Source: Aureimonas sp. AU12
Lineage (GTDB): Bacteria > Pseudomonadota > Alphaproteobacteria > Rhizobiales > Rhizobiaceae
Direction of reading: 5' to 3'
Assembly: GCF_001463705.1 (NCBI RefSeq)
Contig: NZ_BBWH01000027.1
Span: forward strand, 62,001 to 126,000
Length of the DNA stretch: 64,000 nucleotides
How positions within the stretch are numbered: the first letter of the stretch is position 1; each line of letters begins with the position of its first letter. Positions 1 through 64,000 of the stretch are shown piece by piece. A program made the translations under genes and the position numbers. The notes beneath the pieces are model-generated. The model saw only the letters and a list, made by a program, of their open reading frames with translations. It searched no databases and had not been told where the DNA came from.

Positions 1-1353
1 AACGCCTTCACGATGAACTGCGTCGGCCACATCAATCACGGTCTCTGGACGCATCCGCGCGACCGCTCGCACGACTACACCCGCCTCGATCACTGGACGC
101 AGCTCGCCACCACCCTCGAGGCCGGGCTGTTCGATGCCGTGTTCATCGCCGACATCGTCGGCGTCTACGACGTCTATGGTGGCGCCATCGACCTGACGGC
201 GCGCGAGAGCATCCAGCTTCCGGTGAACGACCCGACGCTGCTCGTGCCGGCCATGGCGGCGGTGACGCGCCATCTCGGCTTCGGCGTCACCGTCAACACG
301 GCGGTGGAGCATCCCTATACGTTCGCGCGCCGCGTCTCGACGCTCGACCACCTGACGGATGGCCGGATCGGCTGGAACATCGTCACCGGCTATCTCGACA
401 GCGCCGCGCGCGCCGTCGGCAAGTCGGCGATGGCCGAGCACGATGCGCGATACGACCGCGCCGACGACTATCTCGCCCTCCTCTACAAGCTCTGGGAGAC
501 GAGCTGGGACGACGATGCCGTGCGCCGCGACCGCGACGCGCGGGTCTATGCCGACCCCGCCGGGATCCACGAGATCCATCATGACGGCCCGTTCTACCAG
601 TCCCGCGGATACCATCTCAGCGAACCGTCGCCGCAACGAACGCCCGTTCTCTTCCAGGCGGGCACCTCGGGGCGCGGCCAGCGTTTCGCGGCGGACCATG
701 CCGAATGCGTCTTCATCTCGGCTGGCGACACGGACACCGCCCGCAAGGTGTCGCGCCAGCTGCGCGAGGCGGTGGTGGCGGCCGGGCGACGTCCCGACGA
801 CATCCGCATCCTCGTCGGCATCAGCGTCGTGACCGGCGAGACCGACGTGCTGGCGGAAGCGAGACTCGAGGAGTATGTGCGCCATGCGAACCCGGAAGCG
901 GGGCTCGCGCATTTCGCCGCCGGCAGCGGCATCGATTTTTCCGCCTACGGGCTCGACGACGAGATCGCCTACGGGCCGACCAACGCCATCCAGTCGACCA
1001 CCGCGCTCGCCCGCCAGCGGGGGCTGACGAAGCGCCAGCTTCTGGCACAGCTGGCGCTCGGCGGGCGCTACCCGCTCATCGTCGGCAGCGGCGACACGGT
1101 GGCGGCCGAACTGGGCCGCTGGCAGGCCGAGGGCGAGATCGACGGCTTCAACCTGACGCGCACGGTGGTGCCGGAGTGCTGGGAGGATTTCGTGCGGCTG
1201 GTGGTGCCCGCCCTCCAGAAGCGCGGCCTCTACAAGACCGCCTATGGCGAGCGCACCCTGCGCCATCGGCTTTTCGGTGAAGGCGACCGGCTGTCGCCGC
1301 GCCATGCCGGCTCGAAGCGACGCGCGCATTTTGGCCTCGGTGCCGCGAAGTAG
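1..1353 (+). CDS. NtaA/SnaA/DszA-family FMN-dependent monooxygenase (5' end outside window)
   Basis: Flavin-dependent monooxygenase of the bacterial-luciferase superfamily, in the NtaA/SnaA/DszA group that uses FMNH2 supplied by a separate reductase to oxidise chelators or sulfur/nitrogen compounds. The frame is open from base 1: Asn-Ala-Phe-Thr precedes the first Met (base 13), and family members carry a similar NAF-x-MNCVGH block after a short N-terminal strand, so the true start lies left of the window. Visible family blocks are the W-x-HPRD-S segment near the start, GIGWNIVTG-like GRIGWNIVTG, and a QAGTSGRG phosphate/FMN segment in the middle. About 450 residues is the normal family length. 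Substrate is not predictable. A second luciferase-like gene lies convergent at 1532-2566. Confidence 0.9.
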   Translation, partial: NAFTMNCVGHINHGLWTHPRDRSHDYTRLDHWTQLATTLEAGLFDAVFIADIVGVYDVYGGAIDLTARESIQLPVNDPTLLVPAMAAVTRHLGFGVTVNTAVEHPYTFARRVSTLDHLTDGRIGWNIVTGYLDSAARAVGKSAMAEHDARYDRADDYLALLYKLWETSWDDDAVRRDRDARVYADPAGIHEIHHDGPFYQSRGYHLSEPSPQRTPVLFQAGTSGRGQRFAADHAECVFISAGDTDTARKVSRQLREAVVAAGRRPDDIRILVGISVVTGETDVLAEARLEEYVRHANPEAGLAHFAAGSGIDFSAYGLDDEIAYGPTNAIQSTTALARQRGLTKRQLLAQLALGGRYPLIVGSGDTVAAELGRWQAEGEIDGFNLTRTVVPECWEDFVRLVVPALQKRGLYKTAYGERTLRHRLFGEGDRLSPRHAGSKRRAHFGLGAAK

Positions 1354-1531
1354 CTTGCGCAACTCGCACGGTCAGCCTGGCGGGCGAGGGCATCCCGCCC
1401 GGTATCGAGCCTTGAAACGTTCTGGAAGGATCGGGACGGCTCGAGATCGCGTTGCCGTTGTTCGAGCGTTTGACCGCCGTACTCGGTACGACGCGCCCCC
1501 CGCCGTGAAGAGGTTGGAGGTGGCTGGGGGC

Positions 1532-2566
1532 TCAGGACCCCAGCATCTCCCGGACCAGCGGCATCACCTTCGTCCCGTAGAGCTCGATGCAGCGCATCAG
1601 CTTGTCGTGGGGCAGCGGTCCCGCGCTGTATTTCAGGTCGAAGCGGGAGAGATCCAGCGCCTTGGCGGTGGCGGCGATCTTGCGGGCGACGGTCTCGGGC
1701 GAGCCGACATAGAGCGAGCCGTGGTCGGCCTCGCTCTCGAACTCGTCGCGGCCCATCGCTGGCCAGCCGCGCTCGGCGCCGATCCGGTCGCGCATCCGCT
1801 TGTAGTCCGGCCAGAGTTCGGCGCGGGCCGCCTCGTCGGTGTCGGCGACGTAGCCCGGCGAATGGACGCCGATCGGCTGCAGCGGCCGGCCGAGCTGGGC
1901 GAAGGCGCGCTTGTAGAGATCGACATAGGGTCGGAACCGGGACGGGTCGCCACCGATGATCGCGAGCATCATCGGCAGATCGTAGCGCGCCGCGCGCACC
2001 ACCGATTCCGGGCTGCCGCCGACCCCGATCCAGGTCTTCAGTCGTCCGGTCTCGATTGGCGGGAACACGCGCTGGTCGCGCAGCGGCGGCCGGGTCGTGC
2101 CCTGCCACGTCACGGCACCGCCGGCCAGTAGCGCCGAAAAGAGGTCCAGCTTGTCCTCGAAGAGCGCTTCGTACTGGCCGAGATCGAAGCCGAAGAGCGG
2201 AAAGGACTCGGTAAAGGACCCCCGTCCGAGGATCACCTCCGCCCGGCCGTTCGAGACGGCATCGAGCGTCGCGAAGCGCTGGAAGACGCGGATCGGATCG
2301 TCGGAGCTCAACACCGTCACCGCCGATCCGAGCCGGATCCGCGTCGTGCGGGCGGCGATCGCCGCCAGCAGCACCTCGGGCGACGACACCGCGAAATCCT
2401 CGCGATGGTGCTCGCCGATGCCGATGAAGTCGACGCCGAGTTCATCGGCCAACACCGCCTCGGCGACGACGTTGCGCAAGACCTCGGCGTGCGGAAGGAG
2501 CGCGCCGTCCAAGCCGGAGGTCACGTCGCCGAACGTGTCGAGCCCGAGTTCGATCGTGTTGGCCAT
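1532..2566 (-). CDS. LLM-class flavin-dependent oxidoreductase
   Basis: Luciferase-like (F420/FMN TIM-barrel) oxidoreductase of 344 residues. It begins MANTIELGLDTFGD and has the IGIGEHH motif near residues 48-54, followed by the RIRLGSAVTVL strand and a GRAEVILGRGS segment, all typical of single-component-like LLM enzymes. A GGGGAG-like Shine-Dalgarno (GGGGAG) sits about 8 bases before the ATG. It is the last gene of a leftward run starting near 6852 and converges on the monooxygenase at the left edge. Substrate unknown; the family includes alkanal, sulfonate and nitrilotriacetate oxidisers as well as many uncharacterised members. Confidence 0.9.
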   Translation of the reverse strand: MANTIELGLDTFGDVTSGLDGALLPHAEVLRNVVAEAVLADELGVDFIGIGEHHREDFAVSSPEVLLAAIAARTTRIRLGSAVTVLSSDDPIRVFQRFATLDAVSNGRAEVILGRGSFTESFPLFGFDLGQYEALFEDKLDLFSALLAGGAVTWQGTTRPPLRDQRVFPPIETGRLKTWIGVGGSPESVVRAARYDLPMMLAIIGGDPSRFRPYVDLYKRAFAQLGRPLQPIGVHSPGYVADTDEAARAELWPDYKRMRDRIGAERGWPAMGRDEFESEADHGSLYVGSPETVARKIAATAKALDLSRFDLKYSAGPLPHDKLMRCIELYGTKVMPLVREMLGS

Positions 2567-2623
2567 CAGAAAGCTCCCCTGGGCTCAGGCCCCCGCGACG
2601 ATGCGCGGCGTCCGGCGTGGGCC

Positions 2624-2815
2624 TCAGCCGACGGCGGGCCCGCGCCGGACATAGCCCGCGCTGACCGTCGTCGCCAGCCTGTGCTCGAGGTCGATCTGCC
2701 GAAGCGCCATCGCGCGCAGCGCACCCCGCAGGTCTCCGCCCGCCTCGAGGATCGCGCGGTCGAGCGCGCCTTCGATGTCGTCCTGCCCGATCCTGATCCG
2801 CGCCGCTTCGCCCAT
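2624..2815 (-). CDS. small hypothetical protein, 63 aa
   Basis: I do not recognise this small protein. It is an amphipathic, helix-rich sequence (MGEAARIRIGQDDIEGALDRA...) with no signal peptide or Cys pairs. The reason to believe it is the strong GGAGGA Shine-Dalgarno 4-5 bases upstream of the ATG, correct orientation within the leftward gene run, and a position that fills the gap between the amine oxidase and the luciferase-like gene without overlap. A longer overlapping frame on the same strand lacks such a ribosome site. Confidence 0.5.
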   Translation of the reverse strand: MGEAARIRIGQDDIEGALDRAILEAGGDLRGALRAMALRQIDLEHRLATTVSAGYVRRGPAVG

Positions 2816-3004
2816 GTCATCCTCCGATTCGCAGGATCATCATGCCCGTAAGCGGCGCCTGCGGCAGCGGGCCGATGACCCGATCCACAGATTCGCTCGC
2901 CGACGAGCCCGTGACGGCCGATCGTTCGATGAGCGACCCGACAGGCCGGATCGGCGGCTCCAGCGGCGGCACCGGGCGGTCTGCCTCGCGAGGCGTTTTC
3001 GAAG

Positions 3005-4258
3005 TCAGGCTCCCTGCCGCACACGCGGCCCCGCCAGAGCCCGGAAGGCTTCGTCGGCGGCGCGCACGCCGCTGTCGTGGGCGCCGTGGGCGGTCGAGAA
3101 GTCGGATCGGCTCGTCGCCTCGCCGGCGAAGAAGACGCGATCCTCGAACGCTCGGGCGAGATCGGCGCGGGCGCGGGCGTGGCCGGGGAGGGCACAGCTG
3201 TAGGCGCCGCCGATCGTCGCCATCCCGCTCCAGTGGGTGGCCGCGAGCGGCCGCAGGCAGCGGTTCACCTGCGAGCCGAAGAGCCGGACGAGTTCACCGA
3301 GCGCCATGTCGAAGCCGGCCTTCGGGCCCTCGTCTAGAACGCGCGCACCGTCCCCGCCGAGGAAGCACTCGATGACGGGCGCTCCGAGCGGGCGGATGAA
3401 GTAGCTCCCGGTCGTCCGGCTCCGCGGATCGCCGACCACATGCGTCTCGTCCTCGAAGGGCGCGTCGCCGACGATTTCGAGAAACACCTTCTCGTTGCGC
3501 CCGAGCGGCAGCAGGGCCGCAGCATCGCGCCAGGGATCGAGCGCGGCGGGCATCGCGATGGTGTTGCCGGCGAGGATATCGGTCGAGACCGTGAGGATGA
3601 CCGTGCGGGCGCGGATCGTTCCGGCATCGGTGACGACCCTCACGCCCTCGCGCTCGATGTCGAGACGCCGGACTGCGGTTCCCGTGCGCACGCTCAGCAA
3701 CGGCGGCAGGCTGGCAGCGACGAGCGTGCCGTAGCCGGCGACGACCCGCCAGTTCTCGTCCGTCGCCGCATCGTCGTAGGCGACGTAGTCCTCGACCGAG
3801 ATCCGCTCGGGGCTGAAGCCGCTGATGAAACCGGCGCGGGCCTCGATGAAGGCGTTCCACTCGCCGCCCGCCTCCATCGCGTCGCTCGCCCGGTCACTGG
3901 CGGGCGGGTCATCGGCGAGCCGCTCGTACCAGCGCGCGATAGCCGCCGTCGCCGCGTCCCGCTCAGCGGGCGGAAATCCGAGATCGCGATATTGCCGGCC
4001 CCAGGCGGGGGCGCGGCGATCGAGCGCGTAGCCCGCCTCCTCGGCGATCTTGGTCCAGGCGTTCCGGCCGGCGGAGTGCAGCCAGCCGCAGCCGAGATCG
4101 AGCGCGTGGCCGTGCAGCCGCAGGGTCTCGGCCCGGCCGCCGATGCGGTCCATGGCCTCCAGCAGGAGCGGGGACGCGCCGAGGGTGGACAGGCGCCGCG
4201 CCGCGCCGATGCCGGCGGCCCCGCCCCCGATGATGAGGAAGTCGACGTCATGGGTCAT
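3005..4258 (-). CDS. flavin monoamine oxidase family FAD-dependent oxidoreductase
   Basis: FAD enzyme of 417 residues that probably oxidises an amine (amine + O2 to imine/aldehyde + H2O2) in the cytoplasm. The N-terminus has the dinucleotide-binding fold IIGGGAAGIGAARRL followed by LLEAMDRIGGRAET, the usual GG motif 2. The C-terminus has FFAGEATSRSDFSTAHGA, the second FAD-binding block of the amine oxidase family. A Lys in PLGRNEKVFLEI sits where the flavin-proximal catalytic Lys of monoamine oxidases is found. Length is typical. It starts 15 bases after the end of the broken antiporter gene, so the two are probably co-transcribed. No clear Shine-Dalgarno is visible. Substrate not predictable. 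Confidence 0.88.
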   Translation of the reverse strand: MTHDVDFLIIGGGAAGIGAARRLSTLGASPLLLEAMDRIGGRAETLRLHGHALDLGCGWLHSAGRNAWTKIAEEAGYALDRRAPAWGRQYRDLGFPPAERDAATAAIARWYERLADDPPASDRASDAMEAGGEWNAFIEARAGFISGFSPERISVEDYVAYDDAATDENWRVVAGYGTLVAASLPPLLSVRTGTAVRRLDIEREGVRVVTDAGTIRARTVILTVSTDILAGNTIAMPAALDPWRDAAALLPLGRNEKVFLEIVGDAPFEDETHVVGDPRSRTTGSYFIRPLGAPVIECFLGGDGARVLDEGPKAGFDMALGELVRLFGSQVNRCLRPLAATHWSGMATIGGAYSCALPGHARARADLARAFEDRVFFAGEATSRSDFSTAHGAHDSGVRAADEAFRALAGPRVRQGA

Positions 4259-4273
4259 GCGAAGGGCGGTCTT

Positions 4274-5823
4274 TCAAGTTCGTGTCGCGGTGGCGAGGTC
4301 GGCAAGGTCGAGTTCTTCTTCCACGAGGTGAAACGCGTCGTCGCCGATCGTGCCGTCCCGCCGAAGGTCGAGAAGGCGCGCGCGGCGCGCGGCCAGCGCC
4401 TTCGCCCGCAGTGCCTTTTCCGGCGGGGTCGGACGCCCGTCGCCCTCGGTCGCCTCCTGCGCCACCCGCCGCTCGAACGCCAGCTCTTCGCGAAGGACCG
4501 CGCCGCCCGCGGTGGCGTCGTCTTTGACCGCCGTGAACCCGGCCTCCGCCGTCGCGATGCGCGCCTGCCGAATCTCGCGCGCCACCGGATCGACCTCCTC
4601 GAGATGCAGTGCCATCACCAGCGGGCGCAGCGTCAGGCCCTGGATCACGAGCGTGCCGAGGGTCACGGTGAAGGCGCAGAAGAGCAGCATGCCCCGCTCC
4701 GGGAAGTCGGCGGGCAAAGCGAGGGCGGTGGCGATCGTCACGATGCCGCGCGTTCCGGCCAGCCGACGATGAGGCCCGTCCGCCAGTCCGGCAGCGAGTT
4801 TCCATCGACGCGCCGCGCCTCGCTTCGCATGATCTGCCGCCGGCTCCAGAAGGCGGCCGCCAGCGTCCACACGAGGCGGATGCCGATCACCGTGGCGAGG
4901 ACCGCCGCGCCGATGATCGTCCAGCGCCCGATCTCGTTCGCGGGGGCGGCGGCAATCACCGGCCCGAGTTCCAGGCCGATGAGGAGGAAGGCGAGGATGT
5001 TGAGGACCACCACGGCGGTCTCCCAGACCGCGAAGGAGGGGATGCGCAGCCGTGCGGTCTGGTAGGCGGATGGCATGCGCGCCAGCGTCATGGCGTAGAT
5101 CACGATCGTCAGGATCGGCGACATGCCGAGCCGCTCGGACGCCACCCAGACACCGAAGGTCGAGACGAACTGGAAGATGATCGAGGAGGGTACGTCCTCG
5201 ATCCGGCGCGTGACGGACCCGACGGCGAAGGCGAGCGCGAGGCCGGCAACGACGCTGCCGACGAGCGAAAGCAGGAAGGCGGGTGCGATGACCTCGGCGC
5301 CGATGCCGCCGCCGGACGCCACGGCCGCCAGCGCCAGCCGGTAGATCAGAAGGGTCGAGGCATCGTTGAGCAGCGCCTCGTTGCGCAGGATCACGGCGAC
5401 GCGGTGCGGCAGCTTCACGTCGCGCAGCACCGTCGTCGCGGCGACGGCGTCCGGCGGTGCCACGATCGCGCCGATGGCGATGGCGGCCGCCCAGGGGATG
5501 GTCGGAACCAGAAGATGCACGACGAGAGCCACCGCGGCGGTCGTCAAGCCGACGGCGATCAGCGCGAGGCTGAGCACGGCGCCCCAGTTGCGCTGGAGGT
5601 CGCGCAGCGACGTGTCGTAGGCGGCGTCCAGCAGCACCGGCGCCACGAAGAGGGCCAGCACGAGGGACGGCTCCAGATGGAACTCGACGTCGAACGGGGC
5701 CACCGCGATGCCGACCCCGACCAGCGCCAGGAGCACGGGGTAGGGCAGGTGCCATCGCCGCGCCAGCCCGAGCATGAGCACGCCGACCGCCAGCATGGCG
5801 AGAATGGTCTCGAAGACGATCAT
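4274..5823 (-). pseudogene. CPA1-type Na+/H+ antiporter, interrupted by a one-base frameshift
   Basis: Monovalent cation/proton antiporter of the CPA1 (NhaP/YjcE-like) family. The 5' part (5823 to about 4760) encodes roughly ten hydrophobic helices, including the APPDAVAATTVL segment with the conserved Asp. At about 4760 the frame breaks: reading GGC-TGG-CCG-GAA gives a stop after ten codons, while restoring one G (GGC-TGG-GCC-GGA) continues into AGTRGIVTIATALALP, the hallmark motif of this family, and then the final membrane helices and a charged SHOCT-like tail ending at 4274. The rest of both halves is undamaged, so this is either a very recent mutation or a base-call error in a G/C run. 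The start at 5823 (MIVFETILAML) is preferred over an upstream in-frame ATG at 5883 that adds 20 non-hydrophobic residues. Confidence 0.85.
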
Positions 5824-5943
5824 CAGGGGCTCGCTCGGTGAGGACGCAACGCCACAAGTAGAACCGCCGGCCGCATCGACCATCGATCGGCGTCGCTTGA
5901 CCTGTGCGATGCGGCCTCGCCTCCGCGAACCGTCACGTCCCGG

Positions 5944-6852
5944 TCAGACGGGATGGATCTCGAAGGCCGTCCGGATCGCGCGGGACACGGCGACGGGAAG
6001 CATCGTCATGTGGGTTTCGCCGGCATAGGTCTCGTAGAGGACGCGCGTGCGGGGCAGCGCCGAGAGGCGTGCGGCCATCTCCCGTGAGAATTCGAGCGTG
6101 CGGGCCTGGCTGGCATGGTCGAGGCGCTTCTGCGTATCCTCGCGCCCGTACTGGAAGGGGGCGAGCGTCGCCCCTTCGTACTCGCCGGCCGACAGGTGAA
6201 TCACGACGTCGGCGTCTCGATCGCGCGCCGCGAAACGCGCTTCGCTTTCCGCGAGCACCCCGTCCTCCCAATAGATCGTCGGGCTGGCGGCGACGTAGCG
6301 CGAGAAGGACGTGCTGCCGGAGAACAGGGCGTAGAGCGCGAACAGGCCGCCGAAGGAGTGGCCGAACAGGGTCCGCCGAGCCGGATCGATCGGCGCGAGG
6401 CTGTCGAGGACCGCCAGCACCTCTCCCTCGATCCGATCGAGGAACGGGCGTGCGCCGCCGGTCAGGACGGGCGGGCCGCCTTCGACGAACGGCGGATAGG
6501 TCCGGCCGGGCGGCGGCGACAGATCGAAGGATCGGCGTAAGGGATCATAGGCCTCGTCCGTGGGATAGCCGATCGCGGCGATGACGCCCGGCTCGACATT
6601 GGTTCCCTTGGGATAGCTGGCCTGGGCGCGCAGCGCGTCGATCGCGGTCGCGATCATCGCATTGCCGTCGGTCATCACGAGGAGCGGCCATCCCGCCGCC
6701 GGCGGCTCGCCCGGCGGCACGTGGACGAAGAGCCGCCAGAGGCCGGTCTCCGTCGTCCCGATATCGAACGTTCGCGTCTGCGGCAGGATGGCCGGCAGGC
6801 CCTCGATCGCGGAGGAGCCAGCCGTCACGCGTCTGTGACCTTTTGGCCGCAA
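5944..6852 (-). CDS. alpha/beta-hydrolase, siderophore esterase type (Fes/IroE-like)
   Basis: Esterase-D/Fes-like alpha/beta hydrolase (302 residues). The nucleophile elbow GHSFGG places the catalytic Ser at residue 166, and a C-terminal GETHMTM block supplies the catalytic His. The fold resembles IroE and related trilactone or ferri-siderophore esterases rather than general lipases. Its gene is divergent from a TonB-dependent siderophore receptor, with a 198-base shared upstream region that carries an iron-type operator, so a role in releasing iron from an imported siderophore is likely. No signal peptide is evident, which would put hydrolysis in the cytoplasm. Substrate specificity is inferred from context only. 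Confidence 0.85.
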   Translation of the reverse strand: MRPKGHRRVTAGSSAIEGLPAILPQTRTFDIGTTETGLWRLFVHVPPGEPPAAGWPLLVMTDGNAMIATAIDALRAQASYPKGTNVEPGVIAAIGYPTDEAYDPLRRSFDLSPPPGRTYPPFVEGGPPVLTGGARPFLDRIEGEVLAVLDSLAPIDPARRTLFGHSFGGLFALYALFSGSTSFSRYVAASPTIYWEDGVLAESEARFAARDRDADVVIHLSAGEYEGATLAPFQYGREDTQKRLDHASQARTLEFSREMAARLSALPRTRVLYETYAGETHMTMLPVAVSRAIRTAFEIHPV

Positions 6853-6973
6853 TTCGTAAGTTCCGCTTCGGTATCAAGCATGGCGACAGGCTTCGATCGT
6901 TCGCTCAAGAGACTGTTTCCTTGGGATATTCCGTCGTCGTCGAAGACCGGTGGTACGGCCGATCAGCCATGAC

Positions 6974-6988
6974 TGAATTGTTGACTCA
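6974..6988. promoter_or_regulatory. TGA-N9-TCA operator (RirA/IRO-box-like)
   Basis: TGA, nine bases, TCA lies between the divergent esterase and siderophore receptor genes. It matches the core of the rhizobial iron-responsive (IRO) box bound by RirA. It overlaps a TTGACT hexamer (6981-6986), which with TACACC 18 bases further on would make a plausible receptor promoter, so binding would block RNA polymerase. The core is short and could occur by chance about once in 4 kb, so context carries much of the weight. Confidence 0.5.
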
Positions 6989-7050
6989 TAGCATCATGTT
7001 TTTTTACACCGACGGGCAACCGGTCACAAGCCGCGCCCCTGAAGGATCCC

Positions 7051-9198
7051 ATGATGTCCCCTGTCCGCCCCGTCTCCCGCGCTTTCGCCGTCGCTCTCCT
7101 GGGGTGCACGTGCCTGACGGTGATCGGTCCGGTGACGGCGAGCGCGCAGGATGCGATCGAGCTCGACACGGTGACGGTCGATGCCGGCGCATCGACGCCC
7201 GGCGAGGGCGAGGGCAGCGGCCTCGAGACCGACGGCTATGTTGCCAAGTCGGCCGATGTCGGCACCAAGACCGATACGCCGCTGAAGAAGGTGCCGCAGT
7301 CGATCTCGGTGGTCACGCGCCAGCAGCTCGAAGACCGGAACGTCCAGAGCCTGTCGGAGGCGCTGACCTACACGCCGGGTGTCCGCGTCGGCGCCTTCGG
7401 CTTCGACCCGCGCTTCGACAGCTTCTACATTCGCGGCTTCGACGTGGTCTACAACGGCGTCTACCGCGACGGATTGCGCGAACTCACCGGCAACTTCTCG
7501 ATCTTCAAGACCGAGCCCTACGGGCTGCAGGGGATCAGCGTCCTGAAGGGGCCGAGCTCGGTTCTCTACGGCGGCGGCTCGCCCGGCGGCATCGTCAACC
7601 TAACGTCCAAGCGCCCGACCGACGCGCCGTTCCGCGAGATCGAGACGCAGATCGGCAACAACGGCCGGGTTCAGGCGCAGTTCGACGCCTCCGGTCCGCT
7701 GGCCGGCAACGACAACGTTCTCTATCGCATTACCGGGCTCGCGCGCGACGCCGACACCGATCTCGCCAGCGTGCCGGACGACCGGACCTTCATTGCCCCG
7801 GCGCTGACGCTGCGCTCCGACGACCGCAACACGCATCTGACGATTCTCGGCGAATATGCCGACATCACGACGGGCGGCAACGCGACCTATTTCAACCAGA
7901 ACGGTCGGCCGTCGAACCTCGAATCCGGCGATCCCGCCTTCGGCGATTTCGACCAGCAGCAGGGCCGGGTCGGCTACGAGTTCGAGCATCGGTTCAACGA
8001 CACGCTGACGATCCGCCAGAACCTGCGCTATGCCCATATCGACGCCGACGTGAAATACACCTCGATCGGCGCGCTCTCGGCCGACGGGCTGACGGCGAGC
8101 CGGTCCACCGGGCGCATCGTCGACGATCTCGACTCGATCGCCGTCGACAACCAGGCACAGGTGAGCTTCGACACCGGTCCGGTGGTTCACACGCTGCTCG
8201 GCGGGGTCGACTACAACCATGTCGACGTCAACGACAAGATCGGCCTCGGGGTCGCGCCGGACCTCAACCTCGTGACCCTGAACTACGGAGCGCAGGCGAT
8301 CCCATCGCCGACGCTCGACTTCGTCGACACCACGACCCGGCAGAGCCAGACGGGCGTCTACCTGCAGGACCAGATCGAAGTCGACCGTGTCGTGCTGACG
8401 CTCGGCGGTCGCTACGACTGGCTGAGCCAGAAGGCGTTCAACCAGCTGAGCGTCAGCCCTTCGGAGCAGGACGACGAGAACTTCTCGGGGCGGGCCGGCC
8501 TGTCCTACCTCTTCGACAACGGCATCTCGCCGTATGTCAGCTATTCGACCTCGTTCGCGCCCGTGATCGGCAACAGTTTCACCGGCGCCGCCTTCGATCC
8601 CTCGGAGGGCAAGCAGGAGGAGGTTGGCGTCAAGTACGCGCCGAGCGACCTGAATCTGGCGGTTAATGCCGCCCTGTTCCGCATTCGGCAGACCAACGTG
8701 CTGGCAAGCGACCCGATCAACGCGAATTTCCAGATCCAGCGGGGCGAGGTGGAATCACGAGGCTTCGAGCTGGAAGCGACCACCAGCCTGCTCGCCGGGC
8801 TGAACCTGACGGCCGCCTACACCTATCTCGACATGGAGATCATCGAGGGCGACAATCTCGGCAAGGTGCCGTCCGGGATTCCCGCGAACCAGTTCTCGCT
8901 CTGGAGCGACTACACGGTGCAGAGCGGTGCGGCCGATGGCCTCGGCTTCGGCGCAGGCGTTCGCTACCTCGGCAAGAGCTGGGGCGACGACACCAACACG
9001 TTCCGGAACGACGCGCGCATCCTGATCGACGCGTCGCTGTCCTACGATCTCGGCAAGGCCAATCCCAAGTTCGAAGGCGTCAGCGCGCAGATCAACGCCA
9101 AGAACCTCTTCGACAAGCGCGCCGACAGCTGCCAGGCCGGCTACTGCTACCGCGACGAGGGCCGCAACGTCATCGGCTCGCTGCGCTACCGGTTCTGA
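7051..9198 (+). CDS. TonB-dependent siderophore receptor (FhuA/FoxA-like)
   Basis: Outer-membrane receptor of 715 residues that imports a ferric siderophore using TonB energy. The N-terminus is a signal peptide (hydrophobic AVALLGCTCLTVIGPV, cleavage after ASA). The plug domain has VPQSISVVTRQQLEDR, then LTYTPGV, FYIRGFD and VLKGPSSVLYGGGSPGG. A 22-strand barrel follows and ends LRYRF with the terminal aromatic residue required for assembly. There is no extended N-terminal signalling domain, so it is not a sigma/anti-sigma transducer. AAGGA lies 7-8 bases before the first ATG. Ligand cannot be told apart (hydroxamates are usual for this subfamily). It is divergent from the siderophore esterase. 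Confidence 0.95.
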   Translation: MMSPVRPVSRAFAVALLGCTCLTVIGPVTASAQDAIELDTVTVDAGASTPGEGEGSGLETDGYVAKSADVGTKTDTPLKKVPQSISVVTRQQLEDRNVQSLSEALTYTPGVRVGAFGFDPRFDSFYIRGFDVVYNGVYRDGLRELTGNFSIFKTEPYGLQGISVLKGPSSVLYGGGSPGGIVNLTSKRPTDAPFREIETQIGNNGRVQAQFDASGPLAGNDNVLYRITGLARDADTDLASVPDDRTFIAPALTLRSDDRNTHLTILGEYADITTGGNATYFNQNGRPSNLESGDPAFGDFDQQQGRVGYEFEHRFNDTLTIRQNLRYAHIDADVKYTSIGALSADGLTASRSTGRIVDDLDSIAVDNQAQVSFDTGPVVHTLLGGVDYNHVDVNDKIGLGVAPDLNLVTLNYGAQAIPSPTLDFVDTTTRQSQTGVYLQDQIEVDRVVLTLGGRYDWLSQKAFNQLSVSPSEQDDENFSGRAGLSYLFDNGISPYVSYSTSFAPVIGNSFTGAAFDPSEGKQEEVGVKYAPSDLNLAVNAALFRIRQTNVLASDPINANFQIQRGEVESRGFELEATTSLLAGLNLTAAYTYLDMEIIEGDNLGKVPSGIPANQFSLWSDYTVQSGAADGLGFGAGVRYLGKSWGDDTNTFRNDARILIDASLSYDLGKANPKFEGVSAQINAKNLFDKRADSCQAGYCYRDEGRNVIGSLRYRF

Positions 9199-9610
9199 TC
9201 GATCGGGTCTGCGTGGGTTCATCGCGGGCCGCGCGTTCAACCGTCGCGACAAAGAGGGGCGGCGGCGCAGGGACACGCGATGGCGTGCGGATTTGTGCCG
9301 GTACCATGGAACGTCCTCGATCAGGGTGACTGCGATGGAGACGTCGCCGTCGCCTTGGCGCGTTCCGGGTTCCTTGCGACGATAGTGTGGTCGCCGCTAA
9401 CGTTGCAGCTTCCGCGTCCGATGACAGCGCTGAGTTGTATCCGTCTACTGCGCAAGACCGTCACCGGTACTGAGCAGGCCCCGCTGCATCAAGTCTTCGG
9501 ACTGCGTTACAGGACGGTTAGCCATAATGTAACTTTCGCACTCTATTTTCGACACCGATCCGGGCATCGCAGCAGCATTGCGCCTCATGGTGCCCCAGAG
9601 AGGTATGTCG
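9199..9610. other. 412-base non-coding region before the first chemoreceptor gene
   Basis: No convincing gene. A frame running from 9280 into the chemoreceptor has no family resemblance and overlaps it. The stretch presumably holds the receptor terminator and the chemoreceptor promoter; AGAGAGG at 9597-9603 is the chemoreceptor ribosome site. I see no strong hairpin with a T-run. Confidence 0.5.
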
Positions 9611-11674
9611 ATGCGCATGACCATGAAGCTGAAGCTGGGTGTAAGCTTCGGAACGATCCTGCTGATGACCGGCGCCGTCGGCTATTTCGGCATCCAGTCG
9701 CTGTCCGGCAGCAACGACATGCTGCGCAGTTTCGCGGATCGTCCGTTCGCGCAGGTCCAGGGCACCAACGACATCCAGACTTCGCTGGAAACCGTACGCC
9801 GCGACATCCTCGTCTCGTTCTTCACCGCCGACCCGGAGAAGCTGAAGGGAACCGTCGCGGAATACGACGAGAACTGGCGCTCGATGACGACCCGGCTGCA
9901 GGACGTGCTGCGCTCGATGCCGGTCGAGACGCGTGATGCGTTCAAGGATGTCGAGCCCATGATGGCCGAGCTGAAGGCCGTCTCGGACGAGACCTTCCGG
10001 CTGGGACAAAATGCCGACGCCTCTGCCGTCGAGACCGGCTTCGTCCAGTCCGAGCCGCCGATGCAGACGATGACGACGGGCCTGACGGCCCTGCGCAACG
10101 AGGTGTCGCCGACCGACATGCCGGCCCTTCAGGCCCGCGAGGCCATCCAGCAGATCGCGACCTCCGTCCTCGACGCGCGCATCCAGATGGCCAGGACGCT
10201 GGCCCTGACGGACGACGCCGAGATCGGCGTCGCCAGCCATCGCCTGAACGAACTGAACGGCCAGATCCAGGCGGGTCTGACCGACATCGGCCAGCGCGTT
10301 CCGGCTCTCGCAGACGAGGTGAAGGCTTTGGAAACCATCTGGGCGGCCGCCTTCAAGGTCATGCGGGCCAGCGCCGACGTCGGCGTGCAGAACTGGTTGG
10401 CCAAGGCTCAGGACATGGCGAACACCAAGCAGGGCCCGATGGCGCTCGCGGCGGCCAAGCGGATCGACGATTTGACGAACTCGGCCTCCCACACGGCCGA
10501 CACCTTCCTGACCGACGCGCAAGGGCAATACGACGCCACGCGCCTGACGCTGCTGGCGCTCATCGTCGGCGCCGTCGTGCTCGGCGCGGCCGCCGCCAGC
10601 TGGATGGCGCTGTCGATCTCGCGCGGCCTCGGGCGTGCCGTGCGGCTGGCCGACGCGATCGGGGCGGGCGACGTTTCGCAGCAGGTGGCGGCGAAGGGCA
10701 CCGACGAGGTCGGCGACCTCCTGCGCTCGATGAACACGATGAGCGCCAAGCTCTCGAGCGTTGCGTCGAGCGTCACGACATCGGCGGCGCAGGTCGCCGC
10801 GGGATCGACGCAATCGGCGGTGACGGCGAACCAGCTGTCGTCGGGCTCCACCGAGCAGGCGGCCGCCTCGGAGCAGGCTTCGGCGGCGGTCGAGGAGATG
10901 ACGGCGAACGTTCGCCAGAACGCCGACAACGCCTCGACGACGGAGAAGATCGCGGCGCAGGCTTCGCAAAGCGCGGAGAAGACGGGCGTGGCCGTGGCCG
11001 CCTCGGTCGAGGCCATGCGGGTCATCGCCGAGAAGATCTCGGTGGTTCAGGAGATCGCTCGCCAGACGGACCTTCTGGCGCTGAACGCGGCGATCGAGGC
11101 GGCGCGCGCCGGCCAGCACGGCAAGGGGTTCGCGGTCGTGGCGTCCGAAGTGCGCAAGCTGGCCGAGCGGTCGGCGCAGGCCGCGCAGGAAATTGGAACC
11201 CTGTCGACGCAGACGCTGCTGACCTCGGAGGAGGCCGGCCAGATGCTGGCCGTGCTCGTGCCCGACATCCAGCGCACCGCCGAACTCGTGTCCGAAATTT
11301 CTGCGGCCTGCCGCGAGCAGTCGGTCGGCATCGACCAGATCAACCAGGCGATCCAGCAGCTCGATCAGGTGACGCAGGCCAATGCCGGCGCCGCCAACGA
11401 GATGTCGGCCACCGCCGGCCAGCTCTCGGCCGAAGCCGGTCGCCTCGAGGACAGCGTCGGATTTTTCCGCACCGCTCCCGCCGCCCTTGCGATCGGTAGC
11501 CCCGCGCCGTCGCGTCAGGACAGCGTCCGGTCGCTTCAGGCCAAGGTGCAGGCGTTCGGTACGACGCACCGGCCGCAGCCTTCGTCGGCGCGCCGCGCTC
11601 CCGCACCCGCCACCGACGGCGGGTTCGACATGGATCTCGGAGCGGAGGGCGCGTTCGAGAAGATGAGCGCCTGA
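9611..11674 (+). CDS. methyl-accepting chemotaxis protein (first paralogue)
   Basis: Transmembrane chemoreceptor of 687 residues. TM1 lies at about residues 10-30; a helical periplasmic sensor of about 270 residues follows, roughly the size of an HBM-type double helical bundle. TM2 is [21 protein letters not shown], then come HAMP and the signalling hairpin with the conserved [21 protein letters not shown] tip. The protein ends FEKMSA, so it has no NWETF-type CheR/CheB tether. I chose the ATG at 9611: AGAGAGG ends seven bases before it, and the resulting N-terminus aligns residue for residue with the paralogue at 43184. Upstream in-frame ATGs at 9578 and 9605 are possible. No che genes are nearby, so it must feed a core chemotaxis system elsewhere. 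Confidence 0.93.
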
Positions 11675-12111
11675 GACCAGCAGCCTCCTCCACCGGGATT
11701 CGCAGGTCCGAGACGAAAGGGAGCACAGCGTGTGCTCCCTTTTTTATTTCGCCACTTGGATTCGCAGGGGACTGGTTCTGGTGCGGGTGTTCCGGAGCAG
11801 GATGGGGGTTGTCCACGGCCGAGGCCCACCCGGACCGATCGCCCCGATGGCATGATTGCCGAACACAGAACCGCCTGACGCACATATGCCGCGGCGCATG
11901 ACGGCTGCCGCGAGACCGCGCAAAGGCCCCCCCCCGTGATTGCCGGCCATTGCGCGCGCAGGTTTCTTGCCGGCAACTCATAAGGGAAGAAAAGGTAATC
12001 GATTCACAGTCTCGCGCGAACCCTTAACCAGTCCCACTCTGAGCGCCTGCAGTATTAACCGCGGTGATACGGCTTGTTGGGATGGTGGACCACGTCTTCA
12101 AGAGGTGCGCC
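11675..12111. other. 437-base intergenic region with terminator and C-homopolymer
   Basis: It begins with the chemoreceptor terminator (11719-11745). A run of about ten C residues near 11927-11936 is a likely site of slippage or sequencing error. The remainder should carry the promoter for the PAS-GGDEF-EAL gene. No frame here looks like a gene. Confidence 0.5.
11719..11745 (+). terminator. intrinsic terminator of the first chemoreceptor gene
   Basis: A perfect 9-bp stem, GGGAGCACA and TGTGCTCCC, around a GCG loop, followed at once by six T residues. It starts about 45 bases after the chemoreceptor stop codon. Confidence 0.93.
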
Positions 12112-14175
12112 ATGTCCATTCATCATAGGGACGACTTACAGTCTCGGCTTCTGATCCAGAGCGTCACCGAATACGCGATCTACATGCTGACGCCCGAAGG
12201 CTACGTCGCGAGCTGGAACCCCGGTGCGGAGCGCGCGAAGGGGTATCACGCCGACGAGATCATCGGGCAGCATATCGCCTGCTTCTACGACGAGGCCGAC
12301 CGCAACGCCGGACGTCCCGAGCGCAACCTCGACGCCGCCCGGCTCGCAGGCCGATTCGAGGAGCAGGGATGGCGCCACCGGAAGGACGGCAGCCGCTTCT
12401 GGGCCAATGTCGTCATCGACGCCATCCGGGTGGACGGGGCGGTCGTCGGCTTCGCCAAGGTGACCCGCGACTGCACCGAGCAGCGCGAGCACGCACTGGC
12501 GCTCGCGGCGATGTCGGCCAATCTTCGCACGGTCCTGTCCTTCAGCCCGCACGGCACCTGCCTCCTCGATGCCGACCTGCGGATCGTCCTGTGCAACCCC
12601 GCCTTCGCCAAGATGCTGAAGGTCGATTCCGGGGCGGCCGAGGGCCAAGGCTTCGCCGATCTCCTGCGCGAGCCCTTCGAGGAGGCGCCGAAGCCGGCGG
12701 TGCTCGATCTGCTGCAGGCGCTTCGCCGGGACGCAGGCCGGGATGCCTCCCACGAGATCGACTGGAGCGGCCGGATCCTTCTCGTCGTCGCGCGCGCGGC
12801 GGAAAACGGCGGCATGGTCCTGTCGCTCGAGGACGTGACGGAGCTGCGGCGCAGCCAGAGCGCGGTGCTGCGGAAGGTCACGCACGACGCCCTGACCGAT
12901 CTGCAGAACCGCGGCGCGCTGGAGGCCCGCCTCGGTGCCCGGTTCGCCGGCACCTCGGCCTTCGCCCCGTGCTGGCTTCTCTACATCGATCTCGATCGTC
13001 TGAAGGCCGTGAACGACACGCATGGTCATCTCGCGGGGGACGCCATCCTGAAGGAAACGGCCTGCCGGCTGTCGAAGGGGCTGCGGGGCGGCGACTGCGC
13101 CTACCGCGTGAGCGGCGACGAGTTCATCGTGCTCATCGAGGGAGCACCGGCCCCCGACGCCGTGGCGGGGATCGCCAGGCGGCTCCACGCCACGCTCGCC
13201 GAGCCGTTGGAGTTCGAGGGGCGCACCCTCGCCATGGGCTGCAGCATCGGCATCGCCGACTCCCGGGCCGAGGACGCTGCGCCCTCGAATGTCGTCGATC
13301 GCGCCGACATCGCCCTCTATCAGGCCAAGCACGACGGGCGCGGCTGCATCCGGTTCCACGACGAGGAGATGGCCCGCTCGGCCCGGAAGCGCCGGACCTT
13401 GGAGATGCAGCTGCGCCGGGCGATGACCGAGCGGGAGTTCTCGCTCTTCTACCAGCCGGTCACCGCCGCAGACGGCGCCGGCATCGAAGGGTTCGAGGCG
13501 CTGATCCGCTGGACGCAGCCCGGTGGCGCGATGGTCTCGCCCGGCGACTTCATCCCGCTGGCCGAGGAGCTTGGGCTCATGGCCGAGATCGGCGGCTGGG
13601 TCTTCGAGACGGCCTGCCTGGAAGCGGCCACCTGGCCCTCGCACCTGACCCTCGCCGTCAACGTCTCGGCCACGCAAATGCAGGATCCCCATCTGATGGA
13701 GCGGGTCCGGATCGCGCTCGACAAGAGCGGGCTCGACCCGCGCCGCCTGGAAGTCGAGATAACCGAGACCGCGATGATCACCGACCACGCGCAGACGCTG
13801 TCGATCCTGACGGAACTGCGGGCGATGGGCATCCTCGTCGCCATCGACGATTTCGGCACCGGCTACTCGTCGCTGAGCTTCCTGCAGACGCTGCCCTTCA
13901 CCCGCATCAAGATCGACCGCAGCTTCGTCCAGGACATCGCAAGCAACAGCCAGTCGATGGCGATCGTGCGCGGCGTCATGCGCATCAGCCGCGATCTCGG
14001 CCTCCAGGTGACGGCCGAGGGCGTCGAGACTCAGGAACAGCGCGACATCCTCCTGCGCGAGTCCTGCCAGAATCTGCAAGGCTATCTCATCGCGCGGCCG
14101 ATGCCCGTCTCGGACATCAAGGCCTTCCTGTCGAGAACGCAAGGCCCCGCCGAAGCCCAGGTCCGCGCCGCCTGA
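12112..14175 (+). CDS. PAS-PAS-GGDEF-EAL cyclic-di-GMP signalling protein
   Basis: Soluble protein of 687 residues with, in order, an N-terminal PAS domain (YMLTPEGYVASWNPGAERAKGY), a second weaker PAS, a GGDEF domain and an EAL domain. The cyclase motif reads SGDEF instead of GGDEF, so activity is uncertain. The phosphodiesterase side keeps every catalytic block I can check: FEALIRW, NVSATQ, EITE, DDFGTGYSS, KIDRSF, EGVET and QGYLIARP. The likely net role is c-di-GMP breakdown, tuned by the PAS domains. Start at 12112 is favoured because AGAGGTG lies 4 bases before it; an in-frame ATG at 12064 has no such site. It follows a chemoreceptor but is separated from it by a terminator. Confidence 0.92.
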   Translation: MSIHHRDDLQSRLLIQSVTEYAIYMLTPEGYVASWNPGAERAKGYHADEIIGQHIACFYDEADRNAGRPERNLDAARLAGRFEEQGWRHRKDGSRFWANVVIDAIRVDGAVVGFAKVTRDCTEQREHALALAAMSANLRTVLSFSPHGTCLLDADLRIVLCNPAFAKMLKVDSGAAEGQGFADLLREPFEEAPKPAVLDLLQALRRDAGRDASHEIDWSGRILLVVARAAENGGMVLSLEDVTELRRSQSAVLRKVTHDALTDLQNRGALEARLGARFAGTSAFAPCWLLYIDLDRLKAVNDTHGHLAGDAILKETACRLSKGLRGGDCAYRVSGDEFIVLIEGAPAPDAVAGIARRLHATLAEPLEFEGRTLAMGCSIGIADSRAEDAAPSNVVDRADIALYQAKHDGRGCIRFHDEEMARSARKRRTLEMQLRRAMTEREFSLFYQPVTAADGAGIEGFEALIRWTQPGGAMVSPGDFIPLAEELGLMAEIGGWVFETACLEAATWPSHLTLAVNVSATQMQDPHLMERVRIALDKSGLDPRRLEVEITETAMITDHAQTLSILTELRAMGILVAIDDFGTGYSSLSFLQTLPFTRIKIDRSFVQDIASNSQSMAIVRGVMRISRDLGLQVTAEGVETQEQRDILLRESCQNLQGYLIARPMPVSDIKAFLSRTQGPAEAQVRAA

Positions 14176-14551
14176 ACGACGACGCCCGACCCGCGATGGT
14201 GCAGCAAAGGCGGCCTACGATTCGATGTGAACGCCGCGAGGCGCCTTTGCGGGGTCCCCGAGCAGGATCCCGTTCGCATCGAACATGGAGACGGTACGAC
14301 ACCATGCATATGGGTCGGCGTCGCGTAGGAGACCTCAGGGCTATCGAAGGCCTGTTGAACGTCGAGGACCCAGCGACCGGACTGGCAATCGGCGTCATGT
14401 TCGGTCGGGGTGAGCGGTGGCGACCATCGTTGCCGAACGGGGAGCCGTCACACGGTCTTGAGAGGGCGGCGAACGCCGGCGGGCATGCAAAGCCCCGGTT
14501 TTGGACGCCGGCTGCCGGCACCGAAATGCCTCTGCGGCGGATCTGACGCGC
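14176..14551. other. 376-base region between convergent genes
   Basis: It lies between the convergent PAS-GGDEF-EAL and TetR genes. Frames present overlap neighbours or have no ribosome site or family resemblance. I see no T-run hairpin. Nothing else supported. Confidence 0.5.
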
Positions 14552-15160
14552 TCAGGCCGGAGCGGCAGCGGGAGGCGCAGGCCAGCCCTTCATCGTGAGT
14601 TCGACCACGTTCTTCAGGTCGTCCGGGCTGGCGCCGCCCGTCGCCTGCACGGCCATGCCGTTGGCCACGGCCATGACGTAGCGGGCAAGGCACTCGGGGT
14701 TGGCGTCGGCGGGGAGGTCGCCGGCGGCCTGCCATTCCTCGAGACGGTCGCGGAGGCGGGCCTCGCCCTGCGCGCGGCGTGCGGTCAGTTCCTGGCGGAT
14801 GGCGTCGCTCGCCTCGCTGCAGACGAGCGCGCCCTGCACCATGAGACAGCCGCGCGGGGCGTCGTCGCCGCTGCCGGCACCGGCGAAGCTCAGGAGAAGG
14901 CGCTCGACCGCGCGGCGCGAGGTCGGCTCGTTGAGGACGTCGCAGGACGGATCGGTCCGCATTGCGCCATAGCGATCCAGCACCTTGCGGAACAGCTCCT
15001 CCTTGTTGCCGAACGCCGCGTAGAGGCTCGGGCGCGTGACACCCATCGCCTCCGTCAGGTCGCTCAGCGACGTGCCCTCGTAGCCATGACGCCAGAACAC
15101 GTCGAGCGCCTGATCGAGGGCCCTGTCGACGTCGAACTCCCTTGGGCGACCCATCGCCAT
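14552..15160 (-). CDS. TetR/AcrR-family repressor of the adjacent RND pump
   Basis: DNA-binding repressor of 202 residues. The N-terminal helix-turn-helix (about residues 10-60) has the typical ...HGYEGTSLSDLTEAMGVTRPSLY pattern and FGNKEELF; the C-terminal domain has RGCLMVQGAL, seen in the YcdC/TetR_C ligand-binding group of efflux regulators. AAGGAG is about ten bases before the ATG at 15160; an ATG two codons later is equally possible. It is divergent from a small gene/RND pump group, and the region between contains two matching palindromes around a rightward promoter, the usual layout of an efflux operon controlled by its own ligand-responsive repressor. Confidence 0.9.
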   Translation of the reverse strand: MAMGRPREFDVDRALDQALDVFWRHGYEGTSLSDLTEAMGVTRPSLYAAFGNKEELFRKVLDRYGAMRTDPSCDVLNEPTSRRAVERLLLSFAGAGSGDDAPRGCLMVQGALVCSEASDAIRQELTARRAQGEARLRDRLEEWQAAGDLPADANPECLARYVMAVANGMAVQATGGASPDDLKNVVELTMKGWPAPPAAAPA

Positions 15161-15211
15161 GGCTTGGAAACTCCTTCTTCAAACGCGGCAAAGGCCGCTT
15201 CGCTTATTCTG

Positions 15212-15223
15212 TACCTGTCGGTA
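15212..15223. promoter_or_regulatory. TetR operator candidate 1 (TACC-N4-GGTA)
   Basis: The palindrome TACCTGTCGGTA lies immediately upstream of the TTGACA hexamer. It shares the TACC-N4-GGTA form with a second copy 57 bases downstream. Paired sites of this form beside a divergent TetR gene are the likely targets of that repressor. Confidence 0.65.
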
Positions 15224-15233
15224 AAATAATCCG

Positions 15234-15262
15234 TTGACAGGCGGAAACCAAGCCCCTATCTC
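15234..15262 (+). promoter_or_regulatory. sigma70-type promoter, TTGACA-N17-TATCTC
   Basis: A perfect -35 hexamer TTGACA (15234-15239), a 17-base spacer and TATCTC (15257-15262). Transcription would start near 15269, inside the second operator, and run rightward into the two small genes and the RND pump. Confidence 0.6.
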
Positions 15263-15268
15263 GTTCAT

Positions 15269-15280
15269 TACCGATTGGTA
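15269..15280. promoter_or_regulatory. TetR operator candidate 2 (TACC-N4-GGTA)
   Basis: The palindrome TACCGATTGGTA overlaps the expected start point of the rightward promoter. Together with the copy at 15212-15223 it brackets the promoter, so occupancy would block both polymerase entry and escape. Confidence 0.65.
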
Positions 15281-15551
15281 TGGAAGTCCAGGCCGCCCGG
15301 CGCCGAGATCGACCTTCGATTAAGACCGCAGCGAGCCAAGGGTTCCCGGATCCGATCGCCGGCGTGCCGCCCTCAGCTTCCGGCGACGCGCCACCTCGAA
15401 CCGCTCGCTTGCCGCGAGCTTATGGAGACGCCCGCCGACAACCGGCGTCTCTTGCCTCCAGCCCATCGAGGACCGCGTCGCGGCCCACCCTTCGACCGAC
15501 TGCCGGTCGCAGGATCCCTTCCGCTCGACCTGATGCCAAAGGATGCCTCTC

Positions 15552-15899
15552 ATGATCCGCTACCTGCTCATCGCCACGACGCTGACGGCGACGCTCACCG
15601 CTCTGATCTCCGCACCGGCCGCAACGGCTGCCGGCCTCATTCCCGGCTCCGACACCGGAACGCGCCAGGCGCAGACGGTCGAGGACTTCGCCGTCGGCAG
15701 CGGCCGCTTCGGTGACACCGCACAGGACCCGAGCCGGACCTACGGCTATCCCGCCACCGACCGCGCCGCCCCCCGCGCGACCAGCTCGAAGGCTCCGGCC
15801 GACGCTGCCACGACCGGCATCGTCCGGGGCTCCGAGCGCGACGCTCCGACACCCGCGCCGGCCCGAGGCCGCCTCGTTCCCGGCTCCGACAGCTTCTGA
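15552..15899 (+). CDS. small exported protein, unknown function (115 aa)
   Basis: I do not recognise the family. The protein starts MIRYLLIATTLTATLTALIS and has a clear signal peptide with probable cleavage after ATAA. The mature part is about 90 residues, rich in Ala, Pro, Gly, Asp and Ser. It carries a related octad at both ends: LIPGSDTG at the new N-terminus and LVPGSDSF at the C-terminus, with IVRGSERD between. There is no Cys and no membrane anchor, so it should be periplasmic. AAAGGA lies 8 bases before the ATG, which decides this start over one three codons upstream. It is the first gene after the TetR-bracketed promoter and points towards the RND pump. Confidence 0.7.
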   Translation: MIRYLLIATTLTATLTALISAPAATAAGLIPGSDTGTRQAQTVEDFAVGSGRFGDTAQDPSRTYGYPATDRAAPRATSSKAPADAATTGIVRGSERDAPTPAPARGRLVPGSDSF

Positions 15900-16002
15900 C
15901 GACGCCGATCGCGGCCCGCGAAAGGCCTCCCACGTGGGCCGCGATCCCTCTCGTTTTCGACGACCTGCCCGACACCCTCATCTCAGCCGCCAGGAGACGA
16001 GC

Positions 16003-16239
16003 ATGCCGAACCCACCCGCCTTCGCCGCGTCCTCCCACCGGGCGGCAAGTGCTCCTCCCGCCTTCTGGCGCCGCGCTACGCAGGCCCTGATCCGGCTCGA
16101 CCGACACCTGATCGGTCTCGGCGATCGCGCCGCCGTCCATGAGCCTGCCGAAAGGCCGGCCCGCCGACCGGCGGCGCCTGCCACGCTGCCGCACGCCAAC
16201 CCCGAGCCCTCCGTGACCGTCAGCGCCCTGCTTCTCTGA
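16003..16239 (+). CDS. small hypothetical protein (78 aa)
   Basis: Unrecognised small protein between the exported protein and the RND adaptor. AGGAG lies six bases before the ATG. The product (MPNPPAFAASSHRAAS...) has a short amphipathic, basic helix (FWRRATQALIRLDRHLIGLG) and a Pro/Ala-rich tail ending SALLL. No signal peptide or membrane helix. Gaps of 103 bases upstream and 77 downstream fit an operon with the pump, but I cannot assign a role. Confidence 0.55.
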   Translation: MPNPPAFAASSHRAASAPPAFWRRATQALIRLDRHLIGLGDRAAVHEPAERPARRPAAPATLPHANPEPSVTVSALLL

Positions 16240-16316
16240 GCGGCTTCGCCCCCATCTTTCGCGTCGGCCTTCGATCGTTCGGCTCCGCCGACGCCTGCGC
16301 TCTCCCGAGGTTTTCC

Positions 16317-17537
16317 ATGTCCAAGACACAGACTTCGATCAAATGGGCCTTCGCCTCCGTGGCGCTCGTCTCGACGGTTCTCGGCGGCCCGCTCGTCTGG
16401 CCCGTGGCCGGCGATGCCGCGCGTGCCGACAAGCCGACGGCCGCCGCGCCGCCCAGCGCCACGCCCGCCTCCGTCGCGCGTGTCGAGGCCCGTTCCGTCG
16501 CCACCTGGACGAAGTTCTCCGGCCGGCTCGAAGCCGTCGGGCGCGTCGACTTGCGCTCGCGCGTCGCCGGCGCCGTCGAGGCCACGCATTTCCGCGAGGG
16601 GTCGCTTATTGCCAAGGGCGATCTCCTCGTCACCATCGACCCCGCGCCCTTCGAGGCCGCGCTGGCGCGGGCACAGGCCGCCGTCGAGAGCGCCAAGGCC
16701 CGGCTCGCCTTCGCCGCCGGCGAAGAGGAGAGGGGGCTCGCCTTGCGCGACAGCCGCACGCTCGCCGCCAGTGAGTACGCCCGCCGCGTCCAGGCCGGCC
16801 TCGAGGCCACCGCCGATCTCGCCTCGGCGAAAGCGGCGCTGCGCACCGCCGAACTCGATCTCTCCTATACGCAGATCCAGGCGCCGATCGCCGGGCGCAT
16901 CGGGCGCATCGAGGTCGATGTCGGCAATCTCGTCACCGCCGGCGCCGGCTCGCCGGTGCTTGCCTCGCTCGTCTCCGTCGATCCGATCTATGCCAGCTTC
17001 GACGCCGACGAGGCCGCGATCAGCCGCGCCATCGCCGCGCTTCCCGAAGGTTCGCGCGACCATGCCGACCGCATTCCCGTCGAGATGGACCGCGCCGACG
17101 GCGGCGTGGCCGTGGGCCGGATCCAGCTGATCGATCCCACCGTCGATCCGGTGAACGGCACGGTGCGCGTGCGCGCCAGCTTTCCCAATCCCGGCGGCAA
17201 GCTGATGCCCGGCCAGTTCGCCCGCCTTCGGCTCGGCGAGCCGCAGCCCGGCCCCGCCTTGCTCGTTTCCGAACGCGCCGTCGGCACCGACCAGGACCGC
17301 AAGTTCGTGCTCGTGGTCGATCGCGACGACAAGGCCGAGTACCGCAACGTCACGCTCGGCGCCCCCGCCGAGGGTCTTCGCATCGTCACCGCCGGCCTTC
17401 GCGCCGACGAGCGCATCGTCGTCAACGGTCTCCAGCGCATCCGGCCGGGGTCGCTCATCGCGCCCCAGATGGTGGGCATGGACGGGGCGACCGACGCCAA
17501 CCTGCAAGCCGCCGCCGCAGAGCCCAAGCAGCCGTAA
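16317..17537 (+). CDS. RND efflux periplasmic adaptor (membrane-fusion) protein
   Basis: AcrA/MexA-type adaptor of 406 residues linking an inner-membrane RND pump to an outer-membrane channel. It has an N-terminal hydrophobic signal (VALVSTVLGGPLVWPVAG), a barrel-sandwich/lipoyl half-motif (VDLRSRVAGAVEATHFREGSLIAKGDLL), a coiled-coil hairpin (about residues 100-170), the second half-motif (YTQIQAPIAGRIGRIEVDVGN) and a beta-barrel domain. The signal has no lipobox Cys, so it is probably not a lipoprotein. GAGG is six bases before the ATG. The pump gene follows after 33 bases. No outer-membrane TolC gene is adjacent. Confidence 0.93.
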   Translation: MSKTQTSIKWAFASVALVSTVLGGPLVWPVAGDAARADKPTAAAPPSATPASVARVEARSVATWTKFSGRLEAVGRVDLRSRVAGAVEATHFREGSLIAKGDLLVTIDPAPFEAALARAQAAVESAKARLAFAAGEEERGLALRDSRTLAASEYARRVQAGLEATADLASAKAALRTAELDLSYTQIQAPIAGRIGRIEVDVGNLVTAGAGSPVLASLVSVDPIYASFDADEAAISRAIAALPEGSRDHADRIPVEMDRADGGVAVGRIQLIDPTVDPVNGTVRVRASFPNPGGKLMPGQFARLRLGEPQPGPALLVSERAVGTDQDRKFVLVVDRDDKAEYRNVTLGAPAEGLRIVTAGLRADERIVVNGLQRIRPGSLIAPQMVGMDGATDANLQAAAAEPKQP

Positions 17538-17570
17538 CCCGATACCGTCGTCCCGAAGGGACCTGTCGTC

Positions 17571-20500
17571 ATGAGCTTCTCCCGCTTCTTCATCGACCGC
17601 CCGGTCTTCGCCGGCGTCCTTTCCGTGCTGATCTTCCTCGGCGGTCTGCTGGCGATCTTCGCCCTGCCGATCAGCGAGTATCCGGACGTGGTGCCGCCCT
17701 CGGTCGTGGTGCGCGCCAACTATCCCGGCGCCAATCCGGCGGTGATCGCCGAGACGGTGGCGACGCCGCTGGAGGAGGCGATCAACGGCGTCGAGGGCAT
17801 GCTCTACATGTCCAGCCAGGCGACGACGGACGGGCTGATGACGCTCACCGTCACCTTCCGGCTCGGCACCGATCCCGATCAGGCGCAGCAGCTCGTGCAG
17901 AACCGCGTGAGCCAAGCCGAGCCGCGCCTGCCCGAGGAGGTGCGCCGCCTCGGCGTGTCCACCATCAAGTCCTCGCCCGACCTGATGCTGGTGGTGCACC
18001 TCACCTCGCCGAACGGGCGCTACGACCTGACCTACCTGCGCAACTATGCGCTTCTCAACGTGCGCGACCGGCTGGCCCGGATCGACGGCATGGGGCAGGT
18101 GCAGCTCTTCGGCGCCGGCGACTATTCGATGCGCGTCTGGCTCGACCCCGAGAAGACCGCCGAGCACGGCCTGTCGGCCGGCGACGTCGTGGCTGCCATC
18201 CGCGAGCAGAACGTGCAGGCTGCCGCCGGCGTCGTCGGCGCCTCGCCGAGCCTGCCCGGCATCGACTTCCAGCTCTCCGTCAACGCGCAGGGGCGCCTGA
18301 AGAGCACGGAGGAATTTGCCGACATCATCGTCAAGACCGACGCGGCCACCGGCGCGATCACCCGCATCCGCGATATCGGCCGGGTGGAGCTGGGCGCCGC
18401 CGAATACGCGCTGCGCTCTCTCCTGAACAACGAGCCGGCCGTCGCCATCCCGGTCTTCCAGGCACCCGGCTCCAACGCGATCGCCATCGCCGACGAGGTC
18501 CGCGCCACCATGGCCGAGATCAAGCGGACGATGCCGGACGGCGTCGACTACACGATCGTCTACGATACCACGCAGTTCGTGCGCGCCTCGATCGACGCCG
18601 TGGTTCACACGCTGCTGGAGGCCGTGCTCCTGGTGATTGTCGTCGTCATCCTCTTCCTGCAGACCTGGCGCGCCTCGATCATCCCGCTCCTTTCGGTGCC
18701 CGTCTCAATCGTCGGCACGTTTGCGGTGATGCATCTCCTCGGCTTCTCGATCAACGCGCTCAGCCTGTTCGGGCTGGTGCTCGCCATCGGCATCGTCGTC
18801 GACGACGCGATCGTGGTGGTCGAAAACGTCGAGCGCAACATCGAGAACGGGCTGGCGCCGCGCGAGGCGACCTATCAGGCGATGCGCGAAGTCTCCGGAC
18901 CGATCGTCGCCATCGCGCTCGTGCTCGTCGCGGTCTTCGTGCCGCTCGCTTTCATTTCCGGCCTGACGGGGCAGTTCTTCCGCCAGTTCGCGCTGACGCT
19001 GGCGATCTCCACCGTGATCTCGGCCTTCAACTCGCTGACGCTGTCGCCCGCTCTCGCGGCCCTGCTGCTGCGCGGCCACGACGCGCCGAAGGACCGGCTG
19101 ACGCGGATGATGGACTTTGCCTTCGGCTGGTTCTTTCGCGGCTTCAACCGGGTCTTCCGGGCGGGAACGCGCGCCTACGGCAACGGGGTCGCGGGCGTCA
19201 TCTCCCGCAAGACCGTGACGATGGCGCTCTATCTCGTGCTCGTCGGCCTCACCGTGGTTCTCTTCCGCACCGTTCCCGGCGGCTTCGTGCCGGCGCAGGA
19301 CAAGCAGTATCTCGTGGGCTTCGCGCAGCTGCCCGACGGCGCCTCGCTCGACCGCACGGAAGAGGTCGTGCGCCGCATGACCGACATCGCCCTGAAGGTG
19401 CCCGGCGTCGAAAGCACGATCGCCTTCCCCGGCCTGTCGATCAACGGCTTCACCAACTCCTCCAATGCCGGCGTCGTCTTCCTGACGCTGGCGCCGTTCG
19501 AGGACAGGCAGACGCCGGATCTGGCGGCCGGCGCCATCGCGGGCCGCCTCAACGGGGAGTTCGCGGGGGTGCAGGACGCGTTCACGGCGATCTTCCCGCC
19601 GCCGCCGGTGCAGGGGCTCGGCACGATCGGTGGCTTCAAGCTGCAGATCGAGGACCGGGCGGGCCAGGGCTACCGGCCGCTCGACGAGGCGGTCAAGGGC
19701 TTCCTCGCGGCAGCAAGGAGCGCGCCCGAACTGACCGGCCTCTTCTCGGGCTACCAGATCGACGTGCCGCAGCTCTTCGCCGATGTCGACCGCGCGCGCG
19801 CGCGCCAGCTCGACGTGCCCATCACCGCCATCTTCGACACGCTGCAGATCTATCTCGGCTCGCTCTACGTCAACGACTTCAACGAGTTCGGCCGGACCTA
19901 CTCGGTGCGGGTGCAGGCCGACGCCTCCTTCCGTGCGCGGGCCGAGGATATCGGCGCCCTGAAGGTGCGCTCAAGCTCGGGGGCGATGATCCCGCTCTCG
20001 GCGCTGCTCGAGGTCGACACCGTGGCCGGCCCCGAGCGCGCGCTGCGCTACAACGGCTTCCTCGCCGCCGACGTCAACGGCAACGCCGCGCCGGGCTTTT
20101 CGTCCGGCCAGGCGCGCGCCGCGGTGGAGCGGATCGCGGCCGAGACCCTGCCGCCCGGCTTCACCTTCGAGTGGACGGAGCTGACCTATCAGGAGATCAT
20201 CGCCGGCAATTCCGGGCTGGTGATCTTCCCGCTGGCGATCCTTCTCGTCTTCCTCGTGCTGGCCGCCCAATACGAAAGCCTGACGCTGCCGATCGCCATC
20301 CTCCTCATCGTGCCGCTCGGGCTTCTGGCGGCCATGGCGGGGGTCTGGCTGACGGCGGGCGACAACAACGTCTTCACCCAGATCGGCCTCATCGTCCTCG
20401 TCGGACTGTCGGCGAAGAACGCCATCCTCATCGTCGAGTTCGCCCACGAACTGGAGATGGGCGGCCGCACGCCGCTGGAGGCGGCGATCGAAGCCAGCCG

Positions 20501-20759
20501 GCTGCGGCTGCGCCCGATCCTGATGACCTCGCTCGCCTTCGTCATGGGCGTGCTGCCGCTCGTCCTCTCGACGGGCGCGGGTGCCGAGATGCGCTCGGCG
20601 ATGGGCGTCGCGGTGTTCTCGGGCATGATCGGAGTGACCCTGTTCGGCCTGTTCCTGACGCCGCTCTTCTACGTGCTCGTGCGGCGGATCGGTGGCAAGG
20701 GCCGGCCGGTCGAGGCCCCGGCGGTGCAGGCGGCGCCTGCCGCTCTCCAGCACCCTTGA
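17571..20759 (+). CDS. RND-family multidrug efflux pump, inner-membrane subunit
   Basis: HAE1-type RND transporter of 1062 residues with twelve membrane helices and two large periplasmic loops, exporting hydrophobic or amphiphilic compounds in exchange for protons. The proton-relay residues are all visible: Asp411-Asp412 in GIVVDDAIVVVENVERN (helix 4) and Lys949 in GLSAKNAILIVEFA (helix 10), equivalent to AcrB Asp407/Asp408 and Lys940. The ISEYPDVVPP segment after TM1 is typical of AcrB/MexB. AAGGGA precedes the ATG by 9 bases. It forms an operon with the adaptor and is presumably regulated by the TetR protein upstream. The channel partner must be encoded elsewhere. Confidence 0.96.
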   Translation: MSFSRFFIDRPVFAGVLSVLIFLGGLLAIFALPISEYPDVVPPSVVVRANYPGANPAVIAETVATPLEEAINGVEGMLYMSSQATTDGLMTLTVTFRLGTDPDQAQQLVQNRVSQAEPRLPEEVRRLGVSTIKSSPDLMLVVHLTSPNGRYDLTYLRNYALLNVRDRLARIDGMGQVQLFGAGDYSMRVWLDPEKTAEHGLSAGDVVAAIREQNVQAAAGVVGASPSLPGIDFQLSVNAQGRLKSTEEFADIIVKTDAATGAITRIRDIGRVELGAAEYALRSLLNNEPAVAIPVFQAPGSNAIAIADEVRATMAEIKRTMPDGVDYTIVYDTTQFVRASIDAVVHTLLEAVLLVIVVVILFLQTWRASIIPLLSVPVSIVGTFAVMHLLGFSINALSLFGLVLAIGIVVDDAIVVVENVERNIENGLAPREATYQAMREVSGPIVAIALVLVAVFVPLAFISGLTGQFFRQFALTLAISTVISAFNSLTLSPALAALLLRGHDAPKDRLTRMMDFAFGWFFRGFNRVFRAGTRAYGNGVAGVISRKTVTMALYLVLVGLTVVLFRTVPGGFVPAQDKQYLVGFAQLPDGASLDRTEEVVRRMTDIALKVPGVESTIAFPGLSINGFTNSSNAGVVFLTLAPFEDRQTPDLAAGAIAGRLNGEFAGVQDAFTAIFPPPPVQGLGTIGGFKLQIEDRAGQGYRPLDEAVKGFLAAARSAPELTGLFSGYQIDVPQLFADVDRARARQLDVPITAIFDTLQIYLGSLYVNDFNEFGRTYSVRVQADASFRARAEDIGALKVRSSSGAMIPLSALLEVDTVAGPERALRYNGFLAADVNGNAAPGFSSGQARAAVERIAAETLPPGFTFEWTELTYQEIIAGNSGLVIFPLAILLVFLVLAAQYESLTLPIAILLIVPLGLLAAMAGVWLTAGDNNVFTQIGLIVLVGLSAKNAILIVEFAHELEMGGRTPLEAAIEASRLRLRPILMTSLAFVMGVLPLVLSTGAGAEMRSAMGVAVFSGMIGVTLFGLFLTPLFYVLVRRIGGKGRPVEAPAVQAAPAALQHP

Positions 20760-20787
20760 GCCCCATCGGGGCTGGGCAAGGGCGGCG

Positions 20788-22062
20788 TCAGGCGTCGAAC
20801 CCTTCCGCCGCCCGGCCGAAGGCGACGCGCGGCCTCGTCGCGCCCGCCGCGCGGTGGATCGTGCCGGCCGGGCGTTCCATGACGAGGCGCCCGGTCTTCC
20901 AGGAGGCCAGCGGCTGGGCGATCCCACGCACGGCATCGGCGGGGCCGGTCGCGTCGAGAAGCACGAGATCGGCGGGGCCGCCGACGCGAAGACCGTCGTC
21001 GCGTCCCATGAGCTTCGCCGCATCGCACGAGACCATGGCGAAGACGGCTTCCATCTCGTCGTCGCGGGCAAGCTGCGCGACGTTCGCGTAGAGATTGGCC
21101 ATGCGGATGAGCGAGGCGTCGCCGAAGGGCGTGAACGGATTGAGGACGTTGTTCGTCGCGATCGTCGCGGTCACGCCCAGCCGCTTCATCAGATGGGCGG
21201 GCGCGACGCCGCGCGGGACGAGGCGGGTCCGGTCGCGTCCGGTGAGGAAGAGGTCGGTGGCCGGAAGCACGGTGAGCGCGATGCCGGCATCGGCCAGACG
21301 GCGGCCGACCGCTTCGGCCGCCTCCGGCGCCATTGCCGAGAGTTTCGTCGCATGGCCGACGGACACGCGCCCGCCATATCGCCGCCGCCCGGTCTCGGCG
21401 ATGATCGCGGGCAGGGCTGAACCGTCCGGGTCCAGATCGAAATCGACGTGGAAGTCGGCGCCCGTGCCGAACCGCTCCGCGAGGTCGAAGATGCCGGCGA
21501 CATGGGCGATCGGATCGGGATCGGTATAGGGGCAGCCGCCGACGAGATCGGCGCCGAGGCCGAGCGCCTGCGCCAGCATCGCCCCGGTCTCGGGTTCCTG
21601 CGTCAGTCCTTCCTGCGCGAAGGCGCAGATCTCGATGTCGATCGCATCGGCGGTGTCGGCCTTCAGGCGCAGGATCGCCTCCAGCGACCGCAGGCCGGCG
21701 CGCGGGTCGACCTCGACGAAGGTGCGCAGCGCGAGCGTGCCCTGCAGAATCGCCATGTCCACGACGCCTGCCGCACGGCGATACACGTCGTCCTGCGTAA
21801 ACGCCGCCTTGGCCCGCGCGGTCTCGCGCACCGCCTCGCTCAGCGTTCCCTCGCAGACGGTGCAGCGATCGAGGATACAGGCCTTGTCGAGATGGATATG
21901 GACATCGACGAAGCCGGGAAAGACGAACCGGCCCTCGGCGTCGCGTTCGGGCGCCTCGCATCGAAGGCCGGGCTCCATCGCGGCGATGCGCCCTCCCGCC
22001 AAGCCGATATCGACGAGGCCCCCACCGGCCTCGATGCGCGCGTTTCGCAGGACGAAATCCAT
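20788..22062 (-). CDS. cytosine-deaminase-like amidohydrolase
   Basis: Metal-dependent hydrolase (about 424 residues) of the CodA/TrzA/AtzC group, which deaminates or hydrolyses N-heterocycles. The metal motif FVDVHIHLDK (His55, His57) is at the N-terminus, followed by FHVDFDLD, GHATKLS and the TNNVLNPFTPFGD block that corresponds to the HDDVFDPWYPLG segment of cytosine deaminase. The first Asp of that block is replaced by Asn, so chemistry may differ. I prefer the ATG at 22062, which has AAGGAAG five bases upstream, over an ATG at 22077 that overlaps the stop of the preceding gene. It is the second gene of a leftward pair with the GGT-family enzyme. Confidence 0.85.
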   Translation of the reverse strand: MDFVLRNARIEAGGGLVDIGLAGGRIAAMEPGLRCEAPERDAEGRFVFPGFVDVHIHLDKACILDRCTVCEGTLSEAVRETARAKAAFTQDDVYRRAAGVVDMAILQGTLALRTFVEVDPRAGLRSLEAILRLKADTADAIDIEICAFAQEGLTQEPETGAMLAQALGLGADLVGGCPYTDPDPIAHVAGIFDLAERFGTGADFHVDFDLDPDGSALPAIIAETGRRRYGGRVSVGHATKLSAMAPEAAEAVGRRLADAGIALTVLPATDLFLTGRDRTRLVPRGVAPAHLMKRLGVTATIATNNVLNPFTPFGDASLIRMANLYANVAQLARDDEMEAVFAMVSCDAAKLMGRDDGLRVGGPADLVLLDATGPADAVRGIAQPLASWKTGRLVMERPAGTIHRAAGATRPRVAFGRAAEGFDA

Positions 22063-22073
22063 CACGGCTTCCT

Positions 22074-23684
22074 TCATATTTCGGGGAAGGCGAGGGCGCA
22101 GCCGTCGCTTCTCGGGTCGTGCGCGCCGCTGACGCCTCCGGCCTCGTCGATGGCGATGACGCCCGCCTGCCCGGCGAGCGGGCTGAGGGCGGGGATGGCG
22201 GCGACCTCGTGGCCGCGCCGCGCCAGCGCCCGGAACGTCTCCTCGCTCGCCGAGGCTTCCAGCTTCAGACTGTCGCGGGCATCGGAGAACGTTCGCCCGA
22301 GCAGGAAGCGCGGCGCGGCGAGCGCCGAGCGCGGGTCGAGCCCGTGGTCGATCAGCCGCGAGAGGAGCACCGCCAGCGTCTGCGGCTGGCCGTCGGCGCC
22401 CTGCGTTCCATAGACGAGCGCCGGCTTTCCCCCGCGCATCGCGAGGCCGGGATTGAGCGTGTAGAAGGGGCGCTTGCCCGGCTGGAGCCGGTTCGGGCCA
22501 TCGGATCGATCGAACGCGGCGCCGCGGTTCTGCCAGAGGATGCCGGTGTCGCCGGCGACCACGCCGCTTCCCCAGTCGTAGTAGAGGCTCTGGAGCAGCG
22601 CGACGCTGCGCCCCTGGCCGTCCACGACCCCGATGAACGCCGTGTCGCCGCTGCGCACGACATGCGGCCAGGCAAGCGCCATCGCCGGATCGATCGACGC
22701 CGCCTTGCGGGCGAGACGCTCGGGATCGAGCATCTCGCGCAACGGGACATCGACGAAATCGGGATCGGCGATCGCGCCCCGATCGAGGAAGGCGCGTTTC
22801 ACCGCCTCGACGCAGAGATGCAGGAAGTCCGGTCCGGCGGGATCGAGGCCCGACAACTGGAGGCGATCGAGAATTCCCATGATCGCCAGGGTCGTCGCGC
22901 CTTGCGTCGGGGGTGGTGGGGCCAGAAGCGTGAGGTCGCGGTAGCGGATCGACAGCGGCGAGGCCTCGCGGGTCCGGGTGGCGGCGAGATCGGCGGCGTC
23001 GATCGGCGACCCCGCGGCCGCCAGACCCGCCGCGATGGCAGCGGCGAGTTCCCCCTCGTAGAACGCGCGCGCACCTTGGTCTGCGATGGTGCGCAGGCTC
23101 GCGGCGAGACGCGGCTGGCGAAAGGGCAGGGCGTCGCCCCCCGGCTCGAAATGCGCGTCGAACTCCGTCCAGTCGGAACGCTCGGCAGCGCGAAAATCCA
23201 GCCAGAAGCGTTGTGAGCCGGACATCGCGAAGCCATCACCCGCCAACGCGATCGCATCATCGAGAAGCGCGCCGAGCCCTTCGCGACCGTTCCACCAGCG
23301 GCGGGAATAGGCGAGCGCGTGATCCCACGAATCCACGAGGCCGGCGGTGGTCAGGGCCGAGAGCGGGCCGCGCACCGGGATGGGGTCGGCATCGGGCAGT
23401 CGCCGCGCCGCCTGCCCGATGCCGAGGAACGAGGTCGTGCGGCCGGTGCGATCGCCGACCATCCAGACCGCGTCGCCGCCGAGGCCGCAGAAATGGGGAT
23501 AGGTCACCGACAACGCGGCCCCGGCCGCCACGGCCGCTTCGATCGCGTTGCCGCCGCGCGCGAGGATCCGCAGGCCTGCCTCGCTCGCAAGCCGGTGCGG
23601 CGTCGTCACCATGGCGCGACCGGGTGCCGGCGCGATCGGAGCCGAGGTCGGATGAGGGGAGGCGGGGCGTTCGGAGGCCGTCAT
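22074..23684 (-). CDS. gamma-glutamyltransferase-family Ntn hydrolase
   Basis: Self-cleaving N-terminal-nucleophile hydrolase of 536 residues. The predicted nucleophile is Thr348 in SGDTAFIGVVD, at the place of TTHxxVVD in classical GGTs; here the His is Phe and the second Thr is Ala, so it is a divergent member. GGNAIEAAVAAGAAL and the FCGLGGDAVWM blocks match the large subunit. No signal peptide is visible, unlike periplasmic glutathione GGTs, which points to a cytoplasmic amidase. HpxW (oxamate amidohydrolase) is a known cytoplasmic member in purine degradation, and the N-heterocycle neighbours here make such a role plausible. The start at 23684 follows AGAGAGA by five bases. The gene is divergent from a GntR regulator. 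Confidence 0.85.
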   Translation of the reverse strand: MTASERPASPHPTSAPIAPAPGRAMVTTPHRLASEAGLRILARGGNAIEAAVAAGAALSVTYPHFCGLGGDAVWMVGDRTGRTTSFLGIGQAARRLPDADPIPVRGPLSALTTAGLVDSWDHALAYSRRWWNGREGLGALLDDAIALAGDGFAMSGSQRFWLDFRAAERSDWTEFDAHFEPGGDALPFRQPRLAASLRTIADQGARAFYEGELAAAIAAGLAAAGSPIDAADLAATRTREASPLSIRYRDLTLLAPPPPTQGATTLAIMGILDRLQLSGLDPAGPDFLHLCVEAVKRAFLDRGAIADPDFVDVPLREMLDPERLARKAASIDPAMALAWPHVVRSGDTAFIGVVDGQGRSVALLQSLYYDWGSGVVAGDTGILWQNRGAAFDRSDGPNRLQPGKRPFYTLNPGLAMRGGKPALVYGTQGADGQPQTLAVLLSRLIDHGLDPRSALAAPRFLLGRTFSDARDSLKLEASASEETFRALARRGHEVAAIPALSPLAGQAGVIAIDEAGGVSGAHDPRSDGCALAFPEI

Positions 23685-23788
23685 GCGGATCTCTCTTGCA
23701 GGGAGCGTGCCGTGTTGCAGGTCTTTGGCGGGGAGCAAGGCGATCGTGCCGATCCGCAACAGGGGCCGACCATCGCCCTATGACAAGT

Positions 23789-23820
23789 GTATGCGATCTC
23801 GTCCATCCGCGTATGCAATC
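23789..23820. promoter_or_regulatory. direct repeat GTATGC(G/A)ATC, possible GntR operator
   Basis: GTATGCGATC (23789-23798) and GTATGCAATC (23811-23820) differ at one base and are spaced 22 bases start to start, about two helical turns, so both face the same side. They lie in the control region between the GGT-family gene and the GntR gene. A related GCATGCAATT occurs before the ABC binding-protein gene near 24728. Confidence 0.4.
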
Positions 23821-23908
23821 GGGCCTGGAACAATGCTTTGAAGTCGCGTCCGTGGACCTGCTATGGCTGGACCGACCTCGTCCACCAACGGAAAGCCGCC
23901 CGTCGCCC

Positions 23909-24643
23909 ATGGATGCCTCGAACCGCGCACTTGTCATCTGCCGCGCCATCCGCCGCGCCATTCTGGAACAGGCGCTGGCACCCGGCGACAAGCTGCCCGA
24001 GGACACGCTCGGCGAACGGTTCGGCGTCAGCCGCACCATCGCGCGTCATGCGCTCGGCCAGTTGGCGTCCGAAGGGCTCGTCGAGCTGCGGCGCAACCGC
24101 ATCGCCCTCGTCGCCACGCCGTCCTTCGAGGAGGCGCGCGACGAGTTCGACATCCGGCGCGAGCTCGAGCGTCTCGTCGTGCGCGCCCTCTGCGGCACGC
24201 TGTCGCCGCAACAGGTGGCCGACCTCGAAGCCCATGTCGCGGAAGAGGAAAAGGCGCGCGGCGGGCCGCAGGCCAACTCGATCCGGCTGGCCACCGAATT
24301 CCACGTCAAGCTCGCCGAGATGACCGGCAAGCCGACCTTGACGCGCTACGTGCGCGAAATCGCCTATCGCTCCAGCCTGTCGCTGGCGACCTTCGGGCGT
24401 CCGCATTCGTCGGAATGCGCGGTGTCCGAGCACCGCGCCGTCATCGCCGCGCTGGCCGGGGGCGACGGCGATACGGCGGCAGCGCTCATGGCGGACCATC
24501 TCGACCAGGTCGCCTCCCGCGCCTTCCTGAAGATGCCGCAATCGCGCGGCGACCTCATGGACATCCTCGGCCCCTACGCGGACGCCGAGCGGCCCGTGCC
24601 GGTGGACCGGCGGACGCGGCGGCCCGCCGGCGGAGCGGCCTGA
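23909..24643 (+). CDS. GntR-family (FCD domain) regulator of the catabolic island
   Basis: Transcription factor of 244 residues. The N-terminal winged helix (about residues 8-72) has PGDKLPEDTLGERFGVSRTIARHALGQL..., and the C-terminal FCD helical domain carries the metal/ligand His residues in EFHVKLAEM, EHRAVIAAL and MADHLDQV. FCD regulators usually sense small carboxylates or catabolic intermediates. The frame is open far upstream; I chose ATG 23909, which starts just before the winged helix, because upstream residues are not domain-like. It sits centrally, divergent from the hydrolase pair and upstream of the transport/PLP/hydantoinase genes, so it probably controls both arms. Confidence 0.87.
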   Translation: MDASNRALVICRAIRRAILEQALAPGDKLPEDTLGERFGVSRTIARHALGQLASEGLVELRRNRIALVATPSFEEARDEFDIRRELERLVVRALCGTLSPQQVADLEAHVAEEEKARGGPQANSIRLATEFHVKLAEMTGKPTLTRYVREIAYRSSLSLATFGRPHSSECAVSEHRAVIAALAGGDGDTAAALMADHLDQVASRAFLKMPQSRGDLMDILGPYADAERPVPVDRRTRRPAGGAA

Positions 24644-24727
24644 AGGCCGGGACCGCGCAGACGAGCGCTCCGCCGAGATTTTGCTTTGCAGATCGCAGAT
24701 TCACACGTACACATTGCTTCACGAAGT

Positions 24728-24746
24728 GCATGCAATTCATCTGCAT
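24728..24746. promoter_or_regulatory. inverted repeat ATGCA-N7-TGCAT before the ABC genes
   Basis: ATGCA (24730-24734) and TGCAT (24742-24746) form an inverted repeat about 80 bases before the binding-protein start, in an AT-richer stretch. The GCATGCAATT at its left resembles the direct repeats in front of the GntR gene, so a shared regulator is possible. Confidence 0.35.
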
Positions 24747-24817
24747 AATTGCTGAGCATCTGGTGCGCAAATCCTGTGCGGATGCTCCGGTCCCATCCCG
24801 TCGTCGAAGGAGCCCTC

Positions 24818-25600
24818 ATGATCCGCAACATCATCGCCGCTCTCGCCATGGCCGCCGCCATCGCCAGCCCTGCTTCCGCCAAGACGCTGACCGTCGGCGC
24901 CAACATCGGCAACGTGCCCTGGGAGTTCCAGAACGAAGCCTCCGAAACCGTCGGCTTCGAGGTCGAGCTGGTGCGCGAAGTCGCCAAGCGCCTCGGCTAC
25001 GACGAGGTCGCGTTCGAGAACATCCCGTTCAACGGCCTGTTCTCCGCGGTCCAGTCGGGCCGGATCGACGCGGCGGTCTCCTCGATCACCATTACCAAGA
25101 AGCGCCTGGAATCGGTCTCCTTCGCCCAGCCCTACTACGACAGCGACCAGTCGCTTTCCGTGCTCAAGGCCTCGGGCATCGAGGGGCTGAAGGGCCTCGA
25201 CGGCAAGACGGTCGGCGTCGACACGGGCTCGACCGGCGACATCTGGGCGACCGAGCACCAGAAGGAATACGGCATCGCCGACATCCGCCGCTTCGAGGGT
25301 CTGTCGCCCGCGATGCTGGATCTCGCGGCCGGTCGCATCGACGGCTACATTTCCGACATTCCGGCCGTCGCCTACTACATCAAGGACAAGCCGCAATACG
25401 CCGTCGTCGAGCGCATCAAGACCGGCGAGCAGTATTCGATCATGTTCGCCAAGGATTCGCCGTTGGCCGCCGAGGCCACGAAGGCGATCGGCGAGCTGAA
25501 GGCGGACGGCTTCCTTTCCAAGCTGCATGAGACCTGGTTCGGCTCCGCGCCCGACGCCTCGACCTCGACGGCGACCAACGCCGAGATGCCGAAGCTCTGA
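24818..25600 (+). CDS. ABC transporter substrate-binding protein, polar amino acid type
   Basis: Periplasmic binding protein of 260 residues, family 3 (polar amino acids and related zwitterions). It has a signal peptide (MIRNIIAALAMAAAIASPASA), then LTVGANIGNVPWEF, VGFEVELVREVAKRLG and SSITITKKRLESVSFAQPYY, all typical of the family. GAAGGAG is five bases before the ATG. It is the first gene of the rightward arm, about 175 bases after the GntR gene. Ligand is unknown; the neighbouring hydrolases suggest a cyclic amide, ureido or amidated compound. Confidence 0.92.
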   Translation: MIRNIIAALAMAAAIASPASAKTLTVGANIGNVPWEFQNEASETVGFEVELVREVAKRLGYDEVAFENIPFNGLFSAVQSGRIDAAVSSITITKKRLESVSFAQPYYDSDQSLSVLKASGIEGLKGLDGKTVGVDTGSTGDIWATEHQKEYGIADIRRFEGLSPAMLDLAAGRIDGYISDIPAVAYYIKDKPQYAVVERIKTGEQYSIMFAKDSPLAAEATKAIGELKADGFLSKLHETWFGSAPDASTSTATNAEMPKL

Positions 25601-25667
25601 TCGGCGGTCTACCCTTCATCGGAGGCGCGACGCCTCCGATGATCCTCCGGCAAGCGACGGCAGCCCG

Positions 25668-26342
25668 ATGGACATCGTCACCACCTTCTTCAACATCGAC
25701 GTTCTCGTGCGCTACTTCCCCCTTCTGCTCGAAGGGCTGGGGCGCACGGTCCTGCTCGGCGCCCTGTCGATCGTCTTCGGCCTTGCCGGCGGCCTCTTCT
25801 TGGCACTCGTCCGGCTCTACGCGAAGACGCCGTTCCGGATCCTGGCGGTCGCCTATATCGACGTCTTCCGGGCATTGCCCGTGCTCGTCTGGCTGATCGT
25901 CGTCTATTACGCGCTGCCCTTCGTCGGCATCCGCTTCTCGCCCTTCTTCGCCGCCTGCTTCGCGCTCTCGACGGTGTCGAGCGCCTACACGGCCGAGATC
26001 TTCCGCGCCGGCATCGAGGCGATCCCGCGCGGCCAGTTCGAGGCGGCCAACGCGCTGGGGCTGCACGCCTACCGACGGATGCGACATGTGATCCTGCCGC
26101 AGGCGATCCGCGTCATCGTACCGCCGCTCACCAACAATTCGATCAACGTCATGAAGGACACCGCGCTCGCCTCGGTGGTCGCCCTGCCGGATCTCCTGAA
26201 ACAGGCGACGCAGGCGCAGGCGCTGGCCGCCAATCCGACGCCGCTGATCGGCGCCGCCATCCTCTATCTAATCATTCTCCTGCCGATGGTCCGTCTCGTC
26301 GCAAGGTTCGAACGCGGCTACGCCCGGCAGGGACAGCGCTGA
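25668..26342 (+). CDS. ABC transporter permease, polar amino acid type
   Basis: Inner-membrane permease of the HisM/GlnP type with about five membrane helices (224 residues). The cytoplasmic coupling loop EAANALGLHAYRRMRHVILPQAIRVIVPP matches the EAA motif. The start at ATG 25668 gives the usual short N-terminus; an upstream start would add 47 Arg/Pro-rich residues. The partner binding protein precedes it, but no ATP-binding subunit and no second permease is present in the island. A homodimer using an ATPase encoded elsewhere is the simplest reading. Confidence 0.92.
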   Translation: MDIVTTFFNIDVLVRYFPLLLEGLGRTVLLGALSIVFGLAGGLFLALVRLYAKTPFRILAVAYIDVFRALPVLVWLIVVYYALPFVGIRFSPFFAACFALSTVSSAYTAEIFRAGIEAIPRGQFEAANALGLHAYRRMRHVILPQAIRVIVPPLTNNSINVMKDTALASVVALPDLLKQATQAQALAANPTPLIGAAILYLIILLPMVRLVARFERGYARQGQR

Positions 26343-26357
26343 CCGAAAGCCGACTCC

Positions 26358-27599
26358 ATGCCTCTTGATCTCGACTTCGTCCGCTCGCAGTTCCCGGCGC
26401 TGGCCGGCGAGTGGGCGTTCATGGACAATGCCGGCGGCAGCCAGGTGCTGCGCCGCGTCGCCGACCGCGTGTCCGACTATCTCCTGACCTCGAGCGTGCA
26501 GACCGGGGCGAGCTACGCGCCGAGCCGGCTTTCGACGCAGCGCGTGGCGCAGACGCGCGAGGCCTTCGCCCGCTTCATGAACTGCGATCCCGGCGAGATC
26601 GTCGAGGGGCCGAACACGACGATCCTCCTGCGGTTCCTGTCGGAGGCCATGACGGGCCGTCTCCAGCCCGGCGACGAGATCGTGCTGACCAATGTCGATC
26701 ATGAGGCCAATATCGGGCCCTGGCTGCATCATGCGGCGCGCGGCGTCGTGATCAAGTGGTGGCGCTGCGACCCCGAGACGTTCGAGCTCGATCTCGGCGA
26801 CCTCCGGGCCCTGATGAGCGAGCGCACGAAACTCGTCTGCGTCACCCATGCCTCGAACATTCTCGGCACGATCAATCCGATCGCCGAGATCGCCGACATC
26901 GTGCATGCGGCCGGCGCCGAACTCGTGGTGGATGCCGTCGCCTACGCCCCGCACCGGGCGATCGACGTCAAGGCGCTCGGTGCCGATTACTACGTCTTCA
27001 GCGTCTACAAGGTGTTCGGTCCCCACCACGCCGTGATGTACGGCAAGCGCGACCGGCTCGAGGCATTGGACAACATCTACCACTACTTCTTCGACAAGAG
27101 CCGCGTGCCGCACAAGATCGAGCCCGGCAACATGAACTACGAATGTGCCTGGGGCTCGATCGGCACGGTCGACTACGTGGAGGAGCTCGGACGTCGCGAG
27201 GGTGCCGCAAAGGGGGCCGCCCAAGGCGATGCCGAGGGGCGTGCCGCGATCGAGGCGGGCTTTGCCGGGATCGCCGAGCAGGAGCGCATCGTCTCCGCGC
27301 GGCTGATGGACTTCCTCCTGTCGCGAAACTCGGTGCGCGTCATCGGCCGCACGTCCACGGCGATCGAGGACCGCGTCTCCACCCTGTCCTTCACGGTCGG
27401 CAAGGAGAGTTCGCGGGGGATCGTCGAGGCCGTCGATGCGGCCAAGGTCGGCATCCGCTTCGGCGATTTCTATGCCCGGCGGGTGGTGGAAGAGCATGGC
27501 CTGATGAAGCAGGACGGCGTCGTGCGGGTCTCGATGATCCACTACAACACGGTGGCGGAGGTCGATCGCCTGATCGCGGCGCTGGAACCGGCGCTGTGA
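26358..27599 (+). CDS. class V aminotransferase-fold PLP enzyme (cysteine-desulfurase-like)
   Basis: PLP-dependent enzyme of 413 residues in the NifS/class V fold. The cofactor Lys is Lys218 in FSVYKVFGPHHAVMYG, and His115 in NVDHEANIGPW is the ring-stacking residue. There is no conserved catalytic Cys loop as in true desulfurases, so it is better described as an aminotransferase, lyase or epimerase-like member. An Ala/Gly-rich insert near residue 285 (REGAAKGAAQGDAEGRAAI) is unusual. The stop overlaps the GTG start of the hydantoinase-like gene by three bases, implying coupled translation, so both should act in one pathway. Confidence 0.88.
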   Translation: MPLDLDFVRSQFPALAGEWAFMDNAGGSQVLRRVADRVSDYLLTSSVQTGASYAPSRLSTQRVAQTREAFARFMNCDPGEIVEGPNTTILLRFLSEAMTGRLQPGDEIVLTNVDHEANIGPWLHHAARGVVIKWWRCDPETFELDLGDLRALMSERTKLVCVTHASNILGTINPIAEIADIVHAAGAELVVDAVAYAPHRAIDVKALGADYYVFSVYKVFGPHHAVMYGKRDRLEALDNIYHYFFDKSRVPHKIEPGNMNYECAWGSIGTVDYVEELGRREGAAKGAAQGDAEGRAAIEAGFAGIAEQERIVSARLMDFLLSRNSVRVIGRTSTAIEDRVSTLSFTVGKESSRGIVEAVDAAKVGIRFGDFYARRVVEEHGLMKQDGVVRVSMIHYNTVAEVDRLIAALEPAL

Positions 27600-29023
27600 G
27601 CCTCGACCTCGTCATCGCCGGCGGCACGCTCGCCACGGCCGCGGACGTGTTTCGCGCGGATGTCGGCGTCCGCGACGGCCGGATCGTCGCGATCGGCGAG
27701 GATCTCGGCGCGGCGCGCGAGCGGATCGACGCCACCGGGCGCTACGTCCTGCCGGGCGGCATCGACAGCCATGTCCATCTCGCGCAGCCCTCGGGCGAGG
27801 GGATCGTCATGGCCGACGGCTTCGAGAGCGGCACGCGCTCGGCGCTGTTCGGCGGCAACACCTGCATCCTGCCCTTCTGTCTTCAGCAGAAAGGCCATTC
27901 GCTGCGCGAGGCGCTGCAGGGCTATCACGCGCTTGCCGAGGGCAACTGCTACACCGACGTCTCCTTCCACCTCATCGTTTCCGACCCCACGCAGGCGGTG
28001 CTCGGCCAGGAACTGCCGGCGCTGGTCGAGGATGGCTACACCTCGTTCAAGGTCTTCATGACCTACGAGGACCTGCGCCTGAACGACGCCGAGATCCTCG
28101 CCACGATGGACACGGCGCGGCGCACCGGCGCGCTCGTCATGGTCCATTGCGAGAACGAGGACGCGATCCGCTACCTCATCGGCCGCCACGAGGCGGCGGG
28201 CGAGATCGCGCCGCGCGCCCATGCCTCGACGCGGCCGATCGCCGTCGAGCGCGAGGCGACGCATCGCGCCCTGTCGCTCGCCGAGATCACCGAGGTGCCC
28301 GTTGTCATCGTCCACGTGTCCAATGGAGCAGCGATGGAGGAGATCGCGCGGGCGCGCTCGCGCGGGATCAAGGTCGTCGGCGAGACCTGCCCGCAATATC
28401 TTATGCTGACGGCGAGCGACCTCGACGGGATGGACTGGGAGGGCGCCAAGTTCGTCTGCTCGCCGCCGCCGCGAAACGCGGCCGAGCAGGAGGCCTGCTG
28501 GCGCGGGATCGAGACCGGCGTCTTTGATCTCTTCTCCTCCGACCACTGCCCCTTCCGCTACGACGACCCCGCCGGCAAGCTGAACCCGAAGGGCCGGACG
28601 AACTTCCGCCACATCCCGAACGGGATTCCCGGCGTCGAGACGCGGTTGCCGATCCTCTTCTCGGAAGGGGTGATGAAGGGCCGCATCGATCTGCAGCGCT
28701 TCGTGGCGCTCACCTCGACCAACCATGCCCGGACCTACGGTCTGGCGGATAAGGGCTCGATCGCCATCGGCAAGGATGCCGACATCGCGATCTGGGACCC
28801 CCGCGAGACCCGCACCATCCGGCATGCGGACCTCCATGACGGCGCCGACTACAGCCCGTACGAGGGGCTGGCCGTGACGGGCTGGCCGACCACCGTGATC
28901 GTCGGCGGCCGAGTCATGGTGCGTGAGGGCGCGCTCACCGGCGCGAAGGGGACGGGGCGCTACGTCGCGCGCGCGCGCTCCCATCTCAGCGCCCCCCGGC
29001 CGGCCGCGACTGTCGGGGCCTGA
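27596..29023 (+). CDS. dihydropyrimidinase/hydantoinase/allantoinase-family cyclic amidase
   Basis: Zinc-dependent cyclic amidohydrolase of 475 residues. The metal motif is GGIDSHVHLAQP (His59, His61) and the carbamylated bridging Lys is Lys152 in YTSFKVFMTYEDL. Later His ligands are in MVHCENED and VHVSNGAAMEE; the fourth metal ligand is in FSSDHCPF. The family opens hydantoin, dihydropyrimidine or allantoin rings. The start is a GTG at 27596 whose last two bases begin the TGA stop of the PLP gene (GTGA overlap), and the sequence then reads VSLDLVIAGGTL, the expected N-terminus. It is the last gene of the rightward arm. Confidence 0.9.
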   Translation: MSLDLVIAGGTLATAADVFRADVGVRDGRIVAIGEDLGAARERIDATGRYVLPGGIDSHVHLAQPSGEGIVMADGFESGTRSALFGGNTCILPFCLQQKGHSLREALQGYHALAEGNCYTDVSFHLIVSDPTQAVLGQELPALVEDGYTSFKVFMTYEDLRLNDAEILATMDTARRTGALVMVHCENEDAIRYLIGRHEAAGEIAPRAHASTRPIAVEREATHRALSLAEITEVPVVIVHVSNGAAMEEIARARSRGIKVVGETCPQYLMLTASDLDGMDWEGAKFVCSPPPRNAAEQEACWRGIETGVFDLFSSDHCPFRYDDPAGKLNPKGRTNFRHIPNGIPGVETRLPILFSEGVMKGRIDLQRFVALTSTNHARTYGLADKGSIAIGKDADIAIWDPRETRTIRHADLHDGADYSPYEGLAVTGWPTTVIVGGRVMVREGALTGAKGTGRYVARARSHLSAPRPAATVGA

Positions 29024-29089
29024 TAAGGGAACCCGCGGGGTCGGCGACCCTTGCGAGTCCCCCTTGTCGGGTGACCCTGCGATTGCGCC

Positions 29090-29965
29090 TCAGCGAGCGG
29101 TCGTCACGGCATCGAGCCTGCGAAGATGCGCGGGCTCCAGCGCGATGCCGGCGGCGGCGATGTTGGCGCGAAGGTGGGCGCGCTTCGACGTGCCGGGAAT
29201 GACGAGGATGTTGGGGCTGCGTCGCAGGAGCCACGCGAGGGCGACCGCCTGGGGCGACGTGCCGATCTCGGCCGCAACCTTCGCGAGCTCGTCGGCCTGC
29301 AACGGCGTGAAACCGCCGAGCGGAAAATAGGGGACGTAGGCGATCCCGTCCGCCGCCAGCACGTCGATCATGGCGTCGTCGGTGCGATGAACGAGGTTGT
29401 AGTGGTTCTGCACGCAGACGATCGGCGCGATGTCGCGGGCGACCGTGAGTTGCGCCGCATCGACCGTGCTGATGCCGATATGGGCGAGCAGACCCTCGTC
29501 CTGCATCTGCCGCATGGCCTCCATCGGCGCGGCCACATCGTCCTCCGGCCCGCCCATGCGAAGGTTCACGATCGGCATCTGCGAGAGGCCGAGCGGCTCC
29601 AGGTTGTCCTCGACGGACTTGCGAAGGAAGTCCGCGTTGCGCTTGAGGACCCACGCCCCGGCCTCGTCGCGCCAGGCGCCGATCTTGGTCACGAGCACGA
29701 GGTTGGACGGGTAGGGATGCAGCGCCTCGCGGATCAGGCGGTTGGTGACGTGGGGTCCGTAGAAGTCGCTGGTGTCGATATGGTCGATGCCGAGCGACAG
29801 GGCCTCGCGAAGCACGGCCCGGCATTCGCCTGGATCGCTCGGCTCGCCGAACACGTGGGGACCTGCCAACTGCATGGCGCCGTAGCCCATGCGGTTCACC
29901 GTCAGGGTCGTGCCGGGAAAGGTAAAGCGGCCGGCGGCGTCGGCCTTCGGGATCGTGTCGGTCAT
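29090..29965 (-). CDS. aldo/keto reductase
   Basis: NADPH-dependent aldo/keto reductase of 291 residues, of the YdbC/YakC-like bacterial group. The catalytic Asp and Tyr are in GIDHIDTSDFYGPHVTN, the Lys in VLVTKIGAWR, and the His-equivalent region in VNLRMGG. The PGTSKRAHLRANI segment binds the NADP phosphate. AGAGGAG lies eight bases before the ATG at 29965; the open frame extends upstream through non-family residues. Divergent from a LysR gene, a very common arrangement in which the LysR protein controls the reductase. Physiological substrate unknown. Confidence 0.9.
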   Translation of the reverse strand: MTDTIPKADAAGRFTFPGTTLTVNRMGYGAMQLAGPHVFGEPSDPGECRAVLREALSLGIDHIDTSDFYGPHVTNRLIREALHPYPSNLVLVTKIGAWRDEAGAWVLKRNADFLRKSVEDNLEPLGLSQMPIVNLRMGGPEDDVAAPMEAMRQMQDEGLLAHIGISTVDAAQLTVARDIAPIVCVQNHYNLVHRTDDAMIDVLAADGIAYVPYFPLGGFTPLQADELAKVAAEIGTSPQAVALAWLLRRSPNILVIPGTSKRAHLRANIAAAGIALEPAHLRRLDAVTTAR

Positions 29966-30029
29966 GGATTGGCTCCTCTTCGATGCCGCTGATATCGGAC
30001 GTTTCAGGCGCGTTGATAATCGGGACCGG

Positions 30030-30056
30030 GGCGAATAGCCTGTTCGCCATGGCGAA
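30030..30056. promoter_or_regulatory. three-half-site palindrome covering the LysR start codon
   Basis: GGCGAA (30030-30035), seven bases, TTCGCC (30043-30048), AT, GGCGAA (30051-30056). This makes two overlapping inverted repeats, one of T-N11-A geometry as used by LysR proteins and one with a two-base centre that includes the ATG. It is probably the autoregulatory and divergent operator of the LysR/aldo-keto reductase pair. Confidence 0.5.
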
Positions 30057-30975
30057 CAATGATGCAATGTCCTCGCTCGACGATCTGCGGATCTTCCTCG
30101 CCGTCTTCGAAGCCGGCGGCTTCCGGCGGGCCGCGCGAAACCTCGGGCTGTCCGTCTCGACGGTCAGCGAGACGATCACGCGGCTGGAAGCGCGCCTCGG
30201 CGTGCCGCTGCTCGGCCGCACGACCCGCAGCGTCATGGCGACCGAAGCCGGGCGTCGTCTGGCCGGACGTGTCGCGCCCCTGATCTCGGAGGCGCGGGCG
30301 GCGCTCGACGAGGCGGCGAGTTCCGAGACGATGCTGCGCGGGCGGTTGAAGCTCAACGTGCCGGGCGCGGTGATGCGGGACATCCTGCCGCCGCTGCTCG
30401 ATCGTTACATGACGGCCCATCCGGGCGTCCGCGTCGAGATCGTCGTGGAGGATCGGCTGGTCGACATCACCGCCGCCGACTGCGACGCGGGCATTCGCTA
30501 CGGAGAGCACCTAAGCCAGGACATGATCGCCATCCCGATCGGGCCTCGCCGGCAGGAAGCGGCGCTGGCGGCCTCGCCCGCCTATCTCGCGCGCCGGGGC
30601 ATGCCGACCCATCCGCGGGACCTCCTCGACCACGACTGCATTCGTGTCCGGATTTCGGGGGCCGCTCTGACGCCCTGGACCTTCGAGCGGGATGGGGAGG
30701 AACTGACGATCGATCCGCCGGCGCGGCTGACGGTCGGAACGGGCGGCGCCGCAGCGGCCATCGATCTCGCGGTCGCCGGCCACGGCTTCCTCTGCCTCTT
30801 TCGCAACTGGCTCGACCCGCATTTAGAAAGCGGTGCGCTCGAGCCGGTTCTGCCCGAGTGGTGGCAACCGTTCGACGGTCCGCGCCTCTACTTCTCCCGT
30901 CGCCTCGTGCCCGCGCCGCTGCGCGCCTTCATCGACCTCGTCGCGGACGACCGGCAGGCGGGCCCCACTGGCTGA
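30049..30975 (+). CDS. LysR-family transcriptional regulator
   Basis: LysR regulator of 308 residues. The helix-turn-helix (about residues 15-65) reads FLAVFEAGGFRRAARNLGLSVSTVSETITRLEARLGVPLLGRTTR; the substrate-binding domain follows from about residue 95. Start options are ATG 30049 and ATG 30067; the first gives a slightly long N-terminus and lies in the palindrome, so the second may be the real one. Divergent from the aldo/keto reductase, which is its likely target. Confidence 0.9.
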   Translation: MANNDAMSSLDDLRIFLAVFEAGGFRRAARNLGLSVSTVSETITRLEARLGVPLLGRTTRSVMATEAGRRLAGRVAPLISEARAALDEAASSETMLRGRLKLNVPGAVMRDILPPLLDRYMTAHPGVRVEIVVEDRLVDITAADCDAGIRYGEHLSQDMIAIPIGPRRQEAALAASPAYLARRGMPTHPRDLLDHDCIRVRISGAALTPWTFERDGEELTIDPPARLTVGTGGAAAAIDLAVAGHGFLCLFRNWLDPHLESGALEPVLPEWWQPFDGPRLYFSRRLVPAPLRAFIDLVADDRQAGPTG

Positions 30976-31135
30976 CGTCGGCTCGCATGGCAAGAGACCG
31001 ATAGTTGCGGGGACAGTCCGCACAGAAGAGCGATCGCGACGCGGCTGCGACGGCGGTTCTCGACGTCACACGGGCGCACTCATGCGAGGCATTGGCCGGA
31101 GCGGCATCGGCATCGAGAGCCTGTGGCCGGCGGCT

Positions 31136-31681
31136 TCAATCCTTGCCGAGATAGCGATCCATCCGGCGGCTCAACTCCCGGCTGGCCTCCATCAGGACGG
31201 CGTCGATCAGCTTGGTCAGAATGGCATGGTCGGCGCGCGCCATCTGGTCGCGGGCGCTGATGAGAAGGTCGATGGCCTCGACGAGGGGCGAGCTGTCGTT
31301 CGATCCCGATCCCATGTCGAGGATCGCTCCGATGTATTCGGGCGTCTGGCCCCTCGGGGTAAGCGGCCGGCCGAACGAACGGACCTGTCGAATGCCCTGA
31401 TGGGGCGTCACCACACGGTAGTTGATGGAAAACGGCAGATGATGGTCGGCGGCGCGAACCAGTTGAGGGCCGATGCGAGCGCGGTCGTCGAGATGGATGC
31501 GGCTTCGAAAGTCCAGCGTGGAGAGACCGGCGAGCCCGTCCTGCATGGGGACGCCGAAGAACGCGCTCATTCCTTCATCGGCATAGATGCGCTGGCTCTC
31601 CGGCTCCCACTTCCAGGCGCCGACGAAGGCGGAACGGGCGGCAATCGATGAGCGTTGCGAGCGCGAATGCATATCCCTCAT
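31136..31681 (-). CDS. stand-alone PAS-domain protein
   Basis: Soluble 181-residue protein with one PAS (PAS_3-type) domain, about residues 18-125: FVGAWKWEPESQRIYADEGMSAFFGV, then DFRSRIHLDDR and INYRVVTPHQGIRQVRSFGRPL. The remaining 55 residues form a charged helix with no output domain, so it would act by binding a partner or as a sensor module. Similar short PAS proteins sit near LuxR or kinase genes in rhizobia; none is adjacent here. A start two codons later (31672) is also possible. Confidence 0.75.
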   Translation of the reverse strand: MRDMHSRSQRSSIAARSAFVGAWKWEPESQRIYADEGMSAFFGVPMQDGLAGLSTLDFRSRIHLDDRARIGPQLVRAADHHLPFSINYRVVTPHQGIRQVRSFGRPLTPRGQTPEYIGAILDMGSGSNDSSPLVEAIDLLISARDQMARADHAILTKLIDAVLMEASRELSRRMDRYLGKD

Positions 31682-31983
31682 CCCATGATCGCGTGTGACG
31701 TACGCACGTCATGATAGAGTAGAGCTTCGTGAAGCTGACGGTAAGGGCAACCTTTTCATTTTTAGCCCACGGATTTGACGTGCTCTACCCCAAAGGACCC
31801 GCCCAGCGACATGATGGGATCACAAAGGTTCCGGCGTTCGGAGGGGGAACACCGTGACGTGACTGCCGCAAAAAGACCGTAAGCCTTGCTTGGTATGCAG
31901 CACGGCTCTAAGGCGGCGCGTCAGGGGGATGGTTCCATGCTGTGGGGAGGCAACATCGTGGTTCGCAAAGTTCCGTCCCGCCC
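31682..31983. other. 302-base intergenic region with inverted repeats
   Basis: It holds the PAS-gene promoter side. TGACGT-ACGC-ACGTCA (31696-31711) is an inverted repeat 15 bases before the PAS start, and AGCTTC-GT-GAAGCT follows near 31724-31737. The first could be an operator. No gene is supported apart from the small frame at 31984. Confidence 0.4.
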
Positions 31984-32136
31984 ATGATCGACACCACCCA
32001 GCCGCCGCCACCGCCGCCGGAAAACCCCTGCCCGAAAATCAGGGCGGCTCTCGAAGAGGCGCTCTCCCGCATGGCCGATCCCGACGTCAGGGCGCATTTC
32101 GAGCGTCTGCTCAGGGAACTCGGCTACCGGTCCTGA
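31984..32136 (+). CDS. small hypothetical protein (50 aa)
   Basis: Unrecognised short protein: MIDTTQ, a run of six Pro, then a charged helical segment (KIRAALEEALSRMADPDVRAHF...) ending LGYRS. The Pro run plus amphipathic helix and the regular codon use suggest it may be real, but no clear Shine-Dalgarno is visible, so confidence is low. An in-frame ATG at 31942 would give 64 residues. Confidence 0.35.
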   Translation: MIDTTQPPPPPPENPCPKIRAALEEALSRMADPDVRAHFERLLRELGYRS

Positions 32137-32367
32137 GCGACGGGGAGCGTTTGCCCTTGTCGCCGTGCGCTCCTGTGCGCATTCGAGCGCGTTCGGCGGG
32201 CGGCGGAAATGAGTCAACCTTCGCATGACCATGCGCGCGGGACGCGTTGCCGATCCTGGCCGGATCTGTCCTTCACAATCGAAAGACGGTTTTACGTGCG
32301 GCACCGCAGGGCAACGGAAACAGCGCGTCTTCGCGGGCTCCGACCGCCTCGACCCTGGTTGGCTGGA

Positions 32368-32407
32368 CACAGCCCGGACCTTCCGGTGGCGCGGGATCCG
32401 GGCTGTG
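32368..32407 (-). terminator. inverted repeat after the sugar-operon last gene
   Basis: CACAGCCCGGA (32368-32378) and TCCGGGCTGTG (32397-32407) form a perfect 11-bp stem with an 18-base loop, starting six bases after the stop codon of the Gfo/Idh/MocA gene. There is no T-run, so it is either a Rho-assisted end or a 3'-end stabiliser. Confidence 0.5.
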
Positions 32408-32412
32408 CTTCT

Positions 32413-33573
32413 TCAGGCCCGTGAACGCATTGCGTCCGGTGCCTGTGCCAGCAAGGCGTCGGCCTCGGCGACACTGAGCGCGGCCGGGCGCTCGCAGCGC
32501 GAGTCCACCACCACCGCACGTTCGCTCTCGGCCGAGCGCAGGATCGCCAGCATCACGTCGAGGATGTGGAAGGCCCAGTCGCTGTTCGCCCGGTGCGGAC
32601 GTCCCGCCTCGATGGCGGCGGCCATGTCGGCGAGGCCGAGGCCCCGGTAGTTGGCATGGATCGGCTTTGCGGCGGGATAGTTGGGAACGCCGTAGAAGTT
32701 GCCGGTCGTCGGCGTCGCCTCCCAATGGTCGCGGTCGCGGGCGATCTCGACCGTGCCGCCGAAGAAGTTGGGATCGGGCACGCGCAACGAGGCGGTCCCG
32801 CCGTGGATCTCGATCGGCGTGTGCCCGTGCTTCCAGACGTCCCAGCTGGCGAGGAGCGCGATGCGGGTGCCCGACTGGAATTCGAGCAGCGCGTGGATCG
32901 TGGTCGGCACCTCGGGGCGGATGCGCTGGCCGACATTCGGTCCTGCGGCGGTGACGACGCGCTCATCGAGCCCGATGCGCCCGGACGCCGTGACCTTGGC
33001 CACCGGCCCGAGCAGCGCGACGAGCGCGCCGATATAGTACGGCCCCATGTCGAGTACGGGACCGCCGCCCGGCTGGAAGTAATAGGCGGGCGCGGGATGC
33101 CAGTGCTCCATGCCGCGCGACATGATGGTGGCGACGCCCGAGATCGGCGTGCCCACCGTGCCGTCGTCGATCATCCGCCGCGCCGTCTGCAGGCCGATGC
33201 CGAGGATCGTGTCGGGCGCCGAGCCGACGCGGAGCCCCTTGGCCGCCGCCAGCTCGACGATCGCCCGGCCGTCTTCGAGCCGCGTCGCCAGCGGCTTCTC
33301 GGTGTAGACGTGCTTGCCGGATTCGAGCGCCTGCATGGAGACGGCGGCGTGGGCTTCCGGGTTGGTGAGGTTGAGGACGATGTCGACCTCGGGGCTGGCA
33401 TAGAGGTCGTCCAGCGTCAGCGCCGTGATCCCGTAGGTCTCGGCGCGGGCGCGGGCGGCCTCGGGCCGTGCGTCGGCGCAGGCGGTGAAGGCGATGTCGC
33501 GAAACAGTGCGGCATTGGTGAGGTAGATGTCGGAGATGACGCCGCAGCCGACGAGGCCGATCCGTTGCACCAT
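32413..33573 (-). CDS. Gfo/Idh/MocA-family NAD(P)-dependent sugar dehydrogenase
   Basis: Oxidoreductase of 386 residues. The N-terminal Rossmann fold begins RIGLVGCGVISDIYL, and the EKP motif (VYTEKPLATRLEDG) provides the catalytic Lys. The C-terminal alpha/beta domain contains the substrate segment PGGGPVLDMGPYYIGAL. The family oxidises inositols, sugars and glycosides, often at C3. GGAGGG precedes the ATG; the gap to the preceding TIM-barrel gene is three bases. It is the last gene of the LacI-controlled sugar operon and probably oxidises the imported sugar. Confidence 0.92.
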   Translation of the reverse strand: MVQRIGLVGCGVISDIYLTNAALFRDIAFTACADARPEAARARAETYGITALTLDDLYASPEVDIVLNLTNPEAHAAVSMQALESGKHVYTEKPLATRLEDGRAIVELAAAKGLRVGSAPDTILGIGLQTARRMIDDGTVGTPISGVATIMSRGMEHWHPAPAYYFQPGGGPVLDMGPYYIGALVALLGPVAKVTASGRIGLDERVVTAAGPNVGQRIRPEVPTTIHALLEFQSGTRIALLASWDVWKHGHTPIEIHGGTASLRVPDPNFFGGTVEIARDRDHWEATPTTGNFYGVPNYPAAKPIHANYRGLGLADMAAAIEAGRPHRANSDWAFHILDVMLAILRSAESERAVVVDSRCERPAALSVAEADALLAQAPDAMRSRA

Positions 33574-33576
33574 GGG

Positions 33577-34338
33577 TCAGCCCTCCCGGCTGTAGCGCTG
33601 CATGGCCTCGAAGCTCGTGCGCGCGAAACGTTCGAAGTCGGACGGATTGTCGTGTTCGGCGATCATCAGGGTCGCGCCGGCCTCGCGGCCCGCCTTGTAG
33701 AGGCGCGCCCAGTCGAGCGTGCCGGTGCCGACATCGGCCCAGCCGTCCTCGTCGGTCTTCTGGCCGGCGGGCGCGATGTCCTTGACGTGGAGGGTGGCGA
33801 CGCGGCCCGCATAGCGCTTCAGCCAGGTCTCGGGATCCTCGCCGCCCTTCACCACCCAGGCGAGATCGGCCTCCCATTCGATGGCGCCGTCTTCGCCGAG
33901 GAGATGTTCGAGCGGGCGCGAGCCGTCCTCCAGGGAGCGCATCTCGAAATCATGATTGTGCCAGGCGAGGCGCAGGCCCTCGCCGGTGACGCGGCGCGCG
34001 ATCGCGGCGACCCGCCCGCCGACCGCCGCCCAGCCCGCCGCGTCGCCCGGTCGGTCTGCCGGCATGACATAGGGCAGGACGAGGATTTCGGTGCCGAGCT
34101 TGCGCGCGATGGCCAGCGCCCGGTCCGGATCGGTCTCCAGCATGTCGAGGCTGAAATGGGCGGCGCGGCTGGTGAGCCCGGCCTCGTCGATCGCGGCCTT
34201 CAGCGCGTCGACATCGTCGTAGAGGCCGCGGAACGGCTCGACATCGGTGAAGCCGGCCTCGCGCACGGTCTTCAACTGGTCGGCGAGCGGGGGAAAGTTG
34301 CGGCCGGAATAGAGCTGCATCGAGAGCGTGTCGGTCAT
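33577..34338 (-). CDS. sugar phosphate isomerase/epimerase (AP endonuclease 2-fold TIM barrel)
   Basis: TIM-barrel enzyme of 253 residues of the xylose-isomerase-like superfamily, which isomerises or epimerises keto sugars using a divalent metal. Recognisable blocks are MQLYSGRNFPPLADQLKTVREAGF at the start, GLRLAWHNHDFEM (metal His), EWEADLAWVVKGG and TLMIAEHDN near the end. AAGGA precedes the ATG. Pairing with a Gfo/Idh/MocA dehydrogenase is typical of oxidation-isomerisation routes for sugars and glycosides. Confidence 0.9.
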   Translation of the reverse strand: MTDTLSMQLYSGRNFPPLADQLKTVREAGFTDVEPFRGLYDDVDALKAAIDEAGLTSRAAHFSLDMLETDPDRALAIARKLGTEILVLPYVMPADRPGDAAGWAAVGGRVAAIARRVTGEGLRLAWHNHDFEMRSLEDGSRPLEHLLGEDGAIEWEADLAWVVKGGEDPETWLKRYAGRVATLHVKDIAPAGQKTDEDGWADVGTGTLDWARLYKAGREAGATLMIAEHDNPSDFERFARTSFEAMQRYSREG

Positions 34339-34409
34339 GGCGATCCTTGCGGGCAGGCCGGGCCGCTTGGGACGCAGCCTGGGAACGAGGGGGAGGGGAA
34401 AAGGAGGGG

Positions 34410-35563
<1,154 letters not shown>

Positions 35564-35567
<4 letters not shown>

Positions 35568-36514
35568 CCCTTGACGCTTCCCGCAGCGATGCCGCGCACG
35601 AACCAGCGGCCGGACAGGAAGTAGACGGCGAGCGGCAGTAGGGCGGTGAGGATCGTCGCCGCCATGTTGATGTTGTGGGCGCGCTCGCCCTGGCCGGAAT
35701 TGACGATGTTGTTGAGCTGCACCGTCATCGGCAGGTTCTCGCGGCCGGCGAAGACGAGACCGAGGATGAAGTCGTTCCAGATGCCGGTGATCTGCAGGAT
35801 GCCGGCCACCACGAGGATCGGCGTCGACATCGGCAGGATGAGGTGGAAGAAGATCTGCCAGAAGCCGGCGCCGTCGACGCGCGCCGCCTTGAACAGTTCC
35901 GCCGGCAGGCCGCTGTAGTAGTTGCGGAAGAGCAGCGTCATGACCGGCAGGCCGAAGACGATGTGGACGAGGACGATGCCCGGCAGCGTCCCGTAGATCC
36001 CGAGCGTCGAGAAGATCCGCACCATCGGGTAGATGAAGACCTGATAGGGGATGAAGGCGCCGAGCAGCAGGATGGCGAAGAGGATGTCCGCGCCGCGCAC
36101 CCGCCAGAGCGACAGCGCATAGCCCGTCACCGCGCCGAGCGCGATCGAGGTGATCACCGAGGGTACGAGGATCTTCAGGGAGTTGAGGAAGCCGACCGAG
36201 ATGCCCGAGCAGTCGAGCCCGGTGCAGGCCTCGCCCCAGGCCACCGCCCAGGCGCGGAACGAGGGGTCTGCCGGCAGCGCGAAGATCGCGCCGAGCCGGA
36301 TCTCGTCCATCGTCTTCAGCGAGGTGACGATCATGATGTAGAGCGGCAGCGCGAAGAACAGCGCGGCGAGGCCGAGGAAGACGTAGAGGCCGACCCGCCC
36401 GGCGGTGATGTGCCGGGGCTTGGCGCCGCGGGCGTGGCCGACGATCGAGGCGGGCAGGGCCTGCAGCGGATCGGCGGCGCGGGCGGAGGTGGACGTGGCG
36501 GCGGGGGCGCTCAT
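35564..36514 (-). CDS. sugar ABC transporter permease (MalG type)
   Basis: Inner-membrane permease of 316 residues with six membrane helices; the N-terminus is a 40-residue cytoplasmic extension rich in Ala/Ser. The EAA coupling loop is LPAELFKAARVDGAGFWQIFFHLILPMSTP. The ATG at 36514 overlaps the stop of the preceding permease (ATGA). An open frame continues far upstream through the other genes but is a shadow. A DCSG-containing periplasmic loop after TM1 is seen in glucose-type transporters. Confidence 0.94.
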
Positions 36515-37401
36515 GCGGCAGCTCCCGCGCGGCCCTTGCGGAAGTATTCGGCGTAGATCCAGGGCGCGAGCACGGCGAGGACGGTGACGAGCATGACGCT
36601 CGAGGCGGCGGTCGCCAGCCCGATGTTCTGCCGGGCGAAGAGATAGTCCATCACGAACTTGGCCGGCACGATCGTCGCCGTTCCCGGCCCGCCATCGGTC
36701 AGCGCCACAACGAGGTCGTAGACCTTGACCACCGCGATCGAGAGGAGGACGACGGAGGTGATGATGACCGGGCGCAGCATCGGCAGGATGATCGAGAGAT
36801 AGACCCGCCAGGGCGCAATGCCGTCGATGCGCGCTGCCTTCCAGAGATCCTCGTCGATGCCGCGCAGCCCTGCCAGCATCAGGGCCATGACGAGGCCGGA
36901 CGAATGCCAGATGCCGGCGATCACCACGGCGTAGATCGCCATGTCGCGCTGCACGATCCAGTCGAAGGAGAAGGAGGTCCAGCCGAGTTCGCGCACGCTG
37001 TGCTGGATGCCGAGCGCCGGGTTCATCATCCACTGCCAGATCAGGCCGGTGACGATGAAGCTCATTGCGTGCGGATAGAGGAAGATCGTGCGCAGCCCGT
37101 CCTCGCCGCGCACCCGCTGGTCGATCGCCACCGCCAGCAGAAAGCCGAGGACGAGGCAGCCGGCGATGAAGATCAGGCCGAACACCACCATGTTCTGCAC
37201 CGAGAGGAGCCAGCGCGCGTCCGAAAACAGCCGCGCGTATTGCTCCCAGCCGACGAAATCGTTGACCGGTAGAAGGCGCGAACTCGTGAACGAGATCCAG
37301 ATCGTCCAGAGCATCGTGCCGACATAGGCGACGAGGACGACGAGGACTGCGGGCAGGAGGGCGAGATGCGGCGCGGGGTTGCGCCGGCGGATGGCGGACA
37401 T
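36511..37401 (-). CDS. sugar ABC transporter permease (MalF type)
   Basis: Inner-membrane permease of 296 residues with six helices, starting MSAIRRRNPAPHLALLPAVLVV. The EAA loop reads LRGIDEDLWKAARIDGIAPWRVYLSIILPMLRP. GGAGGA lies about ten bases before the ATG. It follows the binding-protein gene after a 183-base spacer with a strong hairpin, and is coupled to the second permease by an ATGA overlap. Confidence 0.94.
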   Translation of the reverse strand: MSAIRRRNPAPHLALLPAVLVVLVAYVGTMLWTIWISFTSSRLLPVNDFVGWEQYARLFSDARWLLSVQNMVVFGLIFIAGCLVLGFLLAVAIDQRVRGEDGLRTIFLYPHAMSFIVTGLIWQWMMNPALGIQHSVRELGWTSFSFDWIVQRDMAIYAVVIAGIWHSSGLVMALMLAGLRGIDEDLWKAARIDGIAPWRVYLSIILPMLRPVIITSVVLLSIAVVKVYDLVVALTDGGPGTATIVPAKFVMDYLFARQNIGLATAASSVMLVTVLAVLAPWIYAEYFRKGRAGAAA

Positions 37402-37463
37402 GGCGGGACATTCCTCCGGGTACGGGTCCCCGGCGCCGAAGACCCCTTGCAGGGTGCCTCCTG

Positions 37464-37491
37464 CCGATGGGGCGGGGCCGATGGGGCGGGG
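37464..37491. repeat. two tandem copies of a 14-base unit
   Basis: CCGATGGGGCGGGG is present twice head to tail (37464-37477 and 37478-37491) in the spacer between binding-protein and permease genes, just beside a hairpin. Confidence 0.8.
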
Positions 37492-37492
37492 C

Positions 37493-37521
37493 CGGCGCGC
37501 GCTGGAACGAAGCGCGCGCCG
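37493..37521 (-). promoter_or_regulatory. intercistronic hairpin between binding protein and permeases
   Basis: An 11-bp perfect stem, CGGCGCGCGCT and AGCGCGCGCCG, around GGAACGA, with no following T-run. In the leftward mRNA it lies about 65 bases after the binding-protein stop. Hairpins here commonly stabilise the upstream message, so the binding protein is made in excess over the permeases. Confidence 0.6.
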
Positions 37522-37584
37522 CTGCCCGGGGAGGGGAAGGCGGGAGGGCCGGACGATCGGTCCGGCGCGGCCCGCCTCGCGCGG

Positions 37585-38838
37585 TCAGGTGCCGGAGGTC
37601 ACGGCGTCGGTGAAGGCGTCGACGAAGGACTGGGCGTCGGCGTCCTTCGTGCTGAAATAGTCCGTCACCGCATCGCGGATCGCGCCCACCGTGTCGGCGG
37701 AGGCGAAGAAGTTGATCGAGGGGATCTGCATGGCGGGATCGCGCACGAGCGCGATGCCCTTCTGGGCGCAGGGGTCGAGCGCGCTGGTGTCGACATCGGT
37801 GCGCACCGGGATCGAACCCTTCTTCTGGCTGAACTCGACCTGCGTGACGGGGTCGAGCATCGTCCTGGCCAGAAGCGCCTGCGCCGCGGTCGGCGCGGTG
37901 GCGTCGCCGGACTTGGGAAAGACGAAGACGTCGCCGCCCATCACGTAGCCCTGGCCGCCCGGCACGAGGGCGCAGCCCGCCTTGTCGCCGCCCGGCGCCA
38001 TGCCGGCCTTGATGAAGTCGCCCTTCGCCCAGTCGCCCATGATCTGTAGGCCGGCCTGGCCCGAGATCACCATCGAGGTCGCGTCGTTCCAGGCGCGGCC
38101 GGGGGCCCCGGCATCGACATAGTCGCGCAGTCGACCGAAGGTCTCGGCCACCTTGAGAAATTCCGGCGAGGCGAGGGCCGCCTCGTCGCGGTCGCGGTAG
38201 ACCTTGAGGAAGAGATCCTTGCCGCCCTGCCCGAGCAGCACGGCATCGAAGACCAGCGCCTCCTGCCAGGACTGGCCGCCCCAGGCGATGGGTGTGACGC
38301 CGGCGGCCTTCAGCGTGTCGAGATCGGCAAAGAGCGCGTCGAAGCTCGCGGGCTCCTCGGTGATCCCGGCTTTGGCGAACACGTCCTTGTTGTAGAACAT
38401 CCAGTTCTGGCCGTGAATGTTCACCGGCACGGCGTAGAACTTGCCCTCGCGCGAGGCGGCCTCGACCACTGCGGCGGGCATCACCTCGGCCCACTTGCCC
38501 TCGGTGGCGACCGACGACATGTCGGCGAGAAGGCCCTGTCCGACGAGATCGTCGAACTGGCGGCCGGTGTTGAACTGGCTGGCGCCGGGCGGATTGCCGC
38601 CGACGATGCGGTTGATGGCGGCGGCGCGGGCCGCATCGCCGCCGGCGACGGCATTGTCGACCCACTGTCCGCCCGCTGCGTCGAAGCGCTCGGCGAAGAC
38701 CTTGACCGCGGCGGCCTCGCCGCCGGACGTCCACCAGTGGATGACTTCGGTGGGGGGCGCAGCCTGCGCCATGGCGGATCCGGCGCACAGGCTCGCGACC
38801 GCGCAGCCCAGAAGGGCGCGCTTCAACAGCGTCGACAT
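37585..38838 (-). CDS. sugar ABC transporter substrate-binding protein (glucose-type)
   Basis: Periplasmic binding protein of 417 residues, family 1. Signal peptide ALLGCAVASLCAGSAMAQA, then VIHWWTSGGEAAAVKVFAERF, VAGGDAARAAAINRIVGGNPPGASQFN and IPVNIHGQNWMFYNKDVF-like blocks that resemble glucose/mannose-binding proteins such as GtsA. GGGAGGAG precedes the ATG by about five bases. First gene of the leftward operon, under two LacI palindromes. The real ligand may be a glucoside or another hexose, given the downstream dehydrogenase and isomerase. Confidence 0.93.
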   Translation of the reverse strand: MSTLLKRALLGCAVASLCAGSAMAQAAPPTEVIHWWTSGGEAAAVKVFAERFDAAGGQWVDNAVAGGDAARAAAINRIVGGNPPGASQFNTGRQFDDLVGQGLLADMSSVATEGKWAEVMPAAVVEAASREGKFYAVPVNIHGQNWMFYNKDVFAKAGITEEPASFDALFADLDTLKAAGVTPIAWGGQSWQEALVFDAVLLGQGGKDLFLKVYRDRDEAALASPEFLKVAETFGRLRDYVDAGAPGRAWNDATSMVISGQAGLQIMGDWAKGDFIKAGMAPGGDKAGCALVPGGQGYVMGGDVFVFPKSGDATAPTAAQALLARTMLDPVTQVEFSQKKGSIPVRTDVDTSALDPCAQKGIALVRDPAMQIPSINFFASADTVGAIRDAVTDYFSTKDADAQSFVDAFTDAVTSGT

Positions 38839-38876
38839 GCAGTCTCCTCCCAGAGATCGTCTGTTCCGATTATCTT

Positions 38877-38890
38877 TGTAATCGATTACA
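38877..38890. promoter_or_regulatory. LacI-family operator 1
   Basis: TGTAATCGATTACA is a perfect 14-base palindrome with the central CG typical of LacI/GalR sites, between the divergent binding-protein and LacI genes. A second, imperfect copy lies 34 bases away. Confidence 0.85.
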
Positions 38891-38911
38891 TCTGAAAGCG
38901 TATTCGCCTTC

Positions 38912-38926
38912 GAAATCGATTACAAG
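38912..38926. promoter_or_regulatory. LacI-family operator 2
   Basis: GAAATCGATTACAAG repeats the core AATCGATTACA of the neighbouring perfect palindrome, with the left arm degenerate. Two sites on roughly the same helix face would allow cooperative repression of both divergent promoters. Confidence 0.75.
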
Positions 38927-38957
38927 TAAGACGGGAAAAAATCGCAGGGACTTGATC

Positions 38958-40022
38958 GTGACGCCGCCGCAGCCGACCCGAGGACGAGACGGCGCACCGC
39001 GCATCGTCGACGTCGCCCGCCATGCGGGCGTCTCCACCGCCACCGTCAGCCGTGCGCTGGCGACGCCGGGCCAGGTGCGCCCGGAACTGCGCGAGCGCGT
39101 CGCGGCTGCGGTGCGGGCGCTCGGCTACACGCCGAACGCGGCGGCCCGGCAACTGCGGGGCGGGCGCTCGCGCATGATCCTCGTGGTGACGCTGAAACGC
39201 TGGAGCGCGCCGTTCTTCTCGGAGGTGTTGCGCGGCATCGACCACGAGCTGTCGCTCGACGGCTATTCGATGATCCTCGGCAATCTCGATCTCGACCGGG
39301 ACCGCGAGCGCCATGTCGTCGACATGATGTTCTCCGGCCATATCGACGGGGCGATCGCGCTGTCGGGGATCGTGGCGCGCTCGGAAGGGCGCACGATGCT
39401 CGATGCCGGGCTGCCGGTCGTCTCCATCTGCTCGGCCACGGCCGGCACGATGGCGGTGCTGACGGACGAGGGCGAGAGCATCGTCGCCGCCGCACGCCAT
39501 CTCGCCGGCGAGGGGCACCGCGACTTCGCCTACCTGTCGGGGCCGGCGGGCAACTACAACGACGCGGTGCGCGCCGAGGCGCTCGCCGCCTTCTTCGCCG
39601 GGCCGGAGGCCTCGGGACTGCGGCTGCGCCGGATCGAGGGCGATTTCACCACGCAGTCGGGGGCGCAGGCGGGGGCGCACTTCCTGACGCTGGACCCGCG
39701 CCCGACCGCCGTCCTCTGCTGCTCCGACGAGATGGCGATCGGCTTCATGAAGGTGGTGCAGGCCGGCGGCCTGGAGGTGCCTCGCGACGTGTCGGTCTTC
39801 GGCTTCGACGGGATCGAGTTCGCCGACTATTGCGAGCCGACGCTGACCACGGTGCGCCAGCCCCGTTTCGATCTCGGCCGCACCGGCGCGCGCCGGCTCC
39901 TCGACCGGCTGGCCGGCACCGCCCCCTCGGGCGACGCCCATCTGATCCTGCGCAACGAGTTGTCGATCCGGAACTCGACGGGGCCCGCGCCGGGTGTCGG
40001 CCGGGCACGCAGGACGGCGTGA
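38958..40022 (+). CDS. LacI-family repressor of the sugar operon
   Basis: Repressor of 354 residues. The N-terminal headpiece IVDVARHAGVSTATVSRAL contains the helix-turn-helix, the hinge helix is PNAAARQLRGGRS, and a periplasmic-binding-protein-like core follows. Start: AGGGA lies seven bases before a GTG at 38958; a TTG two codons upstream (38952) is only one base from it. The gene is divergent from the ABC operon with two matching operators between, so it is the local sugar sensor. Confidence 0.92.
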   Translation: MTPPQPTRGRDGAPRIVDVARHAGVSTATVSRALATPGQVRPELRERVAAAVRALGYTPNAAARQLRGGRSRMILVVTLKRWSAPFFSEVLRGIDHELSLDGYSMILGNLDLDRDRERHVVDMMFSGHIDGAIALSGIVARSEGRTMLDAGLPVVSICSATAGTMAVLTDEGESIVAAARHLAGEGHRDFAYLSGPAGNYNDAVRAEALAAFFAGPEASGLRLRRIEGDFTTQSGAQAGAHFLTLDPRPTAVLCCSDEMAIGFMKVVQAGGLEVPRDVSVFGFDGIEFADYCEPTLTTVRQPRFDLGRTGARRLLDRLAGTAPSGDAHLILRNELSIRNSTGPAPGVGRARRTA

Positions 40023-40304
40023 TCGCCCTCAGCCGGTGCGTCTCAGGTTCTCGGTGGGATCGCGGACACCGATGGGTTCGGCGAGACCGGGCAAGTGTTT
40101 GCAAGCCTTGCGACGCGGGAACCGTCGATCGGTCCTCGTTGCGCCACAAGTCGCTTCGAGAGACGCGCCTGGCGGACGGCGGATGGCGCGAGCCTGAAGC
40201 GGAGGAATCTATGATCCCGCCTCCAGTCGAGGTCGTCCGCTGCCGATCGTCCGATGGATGCTCGCCATGCATCCTGACGACTCGACGCCTGCATGTCGGT
40301 TGCA

Positions 40305-40314
40305 TTATCTATAA
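40305..40314. promoter_or_regulatory. BioR box at bioR
   Basis: TTATCTATAA fits the BioR consensus TTATMKATAA exactly and ends three bases before the bioR ATG. TATAAT (40310-40315), a perfect -10 hexamer, overlaps it, so BioR binding would block its own promoter. Confidence 0.85.
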
Positions 40315-40317
40315 TTC

Positions 40318-40941
40318 ATGAGCACCGCCAAAGCCGACACGATCGCCGCACGGATCAGCCGCGTCCTCGCCGATCGCATCATCGCGGGCGGGTTGGAGGC
40401 GGGCGCCAAACTGCGGCAGGACCATATCGCCGCTGAGTTCGAGGCGAGCCACGTCCCGGTCCGCGAGGCGTTCCGCCGGCTGGAGGCGCAGGGGCTGGTC
40501 GTCAGCGAACCGCGTCGCGGCGTTCGCGTCGCCGGCTTCAGCACCGAGGAGATCCGCGAGGTCGCGGAAATGCGGGCGGCGCTCGAAGTGCTGGCACTGC
40601 GCCACGCCGCGCCGCACCTGACGCAGGCCATTCTCGACCGGGCGGACGCCGCCACCCGCGACGGCGATCGGGCGGGTGACGTCCAGGCCTGGGAAGAGGC
40701 GAACCGGACGTTCCACCGGTTGATCCTGGCCCCCTGCCGCATGCCGCGGCTTCTTCGGTCGATCGACGATCTCCAGGCCGCGAGCGCGCGCTTCCTCTTC
40801 GCCGGCTGGAAGGCGGAATGGGAGGCGCCGACGGACCGGGACCACCGCGCCATCCTCGCGGCACTGCGCGCGGGCGACGTTGATCAGGCCGCCGTCGTTC
40901 TGGCGCGACATGTCCAGTGGACCGGCCCAAAAAATAGATAA
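40318..40941 (+). CDS. bioR: BioR, GntR-family biotin regulator
   Basis: GntR/FCD regulator of 207 residues: winged helix at about residues 8-72 (RIIAGGLEAGAKLRQDHIAAEFEASHVPVREAFRRLE) and FCD domain after it. Identification as BioR, the alphaproteobacterial biotin repressor, rests on family membership plus the flanking TTATCTATAA box and the bioY gene 115 bases downstream with its own box. No Shine-Dalgarno is visible and the -10 hexamer overlaps the space before the ATG, so translation may begin leaderless or further in. Confidence 0.88.
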   Translation: MSTAKADTIAARISRVLADRIIAGGLEAGAKLRQDHIAAEFEASHVPVREAFRRLEAQGLVVSEPRRGVRVAGFSTEEIREVAEMRAALEVLALRHAAPHLTQAILDRADAATRDGDRAGDVQAWEEANRTFHRLILAPCRMPRLLRSIDDLQAASARFLFAGWKAEWEAPTDRDHRAILAALRAGDVDQAAVVLARHVQWTGPKNR

Positions 40942-41035
40942 TCGCGGCGGAGCAGAGGAAGGCGAGACTGCGGAGCAAATTTTCGCATTGCCACGAGCCG
41001 CCGGCTGTGGATTCATGAGCGATAGTTTTTAAGAA

Positions 41036-41045
41036 TTATCTACAA
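41036..41045. promoter_or_regulatory. BioR box at bioY
   Basis: TTATCTACAA differs from TTATMKATAA at one base and lies 11 bases before the bioY start. A weaker 8/10 match, AAATAGATAA (40932-40941), overlaps the bioR stop codon. Confidence 0.75.
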
Positions 41046-41056
41046 AAAGAAAACCG

Positions 41057-41638
41057 ATGCCTATTTCAACGTCATCGCTCTTCGCCGCTCCCTTCGGTCG
41101 ACAGGATCGAAGCGCGGCATGGCAGGTCGCTGCGGTGGTTCTGGGAACGCTGGTTCTTGCGGCCTCCTCCCATGCGGAGGTTCCGATGGTTCCCGTGCCG
41201 ATCACGCTGCAGACCCTGGCCGTGACTCTGATCGGGGCGCTCTATGGATGGCGGCTCGGAGCCGTCACGATCCTGGCCTGGCTCGGGCAGGGCGCGCTCG
41301 GGTTTCCAGTTCTCGCCGGCGGGGCCTCGGGCCTCCATCACTTCGTCGGCGCCACCGGCGGCTACCTTCTCGCCTTCCCGATCGCGGGTGCCCTGACCGG
41401 CTGGCTCGTCGAGCGCGGCTGGAATGCCGGCCGCATTGGCCTCGCGTTCCTTGCGATGCTGTTTGGAAACATGGTCTGCCTGGCGCTCGGCGCCGCCTGG
41501 CTCGCCATTCTGATCGGCGGCTCGCAGGCGATCATGCTCGGGGTGGTCCCGTTCCTTCTCGGCGGCCTGCTGAAGTCGGCGCTCGGCGCGGCCGTCCTCG
41601 CGGTGCTCTCGCGGGGACCGCTGCGCCGCCGCGCATGA
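41057..41638 (+). CDS. bioY: BioY, biotin ECF transporter S component
   Basis: Membrane protein of 193 residues with about six helices. The motifs VPMVPVPITLQTLAVTLIGALYGWRLG and GGASGLHHFVGATGGYLLAFP are characteristic of BioY. BioY binds biotin alone or with BioM/BioN energising subunits; neither is adjacent, so it may act alone or borrow them. A BioR box just upstream indicates repression when biotin is plentiful. The stop overlaps the next ATG (ATGA). Confidence 0.95.
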   Translation: MPISTSSLFAAPFGRQDRSAAWQVAAVVLGTLVLAASSHAEVPMVPVPITLQTLAVTLIGALYGWRLGAVTILAWLGQGALGFPVLAGGASGLHHFVGATGGYLLAFPIAGALTGWLVERGWNAGRIGLAFLAMLFGNMVCLALGAAWLAILIGGSQAIMLGVVPFLLGGLLKSALGAAVLAVLSRGPLRRRA

Positions 41639-42063
41639 CGATCCGGCTTCGGCCGCATCATCTGCTGTGTCTGTTGACCTATGTGGGGAAGGGCTACAGC
41701 CCGGCCTTCACGGCGAACTACGATGCGATCGCGGCGCGAATGGCCGGGCGTGAGCCGATCGTCATCGTCGACGGACCCGACGACATCTGCCGGCCGCTCC
41801 TCGGTGATCCCGATGTCCATTGCCGGCGCGCCGGCGTGCGCGAGAGAGACGCCCAGGCGGCGAAGGACGTGAGCGCCCTCCTCGGACATTCCATCGTGCC
41901 GGACGCCGCATTCGTCCTCGATGCCCCGACACTCGGCCGACTTCGCGCGTCCTTCGCCGCACGAACGATCCGCTCGGCCTGCGTCGGCTGCGAGTGGAGC
42001 GCGCTCTGCTCGACGGTCGCAGACAGCGAGTTCGCCGGCGTGAAGATCGTGCATGTCCGATGA
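41635..42063 (+). CDS. DUF1284-domain protein
   Basis: Conserved protein of 142 residues; DUF1284 members start MTIRLRPHHLLCLLTYVGKGYSPAF, as here. It has several Cys: HLLCLL near the start, DDIC and VHCRR mid-protein and CVGCEWSALC near the end, a pattern that could bind metal or an Fe-S cluster, though that is unproven. The ATG overlaps the bioY stop, so it is translated with bioY and falls under BioR control. Function unknown; the coupling suggests a link to biotin or a biotin-dependent process. Confidence 0.85.
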   Translation: MTIRLRPHHLLCLLTYVGKGYSPAFTANYDAIAARMAGREPIVIVDGPDDICRPLLGDPDVHCRRAGVRERDAQAAKDVSALLGHSIVPDAAFVLDAPTLGRLRASFAARTIRSACVGCEWSALCSTVADSEFAGVKIVHVR

Positions 42064-42119
42064 TGTGGGCTCGCCGGACACGTCCTCCCCCCGCGGGCGG
42101 GACCTGACTCTCAAACGAC

Positions 42120-42156
42120 AACGCCCTTGCCGGGGGAGGACCGGCAAGGGCGTTTT
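42120..42156 (+). terminator. terminator of the bioY-DUF1284 operon
   Basis: A 14-bp perfect stem, AACGCCCTTGCCGG and CCGGCAAGGGCGTT, with loop GGGAGGA and a short T-run (TTTT counting the stem end). It lies about 55 bases after the DUF1284 stop. Confidence 0.9.
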
Positions 42157-42244
42157 GGTGTGGCCAGCAACGGTTGGGAGGACCCGTGCGGCCCGTCCGC
42201 GGCTGTCGTCGGGAGGAACGATCGCCGCGATGTTCTGGAAGTCG

Positions 42245-42388
42245 TCAGCGCACCGACTGGCGGGCGAGGGCCGGGATCTCGGACCGCGAGATGCCGAGGT
42301 CGGCGAGTTCGCGATGGGACAGACGGTTCAACTCGGCCGCCGTGTTGCGATACTGGCGCCAGGTCTGGAAGGAGCGAGCGATGCTCAT
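42245..42388 (-). CDS. DUF1127-family small protein (47 aa)
   Basis: A 47-residue protein, MSIARSFQTWRQYRNTAAEL followed by NRLSHRELADLGISRSEIPALARQSVR. The R-x-L/L-DIGI-R-type block (RELADLGISRSEI) is the DUF1127 signature; members are abundant in Hyphomicrobiales, and some bind RNA or affect phosphate and carbon metabolism. AAAGGA lies six or seven bases before the ATG. It reads against the bioY operon and ends about 90 bases past that operon's terminator. Confidence 0.85.
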   Translation of the reverse strand: MSIARSFQTWRQYRNTAAELNRLSHRELADLGISRSEIPALARQSVR

Positions 42389-43183
42389 GGGATGGTCCTT
42401 TCGGGCGGCTTCTCGTCGGTGGAAGCCGGTGCGGTTCGTTTCGACATCTCCAACATAGCCATCGAACCCGCCGGGCAGTAGCGCTCAGCGGGAATGGCAG
42501 CCCCCCGGTTCTTCGCTATCCACATCGCGCAAGGCACCCTTGCAGAAATGAAGGAGGGCGCGTCGGGTACGAAAAAGCCGCCTGGGATCGCTCCCGGCGG
42601 CTCTGCGTCTCCGAAGAGATGTGCGGCCTCCTCGTCTCAACTCGCCAGTACATCCGTGGTCGGCTGGGACTGGAGGCCTTGGACCGCATCGACCCTTTGA
42701 CGGGGACGCGTTGCACAAAACAGATGTGGGGGAGGCTGCTCACCGTTTCAAGATCCCGCTCGACGCCGGGATGATGGCCGGCGGTTCGTTTACCAGGCCT
42801 CGTCACCGAACCCGCAGGGTCTGTACGCCTGGTCCCAGCGCCAGGTGGCCGAGATGCTCGGCGTGAACTGTTGGTCTGTTGTGCGCGATTGTCTTGATCC
42901 GCCACACCTGGAAAGCGGATTCAGACGAAAGATCGTAATCCCGTCATCATCAGATCTGCAGCGTCAGGTTGAATTGGCTACATCCAGACTTTCATCTCCA
43001 GAGCGTACAACACAACTGAAGATCGTTGCCAAGACAGAGAAGATTTGATTGCAGGCAAATAGTCAGTCCGAGAGTCTGTTACAGGTGACGACTTGCAGCA
43101 GCTCTTGAAGAGCTTGTTAGGGTTGGGCGGCTATGAAGACTGCAGGGGAGATCAACATATCTTCTTAAAGGGAAGCTGAGCTT
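42389..43183. other. 795-base region without recognisable genes, AT-richer at right
   Basis: No convincing gene. The left half is GC-rich and contains a leftward intrinsic terminator (42572-42602) with no gene feeding it. From about 42880 to 43180 the G+C content falls visibly. AGCTCTTGAAGAGCT (43100-43114) is an inverted repeat about 70 bases before the chemoreceptor start. Frames at 42845-43048 (67 codons) and 42516-42905 look random. Confidence 0.5.
42572..42602 (-). terminator. orphan leftward intrinsic terminator
   Basis: Read leftward: AGCCGCC, GGG, loop, CCC, A bulge, GGCGGCT, then five T. Stem of ten pairs with one bulge. No protein gene on that strand ends before it, so it may terminate a small RNA made from the 42600-43180 region. 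Confidence 0.7.
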
Positions 43184-45235
43184 ATGAAGATCCGCATTGG
43201 GACGAAACTGGGTGCCGGATTTACCGGCGTTCTCCTGATGACGACGGCTGTCGGCTATTTCGGCATCCAATCGCTCTCCGACAGCAACACCCAACTGAAC
43301 CAGTTCGCGCAGCGGCCGTTCGAGCAGGTGCAGGGCCTGGGCGGGCTGTCCGCCAATCTGGAAGCGATGCGACGCTTTGCTCGCAGTACCATGTCCGAGC
43401 CGACGCCCGAGAAGAAGGCGGCTCAGATGAAGGCGTATCAGGAAGCGTGGACGCGCATGATGGCGTCGCTCGACCGGTACGAGGCCGGCGTGAAGACGCA
43501 GGATGGCAAGCTGGCGATGGCCGAGCTCCGCCCGACGGTCGTTGCGCTGCGACCCGTCACCGACAAGATCATGGCCGACGCGATGCTGGTCAATCCGAAC
43601 GCGGCGCAGGACATCCTGGCGCTCGGCGAGGGGGATCTCGCGAAGGTCCAGACGCAGCTGGAAGCTCTGCGCGCCAAGCTTCCCGCCACCGATCTGGGGC
43701 CGCAGGCCGAGCGCATCCTGTTCGAAACCGAACGCGCCATCCTGACCTCGGTTCTGGCGACACTCCGGATCGTCGTCGACGCCAACACCGACAAGATGCA
43801 GTCCGGCAACGTGAAGCTCAACGACCTGATGACGTTGGTTCGCGGCAACATCGATCGTCTTCGCGCGATCCTTCCCGCCGCCCAGCAAACGGACATCGAT
43901 CAGCTGGCGAGCGGCGTCGCGACACTCTTCGCCGACCTGCGGGCCGGCGGCGACGAAGGGCTGGCGAACCGCAGCGCACGTGTCGGCCAGGCGCTCGTCG
44001 AGAACCAGCGTCCGGCCACCGCCGCCATCGCCAAGATCGTGGACGAACTGACGGTGAGGGCGAACCAGAGGTCCGATGCGTTCCTGGCCCAGTCGGAAGC
44101 GAGCTATCTCGCCGCGCGCAACCTGTCGATCGCCCTGGTGATCGCGGCCGTGCTGACGGGCGCCGCCGTCGCGATCTGGCTCTCGCTCTCGACGGCGCGT
44201 CGCCTGCGACGCTCCGTGGCCTTCGCGGAAGCGATCGGAACCGGCGATCTGACGCGGAATGCCGACACCAAGGGGTCGGACGAGATCGCCGATCTGCAAC
44301 GCGCCATGGGCGAGATGGCAGGCAAGCTGCGCGAGATCGTGACGGATGTGCGCGCATCCGCCGATCAGGTGGCGTCGGGCTCGACGCAATCGGCGGCGAC
44401 GGCCGAGCAGCTGTCATCCGGCTCGACCGAGCAGGCCGCGGCCTCTGAAGAGGCATCCGCCGCCGTCGAGCAGATGACGGCCAATGTCCGCCAGAACTCG
44501 GACAATGCCACGCAGACCGAGAAGATCGCGGTCTCGGCGGCCGAGAACGCCGAGCGCTCGGGCATCGCGGTCGCCAAGTCGGTGGTGGCGATGCAGACGA
44601 TCGCCCAGAAGATCGCGGTGGTGCAGGAGATCGCCCGCCAGACCGATCTCTTGGCACTGAACGCCGCGATCGAGGCGGCCCGGGCCGGCCAGCACGGCAA
44701 GGGCTTCGCGGTGGTGGCATCGGAAGTGCGCAAGCTCGCCGAGCGCAGCCAGGAGGCGGCGACCGAGATCAACACCCTTTCGACGGACACGCTGGTGGTG
44801 GCCGAGGAAGCCGGGATGCTGTTGAAGCAGCTTGTTCCCGACATCCAGCGCACGGCCGAGCTCATTGCCGAGATCTCGGCGGCCTGCCGCGAGCAGTCGG
44901 TGGGCACCGAGCAGATCAACCAGGCGATCGTCCAACTCGACCAGGTGACGCAGGCCAATGCCGCGGCGGCCAACGAGATGTCGGCGACGGCCTCGCAGCT
45001 GTCCGCGGAAGCGGGCCGGCTGAGCGAGCGCGCCGGCTTCTTCCGGACCGAACCGTCGTCCACCATGCCGGCCGCCGGACCGGGTGCAACCCGCGGCGAC
45101 GCGGTCCGCGCCCTTCAGGAGCGGGTCAGCGAGTTCGGCGCCCGACACGGCTCCAGGCCGCATGCCTCGCAGGCCCATGGCCAGAAGGGCACCGACCTCG
45201 ATCTCGGCGGCCGCTTCGAGCGCATGAGCGCCTGA
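43184..45235 (+). CDS. methyl-accepting chemotaxis protein (second paralogue)
   Basis: Chemoreceptor of 683 residues, same architecture as the protein at 9611: TM1 ([15 protein letters not shown]), helical periplasmic sensor of about 270 residues, TM2, HAMP, and the signalling tip [21 protein letters not shown]. The two share the motif [13 protein letters not shown] at the membrane exit, RPFEQVQG in the sensor and a common FERMSA/FEKMSA end. Signalling domains are nearly identical while the sensor parts have diverged, which suggests duplication followed by ligand specialisation. No CheR-tether pentapeptide. Confidence 0.94.
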
Positions 45236-45733
45236 ACGGGGAAGACCAACTGCACCGTGCGCGGAAGCTTGCTCGCGATCCGGCAAGTTCATCGCCTCAC
45301 GGCCGCGGTTCGCATCTTCCGTCACGGTGTGCTGATCATGAAGCCCGCTCGGACCTCCCCGAGCGGGCTTTCTCGATACGGGCGTCGTCGCCGCGGCATT
45401 GTCGACCGGTCGGCGGGTTGCTCTGGTGCTTGAGGCCCTCGCATTGAACAAGATGCGCCGGACATGTCTCGCCGATCACAACCGGATGATGGCCGCTGTT
45501 GCGTGCCCATCTCGGCCGAAACGAAGGCCATTTCTACCAGCCGCAGTGGATGGCGACCCGGGGCGGGCGCTCAGCCAGCTTCTCTCCCCGCGACCCCGGC
45601 TCGGTCCCATCGCTCCATTCCTCGCCGCACCGTCGGGCACCGGTCTTCCGGAGCGTCGCCGAGCGGACGTTCATCCCGACCGACCGGCGGGCCGAGCAAC
45701 GGACGATCCAGACGGGCTCGGCGCCCGATTCGA
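45236..45733. other. 498-base region between convergent genes
   Basis: It contains the chemoreceptor terminator at 45341-45370 and then GC-rich sequence up to the end of the ATP-grasp gene. Frames here lack ribosome sites and family resemblance. Confidence 0.5.
45341..45370 (+). terminator. terminator of the second chemoreceptor gene
   Basis: A 12-bp perfect stem, AAGCCCGCTCGG and CCGAGCGGGCTT, loop ACCTCC, followed by TCTC. The T-run is short, but the A/T ends of the stem supply extra T. Confidence 0.8.
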
Positions 45734-46891
45734 TCAATCCAGGATCGCATGCGGGACGAAGCGCGAGAGGTTGCAGGTGATGCGCGAGCGGTCTTCGCGG
45801 ATGCCGAGGCCGCAGGCGAGGTCCCCGACGATCCACGTGCCGAGGACCGCGAACTGGCCGGCCGCCTCGAACAGGGGCGTGAACGCCTGGATGACGGTCG
45901 GGCCGGCGCCGTAGTCGCCGTCCGTCGCTTCGGCCTTGAGGCCGTTTTCCCGGATCTCGATGTTCTCGCCTTCGCGGGAATGGAAGGGTTTGCGCACGCT
46001 GTTCGAGAGCGCGGCCACGCCCGGATCGCTTTCAAAGAAGGCGGGCACGAGGTTGGGATGGCCGGGATGGCGCTCCCAGAGGAGCGGCAGGATGCCCTTG
46101 TTCGACATGACCGCCTTCCAGGGCGGCTCCACCCATTGCGTGCCCGCCGTCGCCAGATGGCGCGCATAGGGTTCGCGCATCATGTCTTCCCAGGGGTAGA
46201 GCTTGAAGCAGCGGTCGATCGTGCGGTCCATCGGATCGACATAGCGACCGGCGGCGTCCACGCCGATCGAGTGCATGTCGATCAGGGCCGTGCGGTGGCC
46301 GGCCTGCACGGCGCAATCCATCAGATAAGCTGCCGTGCCGCGATCCTCGTCGCTGGCGGTGATGGCGGCGAAGTGGAAGATCCGGTCCGCCGGATAGGTC
46401 GCGAAGGCGGCGACAAGACTCTCCTGAATAAGGTTGAACTGGTCGGCACTCTCCGGCAACCGGCCGAGCGCGACCTGATCGACCAGCCAATCGTACTGGA
46501 AATAGGCGGCCTCGAAGACGCCGGTCGGCGTGTCGGCATTGTATTCCAGAAGTTTGGCCGGGCCTTGCCCGTCATAGGCCAGATCGAAGCGGCCATAGAG
46601 CGAACCGTCACCGGAGCGGAAAGATTGGCGGACCGTGTCGAACTGCTGGGGGGGAATGGCAAGGCGCGTCATCAGCGCCTCGGATTCCACGACCTCGGCC
46701 ACGAGGTCCCGGCACATCTCGTGCAGCACCTGCGTCGGCGCCTCGATCCGCTCCTCGATCTCCTTCATCGTGAAGCGGTAGTAGACGTCATCCAGCCAAT
46801 AGGGCTCGCCGTACATTTCGTGGAAGCCGAAGCCGACGGCCTCGGCCTTGCCCTGCCAGCCGTCGCGGGCGGGAATCGTGAGGCGCTCCAC
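45734..46891 (-). CDS. yjfC: glutathionylspermidine synthase-family ATP-grasp ligase (YjfC/YgiC-like)
   Basis: ATP-grasp amide ligase of 385 residues, homologous to the synthetase domain of glutathionylspermidine synthase but without the amidase half. Visible blocks: YGRFDLAYDGQGPAKLLEYNADTPTG (metal/substrate loop), the ATP-binding Lys region AVMSNKGILPLLWERHPGHPNLVPAFFE, and SVRKPFHSREGENI. YgiC/YjfC members are thought to join a peptide or amine to an unknown acceptor, and no physiological substrate is established. The start is a GTG at 46891, three bases after the DUF1190 stop. It is the last gene of the leftward arm of a yjf-type module. Confidence 0.9.
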   Translation of the reverse strand: MERLTIPARDGWQGKAEAVGFGFHEMYGEPYWLDDVYYRFTMKEIEERIEAPTQVLHEMCRDLVAEVVESEALMTRLAIPPQQFDTVRQSFRSGDGSLYGRFDLAYDGQGPAKLLEYNADTPTGVFEAAYFQYDWLVDQVALGRLPESADQFNLIQESLVAAFATYPADRIFHFAAITASDEDRGTAAYLMDCAVQAGHRTALIDMHSIGVDAAGRYVDPMDRTIDRCFKLYPWEDMMREPYARHLATAGTQWVEPPWKAVMSNKGILPLLWERHPGHPNLVPAFFESDPGVAALSNSVRKPFHSREGENIEIRENGLKAEATDGDYGAGPTVIQAFTPLFEAAGQFAVLGTWIVGDLACGLGIREDRSRITCNLSRFVPHAILD

Positions 46892-46894
46892 CTG

Positions 46895-47467
46895 TCAGCC
46901 GCCGAACGAGCCGCCGCGGCCGAAGGACATGCCTCCGAAGCCGCTGCGGGACACGGCGCGCGTGTTGATGTTGGCCGGGCGCGGCGTCGTGACCTGCGTC
47001 CCGATCACCGGATCGGAGCGTAGGGTCGCCCCCGAGCGGTTGGTGAAGATCGGGGTCGGTCGCGAATACGAGCCGCCGCCGACATAGGAACCGTAGGAAT
47101 TGTAGTTCGTCAGGTTCTGGACGGCGGAGGAGATCAGATAGCCGGTCATGAACGGCAGGAAGAAGCGGCCCGTTCCGGAGCCGCCTTGGTCGCGCGGCGT
47201 CTCCATGCAGCGTCCCGCGCCGTATTGCGCCTCGCAATCCGACAGGCCCCGGAACTTCGGGGCGTCGCGCAGATGCTGGCTGAGTGCCGTCTGGTATTCC
47301 GCTTCGCAGACGCCCTTGTCGAGGCCGGCCTCGATGCACTGCGTAGGCGAGGTGAACAGCGTATCGGCCGTGGTGTCGTTGCCGCAGCCCGTGAGCGCCA
47401 GACCGCTCGCCGCGATCGTGCCCAGCGCCAGGAGGGGTGGCTTGCGACCGGTGAAGCGCTTCCTCAT
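46895..47467 (-). CDS. yjfM: DUF1190 lipoprotein (YjfM/YgiB-like)
   Basis: Exported protein of 190 residues. The N-terminal signal ends in the lipobox LTGC, so it should be a lipoprotein. The body has a conserved Cys pattern (TQCIEAGLDKGVCEAEY, LSDCEAQYG, GRCME) seen in YgiB/YjfM, and the tail is Gly/Ser/Tyr-rich ending GMSFGRGGSFGG, reminiscent of low-complexity substrates. GGGAG is five bases before the ATG. In E. coli this gene pairs with the ATP-grasp ligase, making it a candidate acceptor for modification. Confidence 0.88.
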   Translation of the reverse strand: MRKRFTGRKPPLLALGTIAASGLALTGCGNDTTADTLFTSPTQCIEAGLDKGVCEAEYQTALSQHLRDAPKFRGLSDCEAQYGAGRCMETPRDQGGSGTGRFFLPFMTGYLISSAVQNLTNYNSYGSYVGGGSYSRPTPIFTNRSGATLRSDPVIGTQVTTPRPANINTRAVSRSGFGGMSFGRGGSFGG

Positions 47468-47477
47468 GACGGCTCCC

Positions 47478-47879
47478 TCAATAGGTCATGCAGGCGGCGT
47501 TCAGCATGCCGATCGTCAGGGAAATGCCCCCGGACCACACGCCTCCGGCCATCTCGCCCTGGGTGATACGCTGCGGCAGGTCGCGCATGGCGAGGCAGGC
47601 GACGCCGAAGGCGATCGCCTGGAACACCGCACCGACCAGCGCCCAGATCGCGAAATCGGTCAGCGAAACGGAATTGGCGGCCGCCGACGCGAGCGGCAGC
47701 GAAAAGCCCAGGATAGCCCCGAGAAAGGCGACCACCGCCGCCGAATTGCCCGTTCGGATCAGGCGCAGCTCGTGCTGCGGCGTCAGCGCCGAATAGGCGA
47801 CCGAGAAGGCGGCGAGAGCCGCAAGGCCGGTGGCAAAATAGGCGAGGAAGGCTGGCAGGCCCGCGACATAGCCGAACAT
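47478..47879 (-). CDS. yjfL: DUF350 membrane protein (YjfL-like)
   Basis: Small inner-membrane protein of 133 residues with four hydrophobic helices; the two halves are related in pattern, as in DUF350. Residues NSAAVVAFLGAILGFSLPLASA form the characteristic second-helix segment. Ten bases separate it from the DUF1190 gene, so they are co-transcribed. A palindrome, AAAGGATCCTTT (47885-47896), overlaps the likely ribosome site and could fold. Function unknown; it is a regular member of yjf modules. Confidence 0.87.
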   Translation of the reverse strand: MFGYVAGLPAFLAYFATGLAALAAFSVAYSALTPQHELRLIRTGNSAAVVAFLGAILGFSLPLASAAANSVSLTDFAIWALVGAVFQAIAFGVACLAMRDLPQRITQGEMAGGVWSGGISLTIGMLNAACMTY

Positions 47880-47924
47880 ATCGGAAAGGATCCTTTTGCG
47901 AACAGTCGAGACGATGAGACGCGA

Positions 47925-48593
47925 TCAGAGGCGGCGGATGTCGGCCGCCATCAGGCCGTAGCCGATGATGAACTCGACCGACCCGCCCTCCCTGGAAGCG
48001 CCACCCGCGAGATCGCGTTCGATGTTGATGAGCAGCATCTCGCGATCCTGGCCGAGCGGACGGGCGTAGAGCATGCAGGACTGGTGGATCTCGCGCCGCC
48101 TTTCGCCGTCGTCGACGGTCTCGACGAACTCCACGAGATCGGCCCGGCCCGCGCCGTCGCCCCAGAACCGGTCGAAGAGGAGGCCGTCGGCGTCATAACG
48201 GGACTGTCCGATGAGCCCGGAGGAACCGCGCCAGCGAGCCCAATCCGCCGGGCCCGCAGGCACGACGCTGTCCCAGGGTCGGTACAGGCTGACGTCCAGC
48301 AGGTCGTCGCCGGGTGCGGCCGAGGCGGACAGCACCTGCAGGATCGTGTTGTCGGCGTCGTAGTAGCGCGACAGGATCATGCCGGCGTCGAGCCGCGCTT
48401 CGCCGTAGGCTGCGACGATCAGCATGCCGCCGGGGGGCACCGGCATCGCCGTCTCGGCACCGGCGAGGTTGGCCTGGAGGCTCAGCGTGTCGATATCGAT
48501 GCCGCCGCCGATGGCCACGCCCAGAGGGCCGCGTTCCACGGGAAGTTCGCTCGCGCTCCGGTCCGATCCCCAACCAAAGATGCGTCCGATCAT
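47925..48593 (-). CDS. yjfK: DUF2491 protein (YjfK-like)
   Basis: Soluble protein of 222 residues beginning MIGRIFGWG. It matches the DUF2491/YjfK family, seen as LQVLSA, LYRPWDSVVPAGPADWARW and an ...EREMLLINIERD-type end. ATG at 48593 is used because the open frame upstream is shared with the divergent gene. First gene of the leftward arm; the divergent start of the YjfI-like gene is only 66 bases away, so both arms share a control region. No catalytic motif is evident. Confidence 0.85.
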   Translation of the reverse strand: MIGRIFGWGSDRSASELPVERGPLGVAIGGGIDIDTLSLQANLAGAETAMPVPPGGMLIVAAYGEARLDAGMILSRYYDADNTILQVLSASAAPGDDLLDVSLYRPWDSVVPAGPADWARWRGSSGLIGQSRYDADGLLFDRFWGDGAGRADLVEFVETVDDGERRREIHQSCMLYARPLGQDREMLLINIERDLAGGASREGGSVEFIIGYGLMAADIRRL

Positions 48594-48659
48594 TGCTTCG
48601 TGCCTTGTCCCGCTCCGCACACTCAGTATGACATAACGGCCACCCGGTGAAGGCGTGGC

Positions 48660-49112
48660 GTGAAGTCGGAATGGAGTTCGCAAGACGTGGCCAACTGGAA
48701 CCTCGCATCCCTGACGGAACTCTTCGCAGCCGATCCCCCCGCCCTCGGCGACGTGGATGTCTCGATCGAAGGCGATGTGCTTCGCGTGACCCTGAAGGAG
48801 AGGGGCCATCTCGACGTCTTCGTCGTGGCCGCCGGCGAGCACATCCTCGCCAGCGTCCTGCTGGCGCCCGCCGACAGCGTGCCGAACCGCGCGGCCTTCG
48901 AGCGCCTCGCCCTCAAGACCCACAAGCTCGTTCCGCTCTCCACCTTCGGCATCTCGACCGTGAACGACGAGGAATGGTACGAGCTGTTCGGCTCCCTGTC
49001 GGCGCGCTCGTCGGCCGATCTGGTGGTCGAGGAAGTGGCCGTCCTGGCCGGCAATGCGGCGGATGCCGCGGCCTTCATGACGGAGTGGCGCCAGAAGGAG
49101 ATCGCGACGTGA
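48660..49112 (+). CDS. yjfI: DUF2170 protein (YjfI-like)
   Basis: Soluble protein of 150 residues of the YjfI/DUF2170 family. The start is a GTG (48660) with GAAGG six bases upstream; the predicted N-terminus is MKSEWSSQDVANWNLASL. Conserved parts include DVFVVAAGEHILASVLLAP and FALKTHKLVPLSTFGI-like KTHKLVPLSTFGI. It overlaps the PspA-family gene (GTGA), so the two are translated together. Likely a partner or regulator of the PspA protein, by analogy with yjfI-yjfJ in E. coli. Confidence 0.85.
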   Translation: MKSEWSSQDVANWNLASLTELFAADPPALGDVDVSIEGDVLRVTLKERGHLDVFVVAAGEHILASVLLAPADSVPNRAAFERLALKTHKLVPLSTFGISTVNDEEWYELFGSLSARSSADLVVEEVAVLAGNAADAAAFMTEWRQKEIAT

Positions 49113-49858
49113 GCGTTTGGGGCAAGCTGTTTTCCGCCGTGCGCGGCGGCATCAACGAGGCGGGCGAAAGCGTGGCGGACGCGCAGGCCCTACGCACGCT
49201 CGACCAGGAGATCCGCGACGCCGACACGGCGCTGCGCCAGGCGCGCGGCGACCTCGCCGGCATCATGGCCACGGCCAAGACGCTCGGACGCCGTGTCGAT
49301 GAGGCGCGGGCGAAGGATCAGAAGGATCTGGAATCGGCCCGGGCCGCGATGGCGGCCGGGCGCGAGGATCTGGCGCGCCAGCTCGCCGCGCGCATGTCGC
49401 AGAACCGCGCCGACCTGACGCGTGACGAAGCGGAGCTGCAGCGCCTTCAGGGCGCGCAGGCGCAGATGCTGCGTGCCGTGCAGGATACCGAAACGCGTAT
49501 CCAGACGATGCGACGCGAGGTGGAGAGCGTGAAGGCCAACGAATCCCTTCTCAAGGCGCAGTCGGCGATCGCCTCCAGCCATGCCGGCGTCAACTCGCGC
49601 CTCGGCAGTGCCATGGACTCCCTGGAGCGGGTCAAGAAACGGCAGGAAGCGCTCGCCGGGCGCATCGAAGCCGGCGCGGAACTCCAGGCCCTCGAAAGCG
49701 GCTCGTCGCTCGATCAGGCGCTTCTGGAAGCAGGGATCGGCGGCAATCGCTCGTCCTCCAACGACATCTTCGCCGAGATCCTGCGCACGGAGAAGAGCCA
49801 GGACACCCTGCCGCCGGCACCGGCGGTTTCGAGCATCGGCTACGATCCGAAATCCTGA
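49109..49858 (+). CDS. yjfJ: PspA/IM30 (ESCRT-III-like) family protein (YjfJ-like)
   Basis: Membrane-remodelling protein of 249 residues, almost entirely coiled coil from residue 25 to 185. It starts VSVWGKLFSAVRGGINEAGES, the amphipathic helix that binds stressed membranes in PspA/Vipp1 proteins. The GTG at 49109 overlaps the stop of the YjfI-like gene and has GAAGGAG nine bases before it. C-terminal extension (SSSNDIFAEILRTEK...) beyond the helical core is specific to the YjfJ branch. There is no PspF or PspBC, so it is not a classical psp operon. Confidence 0.9.
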   Translation: MSVWGKLFSAVRGGINEAGESVADAQALRTLDQEIRDADTALRQARGDLAGIMATAKTLGRRVDEARAKDQKDLESARAAMAAGREDLARQLAARMSQNRADLTRDEAELQRLQGAQAQMLRAVQDTETRIQTMRREVESVKANESLLKAQSAIASSHAGVNSRLGSAMDSLERVKKRQEALAGRIEAGAELQALESGSSLDQALLEAGIGGNRSSSNDIFAEILRTEKSQDTLPPAPAVSSIGYDPKS

Positions 49859-49869
49859 ACATCGGAGGA

Positions 49870-49906
49870 GCCGCCACGGTATCGATACCGATGATCCTGT
49901 GGCGGC
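49870..49906. repeat. nested inverted repeat after the PspA-family gene
   Basis: GCCGCCAC (49870-49877) pairs with GTGGCGGC (49899-49906) and encloses a perfect 12-base palindrome, GGTATCGATACC (49878-49889). It starts 11 bases after the stop codon and has no T-run; probably an end-of-transcript structure. Confidence 0.65.
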
Positions 49907-50104
49907 CTCGATCGGGGCGCGGGTCGAAGGACCGCCTTCGTCCATGCTCTCGCGGGCTGAAGGCTGTCGGTCGGCGTAAAATGCGACCGTCGAATGGCAG
50001 CTGGGTCGCGAGCCCGTTTCGGGGCTGCGACATGACGGGGCGTTCCGCGCGCGGCGCCCGGCCGGCGGAACACGCCCCATCACATGGAGCGAAAGCTGTA
50101 CGGC

Positions 50105-51259
50105 TCAGGCGCGGCGGGCCTGCGGGCCGTGTCCTTCGCCCGTTTCGCTGTTGCCGGCATGCAGGATGCATCGGCTCTTGCCGGCAGCCTTGGCGGCGTA
50201 GAGCGCCTCGTCGGCAAGGACCATCATCGTCTTCAGATCCGCTGCCGGATCGCCGCGCGCGGCGCCGATGCTGACGCCGATGCGGGCGAGGAGCGTCGGC
50301 TCGAACTGGTAGGGCGTGCCGATCGACACGATCAATCGGGCGCCCAGACCGACGATCGCCTCGGCGTCGCTGTCGTCGCACAGGACGAGGAATTCGTCGC
50401 CGCCCAGGCGACAGGCGACGGCATGCGGTCCGATCGTCGCGGTGAGGCGCTGCCCGACCTGCTGGAGAACGACATCCCCTGCGTGGTGCCCGAGCGTGTC
50501 GTTCACCTGCTTGAAGCCGTCGAGGTCGAGATAGAGGAGCGCCGGTCGCGTGCCCCGGGCCGTCAGGCGGTCGAAGGCGCCTTCCAGGCCCCGGCGGTTC
50601 AGGAGACCGGTCAGCGGGTCTCGGAGCGAATGGGTCCGGCTCTCGATCTCGGCGGTGATGGCGCGCACTGTGACGCGCCGATGCTGCTCGATCATCGAGA
50701 TGTTCATCAGCACGAACATCACCCCCTGACAGAGGATGAGGGGGATGAACTCGGGGTAGAGAAAGCCGAAGCTGGCCTTGAAACTGAGGTCGATGAGAAG
50801 GACCTGCGTCATCGCATAGCGCGGCGCCGCGAAGTTGCGCCCGATGATGCTGCCGATGGCCGCCAGGCTCGAAGCGAGTACGATGATCGTCATAGGGATG
50901 TCGCGGGACAGGACCACGACGACGATCGTCACGGCCTGCGTCAGGGCCCAGGCGAGGCCGACCGCAAAGAACGGACCGGTGCGCACTCCTGGCTTGCGCA
51001 TGGCCGCAAGCCGGGCGGCTAGCAGCAGAACTTCGACGGCGGCGATGGCGAGGAAGACGGAATGGCCGATCCGATAGAAGGCGAGGAGCACGACGGCGAC
51101 CGCGTTGATCGCTCCCACCACGAACGGCTTGGGGGAGCCGAAGAATATGGCGCCGAGCCGCTTGCGCACCTCGTTCGGCAGGGTCGGATCTATCGACGCG
51201 AGCCAGCGCAACGGCGCCAGGCGAGGTGCGACGTATGTCGAGGATCCGTCCATTCCCAT
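50105..51259 (-). CDS. membrane-bound diguanylate cyclase (GGDEF)
   Basis: Inner-membrane protein of 384 residues: about six hydrophobic helices (residues 50-200) followed by a GGDEF domain. The active-site motif is intact (CRLGGDEFLVL), as are SLRDPLTGLLNRRG and DLDGFKQVNDTLGHHAGD, so it should make c-di-GMP. No recognised sensory family in the membrane part. It converges on the PspA-family gene; the small gene at 51793 and another cyclase lie behind it on the opposite strand. Confidence 0.92.
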   Translation of the reverse strand: MGMDGSSTYVAPRLAPLRWLASIDPTLPNEVRKRLGAIFFGSPKPFVVGAINAVAVVLLAFYRIGHSVFLAIAAVEVLLLAARLAAMRKPGVRTGPFFAVGLAWALTQAVTIVVVVLSRDIPMTIIVLASSLAAIGSIIGRNFAAPRYAMTQVLLIDLSFKASFGFLYPEFIPLILCQGVMFVLMNISMIEQHRRVTVRAITAEIESRTHSLRDPLTGLLNRRGLEGAFDRLTARGTRPALLYLDLDGFKQVNDTLGHHAGDVVLQQVGQRLTATIGPHAVACRLGGDEFLVLCDDSDAEAIVGLGARLIVSIGTPYQFEPTLLARIGVSIGAARGDPAADLKTMMVLADEALYAAKAAGKSRCILHAGNSETGEGHGPQARRA

Positions 51260-51792
51260 CTCCTTCGTTGCGACTTGACCCTAATCGCAGTTGATTGAAG
51301 AGCCTCTAAGAGAGCCTGATCTTCTCGTGTGTTCGCAGATGGCGAATGCCGGTTGGCCGATCCCGATGATCCAGACTTCGCCACCCGTCACCGGAGCGCT
51401 CAAGGGAATCGAGATGTAACGTCAGCGCCGATGGATCGGCGAAACGGCCTTCCGGAAGGCCTCGCCGCATAGCTTCGCTCCCAGCAGACCTGCTGCTCCG
51501 GCGCTGGTCTGTTCTTTCCGGGAAGATCGTTCACGCGGCGCAACGCGATCAGCATTCGTCCGTCCCGTCACCTCGGATTCGGAGAACGCCGGCGCCAGTG
51601 CTTCGACAGGCATCGTCGAACCTCTGACATGCAGGCGCGCTTTCGGTGGGAGCGAACACTGGGTCGATCACGTAAATGCGTCATTGCAAAACGCGGCGTG
51701 ATCAATCAGTCTACAGGCATGGTCAATTGAGTATTTGGCTGACATCAGGAGTTGAGACCCTGCACGACCGCTCGAAACGAAGGGACCTTACG
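51260..51792. other. 533-base region between divergent genes
   Basis: Promoter region of the cyclase (leftward) and of the small gene at 51793. One leftward 63-codon frame (51422-51613) has AGAGG seven bases before its ATG but no family resemblance, and I leave it out. The stretch around 51660-51750 is AT-richer. Confidence 0.45.
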
Positions 51793-51960
51793 ATGGACAC
51801 TCAGACGACAAGCGATCGCATCGCTGACGAACCGAGGATTGAGGATTTCGATATCCTCCTGGCCTTCGCCAAGGCCTTGTCCGACCCCCAGCCTGAAGTC
51901 GCCGAGAAGGATCCTGGCGACGAGACGGAAGCGTTCCTCAAACTCGCCAGAGCGCACTGA
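51793..51960 (+). CDS. small acidic hypothetical protein (55 aa)
   Basis: Unrecognised short, very acidic protein: MDTQTTSDRIADEPRIEDFD, then LLAFAKALSDPQPEVAEKDPGDE, ending KLARAH. AAGGGA lies seven bases before the ATG and fixes the start, ruling out the longer frame from 51676. No signal or membrane helix. It precedes the second diguanylate cyclase by 300 bases. Confidence 0.5.
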   Translation: MDTQTTSDRIADEPRIEDFDILLAFAKALSDPQPEVAEKDPGDETEAFLKLARAH

Positions 51961-52262
51961 CCACGGATATGTGCGGCCTCGGTGATCCGAGGCCGCAGTT
52001 CTGGATGCTGAAGGCATAGAAGGCGATGGCGATGATCCGACGTCGGTTCGATGACTCTCCCCGTTCCATCATGGCGCTTTCCAGGGTCGCTGCCGATCCG
52101 CGGACCGGTGTCACCGCGATTGGGCCGACACGCGATGCAGCGGATGCCCGCGTCACTCGTTGATACGGCGATTGCTGAATTCATCGGACGCGATTTGATC
52201 GCTGCGAACCGCCCGTTAAAGGTTTCGCTTGCAGATTGTGGCGACACCACCGGGGAGTTCGC
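51961..52262. other. 302-base intergenic region before the second cyclase
   Basis: Probable promoter region of the cyclase at 52263. A frame at 52051-52338 overlaps the cyclase and is not gene-like. I see no hairpin terminator for the small gene. Confidence 0.4.
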
Positions 52263-53354
52263 GTGCGTCGGACAAGACACGATATTCCTGCGTACCGTGA
52301 CCTTCCCGACGACGTCGTGGTCGATCTCGTCCGCCTGATGTTCACCTCTCGGGTGAACATCCGCTGGTTGTCCGCCATCATGCTGACTTCGACGATCTAT
52401 GGTGCTCTCGAGTCCGATAGCGGGTGGACGCTCGTGACCGCGATCGCCGTCTGGGTCATCAGTCTGCTTCGCATCGCCATTGCGGAGAGCTACGTCCGCT
52501 ACGGGCATGCATGCGCCTCCAAACAGATGCAGCTTCGATGGAAGGCTCTCTATCTCTTGGGTGGAACGGCGCTTGCCTTGGCATTCTCGGCCTTCCTGGC
52601 CGATGCAATCCTGCGCGGTGACGCATGGTTGACGGCCAGTTCCATCGCGATCGCTGTCGGCGGAGCCTACGGTGCGATCCCCTATGTCGGCCTTTGCCGC
52701 CGATACGGGTTTGGACAGACGCTCCCCTACGTGTTCGTTCCGGCGATCGCTCTCATGGCCTCGAACGAGGATATCCGATGGTGGATGGCCGTCTCGCTGT
52801 TCGGCGCCGTGCTTTCGGTGAAAGGGCAGTCCGACAGGACTTACGTCCAAACCGTGACCGGTCTGCTGGACCGCAGGACCGTCGAGAGGCTGGCATCGAC
52901 CGATGAATTGACGGGCCTCTGGAACCGCCGACAACTCGAACTCGTGACCTCGCAGGCGATCACAGAAGGGCTCCCGAACGTGCACTGGCTCGGCGTGGAT
53001 CTCGACCGCTTCAAAGCGGTCAACGACGAACTCGGCCACGAGGCGGGCGATCGGGTGCTGAAAGACGCTGCCGGCCGGATTGCGTCCGTGGTCGGTCCGG
53101 ATGCGTTCGTCTCCCGGATGGGGGGAGACGAGTTCGTCGTGTTGATGATCGGCGACCGGGCGGCGGCAAGTGCGGTCGCCGACGCCATCCGCGTCCGTCT
53201 TGCCGACCCCATTCGGGTGTCCGGTGGGATCGCGCGCATCGGCGCGAGTGTCGGTGCGACGGCCATCTGCGCGCACGACACGATCGACGAGATTGCAAGG
53301 CGAGCGGATGAACGCATGTACGCGCAGAAGGCGACGACACGCCTCGCCGCATGA
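52263..53354 (+). CDS. membrane-bound diguanylate cyclase (GGDEF)
   Basis: Inner-membrane protein of 363 residues with about six helices (residues 20-190) and a C-terminal GGDEF domain. The motif RMGGDEFVVL is intact, with STDELTGLWNRRQ and DLDRFKAVNDELGHEAGD, so c-di-GMP synthesis is expected. I chose a GTG at 52263 (GGGGAG five bases upstream) over an ATG at 52236 that lacks such a site. Overall plan resembles the cyclase at 50105, but the membrane parts are not obviously the same. Confidence 0.9.
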   Translation: MRRTRHDIPAYRDLPDDVVVDLVRLMFTSRVNIRWLSAIMLTSTIYGALESDSGWTLVTAIAVWVISLLRIAIAESYVRYGHACASKQMQLRWKALYLLGGTALALAFSAFLADAILRGDAWLTASSIAIAVGGAYGAIPYVGLCRRYGFGQTLPYVFVPAIALMASNEDIRWWMAVSLFGAVLSVKGQSDRTYVQTVTGLLDRRTVERLASTDELTGLWNRRQLELVTSQAITEGLPNVHWLGVDLDRFKAVNDELGHEAGDRVLKDAAGRIASVVGPDAFVSRMGGDEFVVLMIGDRAAASAVADAIRVRLADPIRVSGGIARIGASVGATAICAHDTIDEIARRADERMYAQKATTRLAA

Positions 53355-53560
53355 GGCGCTCGACCGCCGGTCCATGCCGACCTTCATCGGCCGTTCACCG
53401 TGGGGGGCGCACAACCGCATCGTTCATCCGCCAGCGGATCTCCGCCTGGATCCTGACCACGGCGGCCGGTCTGACCTGAACATCGGAAAGCTTGGTTATA
53501 CGACCTCGGGGCTTCCAGAAGCGTCTCCCGGCGCGTGACGAGAGCCGAGCCATTGGATCG

Positions 53561-54640
53561 TCAGACCTTGCCGAGGGAGGCGCGGCGGAAGAGGGCGCGC
53601 GAAAGGCCGAGGCGGGCGCGCAGCCGCCGGAGCGGGCGGGCCGGTGCGGCGGCATCGCCCGGTTGCGTCCGGCGCGGATGGAGCGCGGTCGTCAGGAGCG
53701 ACAGGGCCGGGCCGGTCCAGCCGTGCCGCAGCTGGAGCCGGCGACGCCGGTATTGCAAGCGGGCGAACCAGCCTGGCGCCAGCCCGTCGGGAAGCGGCAG
53801 GCCGAGAAGCCGGCTGGCCGTGATCAGCTGCGTCGTCAGAATGGTGCGGTTCCGCGCGCCGGGAAACGCCGCGATCACCGCCGCGAAGTCGAGCGGTTCC
53901 TCCGCCTCCGCCTTCGCCAGCATCACCATGTCGAGGAGATGGCGCAGGTCGAGATGACCCCGCCAGAAGTCGCCGTCGTGGAACTGATCGTGCAGCACGA
54001 GTTCCACGAACAGGCGCGTCGGCGACGGCAGGAGCGCCTGCCCCGCGCCGAGCTGGACCGGGCGACCCGGATGGTCTGCCGATAGACGCCGCGTCAGGTC
54101 GTCCGGCCCCCGGGCCACGCGGTGGAGGTCGATCATTGCCGCCCGGTCGGCCCGCACGAGATCGAGCGTCAGCTCGTTCACGCGGTTGGCGCCCTTGGCG
54201 TGGACCGCATAGCCGCCCGCCTCCAGCAAGGCGAGGGCCCTGAGCCAGTCGTGCGGCGGCACGCCGAGATCGAGATCGGAGACGAGGCGCGAGCGCATCG
54301 AAGGCGGGCAGCCGAGAAGAAGCGCCACGCCCTTGTGAAGCGTCGGCACGATGCCGCCGGCATTGAGGAGCGTCAGCACCTCCTCGCACTGGTCGAGGAG
54401 GAGACGGTTCCGGCGCTCGTTGCGCGCGAGCACGTCCTGCAGGAAGACCACGAGATCGGCCGGGAGGAGGGCTGGGTCGACCGCTGCGAGCCGCGCTGCC
54501 AGGGCCGGCGTCGTCAGCGACCGGTTGGCCTGCGCGACGATCGCTTCCCAGTCCATAGGCTTCCGGTTCACCGCTTCGCCGGGCCGGGCGCCGCGCAGGA
54601 GCGCCAGCAGCGCATCGATGGGCGCGGTCCTACGGCGCAT
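53561..54640 (-). CDS. nucleotidyltransferase-fold protein (NTP_transf_5-like)
   Basis: Protein of 359 residues related to uncharacterised nucleotidyltransferases found in RiPP, exosortase and HPr-kinase-like clusters. The core motif is HKGVALLLG followed by SRLVSDLDLGVP: the Lys-Gly strand and the paired Asp of the polymerase-beta fold (DLD). A long, Arg-rich C-terminal tail follows. The ATG lies inside the kinase gene (11-base overlap), so translation is coupled. Third and last gene of the poly-Gly peptide cluster; the substrate is unknown, and modification or activation of the peptide or of a carrier is the obvious hypothesis. Confidence 0.85.
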   Translation of the reverse strand: MRRRTAPIDALLALLRGARPGEAVNRKPMDWEAIVAQANRSLTTPALAARLAAVDPALLPADLVVFLQDVLARNERRNRLLLDQCEEVLTLLNAGGIVPTLHKGVALLLGCPPSMRSRLVSDLDLGVPPHDWLRALALLEAGGYAVHAKGANRVNELTLDLVRADRAAMIDLHRVARGPDDLTRRLSADHPGRPVQLGAGQALLPSPTRLFVELVLHDQFHDGDFWRGHLDLRHLLDMVMLAKAEAEEPLDFAAVIAAFPGARNRTILTTQLITASRLLGLPLPDGLAPGWFARLQYRRRRLQLRHGWTGPALSLLTTALHPRRTQPGDAAAPARPLRRLRARLGLSRALFRRASLGKV

Positions 54641-55796
54641 CGCGGCACAGATCGACGATCGAGCGGCGAGCCTCTGCGGCCTCGCGGAAGGTCAGGCGCA
54701 CGTTCCGGCTGCCGCCGAGCAGGCCGAGCAGGCTCTCGTAGTTTCTGGCTGAAAGGCGCCGGGTGATGGTGAACCCGTCGCCGATGAGATCCCGCAGCAC
54801 CACGGGGATCTCGACGTCGGCGATGGACGGGCCGTCGACCTCGCGGCGGTCGAGCAGCGCGATCCAGCGCACGCGCAGCGGCCGGTGCGAGGGCGGAGCG
54901 GCGACCGGGCGATAGCGCACCGCGCGGCCGTCGAGCCGGCGATGGGTCGGCGCGTCCGGCGCCTGTCCCGGCCAGCCGTCCGGCTTGATGCCGGGCGCGA
55001 AGGGCAGAGGGTCGATCGTCCCGTCCATGCGCAGCAGTGCCAGATCGTCGCCGCGAAACGAGAACCCGTCCTTCAGGAGTTCGAGCGCCAGCGTGGTCTT
55101 TCCGGCGCCGGGATGGCCGCAGAGGAGAAGCGCCGCCCCGTCGCGCTCGAGCGTGGCGACATGCAGGATGAGGGAGGCCGGATTGGCGGCGATCACGTCG
55201 TCGGTCAGCCGCGCCTTGAGCGCCGGCCCCGCCTGATCGTCGCGGTAGACGGCGGCTGGGCCCGCGCTGCCTTGGAGAAAGACGAACCCGTCCTCCCGCC
55301 AGACGTCGTAGCGCAGCATCGCCGGATCGCCGGAGACCTGCGTTGCCGGGGTATCGCACGACGTTTCGAAGGGCGCGAAGATCGGCGCTGCGAGGACGGC
55401 GATTTCGCGCTCGGCGTAATGAAGAGTGACGCCGAGGCCGGGCAGGGCGAGGCGCTGCAGGAGGCAGGCGGGCGGCTCCGGGGTCCGGTCGGCCGAAAGC
55501 AGCCCGAGGTCGCAGGCGATCGACAGGGTCTGGCGCACATAGGCCGAGGCTTCGTTGGCCTCGACGCCCTCGATCCGGCGCTCGATCTCGGCGGCCATCG
55601 CCCCGTCGATGAGATGCGAGACGATGGCCGCGGCGCTATCGGTCAGGCCGACGACCTTCTGTGCCGGTTCCGAAAAGAGGAGAGCGCCGTCCGGCGTTGC
55701 GGAGAGCGATGCGCCGTCGATCCGGTAGACCGGCCCCCGCCTGCGGCCGTCGCCCTGGTCGACGAGAGGGCCGGGCCGGAGCATGCGACGGGACAT
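54630..55796 (-). CDS. PqqD-like domain fused to HPr-kinase-like ATPase
   Basis: Protein of 388 residues. Residues about 36-100 (ALLFSEPAQKVVGLTDSAAAIVSHL...) fit a PqqD/RRE peptide-binding domain. From about residue 150 an HprK-like kinase follows, with Walker A GHPGAGKTT at residues 227-235 and the paired Asp in FRGDDLALL (250-251). Related kinases phosphorylate the C-terminus of some lasso peptides, and PqqD domains present precursor leaders to modifying enzymes. The fusion suggests a single protein that recognises the neighbouring peptide and transfers phosphate to it. The peptide gene ends 30 bases upstream and the nucleotidyltransferase overlaps downstream. Confidence 0.85.
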   Translation of the reverse strand: MSRRMLRPGPLVDQGDGRRRGPVYRIDGASLSATPDGALLFSEPAQKVVGLTDSAAAIVSHLIDGAMAAEIERRIEGVEANEASAYVRQTLSIACDLGLLSADRTPEPPACLLQRLALPGLGVTLHYAEREIAVLAAPIFAPFETSCDTPATQVSGDPAMLRYDVWREDGFVFLQGSAGPAAVYRDDQAGPALKARLTDDVIAANPASLILHVATLERDGAALLLCGHPGAGKTTLALELLKDGFSFRGDDLALLRMDGTIDPLPFAPGIKPDGWPGQAPDAPTHRRLDGRAVRYRPVAAPPSHRPLRVRWIALLDRREVDGPSIADVEIPVVLRDLIGDGFTITRRLSARNYESLLGLLGGSRNVRLTFREAAEARRSIVDLCRDAP

Positions 55797-55826
55797 CGAG
55801 ACCGCGCCCGGCAGGGGCGGGCGGGC

Positions 55827-56105
55827 CTAGCCGCCGCCCTTGTGTCCGGTGTCGTGGGTGACGCGGGGTCCGGCGTCGCCGCCCGAATGCGAGGGGCCGC
55901 CACCGCCACCGCCACCGCCACCACCACCACCATCGCGCACGGCACCGCCGGAGGATTGGGCGATGGCGTCGGAGGTCATCGAGGTCGAAAGCAGGACCGT
56001 CATGGCGGGGGGGACGGTCACGGCGAAGCGACCCGCCTTCTTCAGGAAGTCGCGACGGTCCGTGCCCGAGGTGGGTGCCTCGGCGTTCGGGATTTTGTTG
56101 CTCAT
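55827..56105 (-). CDS. Tat-leader, poly-glycine peptide: putative precursor of a modified peptide
   Basis: Protein of 92 residues, not a known family to me. Residues 17-48 form a twin-arginine-type leader: TDRRDFLKKAG, then a hydrophobic stretch AVTVPPAMTVLL and a SDAIA cleavage-like site. The mature C-terminal part (about 42 residues) is nearly all Gly, Ser, Asp and His: twelve consecutive Gly at 59-70, then PSHSGGD and a HDTGHKGGG end. No Cys. GGAG is five bases before the ATG. It is first in a three-gene leftward unit with a PqqD/HPr-kinase fusion and a nucleotidyltransferase, which is why I read it as a precursor substrate; alternatively it is a small Tat-exported structural peptide. Confidence 0.8.
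   Translation of the reverse strand: MSNKIPNAEAPTSGTDRRDFLKKAGRFAVTVPPAMTVLLSTSMTSDAIAQSSGGAVRDGGGGGGGGGGGGPSHSGGDAGPRVTHDTGHKGGG
55899..55934. repeat. CCACCG/CCA microsatellite encoding the poly-Gly run
   Basis: About four CCACCG-type hexamers followed by CCA triplets, in frame with the glycine tract on the minus strand. Such repeats slip in replication in units of three bases, so glycine number could vary between strains without frameshift. Confidence 0.75.
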
Positions 56106-56282
56106 GTCGGCTCCGGAACAGCGGGTGAACGGGAGTCCACCATGGCAGGAGCGGGAGATCGGTCCCGAACTCTTTCAGCGGAGGGTAGACCATCCGAAAG
56201 GCGTAGACGTTGGGGGACCGGGAGTGCCCTTGGGGCATCGCACGGTTGGCGCTCTGGCATCCATGCCGGTTGTTCGTTCGCC

Positions 56283-56882
56283 CTAGTCGGGAAGGCCACG
56301 GCAGAGGGAGGTGACGACGAGGTCGAGCTGGCGGTCCAGCTGCGAGACGGGCACGGAAACGACGGTCTCCTGCAGGCCGATGGAAACGATGCCGTGGACC
56401 ATCGAGAACATCGACAGCGCGAGTTCGCCGATCTGGTCGTCCGACCATTCCGGCCGGAGGCCTCGCAGGGCGTCGACCGCGAGCCGGACGAGCGCGAGAT
56501 GCTCCTCCCGGTGCCAGTCGGGAGCGGGCTTGCCGGAGGCGGCGGCCCGTTCGAAGAGCGCCGACCAGGCCCGTCGCCGCGTGTCCGCAAACTCGAGATA
56601 GGCGAAGGCGAGCGAGACAAGGACGCGTTCGGGGGGGGCGGCGCCGGGTTTCAGGGCGCGGGCGGCGAGATGCGAGTCAAGGTCCCGGATCGTCCGCGAG
56701 TTCACGGCCACCATCAGCGCGTCGACATCGTCGAAGAACGTGTAGACCTGCCCGGCGGAGCATCCGGCGGCGGTCGCCACATCCTTGACGCGGACCGACG
56801 CCATTCCGCCCGCCGCGACGGCGGCGACCGCCGCATCGATCAACCGCTCGCGCACCGCCTCCCGCTTTTCCGCCACGCCCAT
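56283..56882 (-). CDS. TetR/AcrR-family repressor
   Basis: Repressor of about 199 residues. The helix-turn-helix is LIDAAVAAVAAGGMASVRVKDVATAAGCSAGQVYTFFDDVDALM, followed by an all-helical ligand-binding domain. An ATG at 56912 would add ten residues, but it lies inside a TGAAC-N3-GTTCA palindrome, so I prefer 56882 (MGVAEKREAV), which has GGGTG upstream. It is divergent from the LplT-PlsC-Aas fusion, with three operators between. Fatty-acid or phospholipid-related ligands would fit the target gene. Confidence 0.87.
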   Translation of the reverse strand: MGVAEKREAVRERLIDAAVAAVAAGGMASVRVKDVATAAGCSAGQVYTFFDDVDALMVAVNSRTIRDLDSHLAARALKPGAAPPERVLVSLAFAYLEFADTRRRAWSALFERAAASGKPAPDWHREEHLALVRLAVDALRGLRPEWSDDQIGELALSMFSMVHGIVSIGLQETVVSVPVSQLDRQLDLVVTSLCRGLPD

Positions 56883-56898
56883 CGGATCACCCAAAAAT

Positions 56899-56911
56899 TG
56901 AACGATGTTCA
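56899..56911. promoter_or_regulatory. TetR operator A (TGAAC-N3-GTTCA)
   Basis: TGAACGATGTTCA, a palindrome with a three-base centre, overlaps the upstream ATG of the TetR gene. One of three copies in this control region. Confidence 0.8.
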
Positions 56912-56947
56912 TTTTTTGCTTGCGAAGCCGTGCTCGGTGTCGCAGGA

Positions 56948-56960
56948 TGAACTACGTTCA
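56948..56960. promoter_or_regulatory. TetR operator B (TGAAC-N3-GTTCA)
   Basis: TGAACTACGTTCA, identical arms to the copies on either side; centre 17 bases from operator C. Confidence 0.8.
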
Positions 56961-56964
56961 AATA

Positions 56965-56977
56965 TGAACACTGTTCA
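56965..56977. promoter_or_regulatory. TetR operator C (TGAAC-N3-GTTCA)
   Basis: TGAACACTGTTCA overlaps the first in-frame ATG (56964) of the acyltransferase fusion, another reason to start that gene at 56994. Confidence 0.8.
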
Positions 56978-56993
56978 GAAACGGGTATCATCC

Positions 56994-59900
56994 ATGTTCG
57001 AAGCGATCAAGGGCGTCCAACCCGGCAGCGACGTCGGGGCGAACAAGGCGGCGACCCAGGCTCTCGCCGCCGCGGTGCCAGCGCCGGTCTCGGGATCGCT
57101 CCTCGCGTCACGGCGCTTCCTGCCGCTGTTCGTCACCCAGCTTCTGTCGGCGTTCACCGACAACCTCCTGAAGAACGCGGTGGTGCTTCTCATCCTCTTC
57201 GGCCTCGCCGACGGGGGAGGCGCGGAGCTCGTTCCGCTCGCGGGCGCCATTTTCATCCTGCCGTTCGTGCTGCTGTCGGCGCTCGGCGGGCAAGTGGCGG
57301 ACCGGAACGACAAGGCGGTCGTCGCCCGTTACCTGAAGCTCGCCGAGATCGGTGCGGCGGGGATCGCCGTGGCCGGCCTCGCCACCGCGTCCGTGCCCCT
57401 GATGTTCGCGGCGCTCTTCGCCTTCGGGGTGGTGTCCGCGATGTTCGGACCGGTGAAGTACGGCATCCTGCCCGATCACCTCAGCCCCGACGACCTGCCG
57501 CGCGCCAACGCCTGGATCGAAGGCGCGACGTTCTTCGCGATCCTCGCCGGCACGGTCGGCGCCGGCCTCCTGTCCGGGACCGAACACGCCAGCGGGCTGA
57601 TCGGCCCGGCCGTCGCCGTCCTTGCCCTCGCCTGCTGGGTCTCCAGCTTCCTTATCCCCCGCACCGGCGCCGGCGACCCGACCTCCACGCTCGATCCGAA
57701 CGTCGTTCGCTCGACCTGGCGCGAGGTCGCGTCCCTGCGCCGGGACGGCCGGCTCTTCACGGTCGCCGCCATGCAGGCCTGGTTCTGGACCATCGGCGCC
57801 GTCTGCCTCTCCATCCTGCCGGTCCTGGTGCGGGACTCGTTCGGCGGAACGCAGGGCGCCGTCACCCTTTGCCTTGCGACCTTCGCGGTCGCCGTGGCCG
57901 TCGGCTCGGCCGTCGCGGCCGCGCTGATCAAGGGCCGCGTGGTGCTGCTGCCCGTACCCGTCGGCACGCTGATGATGGCGGCCTTCTCCGCCGACCTCGC
58001 ATGGATCACATGGGGTATGGGCGGCACGGCCACCGACAGCCTCCTCGCCGGTGCCGGCGGTGTCCGATCGCTGGTGGACCTTGCCGGCATCGCCTTTTCC
58101 GGCGCGCTGGTCGCCGTGCCCGCGGCGGCCGCGCTTCAGGCCTGGTCGGACGCCAGGCGCCGCGCCCGCACCGTCGCCGGCGCCAACATCATCTCCTCGA
58201 TCGGCATGGCGTTCGCCGGCGTTGCCGTCGCGGCCGGGCAGGCGTCGGGCCTCGGCGTGCCCGCGATCCTCGCGATCCTCGCCGTCCTCAACGTCGTTGC
58301 GGCCCTCCTGATGTTCGCGAAACTGCCGACCAAGCCCCTCTACGATGTCGCCTCGATCTACTTTCGCGTCTTCCACCGCATGGAGGTCCGCGGCCTCGAG
58401 AACGTCGCCAAGGCCGGCAACCGCATGATCCTGGCGCCGAACCACACGTCGTTCCTCGACGGCCCGCTGGCGCTGGCGCTCACCGATCTCGACCCCGTCT
58501 TTGCCGTCGACACCGGGATCGCCCAGCGCTGGTGGGCCAAGCCCTTCCTCAATGCCACCCGCGCGATGCCGATGGACCCGACCAAGCCGATGGGCACCCG
58601 CACCCTGGTGCGCACGATCCAGGCCGGCGACCCCGTCGTGATCTTTCCCGAGGGGCGCATCTCGGTCACGGGCAGCCTGATGAAGGTCTATGACGGCGCC
58701 GCCATGGTCGCCGACAAGACCGGCGCCATGGTCGTCCCCGTGCGCATCGATGGTCTCGAACGGTCTCCGCTTTCCCGGATGAAGGACACGCAGGTGCGCC
58801 GCAAGCTCTTCCCCAAGGTCGTGGTCACCGTCGGCGAGCCGAGGGCGATCGAGGTCGATCCCGCCCTGCGCGGGGCCAGGCGCCGCGCCGCCGCCGGGGC
58901 TGCGCTCTACGAGGTCATGGCCGGGACGGTCGTGGAGTCCGCCGACATCGACCGCACGGTCGCCAGGGCCGTCGTCGACGCCGCCAGGACGTTCGGCATG
59001 TCGACCAACTGCGCCGAAGATCCGAAGGCGGGACGCCTGTCCTACGGCAAGCTGCTGCTCGCCTCCTCGGTCCTCGCTCGCAAGCTCGACGCGCTCCTGG
59101 GCGACCAGAGCCATGTCGGCCTGATGCTGCCGAGCTCGGTCGGCGCGCTCGTCACGTTCCTCGCGCTCAGCCGCTCGGGCAAGATCCCGGCCATGGTCAA
59201 CTTCACGGCGGGCGCGGCCAACGTCGCTTCCGGCCTGCGGGCCTGCCGGGCGCGCAAGATCCTGACCTCGAAGGTCTTCGTCGAGCAGGGCAAGCTCCAG
59301 CCGCTGGTCGACGCGCTGGCCGCCGAGTTCGAGATCGTCTGGCTGGAGGACGTGAAGGCGTCCGTCGGCACGCTCGATAAGGTCCTCGGCCTCCTCGGCA
59401 AGACGCGGATCGCCAGCAAGGCGAAGCCCGACGACGCGGCCGTGGTCCTCTTCACGTCCGGCTCCGAGGGGAAGCCGAAGGGCGTCGTCCTCAGCCACCG
59501 CAACATGCTGGCGAACGCCGCACAGGCCGCTGCCCGCATCGCGTTCGACCGATCCGACAAGGTCCTGAACATCCTGCCGATGTTCCACTCGTTCGGGCTG
59601 ACGGCCGCGACGATCCTGCCGATCACCCACGGGGTGCCCGTCTACTTCTACCCCTCGCCGCTGCACTACCGGATCGTGCCCGAGATCGCCTACGGGTCGA
59701 ACGCGACGATCATGTTCGGCACCGACACGTTCCTCGCCGGCTACGCCCGCACCGCCAACGCCTACGACTTCCGCTCGATGCGCTACGTGTTCTCCGGCGC
59801 CGAGCCGGTGAAGGAGTCCACCCGCAAGGTCTGGTCCGAGAAGTTCGACGTGCGCCTGCTGGAGGGTTACGGCGTGACCGAGTGCTCGCCCGTGGTGGCC

Positions 59901-60449
59901 CTCAACACCCCGCTCTTCAACAAGCCGGGCACGGTCGGGCAGCTCATGCCCGGCATCGAGCACCGCCTCGAGGCCGTGGACGGTGTCGAGGTCGGCGGTC
60001 GGCTTCACGTGCGCGGTCCGAACGTCATGCTCGGCTACCTGCGCGAGGAGAACCCCGGCGTGATCGAGACGCTGGTGGACGGTTGGCACGATACGGGCGA
60101 CGTCGTCGACATCGACACGGATGGCTTCGTGCGGATCCTCGGCCGCGCCAAGCGCTTCGCCAAGATCGGCGGCGAGATGGTGTCGCTGGCCGCGCTCGAG
60201 GCCTTCGCGGCCGAGTTCTGGCCCGGCAAGGCCTCGGCGGCCGCCGTCGTGAAGGATCCGAAGAAGGGCGAGGCCATCGTGCTCCTCACCGAGGCGGAGG
60301 GCGCCGACCGCCTGGACCTCGCGCGCTTCCTGAAATCCCGGAATGCCTCCGACCTCATGGCGCCATCCAGGGTCGTGGTCGGCACGATCCCGCTGCTCGG
60401 AACGGGCAAGGTCGATTTCGCAGAGGTGGGACGGCAGTTGGCGGCCTGA
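56994..60449 (+). CDS. aas: LplT-PlsC-Aas fusion: lysophospholipid flippase / acyltransferase / acyl-ACP synthetase
   Basis: Trifunctional protein of about 1151 residues for rescue and re-acylation of lysophospholipids in the inner membrane. Residues about 30-420 are an MFS transporter of the LplT type (LFVTQLLSAFTDNLLKNAVVLLILF). A PlsC acyltransferase follows with the HX4D motif NHTSFLDG (His484) and FPEGRIS (about 551). From about residue 680 an AMP-forming acyl-ACP synthetase has LFTSGSEGKPKG (about 818) and GYGVTECSP. In E. coli LplT and Aas are separate. ATG 56994 is preferred over 56964, which lies in an operator. Divergent from its probable TetR regulator. Confidence 0.92.
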   Translation: MFEAIKGVQPGSDVGANKAATQALAAAVPAPVSGSLLASRRFLPLFVTQLLSAFTDNLLKNAVVLLILFGLADGGGAELVPLAGAIFILPFVLLSALGGQVADRNDKAVVARYLKLAEIGAAGIAVAGLATASVPLMFAALFAFGVVSAMFGPVKYGILPDHLSPDDLPRANAWIEGATFFAILAGTVGAGLLSGTEHASGLIGPAVAVLALACWVSSFLIPRTGAGDPTSTLDPNVVRSTWREVASLRRDGRLFTVAAMQAWFWTIGAVCLSILPVLVRDSFGGTQGAVTLCLATFAVAVAVGSAVAAALIKGRVVLLPVPVGTLMMAAFSADLAWITWGMGGTATDSLLAGAGGVRSLVDLAGIAFSGALVAVPAAAALQAWSDARRRARTVAGANIISSIGMAFAGVAVAAGQASGLGVPAILAILAVLNVVAALLMFAKLPTKPLYDVASIYFRVFHRMEVRGLENVAKAGNRMILAPNHTSFLDGPLALALTDLDPVFAVDTGIAQRWWAKPFLNATRAMPMDPTKPMGTRTLVRTIQAGDPVVIFPEGRISVTGSLMKVYDGAAMVADKTGAMVVPVRIDGLERSPLSRMKDTQVRRKLFPKVVVTVGEPRAIEVDPALRGARRRAAAGAALYEVMAGTVVESADIDRTVARAVVDAARTFGMSTNCAEDPKAGRLSYGKLLLASSVLARKLDALLGDQSHVGLMLPSSVGALVTFLALSRSGKIPAMVNFTAGAANVASGLRACRARKILTSKVFVEQGKLQPLVDALAAEFEIVWLEDVKASVGTLDKVLGLLGKTRIASKAKPDDAAVVLFTSGSEGKPKGVVLSHRNMLANAAQAAARIAFDRSDKVLNILPMFHSFGLTAATILPITHGVPVYFYPSPLHYRIVPEIAYGSNATIMFGTDTFLAGYARTANAYDFRSMRYVFSGAEPVKESTRKVWSEKFDVRLLEGYGVTECSPVVALNTPLFNKPGTVGQLMPGIEHRLEAVDGVEVGGRLHVRGPNVMLGYLREENPGVIETLVDGWHDTGDVVDIDTDGFVRILGRAKRFAKIGGEMVSLAALEAFAAEFWPGKASAAAVVKDPKKGEAIVLLTEAEGADRLDLARFLKSRNASDLMAPSRVVVGTIPLLGTGKVDFAEVGRQLAA

Positions 60450-60780
60450 GGAACGGTTCAAGGGATTCGGGACAGGCCGTTCCTATCGCGGGCCGGACCC
60501 GACCTTGATCCGAGACCGCGGTTTTCGGCTCGCCAACGGAGTGATCGGCGCGACCTGGACTGACGGATGCTCCTCGAAGGACCCGATTGAACCACCGATC
60601 GGGTTCACCTCTCGGGGCCAGAAGTCCGGCGCCTCCATAGAAGCGTAGCCTGTCCGTTCGAACGGTCCCCGATGCGTGGCTCGAACCGAGCCTTCATCCA
60701 TTGGGCGGCTGCGGCGCGGAAACGCCGAGCCCAGGCGATCCCCCTTTTGCAAGAGGGAAGGGATGTGATCAGAGCGCCCG
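60450..60780. other. 331-base region between convergent genes
   Basis: Between the acyltransferase fusion and the peroxidase-fold gene. GGAACGG/CCGTTCC (60450-60456, 60477-60483) can pair as a weak terminator stem without a T-run, and CCGTTCGAACGG (60654-60665) is a perfect 12-base palindrome. No gene is evident. Confidence 0.45.
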
Positions 60781-61416
60781 TCAGGTGGTCGGCGCCACTG
60801 CGCTTGGTTCTCCCAGCGACAGCATCAGGCGGTTGGCCCAGTTGAAGAAGGCGGCGGCGAAGACGAGGTCGGCGATCTCGTCGTCCTTCAAGCCGACCTC
60901 CCGCAGCCTCGCCACGTCGTCGGTGCCGAACTCGGGCGGCGTGCGTGTCAGCCGCTCGGCCGCTTGGGCGATGGCGTTCCATCGGGGGTCGAGATCGACG
61001 GACACGCCGTCTTGCAGAAGCCGGTCGATCTCCTCGCCGCGGCCGGAATGCCGCGTGGCGAAGCGGGCGTGGACGGAGGCGCAGAAGATGCAGCCGTTGA
61101 CCCGCGAGACGGCGGTGGCGGCGAGTTCGCGCTCGGCACGCGGCAGACCGCCGTCGCCGTTGTAGAAGATGTCCTTGTCGGTGCGCGTGCGGGCGCCCAG
61201 AACCTCCGGGTCGCGGGCGAGGAGCCGAAAATAGGGCGACTGCGCGCGGCTCCGCTCGGTCAGGCCCTCGTAGTGCCGATCGGTGAGGTCCTCGACGGCG
61301 AGCGGAGCCAGCGCGGGAAGCCAGCTCAGCTCGTCCCGCGTGAACGCGTTCGGCTCGCGGTTGTCGGGATGGCTCAGAAGAACGGATGTCTCAGGCGCGG
61401 CGACGGGGGCGTTCAT
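60781..61416 (-). CDS. alkylhydroperoxidase-domain protein (Avi_7169-type)
   Basis: AhpD-like protein of 211 residues. The peroxidase/CMD core is AATAVSRVNGCIFCASVHARFAT, whose CxxC pair and following His form the AhpD redox centre. The family (TIGR04030, Avi_7169 type) normally occurs with the next protein and with luciferase-like monooxygenases and a peptide-type ABC transporter, as here. The ATG at 61416 overlaps the stop of the preceding gene (ATGA). It may detoxify peroxides or hydroperoxyflavin by-products of the monooxygenase, an inference from context. Confidence 0.88.
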   Translation of the reverse strand: MNAPVAAPETSVLLSHPDNREPNAFTRDELSWLPALAPLAVEDLTDRHYEGLTERSRAQSPYFRLLARDPEVLGARTRTDKDIFYNGDGGLPRAERELAATAVSRVNGCIFCASVHARFATRHSGRGEEIDRLLQDGVSVDLDPRWNAIAQAAERLTRTPPEFGTDDVARLREVGLKDDEIADLVFAAAFFNWANRLMLSLGEPSAVAPTT

Positions 61417-62012
61417 GCGGCTTCTCCGGCTTGGGCAAGGGAGCGCAGGCCGATCGCCGCGCGGATCTGGAAGGCGAGGAACGAGACGAGCTGCGACAGG
61501 GTCACGATCCCGTCTGCGCTCCATCCGGCCTCCACGAGCCGGGCCAGCGACTCGCTGCCGGCGTCGCGCGGGTGGAAGACGAGCAGGTGGGCGTGAACCA
61601 GCGCGGCGGCGAGCCGAACCCCGAAGGCGGCCCTTGCGTCTTCGCTTGCCCGATAGATCGGTCCCGCCTCGTTCTCCTCGCTGAGTGGCCCCGGCGGATA
61701 GGCGCCGTAGGGACCGTCGGTCGAGGCTCGCTCGGCTTCAACGAAGAGCACCCGTTCGAGTTCGGGCGCGCCGAGCAGCCTCGTGTAATGCTCAGCGATC
61801 GCCGCGTCCCGGTGCAGCAGGGCCACGAAGGCGGCAACCGTCCGGCGCTCCTCCAGGCTCACGTCGCCCGGCTCGGCGGGATGGAGCAGAAGCTCGTAGC
61901 TGCGCTGCGCGTTGTCGCGCGCGACGGAGCGCCTGGCGCGCACGGCGTCGAGTGCCGGTCCGGCACGGATGCCCGCCAGCGCGTCGATGAGGTCGGCGGA
62001 TGGTTCGCTCAT
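61413..62012 (-). CDS. CMD-domain protein (Avi_7170-type)
   Basis: Protein of 199 residues of the carboxymuconolactone-decarboxylase-like fold (TIGR04029 type), partner of the Avi_7169-type protein. It lacks the CxxC pair, keeping only the helical fold (AAFVALLHRDAAIAEHYTRLL, then VTLSQLVSFLAFQIRAAIGL), so it is probably structural or non-redox. ATG 62012. Same leftward operon; function unknown. Confidence 0.86.
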   Translation of the reverse strand: MSEPSADLIDALAGIRAGPALDAVRARRSVARDNAQRSYELLLHPAEPGDVSLEERRTVAAFVALLHRDAAIAEHYTRLLGAPELERVLFVEAERASTDGPYGAYPPGPLSEENEAGPIYRASEDARAAFGVRLAAALVHAHLLVFHPRDAGSESLARLVEAGWSADGIVTLSQLVSFLAFQIRAAIGLRSLAQAGEAA

Positions 62013-62035
62013 GGGATGTCTCCGGGGTTCTGGTG

Positions 62036-63058
62036 TCAGACGACGCGGGCGAGCGCGGGGCGGGTGGGCTCGCGCCAGCCAAGCGCGGGGGCCACCTCCG
62101 CCGCGAAGAGTTCGATCGATCGCAGAATGGCGGGGTGCGGCGGGTCGATCGAGTGGACCTGCACCGAGACCTCGCTCGCGTGGGCGAGCGTCACGTCGCG
62201 TGACAGGCTCTCGGCGACCTCGTCCGGCGTGCCGACATGGCTGTCGAAGGTCCTGAGGAGATCGTCGAGGCTGTCGCCGAGGATGACGTGGCCCTGCGCG
62301 GCGAAATGGGCGGCCACCCGGCGCAGTCCGGTTTCGGCAAGGCGCCGGGCCTCGGCGCCTCGGTCGGCGACGAACACGCTGCGGGAGGCCAGGATGCGGG
62401 GTGCCGCACCCGCCGGGAGGGCAGTGTGATAGGCTTGCACGATCGGGAGCTGGAGTTCGGCAAGGGAGAGGTCCGGTCGCCCCTGCGGCCGCGGCTGAGT
62501 GCGCGACAGAAGAAGGCCGTCGCCCGCCTCGCCAGCCCGCGCGCCGCCGGCCGCCGAGAAGGTCGCCTGCCAGATGCGCCGATCGAGCGTGCCGGCGTCC
62601 GGGTAGAGGCGGTTGCCGCCGCCCAGCGGCTCGCCTCTGAGAGCACGGCGCAGCGTCGCCACCTTGCCGCCGAAGATCGCGCCGCGTTCCGCGCTGTCGA
62701 GACCGAAGGCGGCGAATGAGGAGGCCGTGCCGCCGGAGCCGAGGCCGAGTTCCAGCCGTCCGCCAGACAGATGGTCGAGAACCGCGGCATCCTCGGCGAC
62801 GCGCACCGGCTCGTCGAGCGGCAGCGTCACGATGCCGGTGCCCAGGCGAATGCGAGACGTGACGGCCGCAACGTTGGCGAGGAACACGAAAGGTGAGGGC
62901 TGGCCGCCCTCGTCGCGGTTGAAGTGGTGCTGGGCTATCCATGCCGTGTCGAAGCCGAGGCGCTCGGCATGAACGATCTGCTCGCGCGCCAGCCGATAGC
63001 GCATGCCGGGTTCGGCGTCGTCGAGAATGCGAGTGAAGAAACCGATGCGTTTGGTCAT
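62036..63058 (-). CDS. FMN-dependent luciferase-like monooxygenase (KPN_01858-type)
   Basis: LLM-class monooxygenase of 340 residues. The N-terminal FDTAWIAQHHFNRDEGG motif and the RIRLGTGIVTLPLDEPVRVAEDAAVLD block place it in the luciferase-like family; GGRLELGLGSGGT supplies the flavin phosphate loop. In related clusters it sits with the two CMD proteins and an ABC transporter and is thought to oxidise an imported organosulfur or peptide-like compound. Stop/start overlap with the ABC ATPase gene upstream. Substrate unknown. Confidence 0.9.
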   Translation of the reverse strand: MTKRIGFFTRILDDAEPGMRYRLAREQIVHAERLGFDTAWIAQHHFNRDEGGQPSPFVFLANVAAVTSRIRLGTGIVTLPLDEPVRVAEDAAVLDHLSGGRLELGLGSGGTASSFAAFGLDSAERGAIFGGKVATLRRALRGEPLGGGNRLYPDAGTLDRRIWQATFSAAGGARAGEAGDGLLLSRTQPRPQGRPDLSLAELQLPIVQAYHTALPAGAAPRILASRSVFVADRGAEARRLAETGLRRVAAHFAAQGHVILGDSLDDLLRTFDSHVGTPDEVAESLSRDVTLAHASEVSVQVHSIDPPHPAILRSIELFAAEVAPALGWREPTRPALARVV

Positions 63059-64000
63059 GCGGGGATGGCCTCGTCGGGATGGTGGGACCTGCCGCGCCCC
63101 GGAATAGCGCCGATCAGCTCACGCGTGTAGGCGGTGGCCGGCCGGCCGAAGACGTCCTCGACGGGGCCCTCCTCGACGATCCGGCCCCCTCGAAGGACGC
63201 TCACCGTATCGGCGATGGCGCGCACCACGGCGAGGTCGTGGGAGATGAAGAGGTAGGTGAGGCCGAGCTCGCGCTGGAGTTCGCCCAAGAGGCGGAGGAT
63301 CTGCGCCTGGACTGTGACGTCGAGGGCGGAGACCGCCTCGTCGAGAACGAGGATGCGTGGTTCGAGGATCAGCGCTCGGGCGATCGCGACGCGCTGGCGT
63401 TGTCCGCCGGACAAGGCGCTGGGCCGCCGTGCGGCGAGCTCGGTGGGCAGATGGACCCGCGCGAGGATCGCCTCCACGCGAGCCCGGCGCTCCTCGCGCG
63501 CCACGGGCTCGAAGTTGAGGAGCGGCTCCTCGACGATGTCCCGCACGCTTTGGCGCGGATCCAGCGAGGCGAACGGGTTCTGGTAGACGAGCTGGACCCT
63601 GCGTCGGAAGCGCCGGAGGTCTTCGCCCTTGAGCGAGGCGACGTCCTGTCCATCGACCACGATGCGGCCGGAGGTCGGACGCAGGAGGCCGAGGACGGCG
63701 CGGCCCGTCGTGGTCTTGCCCGATCCCGACTCTCCGACGAGAGCGTGGGTCGTGCCGGGCGCCACGCGGAAGCTGGCCTCGTGCACCGCGCGAAACGGTC
63801 CGCGATCGGTGGGAAAGTCCTGCACCAGCCCCTCGACCTCGATGATGGGCGCGGCGAGTGATGGGGCAAGCGGCTTGCGCAAGGGCGCTGCGAAGGCGGG
63901 TGCGTCGAGCAGGAGGCGTCGCGTGTAGCCCTCGCGCGGCGCATCGAGGAGCGACCTTGCTTCGCCCTGCTCGACGATCCGCCCGCCCCGCATCACCACG
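63055..64000 (-). CDS. peptide-type ABC transporter ATP-binding protein, C-terminal part (5' end outside window)
   Basis: ATPase of the oligopeptide/nickel (Opp/Dpp) class. The frame runs off the right edge. The first 45 residues seen (MRGGRIVEQGEARSLLDAPREGYTRRLLLDAP) are the end of one ATPase domain, and a complete second one follows with Walker A GESGSGKTTT and LSGGQRQRVAIARAL, so this is probably a GsiA-like double ATPase. It is the upstream gene of the monooxygenase/CMD operon, which suggests that uptake and oxidation of one substrate are coupled. Permeases and binding protein should lie just beyond the right edge. Confidence 0.9.
   Translation of the reverse strand, partial: VVMRGGRIVEQGEARSLLDAPREGYTRRLLLDAPAFAAPLRKPLAPSLAAPIIEVEGLVQDFPTDRGPFRAVHEASFRVAPGTTHALVGESGSGKTTTGRAVLGLLRPTSGRIVVDGQDVASLKGEDLRRFRRRVQLVYQNPFASLDPRQSVRDIVEEPLLNFEPVAREERRARVEAILARVHLPTELAARRPSALSGGQRQRVAIARALILEPRILVLDEAVSALDVTVQAQILRLLGELQRELGLTYLFISHDLAVVRAIADTVSVLRGGRIVEEGPVEDVFGRPATAYTRELIGAIPGRGRSHHPDEAIPA

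What the first reader, a model, noticed from the sequence alone, without database searches (positions are those of the whole stretch)
45734..49858. yjfIJKLMC-equivalent module split into two divergent arms around PspA
All six families of the E. coli yjf operon are present: DUF2170, PspA (rightward), and DUF2491, DUF350, DUF1190, ATP-grasp ligase (leftward). Only 66 bases separate the two arms. The conserved set of a PspA/ESCRT-III protein, a membrane DUF350 protein, a Cys-rich lipoprotein with Gly/Ser tail and a glutathionylspermidine-synthase-like ligase suggests an envelope-stress or surface peptide-modification system whose chemistry has not been established. The lipoprotein is the obvious acceptor candidate.
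Basis: partly seen in the sequence, partly recalled or inferred. Interest (0 to 1): 0.75.

Follow-up and report, generated by a model that had tools for sequence, protein, structure and literature searches.

The report
Polyamine ligase with tailed partner protein
This is a known bacterial membrane-stress gene set, and comparison with about 200 relatives shows that the protein made next to its polyamine ligase nearly always has the same special tail end, which is probably where the ligase attaches a polyamine.

Summary
In detail: all six yjfIJKLMC families lie where stated, in two divergent arms 66 bases apart. The host is Aureimonas-like. The gene set is known (Ravi 2024, passages). The split is ordinary: 33 of 54 complete loci are divergent at the same DUF2491|DUF2170 junction. 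'Chemistry not established' is out of date: YgiC and YjfC are called peptide-spermidine ligases (RefSeq; a 2023 title seen only in references).

New here is the probable substrate. All 174 DUF1190 proteins found beside such a ligase carry a GGFG-type tail motif (relaxed after exceptions; 161 strict) and end in G, S, T or A (123 in Gly-Gly). 24 of 31 ligase loci without recognised DUF1190 have another protein with this tail nearby. Eleven amidase-fused glutathionylspermidine synthetase loci have no such neighbour, and 6 of 8 DUF1190 loci without a ligase lack the motif.

Best reading: the ligase joins a polyamine, here probably homospermidine, to the tail's C-terminal carboxylate. No modification has been measured, and a structure-prediction test of docking was uninformative.

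The parts
45734..46891 (-). ATP-grasp ligase, GSP_synth family, YgiC/YjfC type, 385 aa, no amidase domain
   Evidence: Pfam PF03738 465 bits; 46% identical to E. coli YjfC and to YgiC; the profile of its family matches 7uk8 and 7uk6 at E below 1e-200
46895..47467 (-). DUF1190 protein, 190 aa, putative lipoprotein and proposed acceptor
   Evidence: Pfam PF06693 101 bits
47384..47395 (-). lipobox LTGC of the DUF1190 protein (residues 25-28)
   Evidence: read from the sequence; degenerate in one relative (L021)
46934..46948 (-). tail motif RSGFG (residues 174-178)
   Evidence: Gly-Phe invariant in 35 aligned DUF1190; motif statistics
46898..46903 (-). C-terminal Gly-Gly (residues 189-190), proposed attachment site
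   Evidence: GG in 123 of 174 ligase-linked DUF1190, last residue G/S/T/A in 174 of 174
47478..47879 (-). DUF350 (YjfL-type) membrane protein
   Evidence: Pfam PF03994 117 bits
47925..48593 (-). DUF2491 (YjfK-type) protein
   Evidence: Pfam PF10679 151 bits
48604..48632 (+). promoter-like CTTGTC-N17-TATGAC for the right arm
   Evidence: read by eye in the 66-base gap; a similar pair with 17-base spacing is seen in relatives G001 and G008, diverged in G010 (sequences); no scan was run
48660..49112 (+). DUF2170 (YjfI/BacA-type, CesT/Tir-like) protein
   Evidence: Pfam PF09938 126 bits
49109..49858 (+). PspA/IM30 (YjfJ-type) protein
   Evidence: Pfam PF04012 135 bits; 44-bit second PspA elsewhere in the genome

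Best explanation
The locus is a yjfIJKLMC-type module whose core is an enzyme-substrate pair: a cytoplasmic ATP-grasp ligase and a tailed envelope protein (DUF1190). The ligase recognises the GGFG-type motif of the tail, activates the tail's C-terminal carboxylate (usually of Gly-Gly) with ATP, and joins a polyamine to it by an amide bond, as glutathionylspermidine synthetase does with the C-terminal Gly of glutathione. In this organism the polyamine is probably homospermidine. The polycationic cap would change how the tail binds anionic lipids or surfaces, and DUF350, DUF2491, DUF2170 and PspA would tie this to membrane stress. Shown here: gene content, family membership, the link between ligase and tail, the tail's pattern, and polyamine genes. 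Known from others (title, database names): peptide-spermidine ligase activity of YgiC and YjfC. Inferred: that the tail is the substrate, the site, the amine, the timing relative to export, and the effect.
For: All 174 ligase-linked DUF1190 carry the relaxed motif (161 the strict one) and end in G/S/T/A; GG in 123, against a shuffle mean of 7.4 and maximum of 17. In 51 DUF1190 from genomes fetched after the motif was written down, 43 carry it and 50 end in G, S or T; GG in 23 against a shuffle mean of 2.3. 23 of 32 clusters (50% identity, tail left out) contain a GG ending. Of 31 ligase loci without recognised DUF1190, 24 have a strict-motif tailed ORF within 1.5 kb, against 15 of 11583 ORFs farther away. 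Eleven amidase-fused ligase loci have none adjacent. 6 of 8 DUF1190 loci without ligase lack the motif. GG persists in 16 of 18 DUF1190 genes not directly before a ligase, so it is not a ribosome-binding site. 107 of 174 have no acidic residue in the last 30, which leaves the C-terminus as the carboxylate common to all. Ligase family and fold. Homospermidine synthase present, AdoMet decarboxylase not found.
Against: No modification has been seen by anyone in what I could read. The terminal residue is not always Gly: 51 of 174 end otherwise than GG, and in the later class set GG is a minority, 23 of 51. Eight of those 51 miss the motif as first written, so it was relaxed afterwards. L210's upstream protein has GGFG but ends in Glu. 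Two DUF1190 loci without ligase carry the motif (G478, G568); I attribute this to contig ends, but one search found no ligase in these genomes. Four of the six motif-less orphans are weak DUF1190 matches. The tailed protein looks exported while the ligase is cytoplasmic. The AlphaFold read-through chain left the tail at pLDDT 26-33, so docking is not supported. Sequences are related, so counts are not independent events.
Confidence: 0.5

Rival explanations
1. The ligase makes a small soluble peptide-polyamine conjugate or modifies other peptides; the tailed protein is a sensor or binder of the product or of metal, as Ravi 2024 suggests with 'metal-chelating lipoprotein'.
For: The relatives GspSA and trypanothione synthetase work on glutathione (fold and sequence matches). 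Ravi 2024 calls DUF1190 metal-chelating and proposes monitoring of polyamine concentration or aminopropylation (passages).
Against: A sensor would not need a conserved small C-terminal residue plus motif shared by otherwise different partners. GspSA-type loci have no tailed neighbour. A table in PMC12506659 says YgiC does not have the glutathionylspermidine activity, citing Sui 2012 (passage).
Confidence: 0.25
2. The tail is a docking or assembly element read by something else (DUF350, PspA, a protease or the surface), and it travels with the ligase only because the genes belong to one stress pathway.
For: Gly/Ser/Arg tails are common in surface proteins; DUF350 is in many of the loci (133 of 205 at the threshold); the tail is strongly basic (net charge of the last 60 residues +3 or more in all 122 of the first set).
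Against: In ygiBC-type loci the ligase and the tailed protein stand without DUF350 and PspA in the fetched stretch, yet the tail is the same. The preference is for the extreme C-terminus.
Confidence: 0.17
3. The ligase joins the tail's C-terminal Gly to an amine of a macromolecule (protein lysine, or phosphatidylethanolamine as in Atg8 lipidation) and not to a free polyamine.
For: The C-terminal GG resembles that of ubiquitin-like tags; the module includes an ESCRT-III-like PspA.
Against: YgiC and YjfC are reported as spermidine ligases (titles and database names). No other conjugation enzyme is in the window's locus.
Confidence: 0.06
4. The terminal GG codons are conserved as a ribosome-binding site for the ligase gene that follows.
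For: 156 of 174 DUF1190 genes lie directly before the ligase.
Against: 16 of 18 DUF1190 genes not before a ligase also end GG; before a ligase the codons of terminal GG are GGC or GGT in 185 of 214, not GGA/GGG.
Confidence: 0.02

Closest known systems
E. coli yjfIJKLMC operon
   Same: All six families; tailed DUF1190 ending GG
   Different: One direction in E. coli, two arms here; the amine is probably homospermidine here
E. coli ygiBC (beside tolC)
   Same: Ligase next to a DUF1190 ending GG
   Different: No DUF350, DUF2491, DUF2170 or PspA in the stretch read
Third CesT/Tir-PspA operon group of Ravi 2024 (PMC11237479, passages)
   Same: DUF2170-PspA dyad with GSP-like ligase, DUF350, DUF1190, DUF2491
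   Different: The window has no K+ channel gene in the 66-base gap; one is there in Rhizobium L127
Glutathionylspermidine synthetase/amidase (GspSA)
   Same: Same ATP-grasp ligase fold
   Different: GspSA has an amidase domain; in 11 such loci no tailed neighbour
SUMO-spermidine conjugation (PMC12270671, abstract and passages)
   Same: Spermidine on a C-terminal Gly-Gly carboxylate
   Different: Uses E1/E2 in eukaryotes; here one ATP-grasp ligase is proposed
Pseudomonas aeruginosa bac operon (PMC10948618, passages)
   Same: DUF2170 (BacA) plus PspA (BacB)
   Different: The passages seen name no ligase or DUF1190; a sigma54 site is proposed there

Membership tests
yjfIJKLMC-type module | DUF2170, PspA, DUF2491, DUF350, DUF1190 and GSP_synth genes in one locus | tested here: met
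   E. coli reference
yjfIJKLMC-type module | one-direction gene order as in E. coli (not treated as defining) | tested here: not met
   divergent; so are 33 of 54 complete loci
YgiC/YjfC-type peptide-spermidine ligase | full-length GSP_synth without amidase, close to YgiC/YjfC | tested here: met
   385 aa, Pfam profile 1-371 of 371; 46% identity to each; best PDB matches are YgiC and YjfC
YgiC/YjfC-type peptide-spermidine ligase | ATP-dependent peptide-polyamine ligation | not testable with these tools
   needs an assay
Bifunctional glutathionylspermidine synthetase/amidase | N-terminal amidase domain fused to the ligase | tested here: not met
   only GSP_synth in the window protein; 103 bits against a cut-off of 882 for the bifunctional model
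Classical Psp system (PspF, PspB, PspC) | pspB, pspC or pspF beside pspA | tested here: not met
   none among the eight proteins scanned between 43184 and 51259
Ubiquitin-like conjugation | beta-grasp tag protein | tested here: inconclusive
   DUF1190 model is mostly helical and disordered but has mean pLDDT 60; no PDB match at E 0.001
Ubiquitin-like conjugation | E1/E2-type enzymes | not tested
   only the locus was scanned, not the genome

The most novel reading that the evidence does not exclude
The tail is a transferable C-terminal conjugation tag: a protein that carries the GGFG-type motif, a Ser/Gly/Arg linker and a small last residue, usually Gly-Gly, is capped with a polyamine by the ligase beside it. 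This would be a dedicated bacterial system for polyamine capping of protein C-termini, spread through Pseudomonadota and in part of its range tied to PspA membrane stress; in Aureimonas it would use homospermidine.
Probability: 0.4. Interest if true: 0.85.

Novelty: new member of a known kind. Interest (0 to 1): 0.6.

Why it matters
What YgiC and YjfC act on in the cell is not named in the papers I could read. The tail pattern turns that into one mass-spectrometry test in E. coli K-12. It also suggests how an effect could be missed: a C-terminal affinity tag on YgiB or YjfM would block the proposed site. If true, bacteria have a dedicated protein C-terminal polyamination system, like SUMO-spermidine in outcome, linked to an ESCRT-III-like stress protein. 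If false, the tail still needs an explanation, since it follows the ligase across partner proteins that otherwise differ.

Tried and rejected
Ribosome-binding-site origin of the terminal GG: rejected. The split arms as something special: rejected. My first idea of the host (Sphingomonadales, note) was wrong: L124, titled uncultured Aureimonas, is on a contig of the same length as that of same-genus genome G001 (note).

AlphaFold test of tail docking on a read-through ligase-DUF1190 chain: ligase blocks mostly 86-98, tail blocks 26-33, no information on docking. An earlier alignment for it (A3) put DUF1190 rows on the ligase and was dropped. AlphaFold of the window DUF1190: mean pLDDT 60, only residues about 41-90 good; Foldseek found nothing at E 0.001. 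Cytoplasmic tail through a second membrane helix: considered because the tail is basic, but partners without DUF1190, as read by eye, show mainly one N-terminal hydrophobic stretch, so I claim no topology. The profiles rebuilt gave spurious extra DUF2170 hits; the seed DUF2170 profile was put back, and the order counts use the best hit per family at E below 1e-8.

Dropped before counts: loci with identical ligase sequence; ligase matches of 300 residues or fewer; DUF1190 hits above E 1e-8 or 1e-6. Of the 27 'other' tailed partners, which were chosen by the motif itself, L210's pick looks spurious (its small upstream ORF ends in Glu), and in L196, L153, L167 and L207 the pick is a second tailed ORF beside the one listed.
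Full report
WHAT IS THERE. The neighbours are a chemotaxis receptor (43184-45235, +) and a GGDEF protein (50105-51259, -). The genome has one further, weaker PspA match. The host is Aureimonas-like: same-genus genome G001 has its match on a contig of the length of NZ_CAJYIU010000011.1 (L124), titled uncultured Aureimonas. In the genus the module is patchy: 8 of 21 genomes, own included, have DUF1190.

THE GENE SET IS KNOWN. E. coli has it as yjfIJKLMC and a two-gene form, ygiBC. Ravi 2024 (PMC11237479; passages) lists it as the third CesT/Tir-PspA operon group, with a potassium channel, and suggests a metal-chelating lipoprotein and polyamine monitoring. A K+ channel gene (Ion_trans_2 plus TrkA_N) lies between DUF2491 and DUF2170 in L127; similar open frames were read by eye in L125, L306 and L084, and a partial one in L089. 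The window has only 66 bases there, and the L127 channel found no match in the window's genome (a search without positive control). E. coli evolved at high temperature raises yjfIJKL (PMC12492005; passages). YgiC and YjfC are called peptide--spermidine ligase in RefSeq and in the title of Pederick 2023 (reference lists and a citing sentence; the paper is not held).

ARRANGEMENT. Of 205 loci with distinct ligase sequences, 54 also carry DUF2170, PspA and DUF2491: 24 in the window's order, 21 in the E. coli order, and 9 with DUF1190-DUF350-DUF2491 leftward and DUF2170-PspA-ligase rightward. Because 27 of the 205 stretches are not over 6 kb, 54 is a lower bound. The cut always falls between DUF2491 and DUF2170. 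The 33 divergent loci are from the window's class, the 21 others from outside it (kinship; titles). Other loci show DUF350 with ligase and partner, or ligase and partner alone.

THE TAIL. The DUF1190 proteins of E. coli and of the window's relatives aligned first all end in Gly-Gly. In the first large set (122 unique ligase-linked DUF1190) 99 end GG, 13 GS, 9 SS and 1 GT; shuffling the last 30 residues gives 4.9 GG on average, at most 12. Grouped at 50% identity with the last 12 residues left out they form 32 clusters, 23 of which contain a GG ending. In one search I wrote down a motif, [RK]x[GN][FYW][GKTSQ], starting 6 to 41 residues (median 17) from the end: 115 of 122 have it, and the other 7 have GGFG without the basic residue in that place. 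I then fetched more genomes of the class. Of 51 ligase-linked DUF1190 new in that set, 43 have the motif as written; the 8 others vary it (for example RGGLG, RSGGFG, AGGFG). 50 end in G, S or T and one in A. GG is less common here, 23 of 51, but above shuffles (mean 2.3, max 9). These genomes are from the class of many first-set ones, so they are new but not unrelated. With the motif relaxed after the exceptions, all 174 of the combined set have it (161 the strict form); 123 end GG and all end in G, S, T or A, against shuffle means of 7.4 and 104.4 (maxima 17 and 127). In 35 aligned DUF1190 sequences the Gly-Phe of the motif is as invariant as the four core cysteines.

CONTROLS. (a) Eight genomes have a DUF1190 locus without ligase in it. 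Six lack the motif (G032, G127, G025, G206, G652, G533). Two have it (G478, G568); one search finds no ligase in those genomes, but their stretches stop at what look like contig ends before the place where the ligase would be, which is my inference. G025, G206, G652 and G533 are weak family matches, so distance may play a part; G032 is a strong one, G127 a fair one. G127, G652 and G533 have no ligase match anywhere; for G032 and G025 only the locus was looked at; G206 has a ligase elsewhere with a tailed neighbour of its own. (b) Eleven amidase-fused ligase loci have no tailed neighbour; the single strict-motif ORF lies 4 kb off. (c) In 11583 ORFs of the ligase loci more than 1.5 kb from the ligase, 15 meet the strict and 75 the relaxed rule. 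(d) The terminal GG is not a ribosome-binding site: 16 of 18 DUF1190 genes not placed before a ligase end GG, and before a ligase the codons are GGC or GGT in 185 of 214.

PARTNERS WITHOUT DUF1190. Thirty-one ligase loci gave no DUF1190 hit at the threshold. In 24 a strict-motif tailed ORF lies within 1.5 kb on the ligase's strand, for example in Bradyrhizobium L142 and L145, in L154, L147, and in G098, G102 and G179. Of the other seven, L208, L219 and L155 have a directly upstream ORF with GGFG and a Gly or Ser end but no basic residue before it; L223 and L222 have a tailed ORF 2.3 and 5.2 kb off; L210's ends in Glu; L220 has none, but its genome has a DUF1190 beside a second ligase. Some loci have two tailed ORFs (L196, L153, L167, L207). 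Read by eye, many of these partners have an N-terminal hydrophobic stretch. Of four tested, three have a sub-threshold Pfam DUF1190 match, to the C-terminal part of the model, and one has none. They may be distant, shortened DUF1190 relatives; what is kept is the tail.

POLYAMINE. The window's genome has homospermidine synthase (L308, 4plp at E 1e-239). No AdoMet decarboxylase was found. There is one weak spermidine-synthase-like match, 27.9 bits, over Pfam's cut-off but far below the NCBIfam cut-offs, and no carboxynorspermidine decarboxylase over its cut-off. Homospermidine is the likelier amine (inference).

HOW IT MOST LIKELY WORKS. From established knowledge of the family: ATP activation of a carboxylate and attack by an amine. 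The tail's C-terminus is the one carboxylate present in every partner; 107 of 174 have no acidic residue in the last 30. GGFG would be the docking motif. A eukaryotic parallel is spermidine on the LGG terminus of SUMO (PMC12270671; abstract and passages). Open: how a cytoplasmic ligase reaches the tail of what looks like an exported protein, and what the cap does. I found no paper naming the DUF1190 tail as substrate in the held library; the Pederick, Sui, Li 2019 and Iyer 2009 papers, which may discuss it, are not held.

VERDICT. A known gene set, correctly seen. Its split is ordinary. The acceptor guess is made sharper: the C-terminus of a conserved tail. The remaining doubt is experimental.

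Noticed in passing
L127:4198-5289; open frames in the DUF2491|DUF2170 gap of L125, L306, L084, L089: A K+ channel gene (Ion_trans_2 plus TrkA_N in L127) sits in the gap between the two arms in some relatives; the window has only 66 bases there.
   Followed up: partly
L196, L153, L167, L207, beside the ligase: A second short, Gly- or His/Gly-rich ORF with a GGFG-type tail lies next to the ligase, so some loci may have two substrates.
   Followed up: no
L210 (G180), small ORF directly upstream of the ligase: It has SRGGFGG but ends in GGGE, an exception to the small last residue.
   Followed up: no
L090 (G277:C160): A DUF1190 gene ending TGGG lies beside a more distant GSP_synth (4.9e-79) than the others, while the genome's typical ligase is on another contig without a tailed neighbour.
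   Followed up: no
L308 (G000:C21): Homospermidine synthase, with no AdoMet decarboxylase found in the genome.
   Followed up: partly
window 43184-45235 and 50105-51259: The module is flanked by a chemotaxis receptor and a GGDEF diguanylate cyclase.
   Followed up: no
E. coli YgiB: Listed as increased in outer-membrane vesicles of a tolA mutant in PMC7973035 (passage).
   Followed up: no
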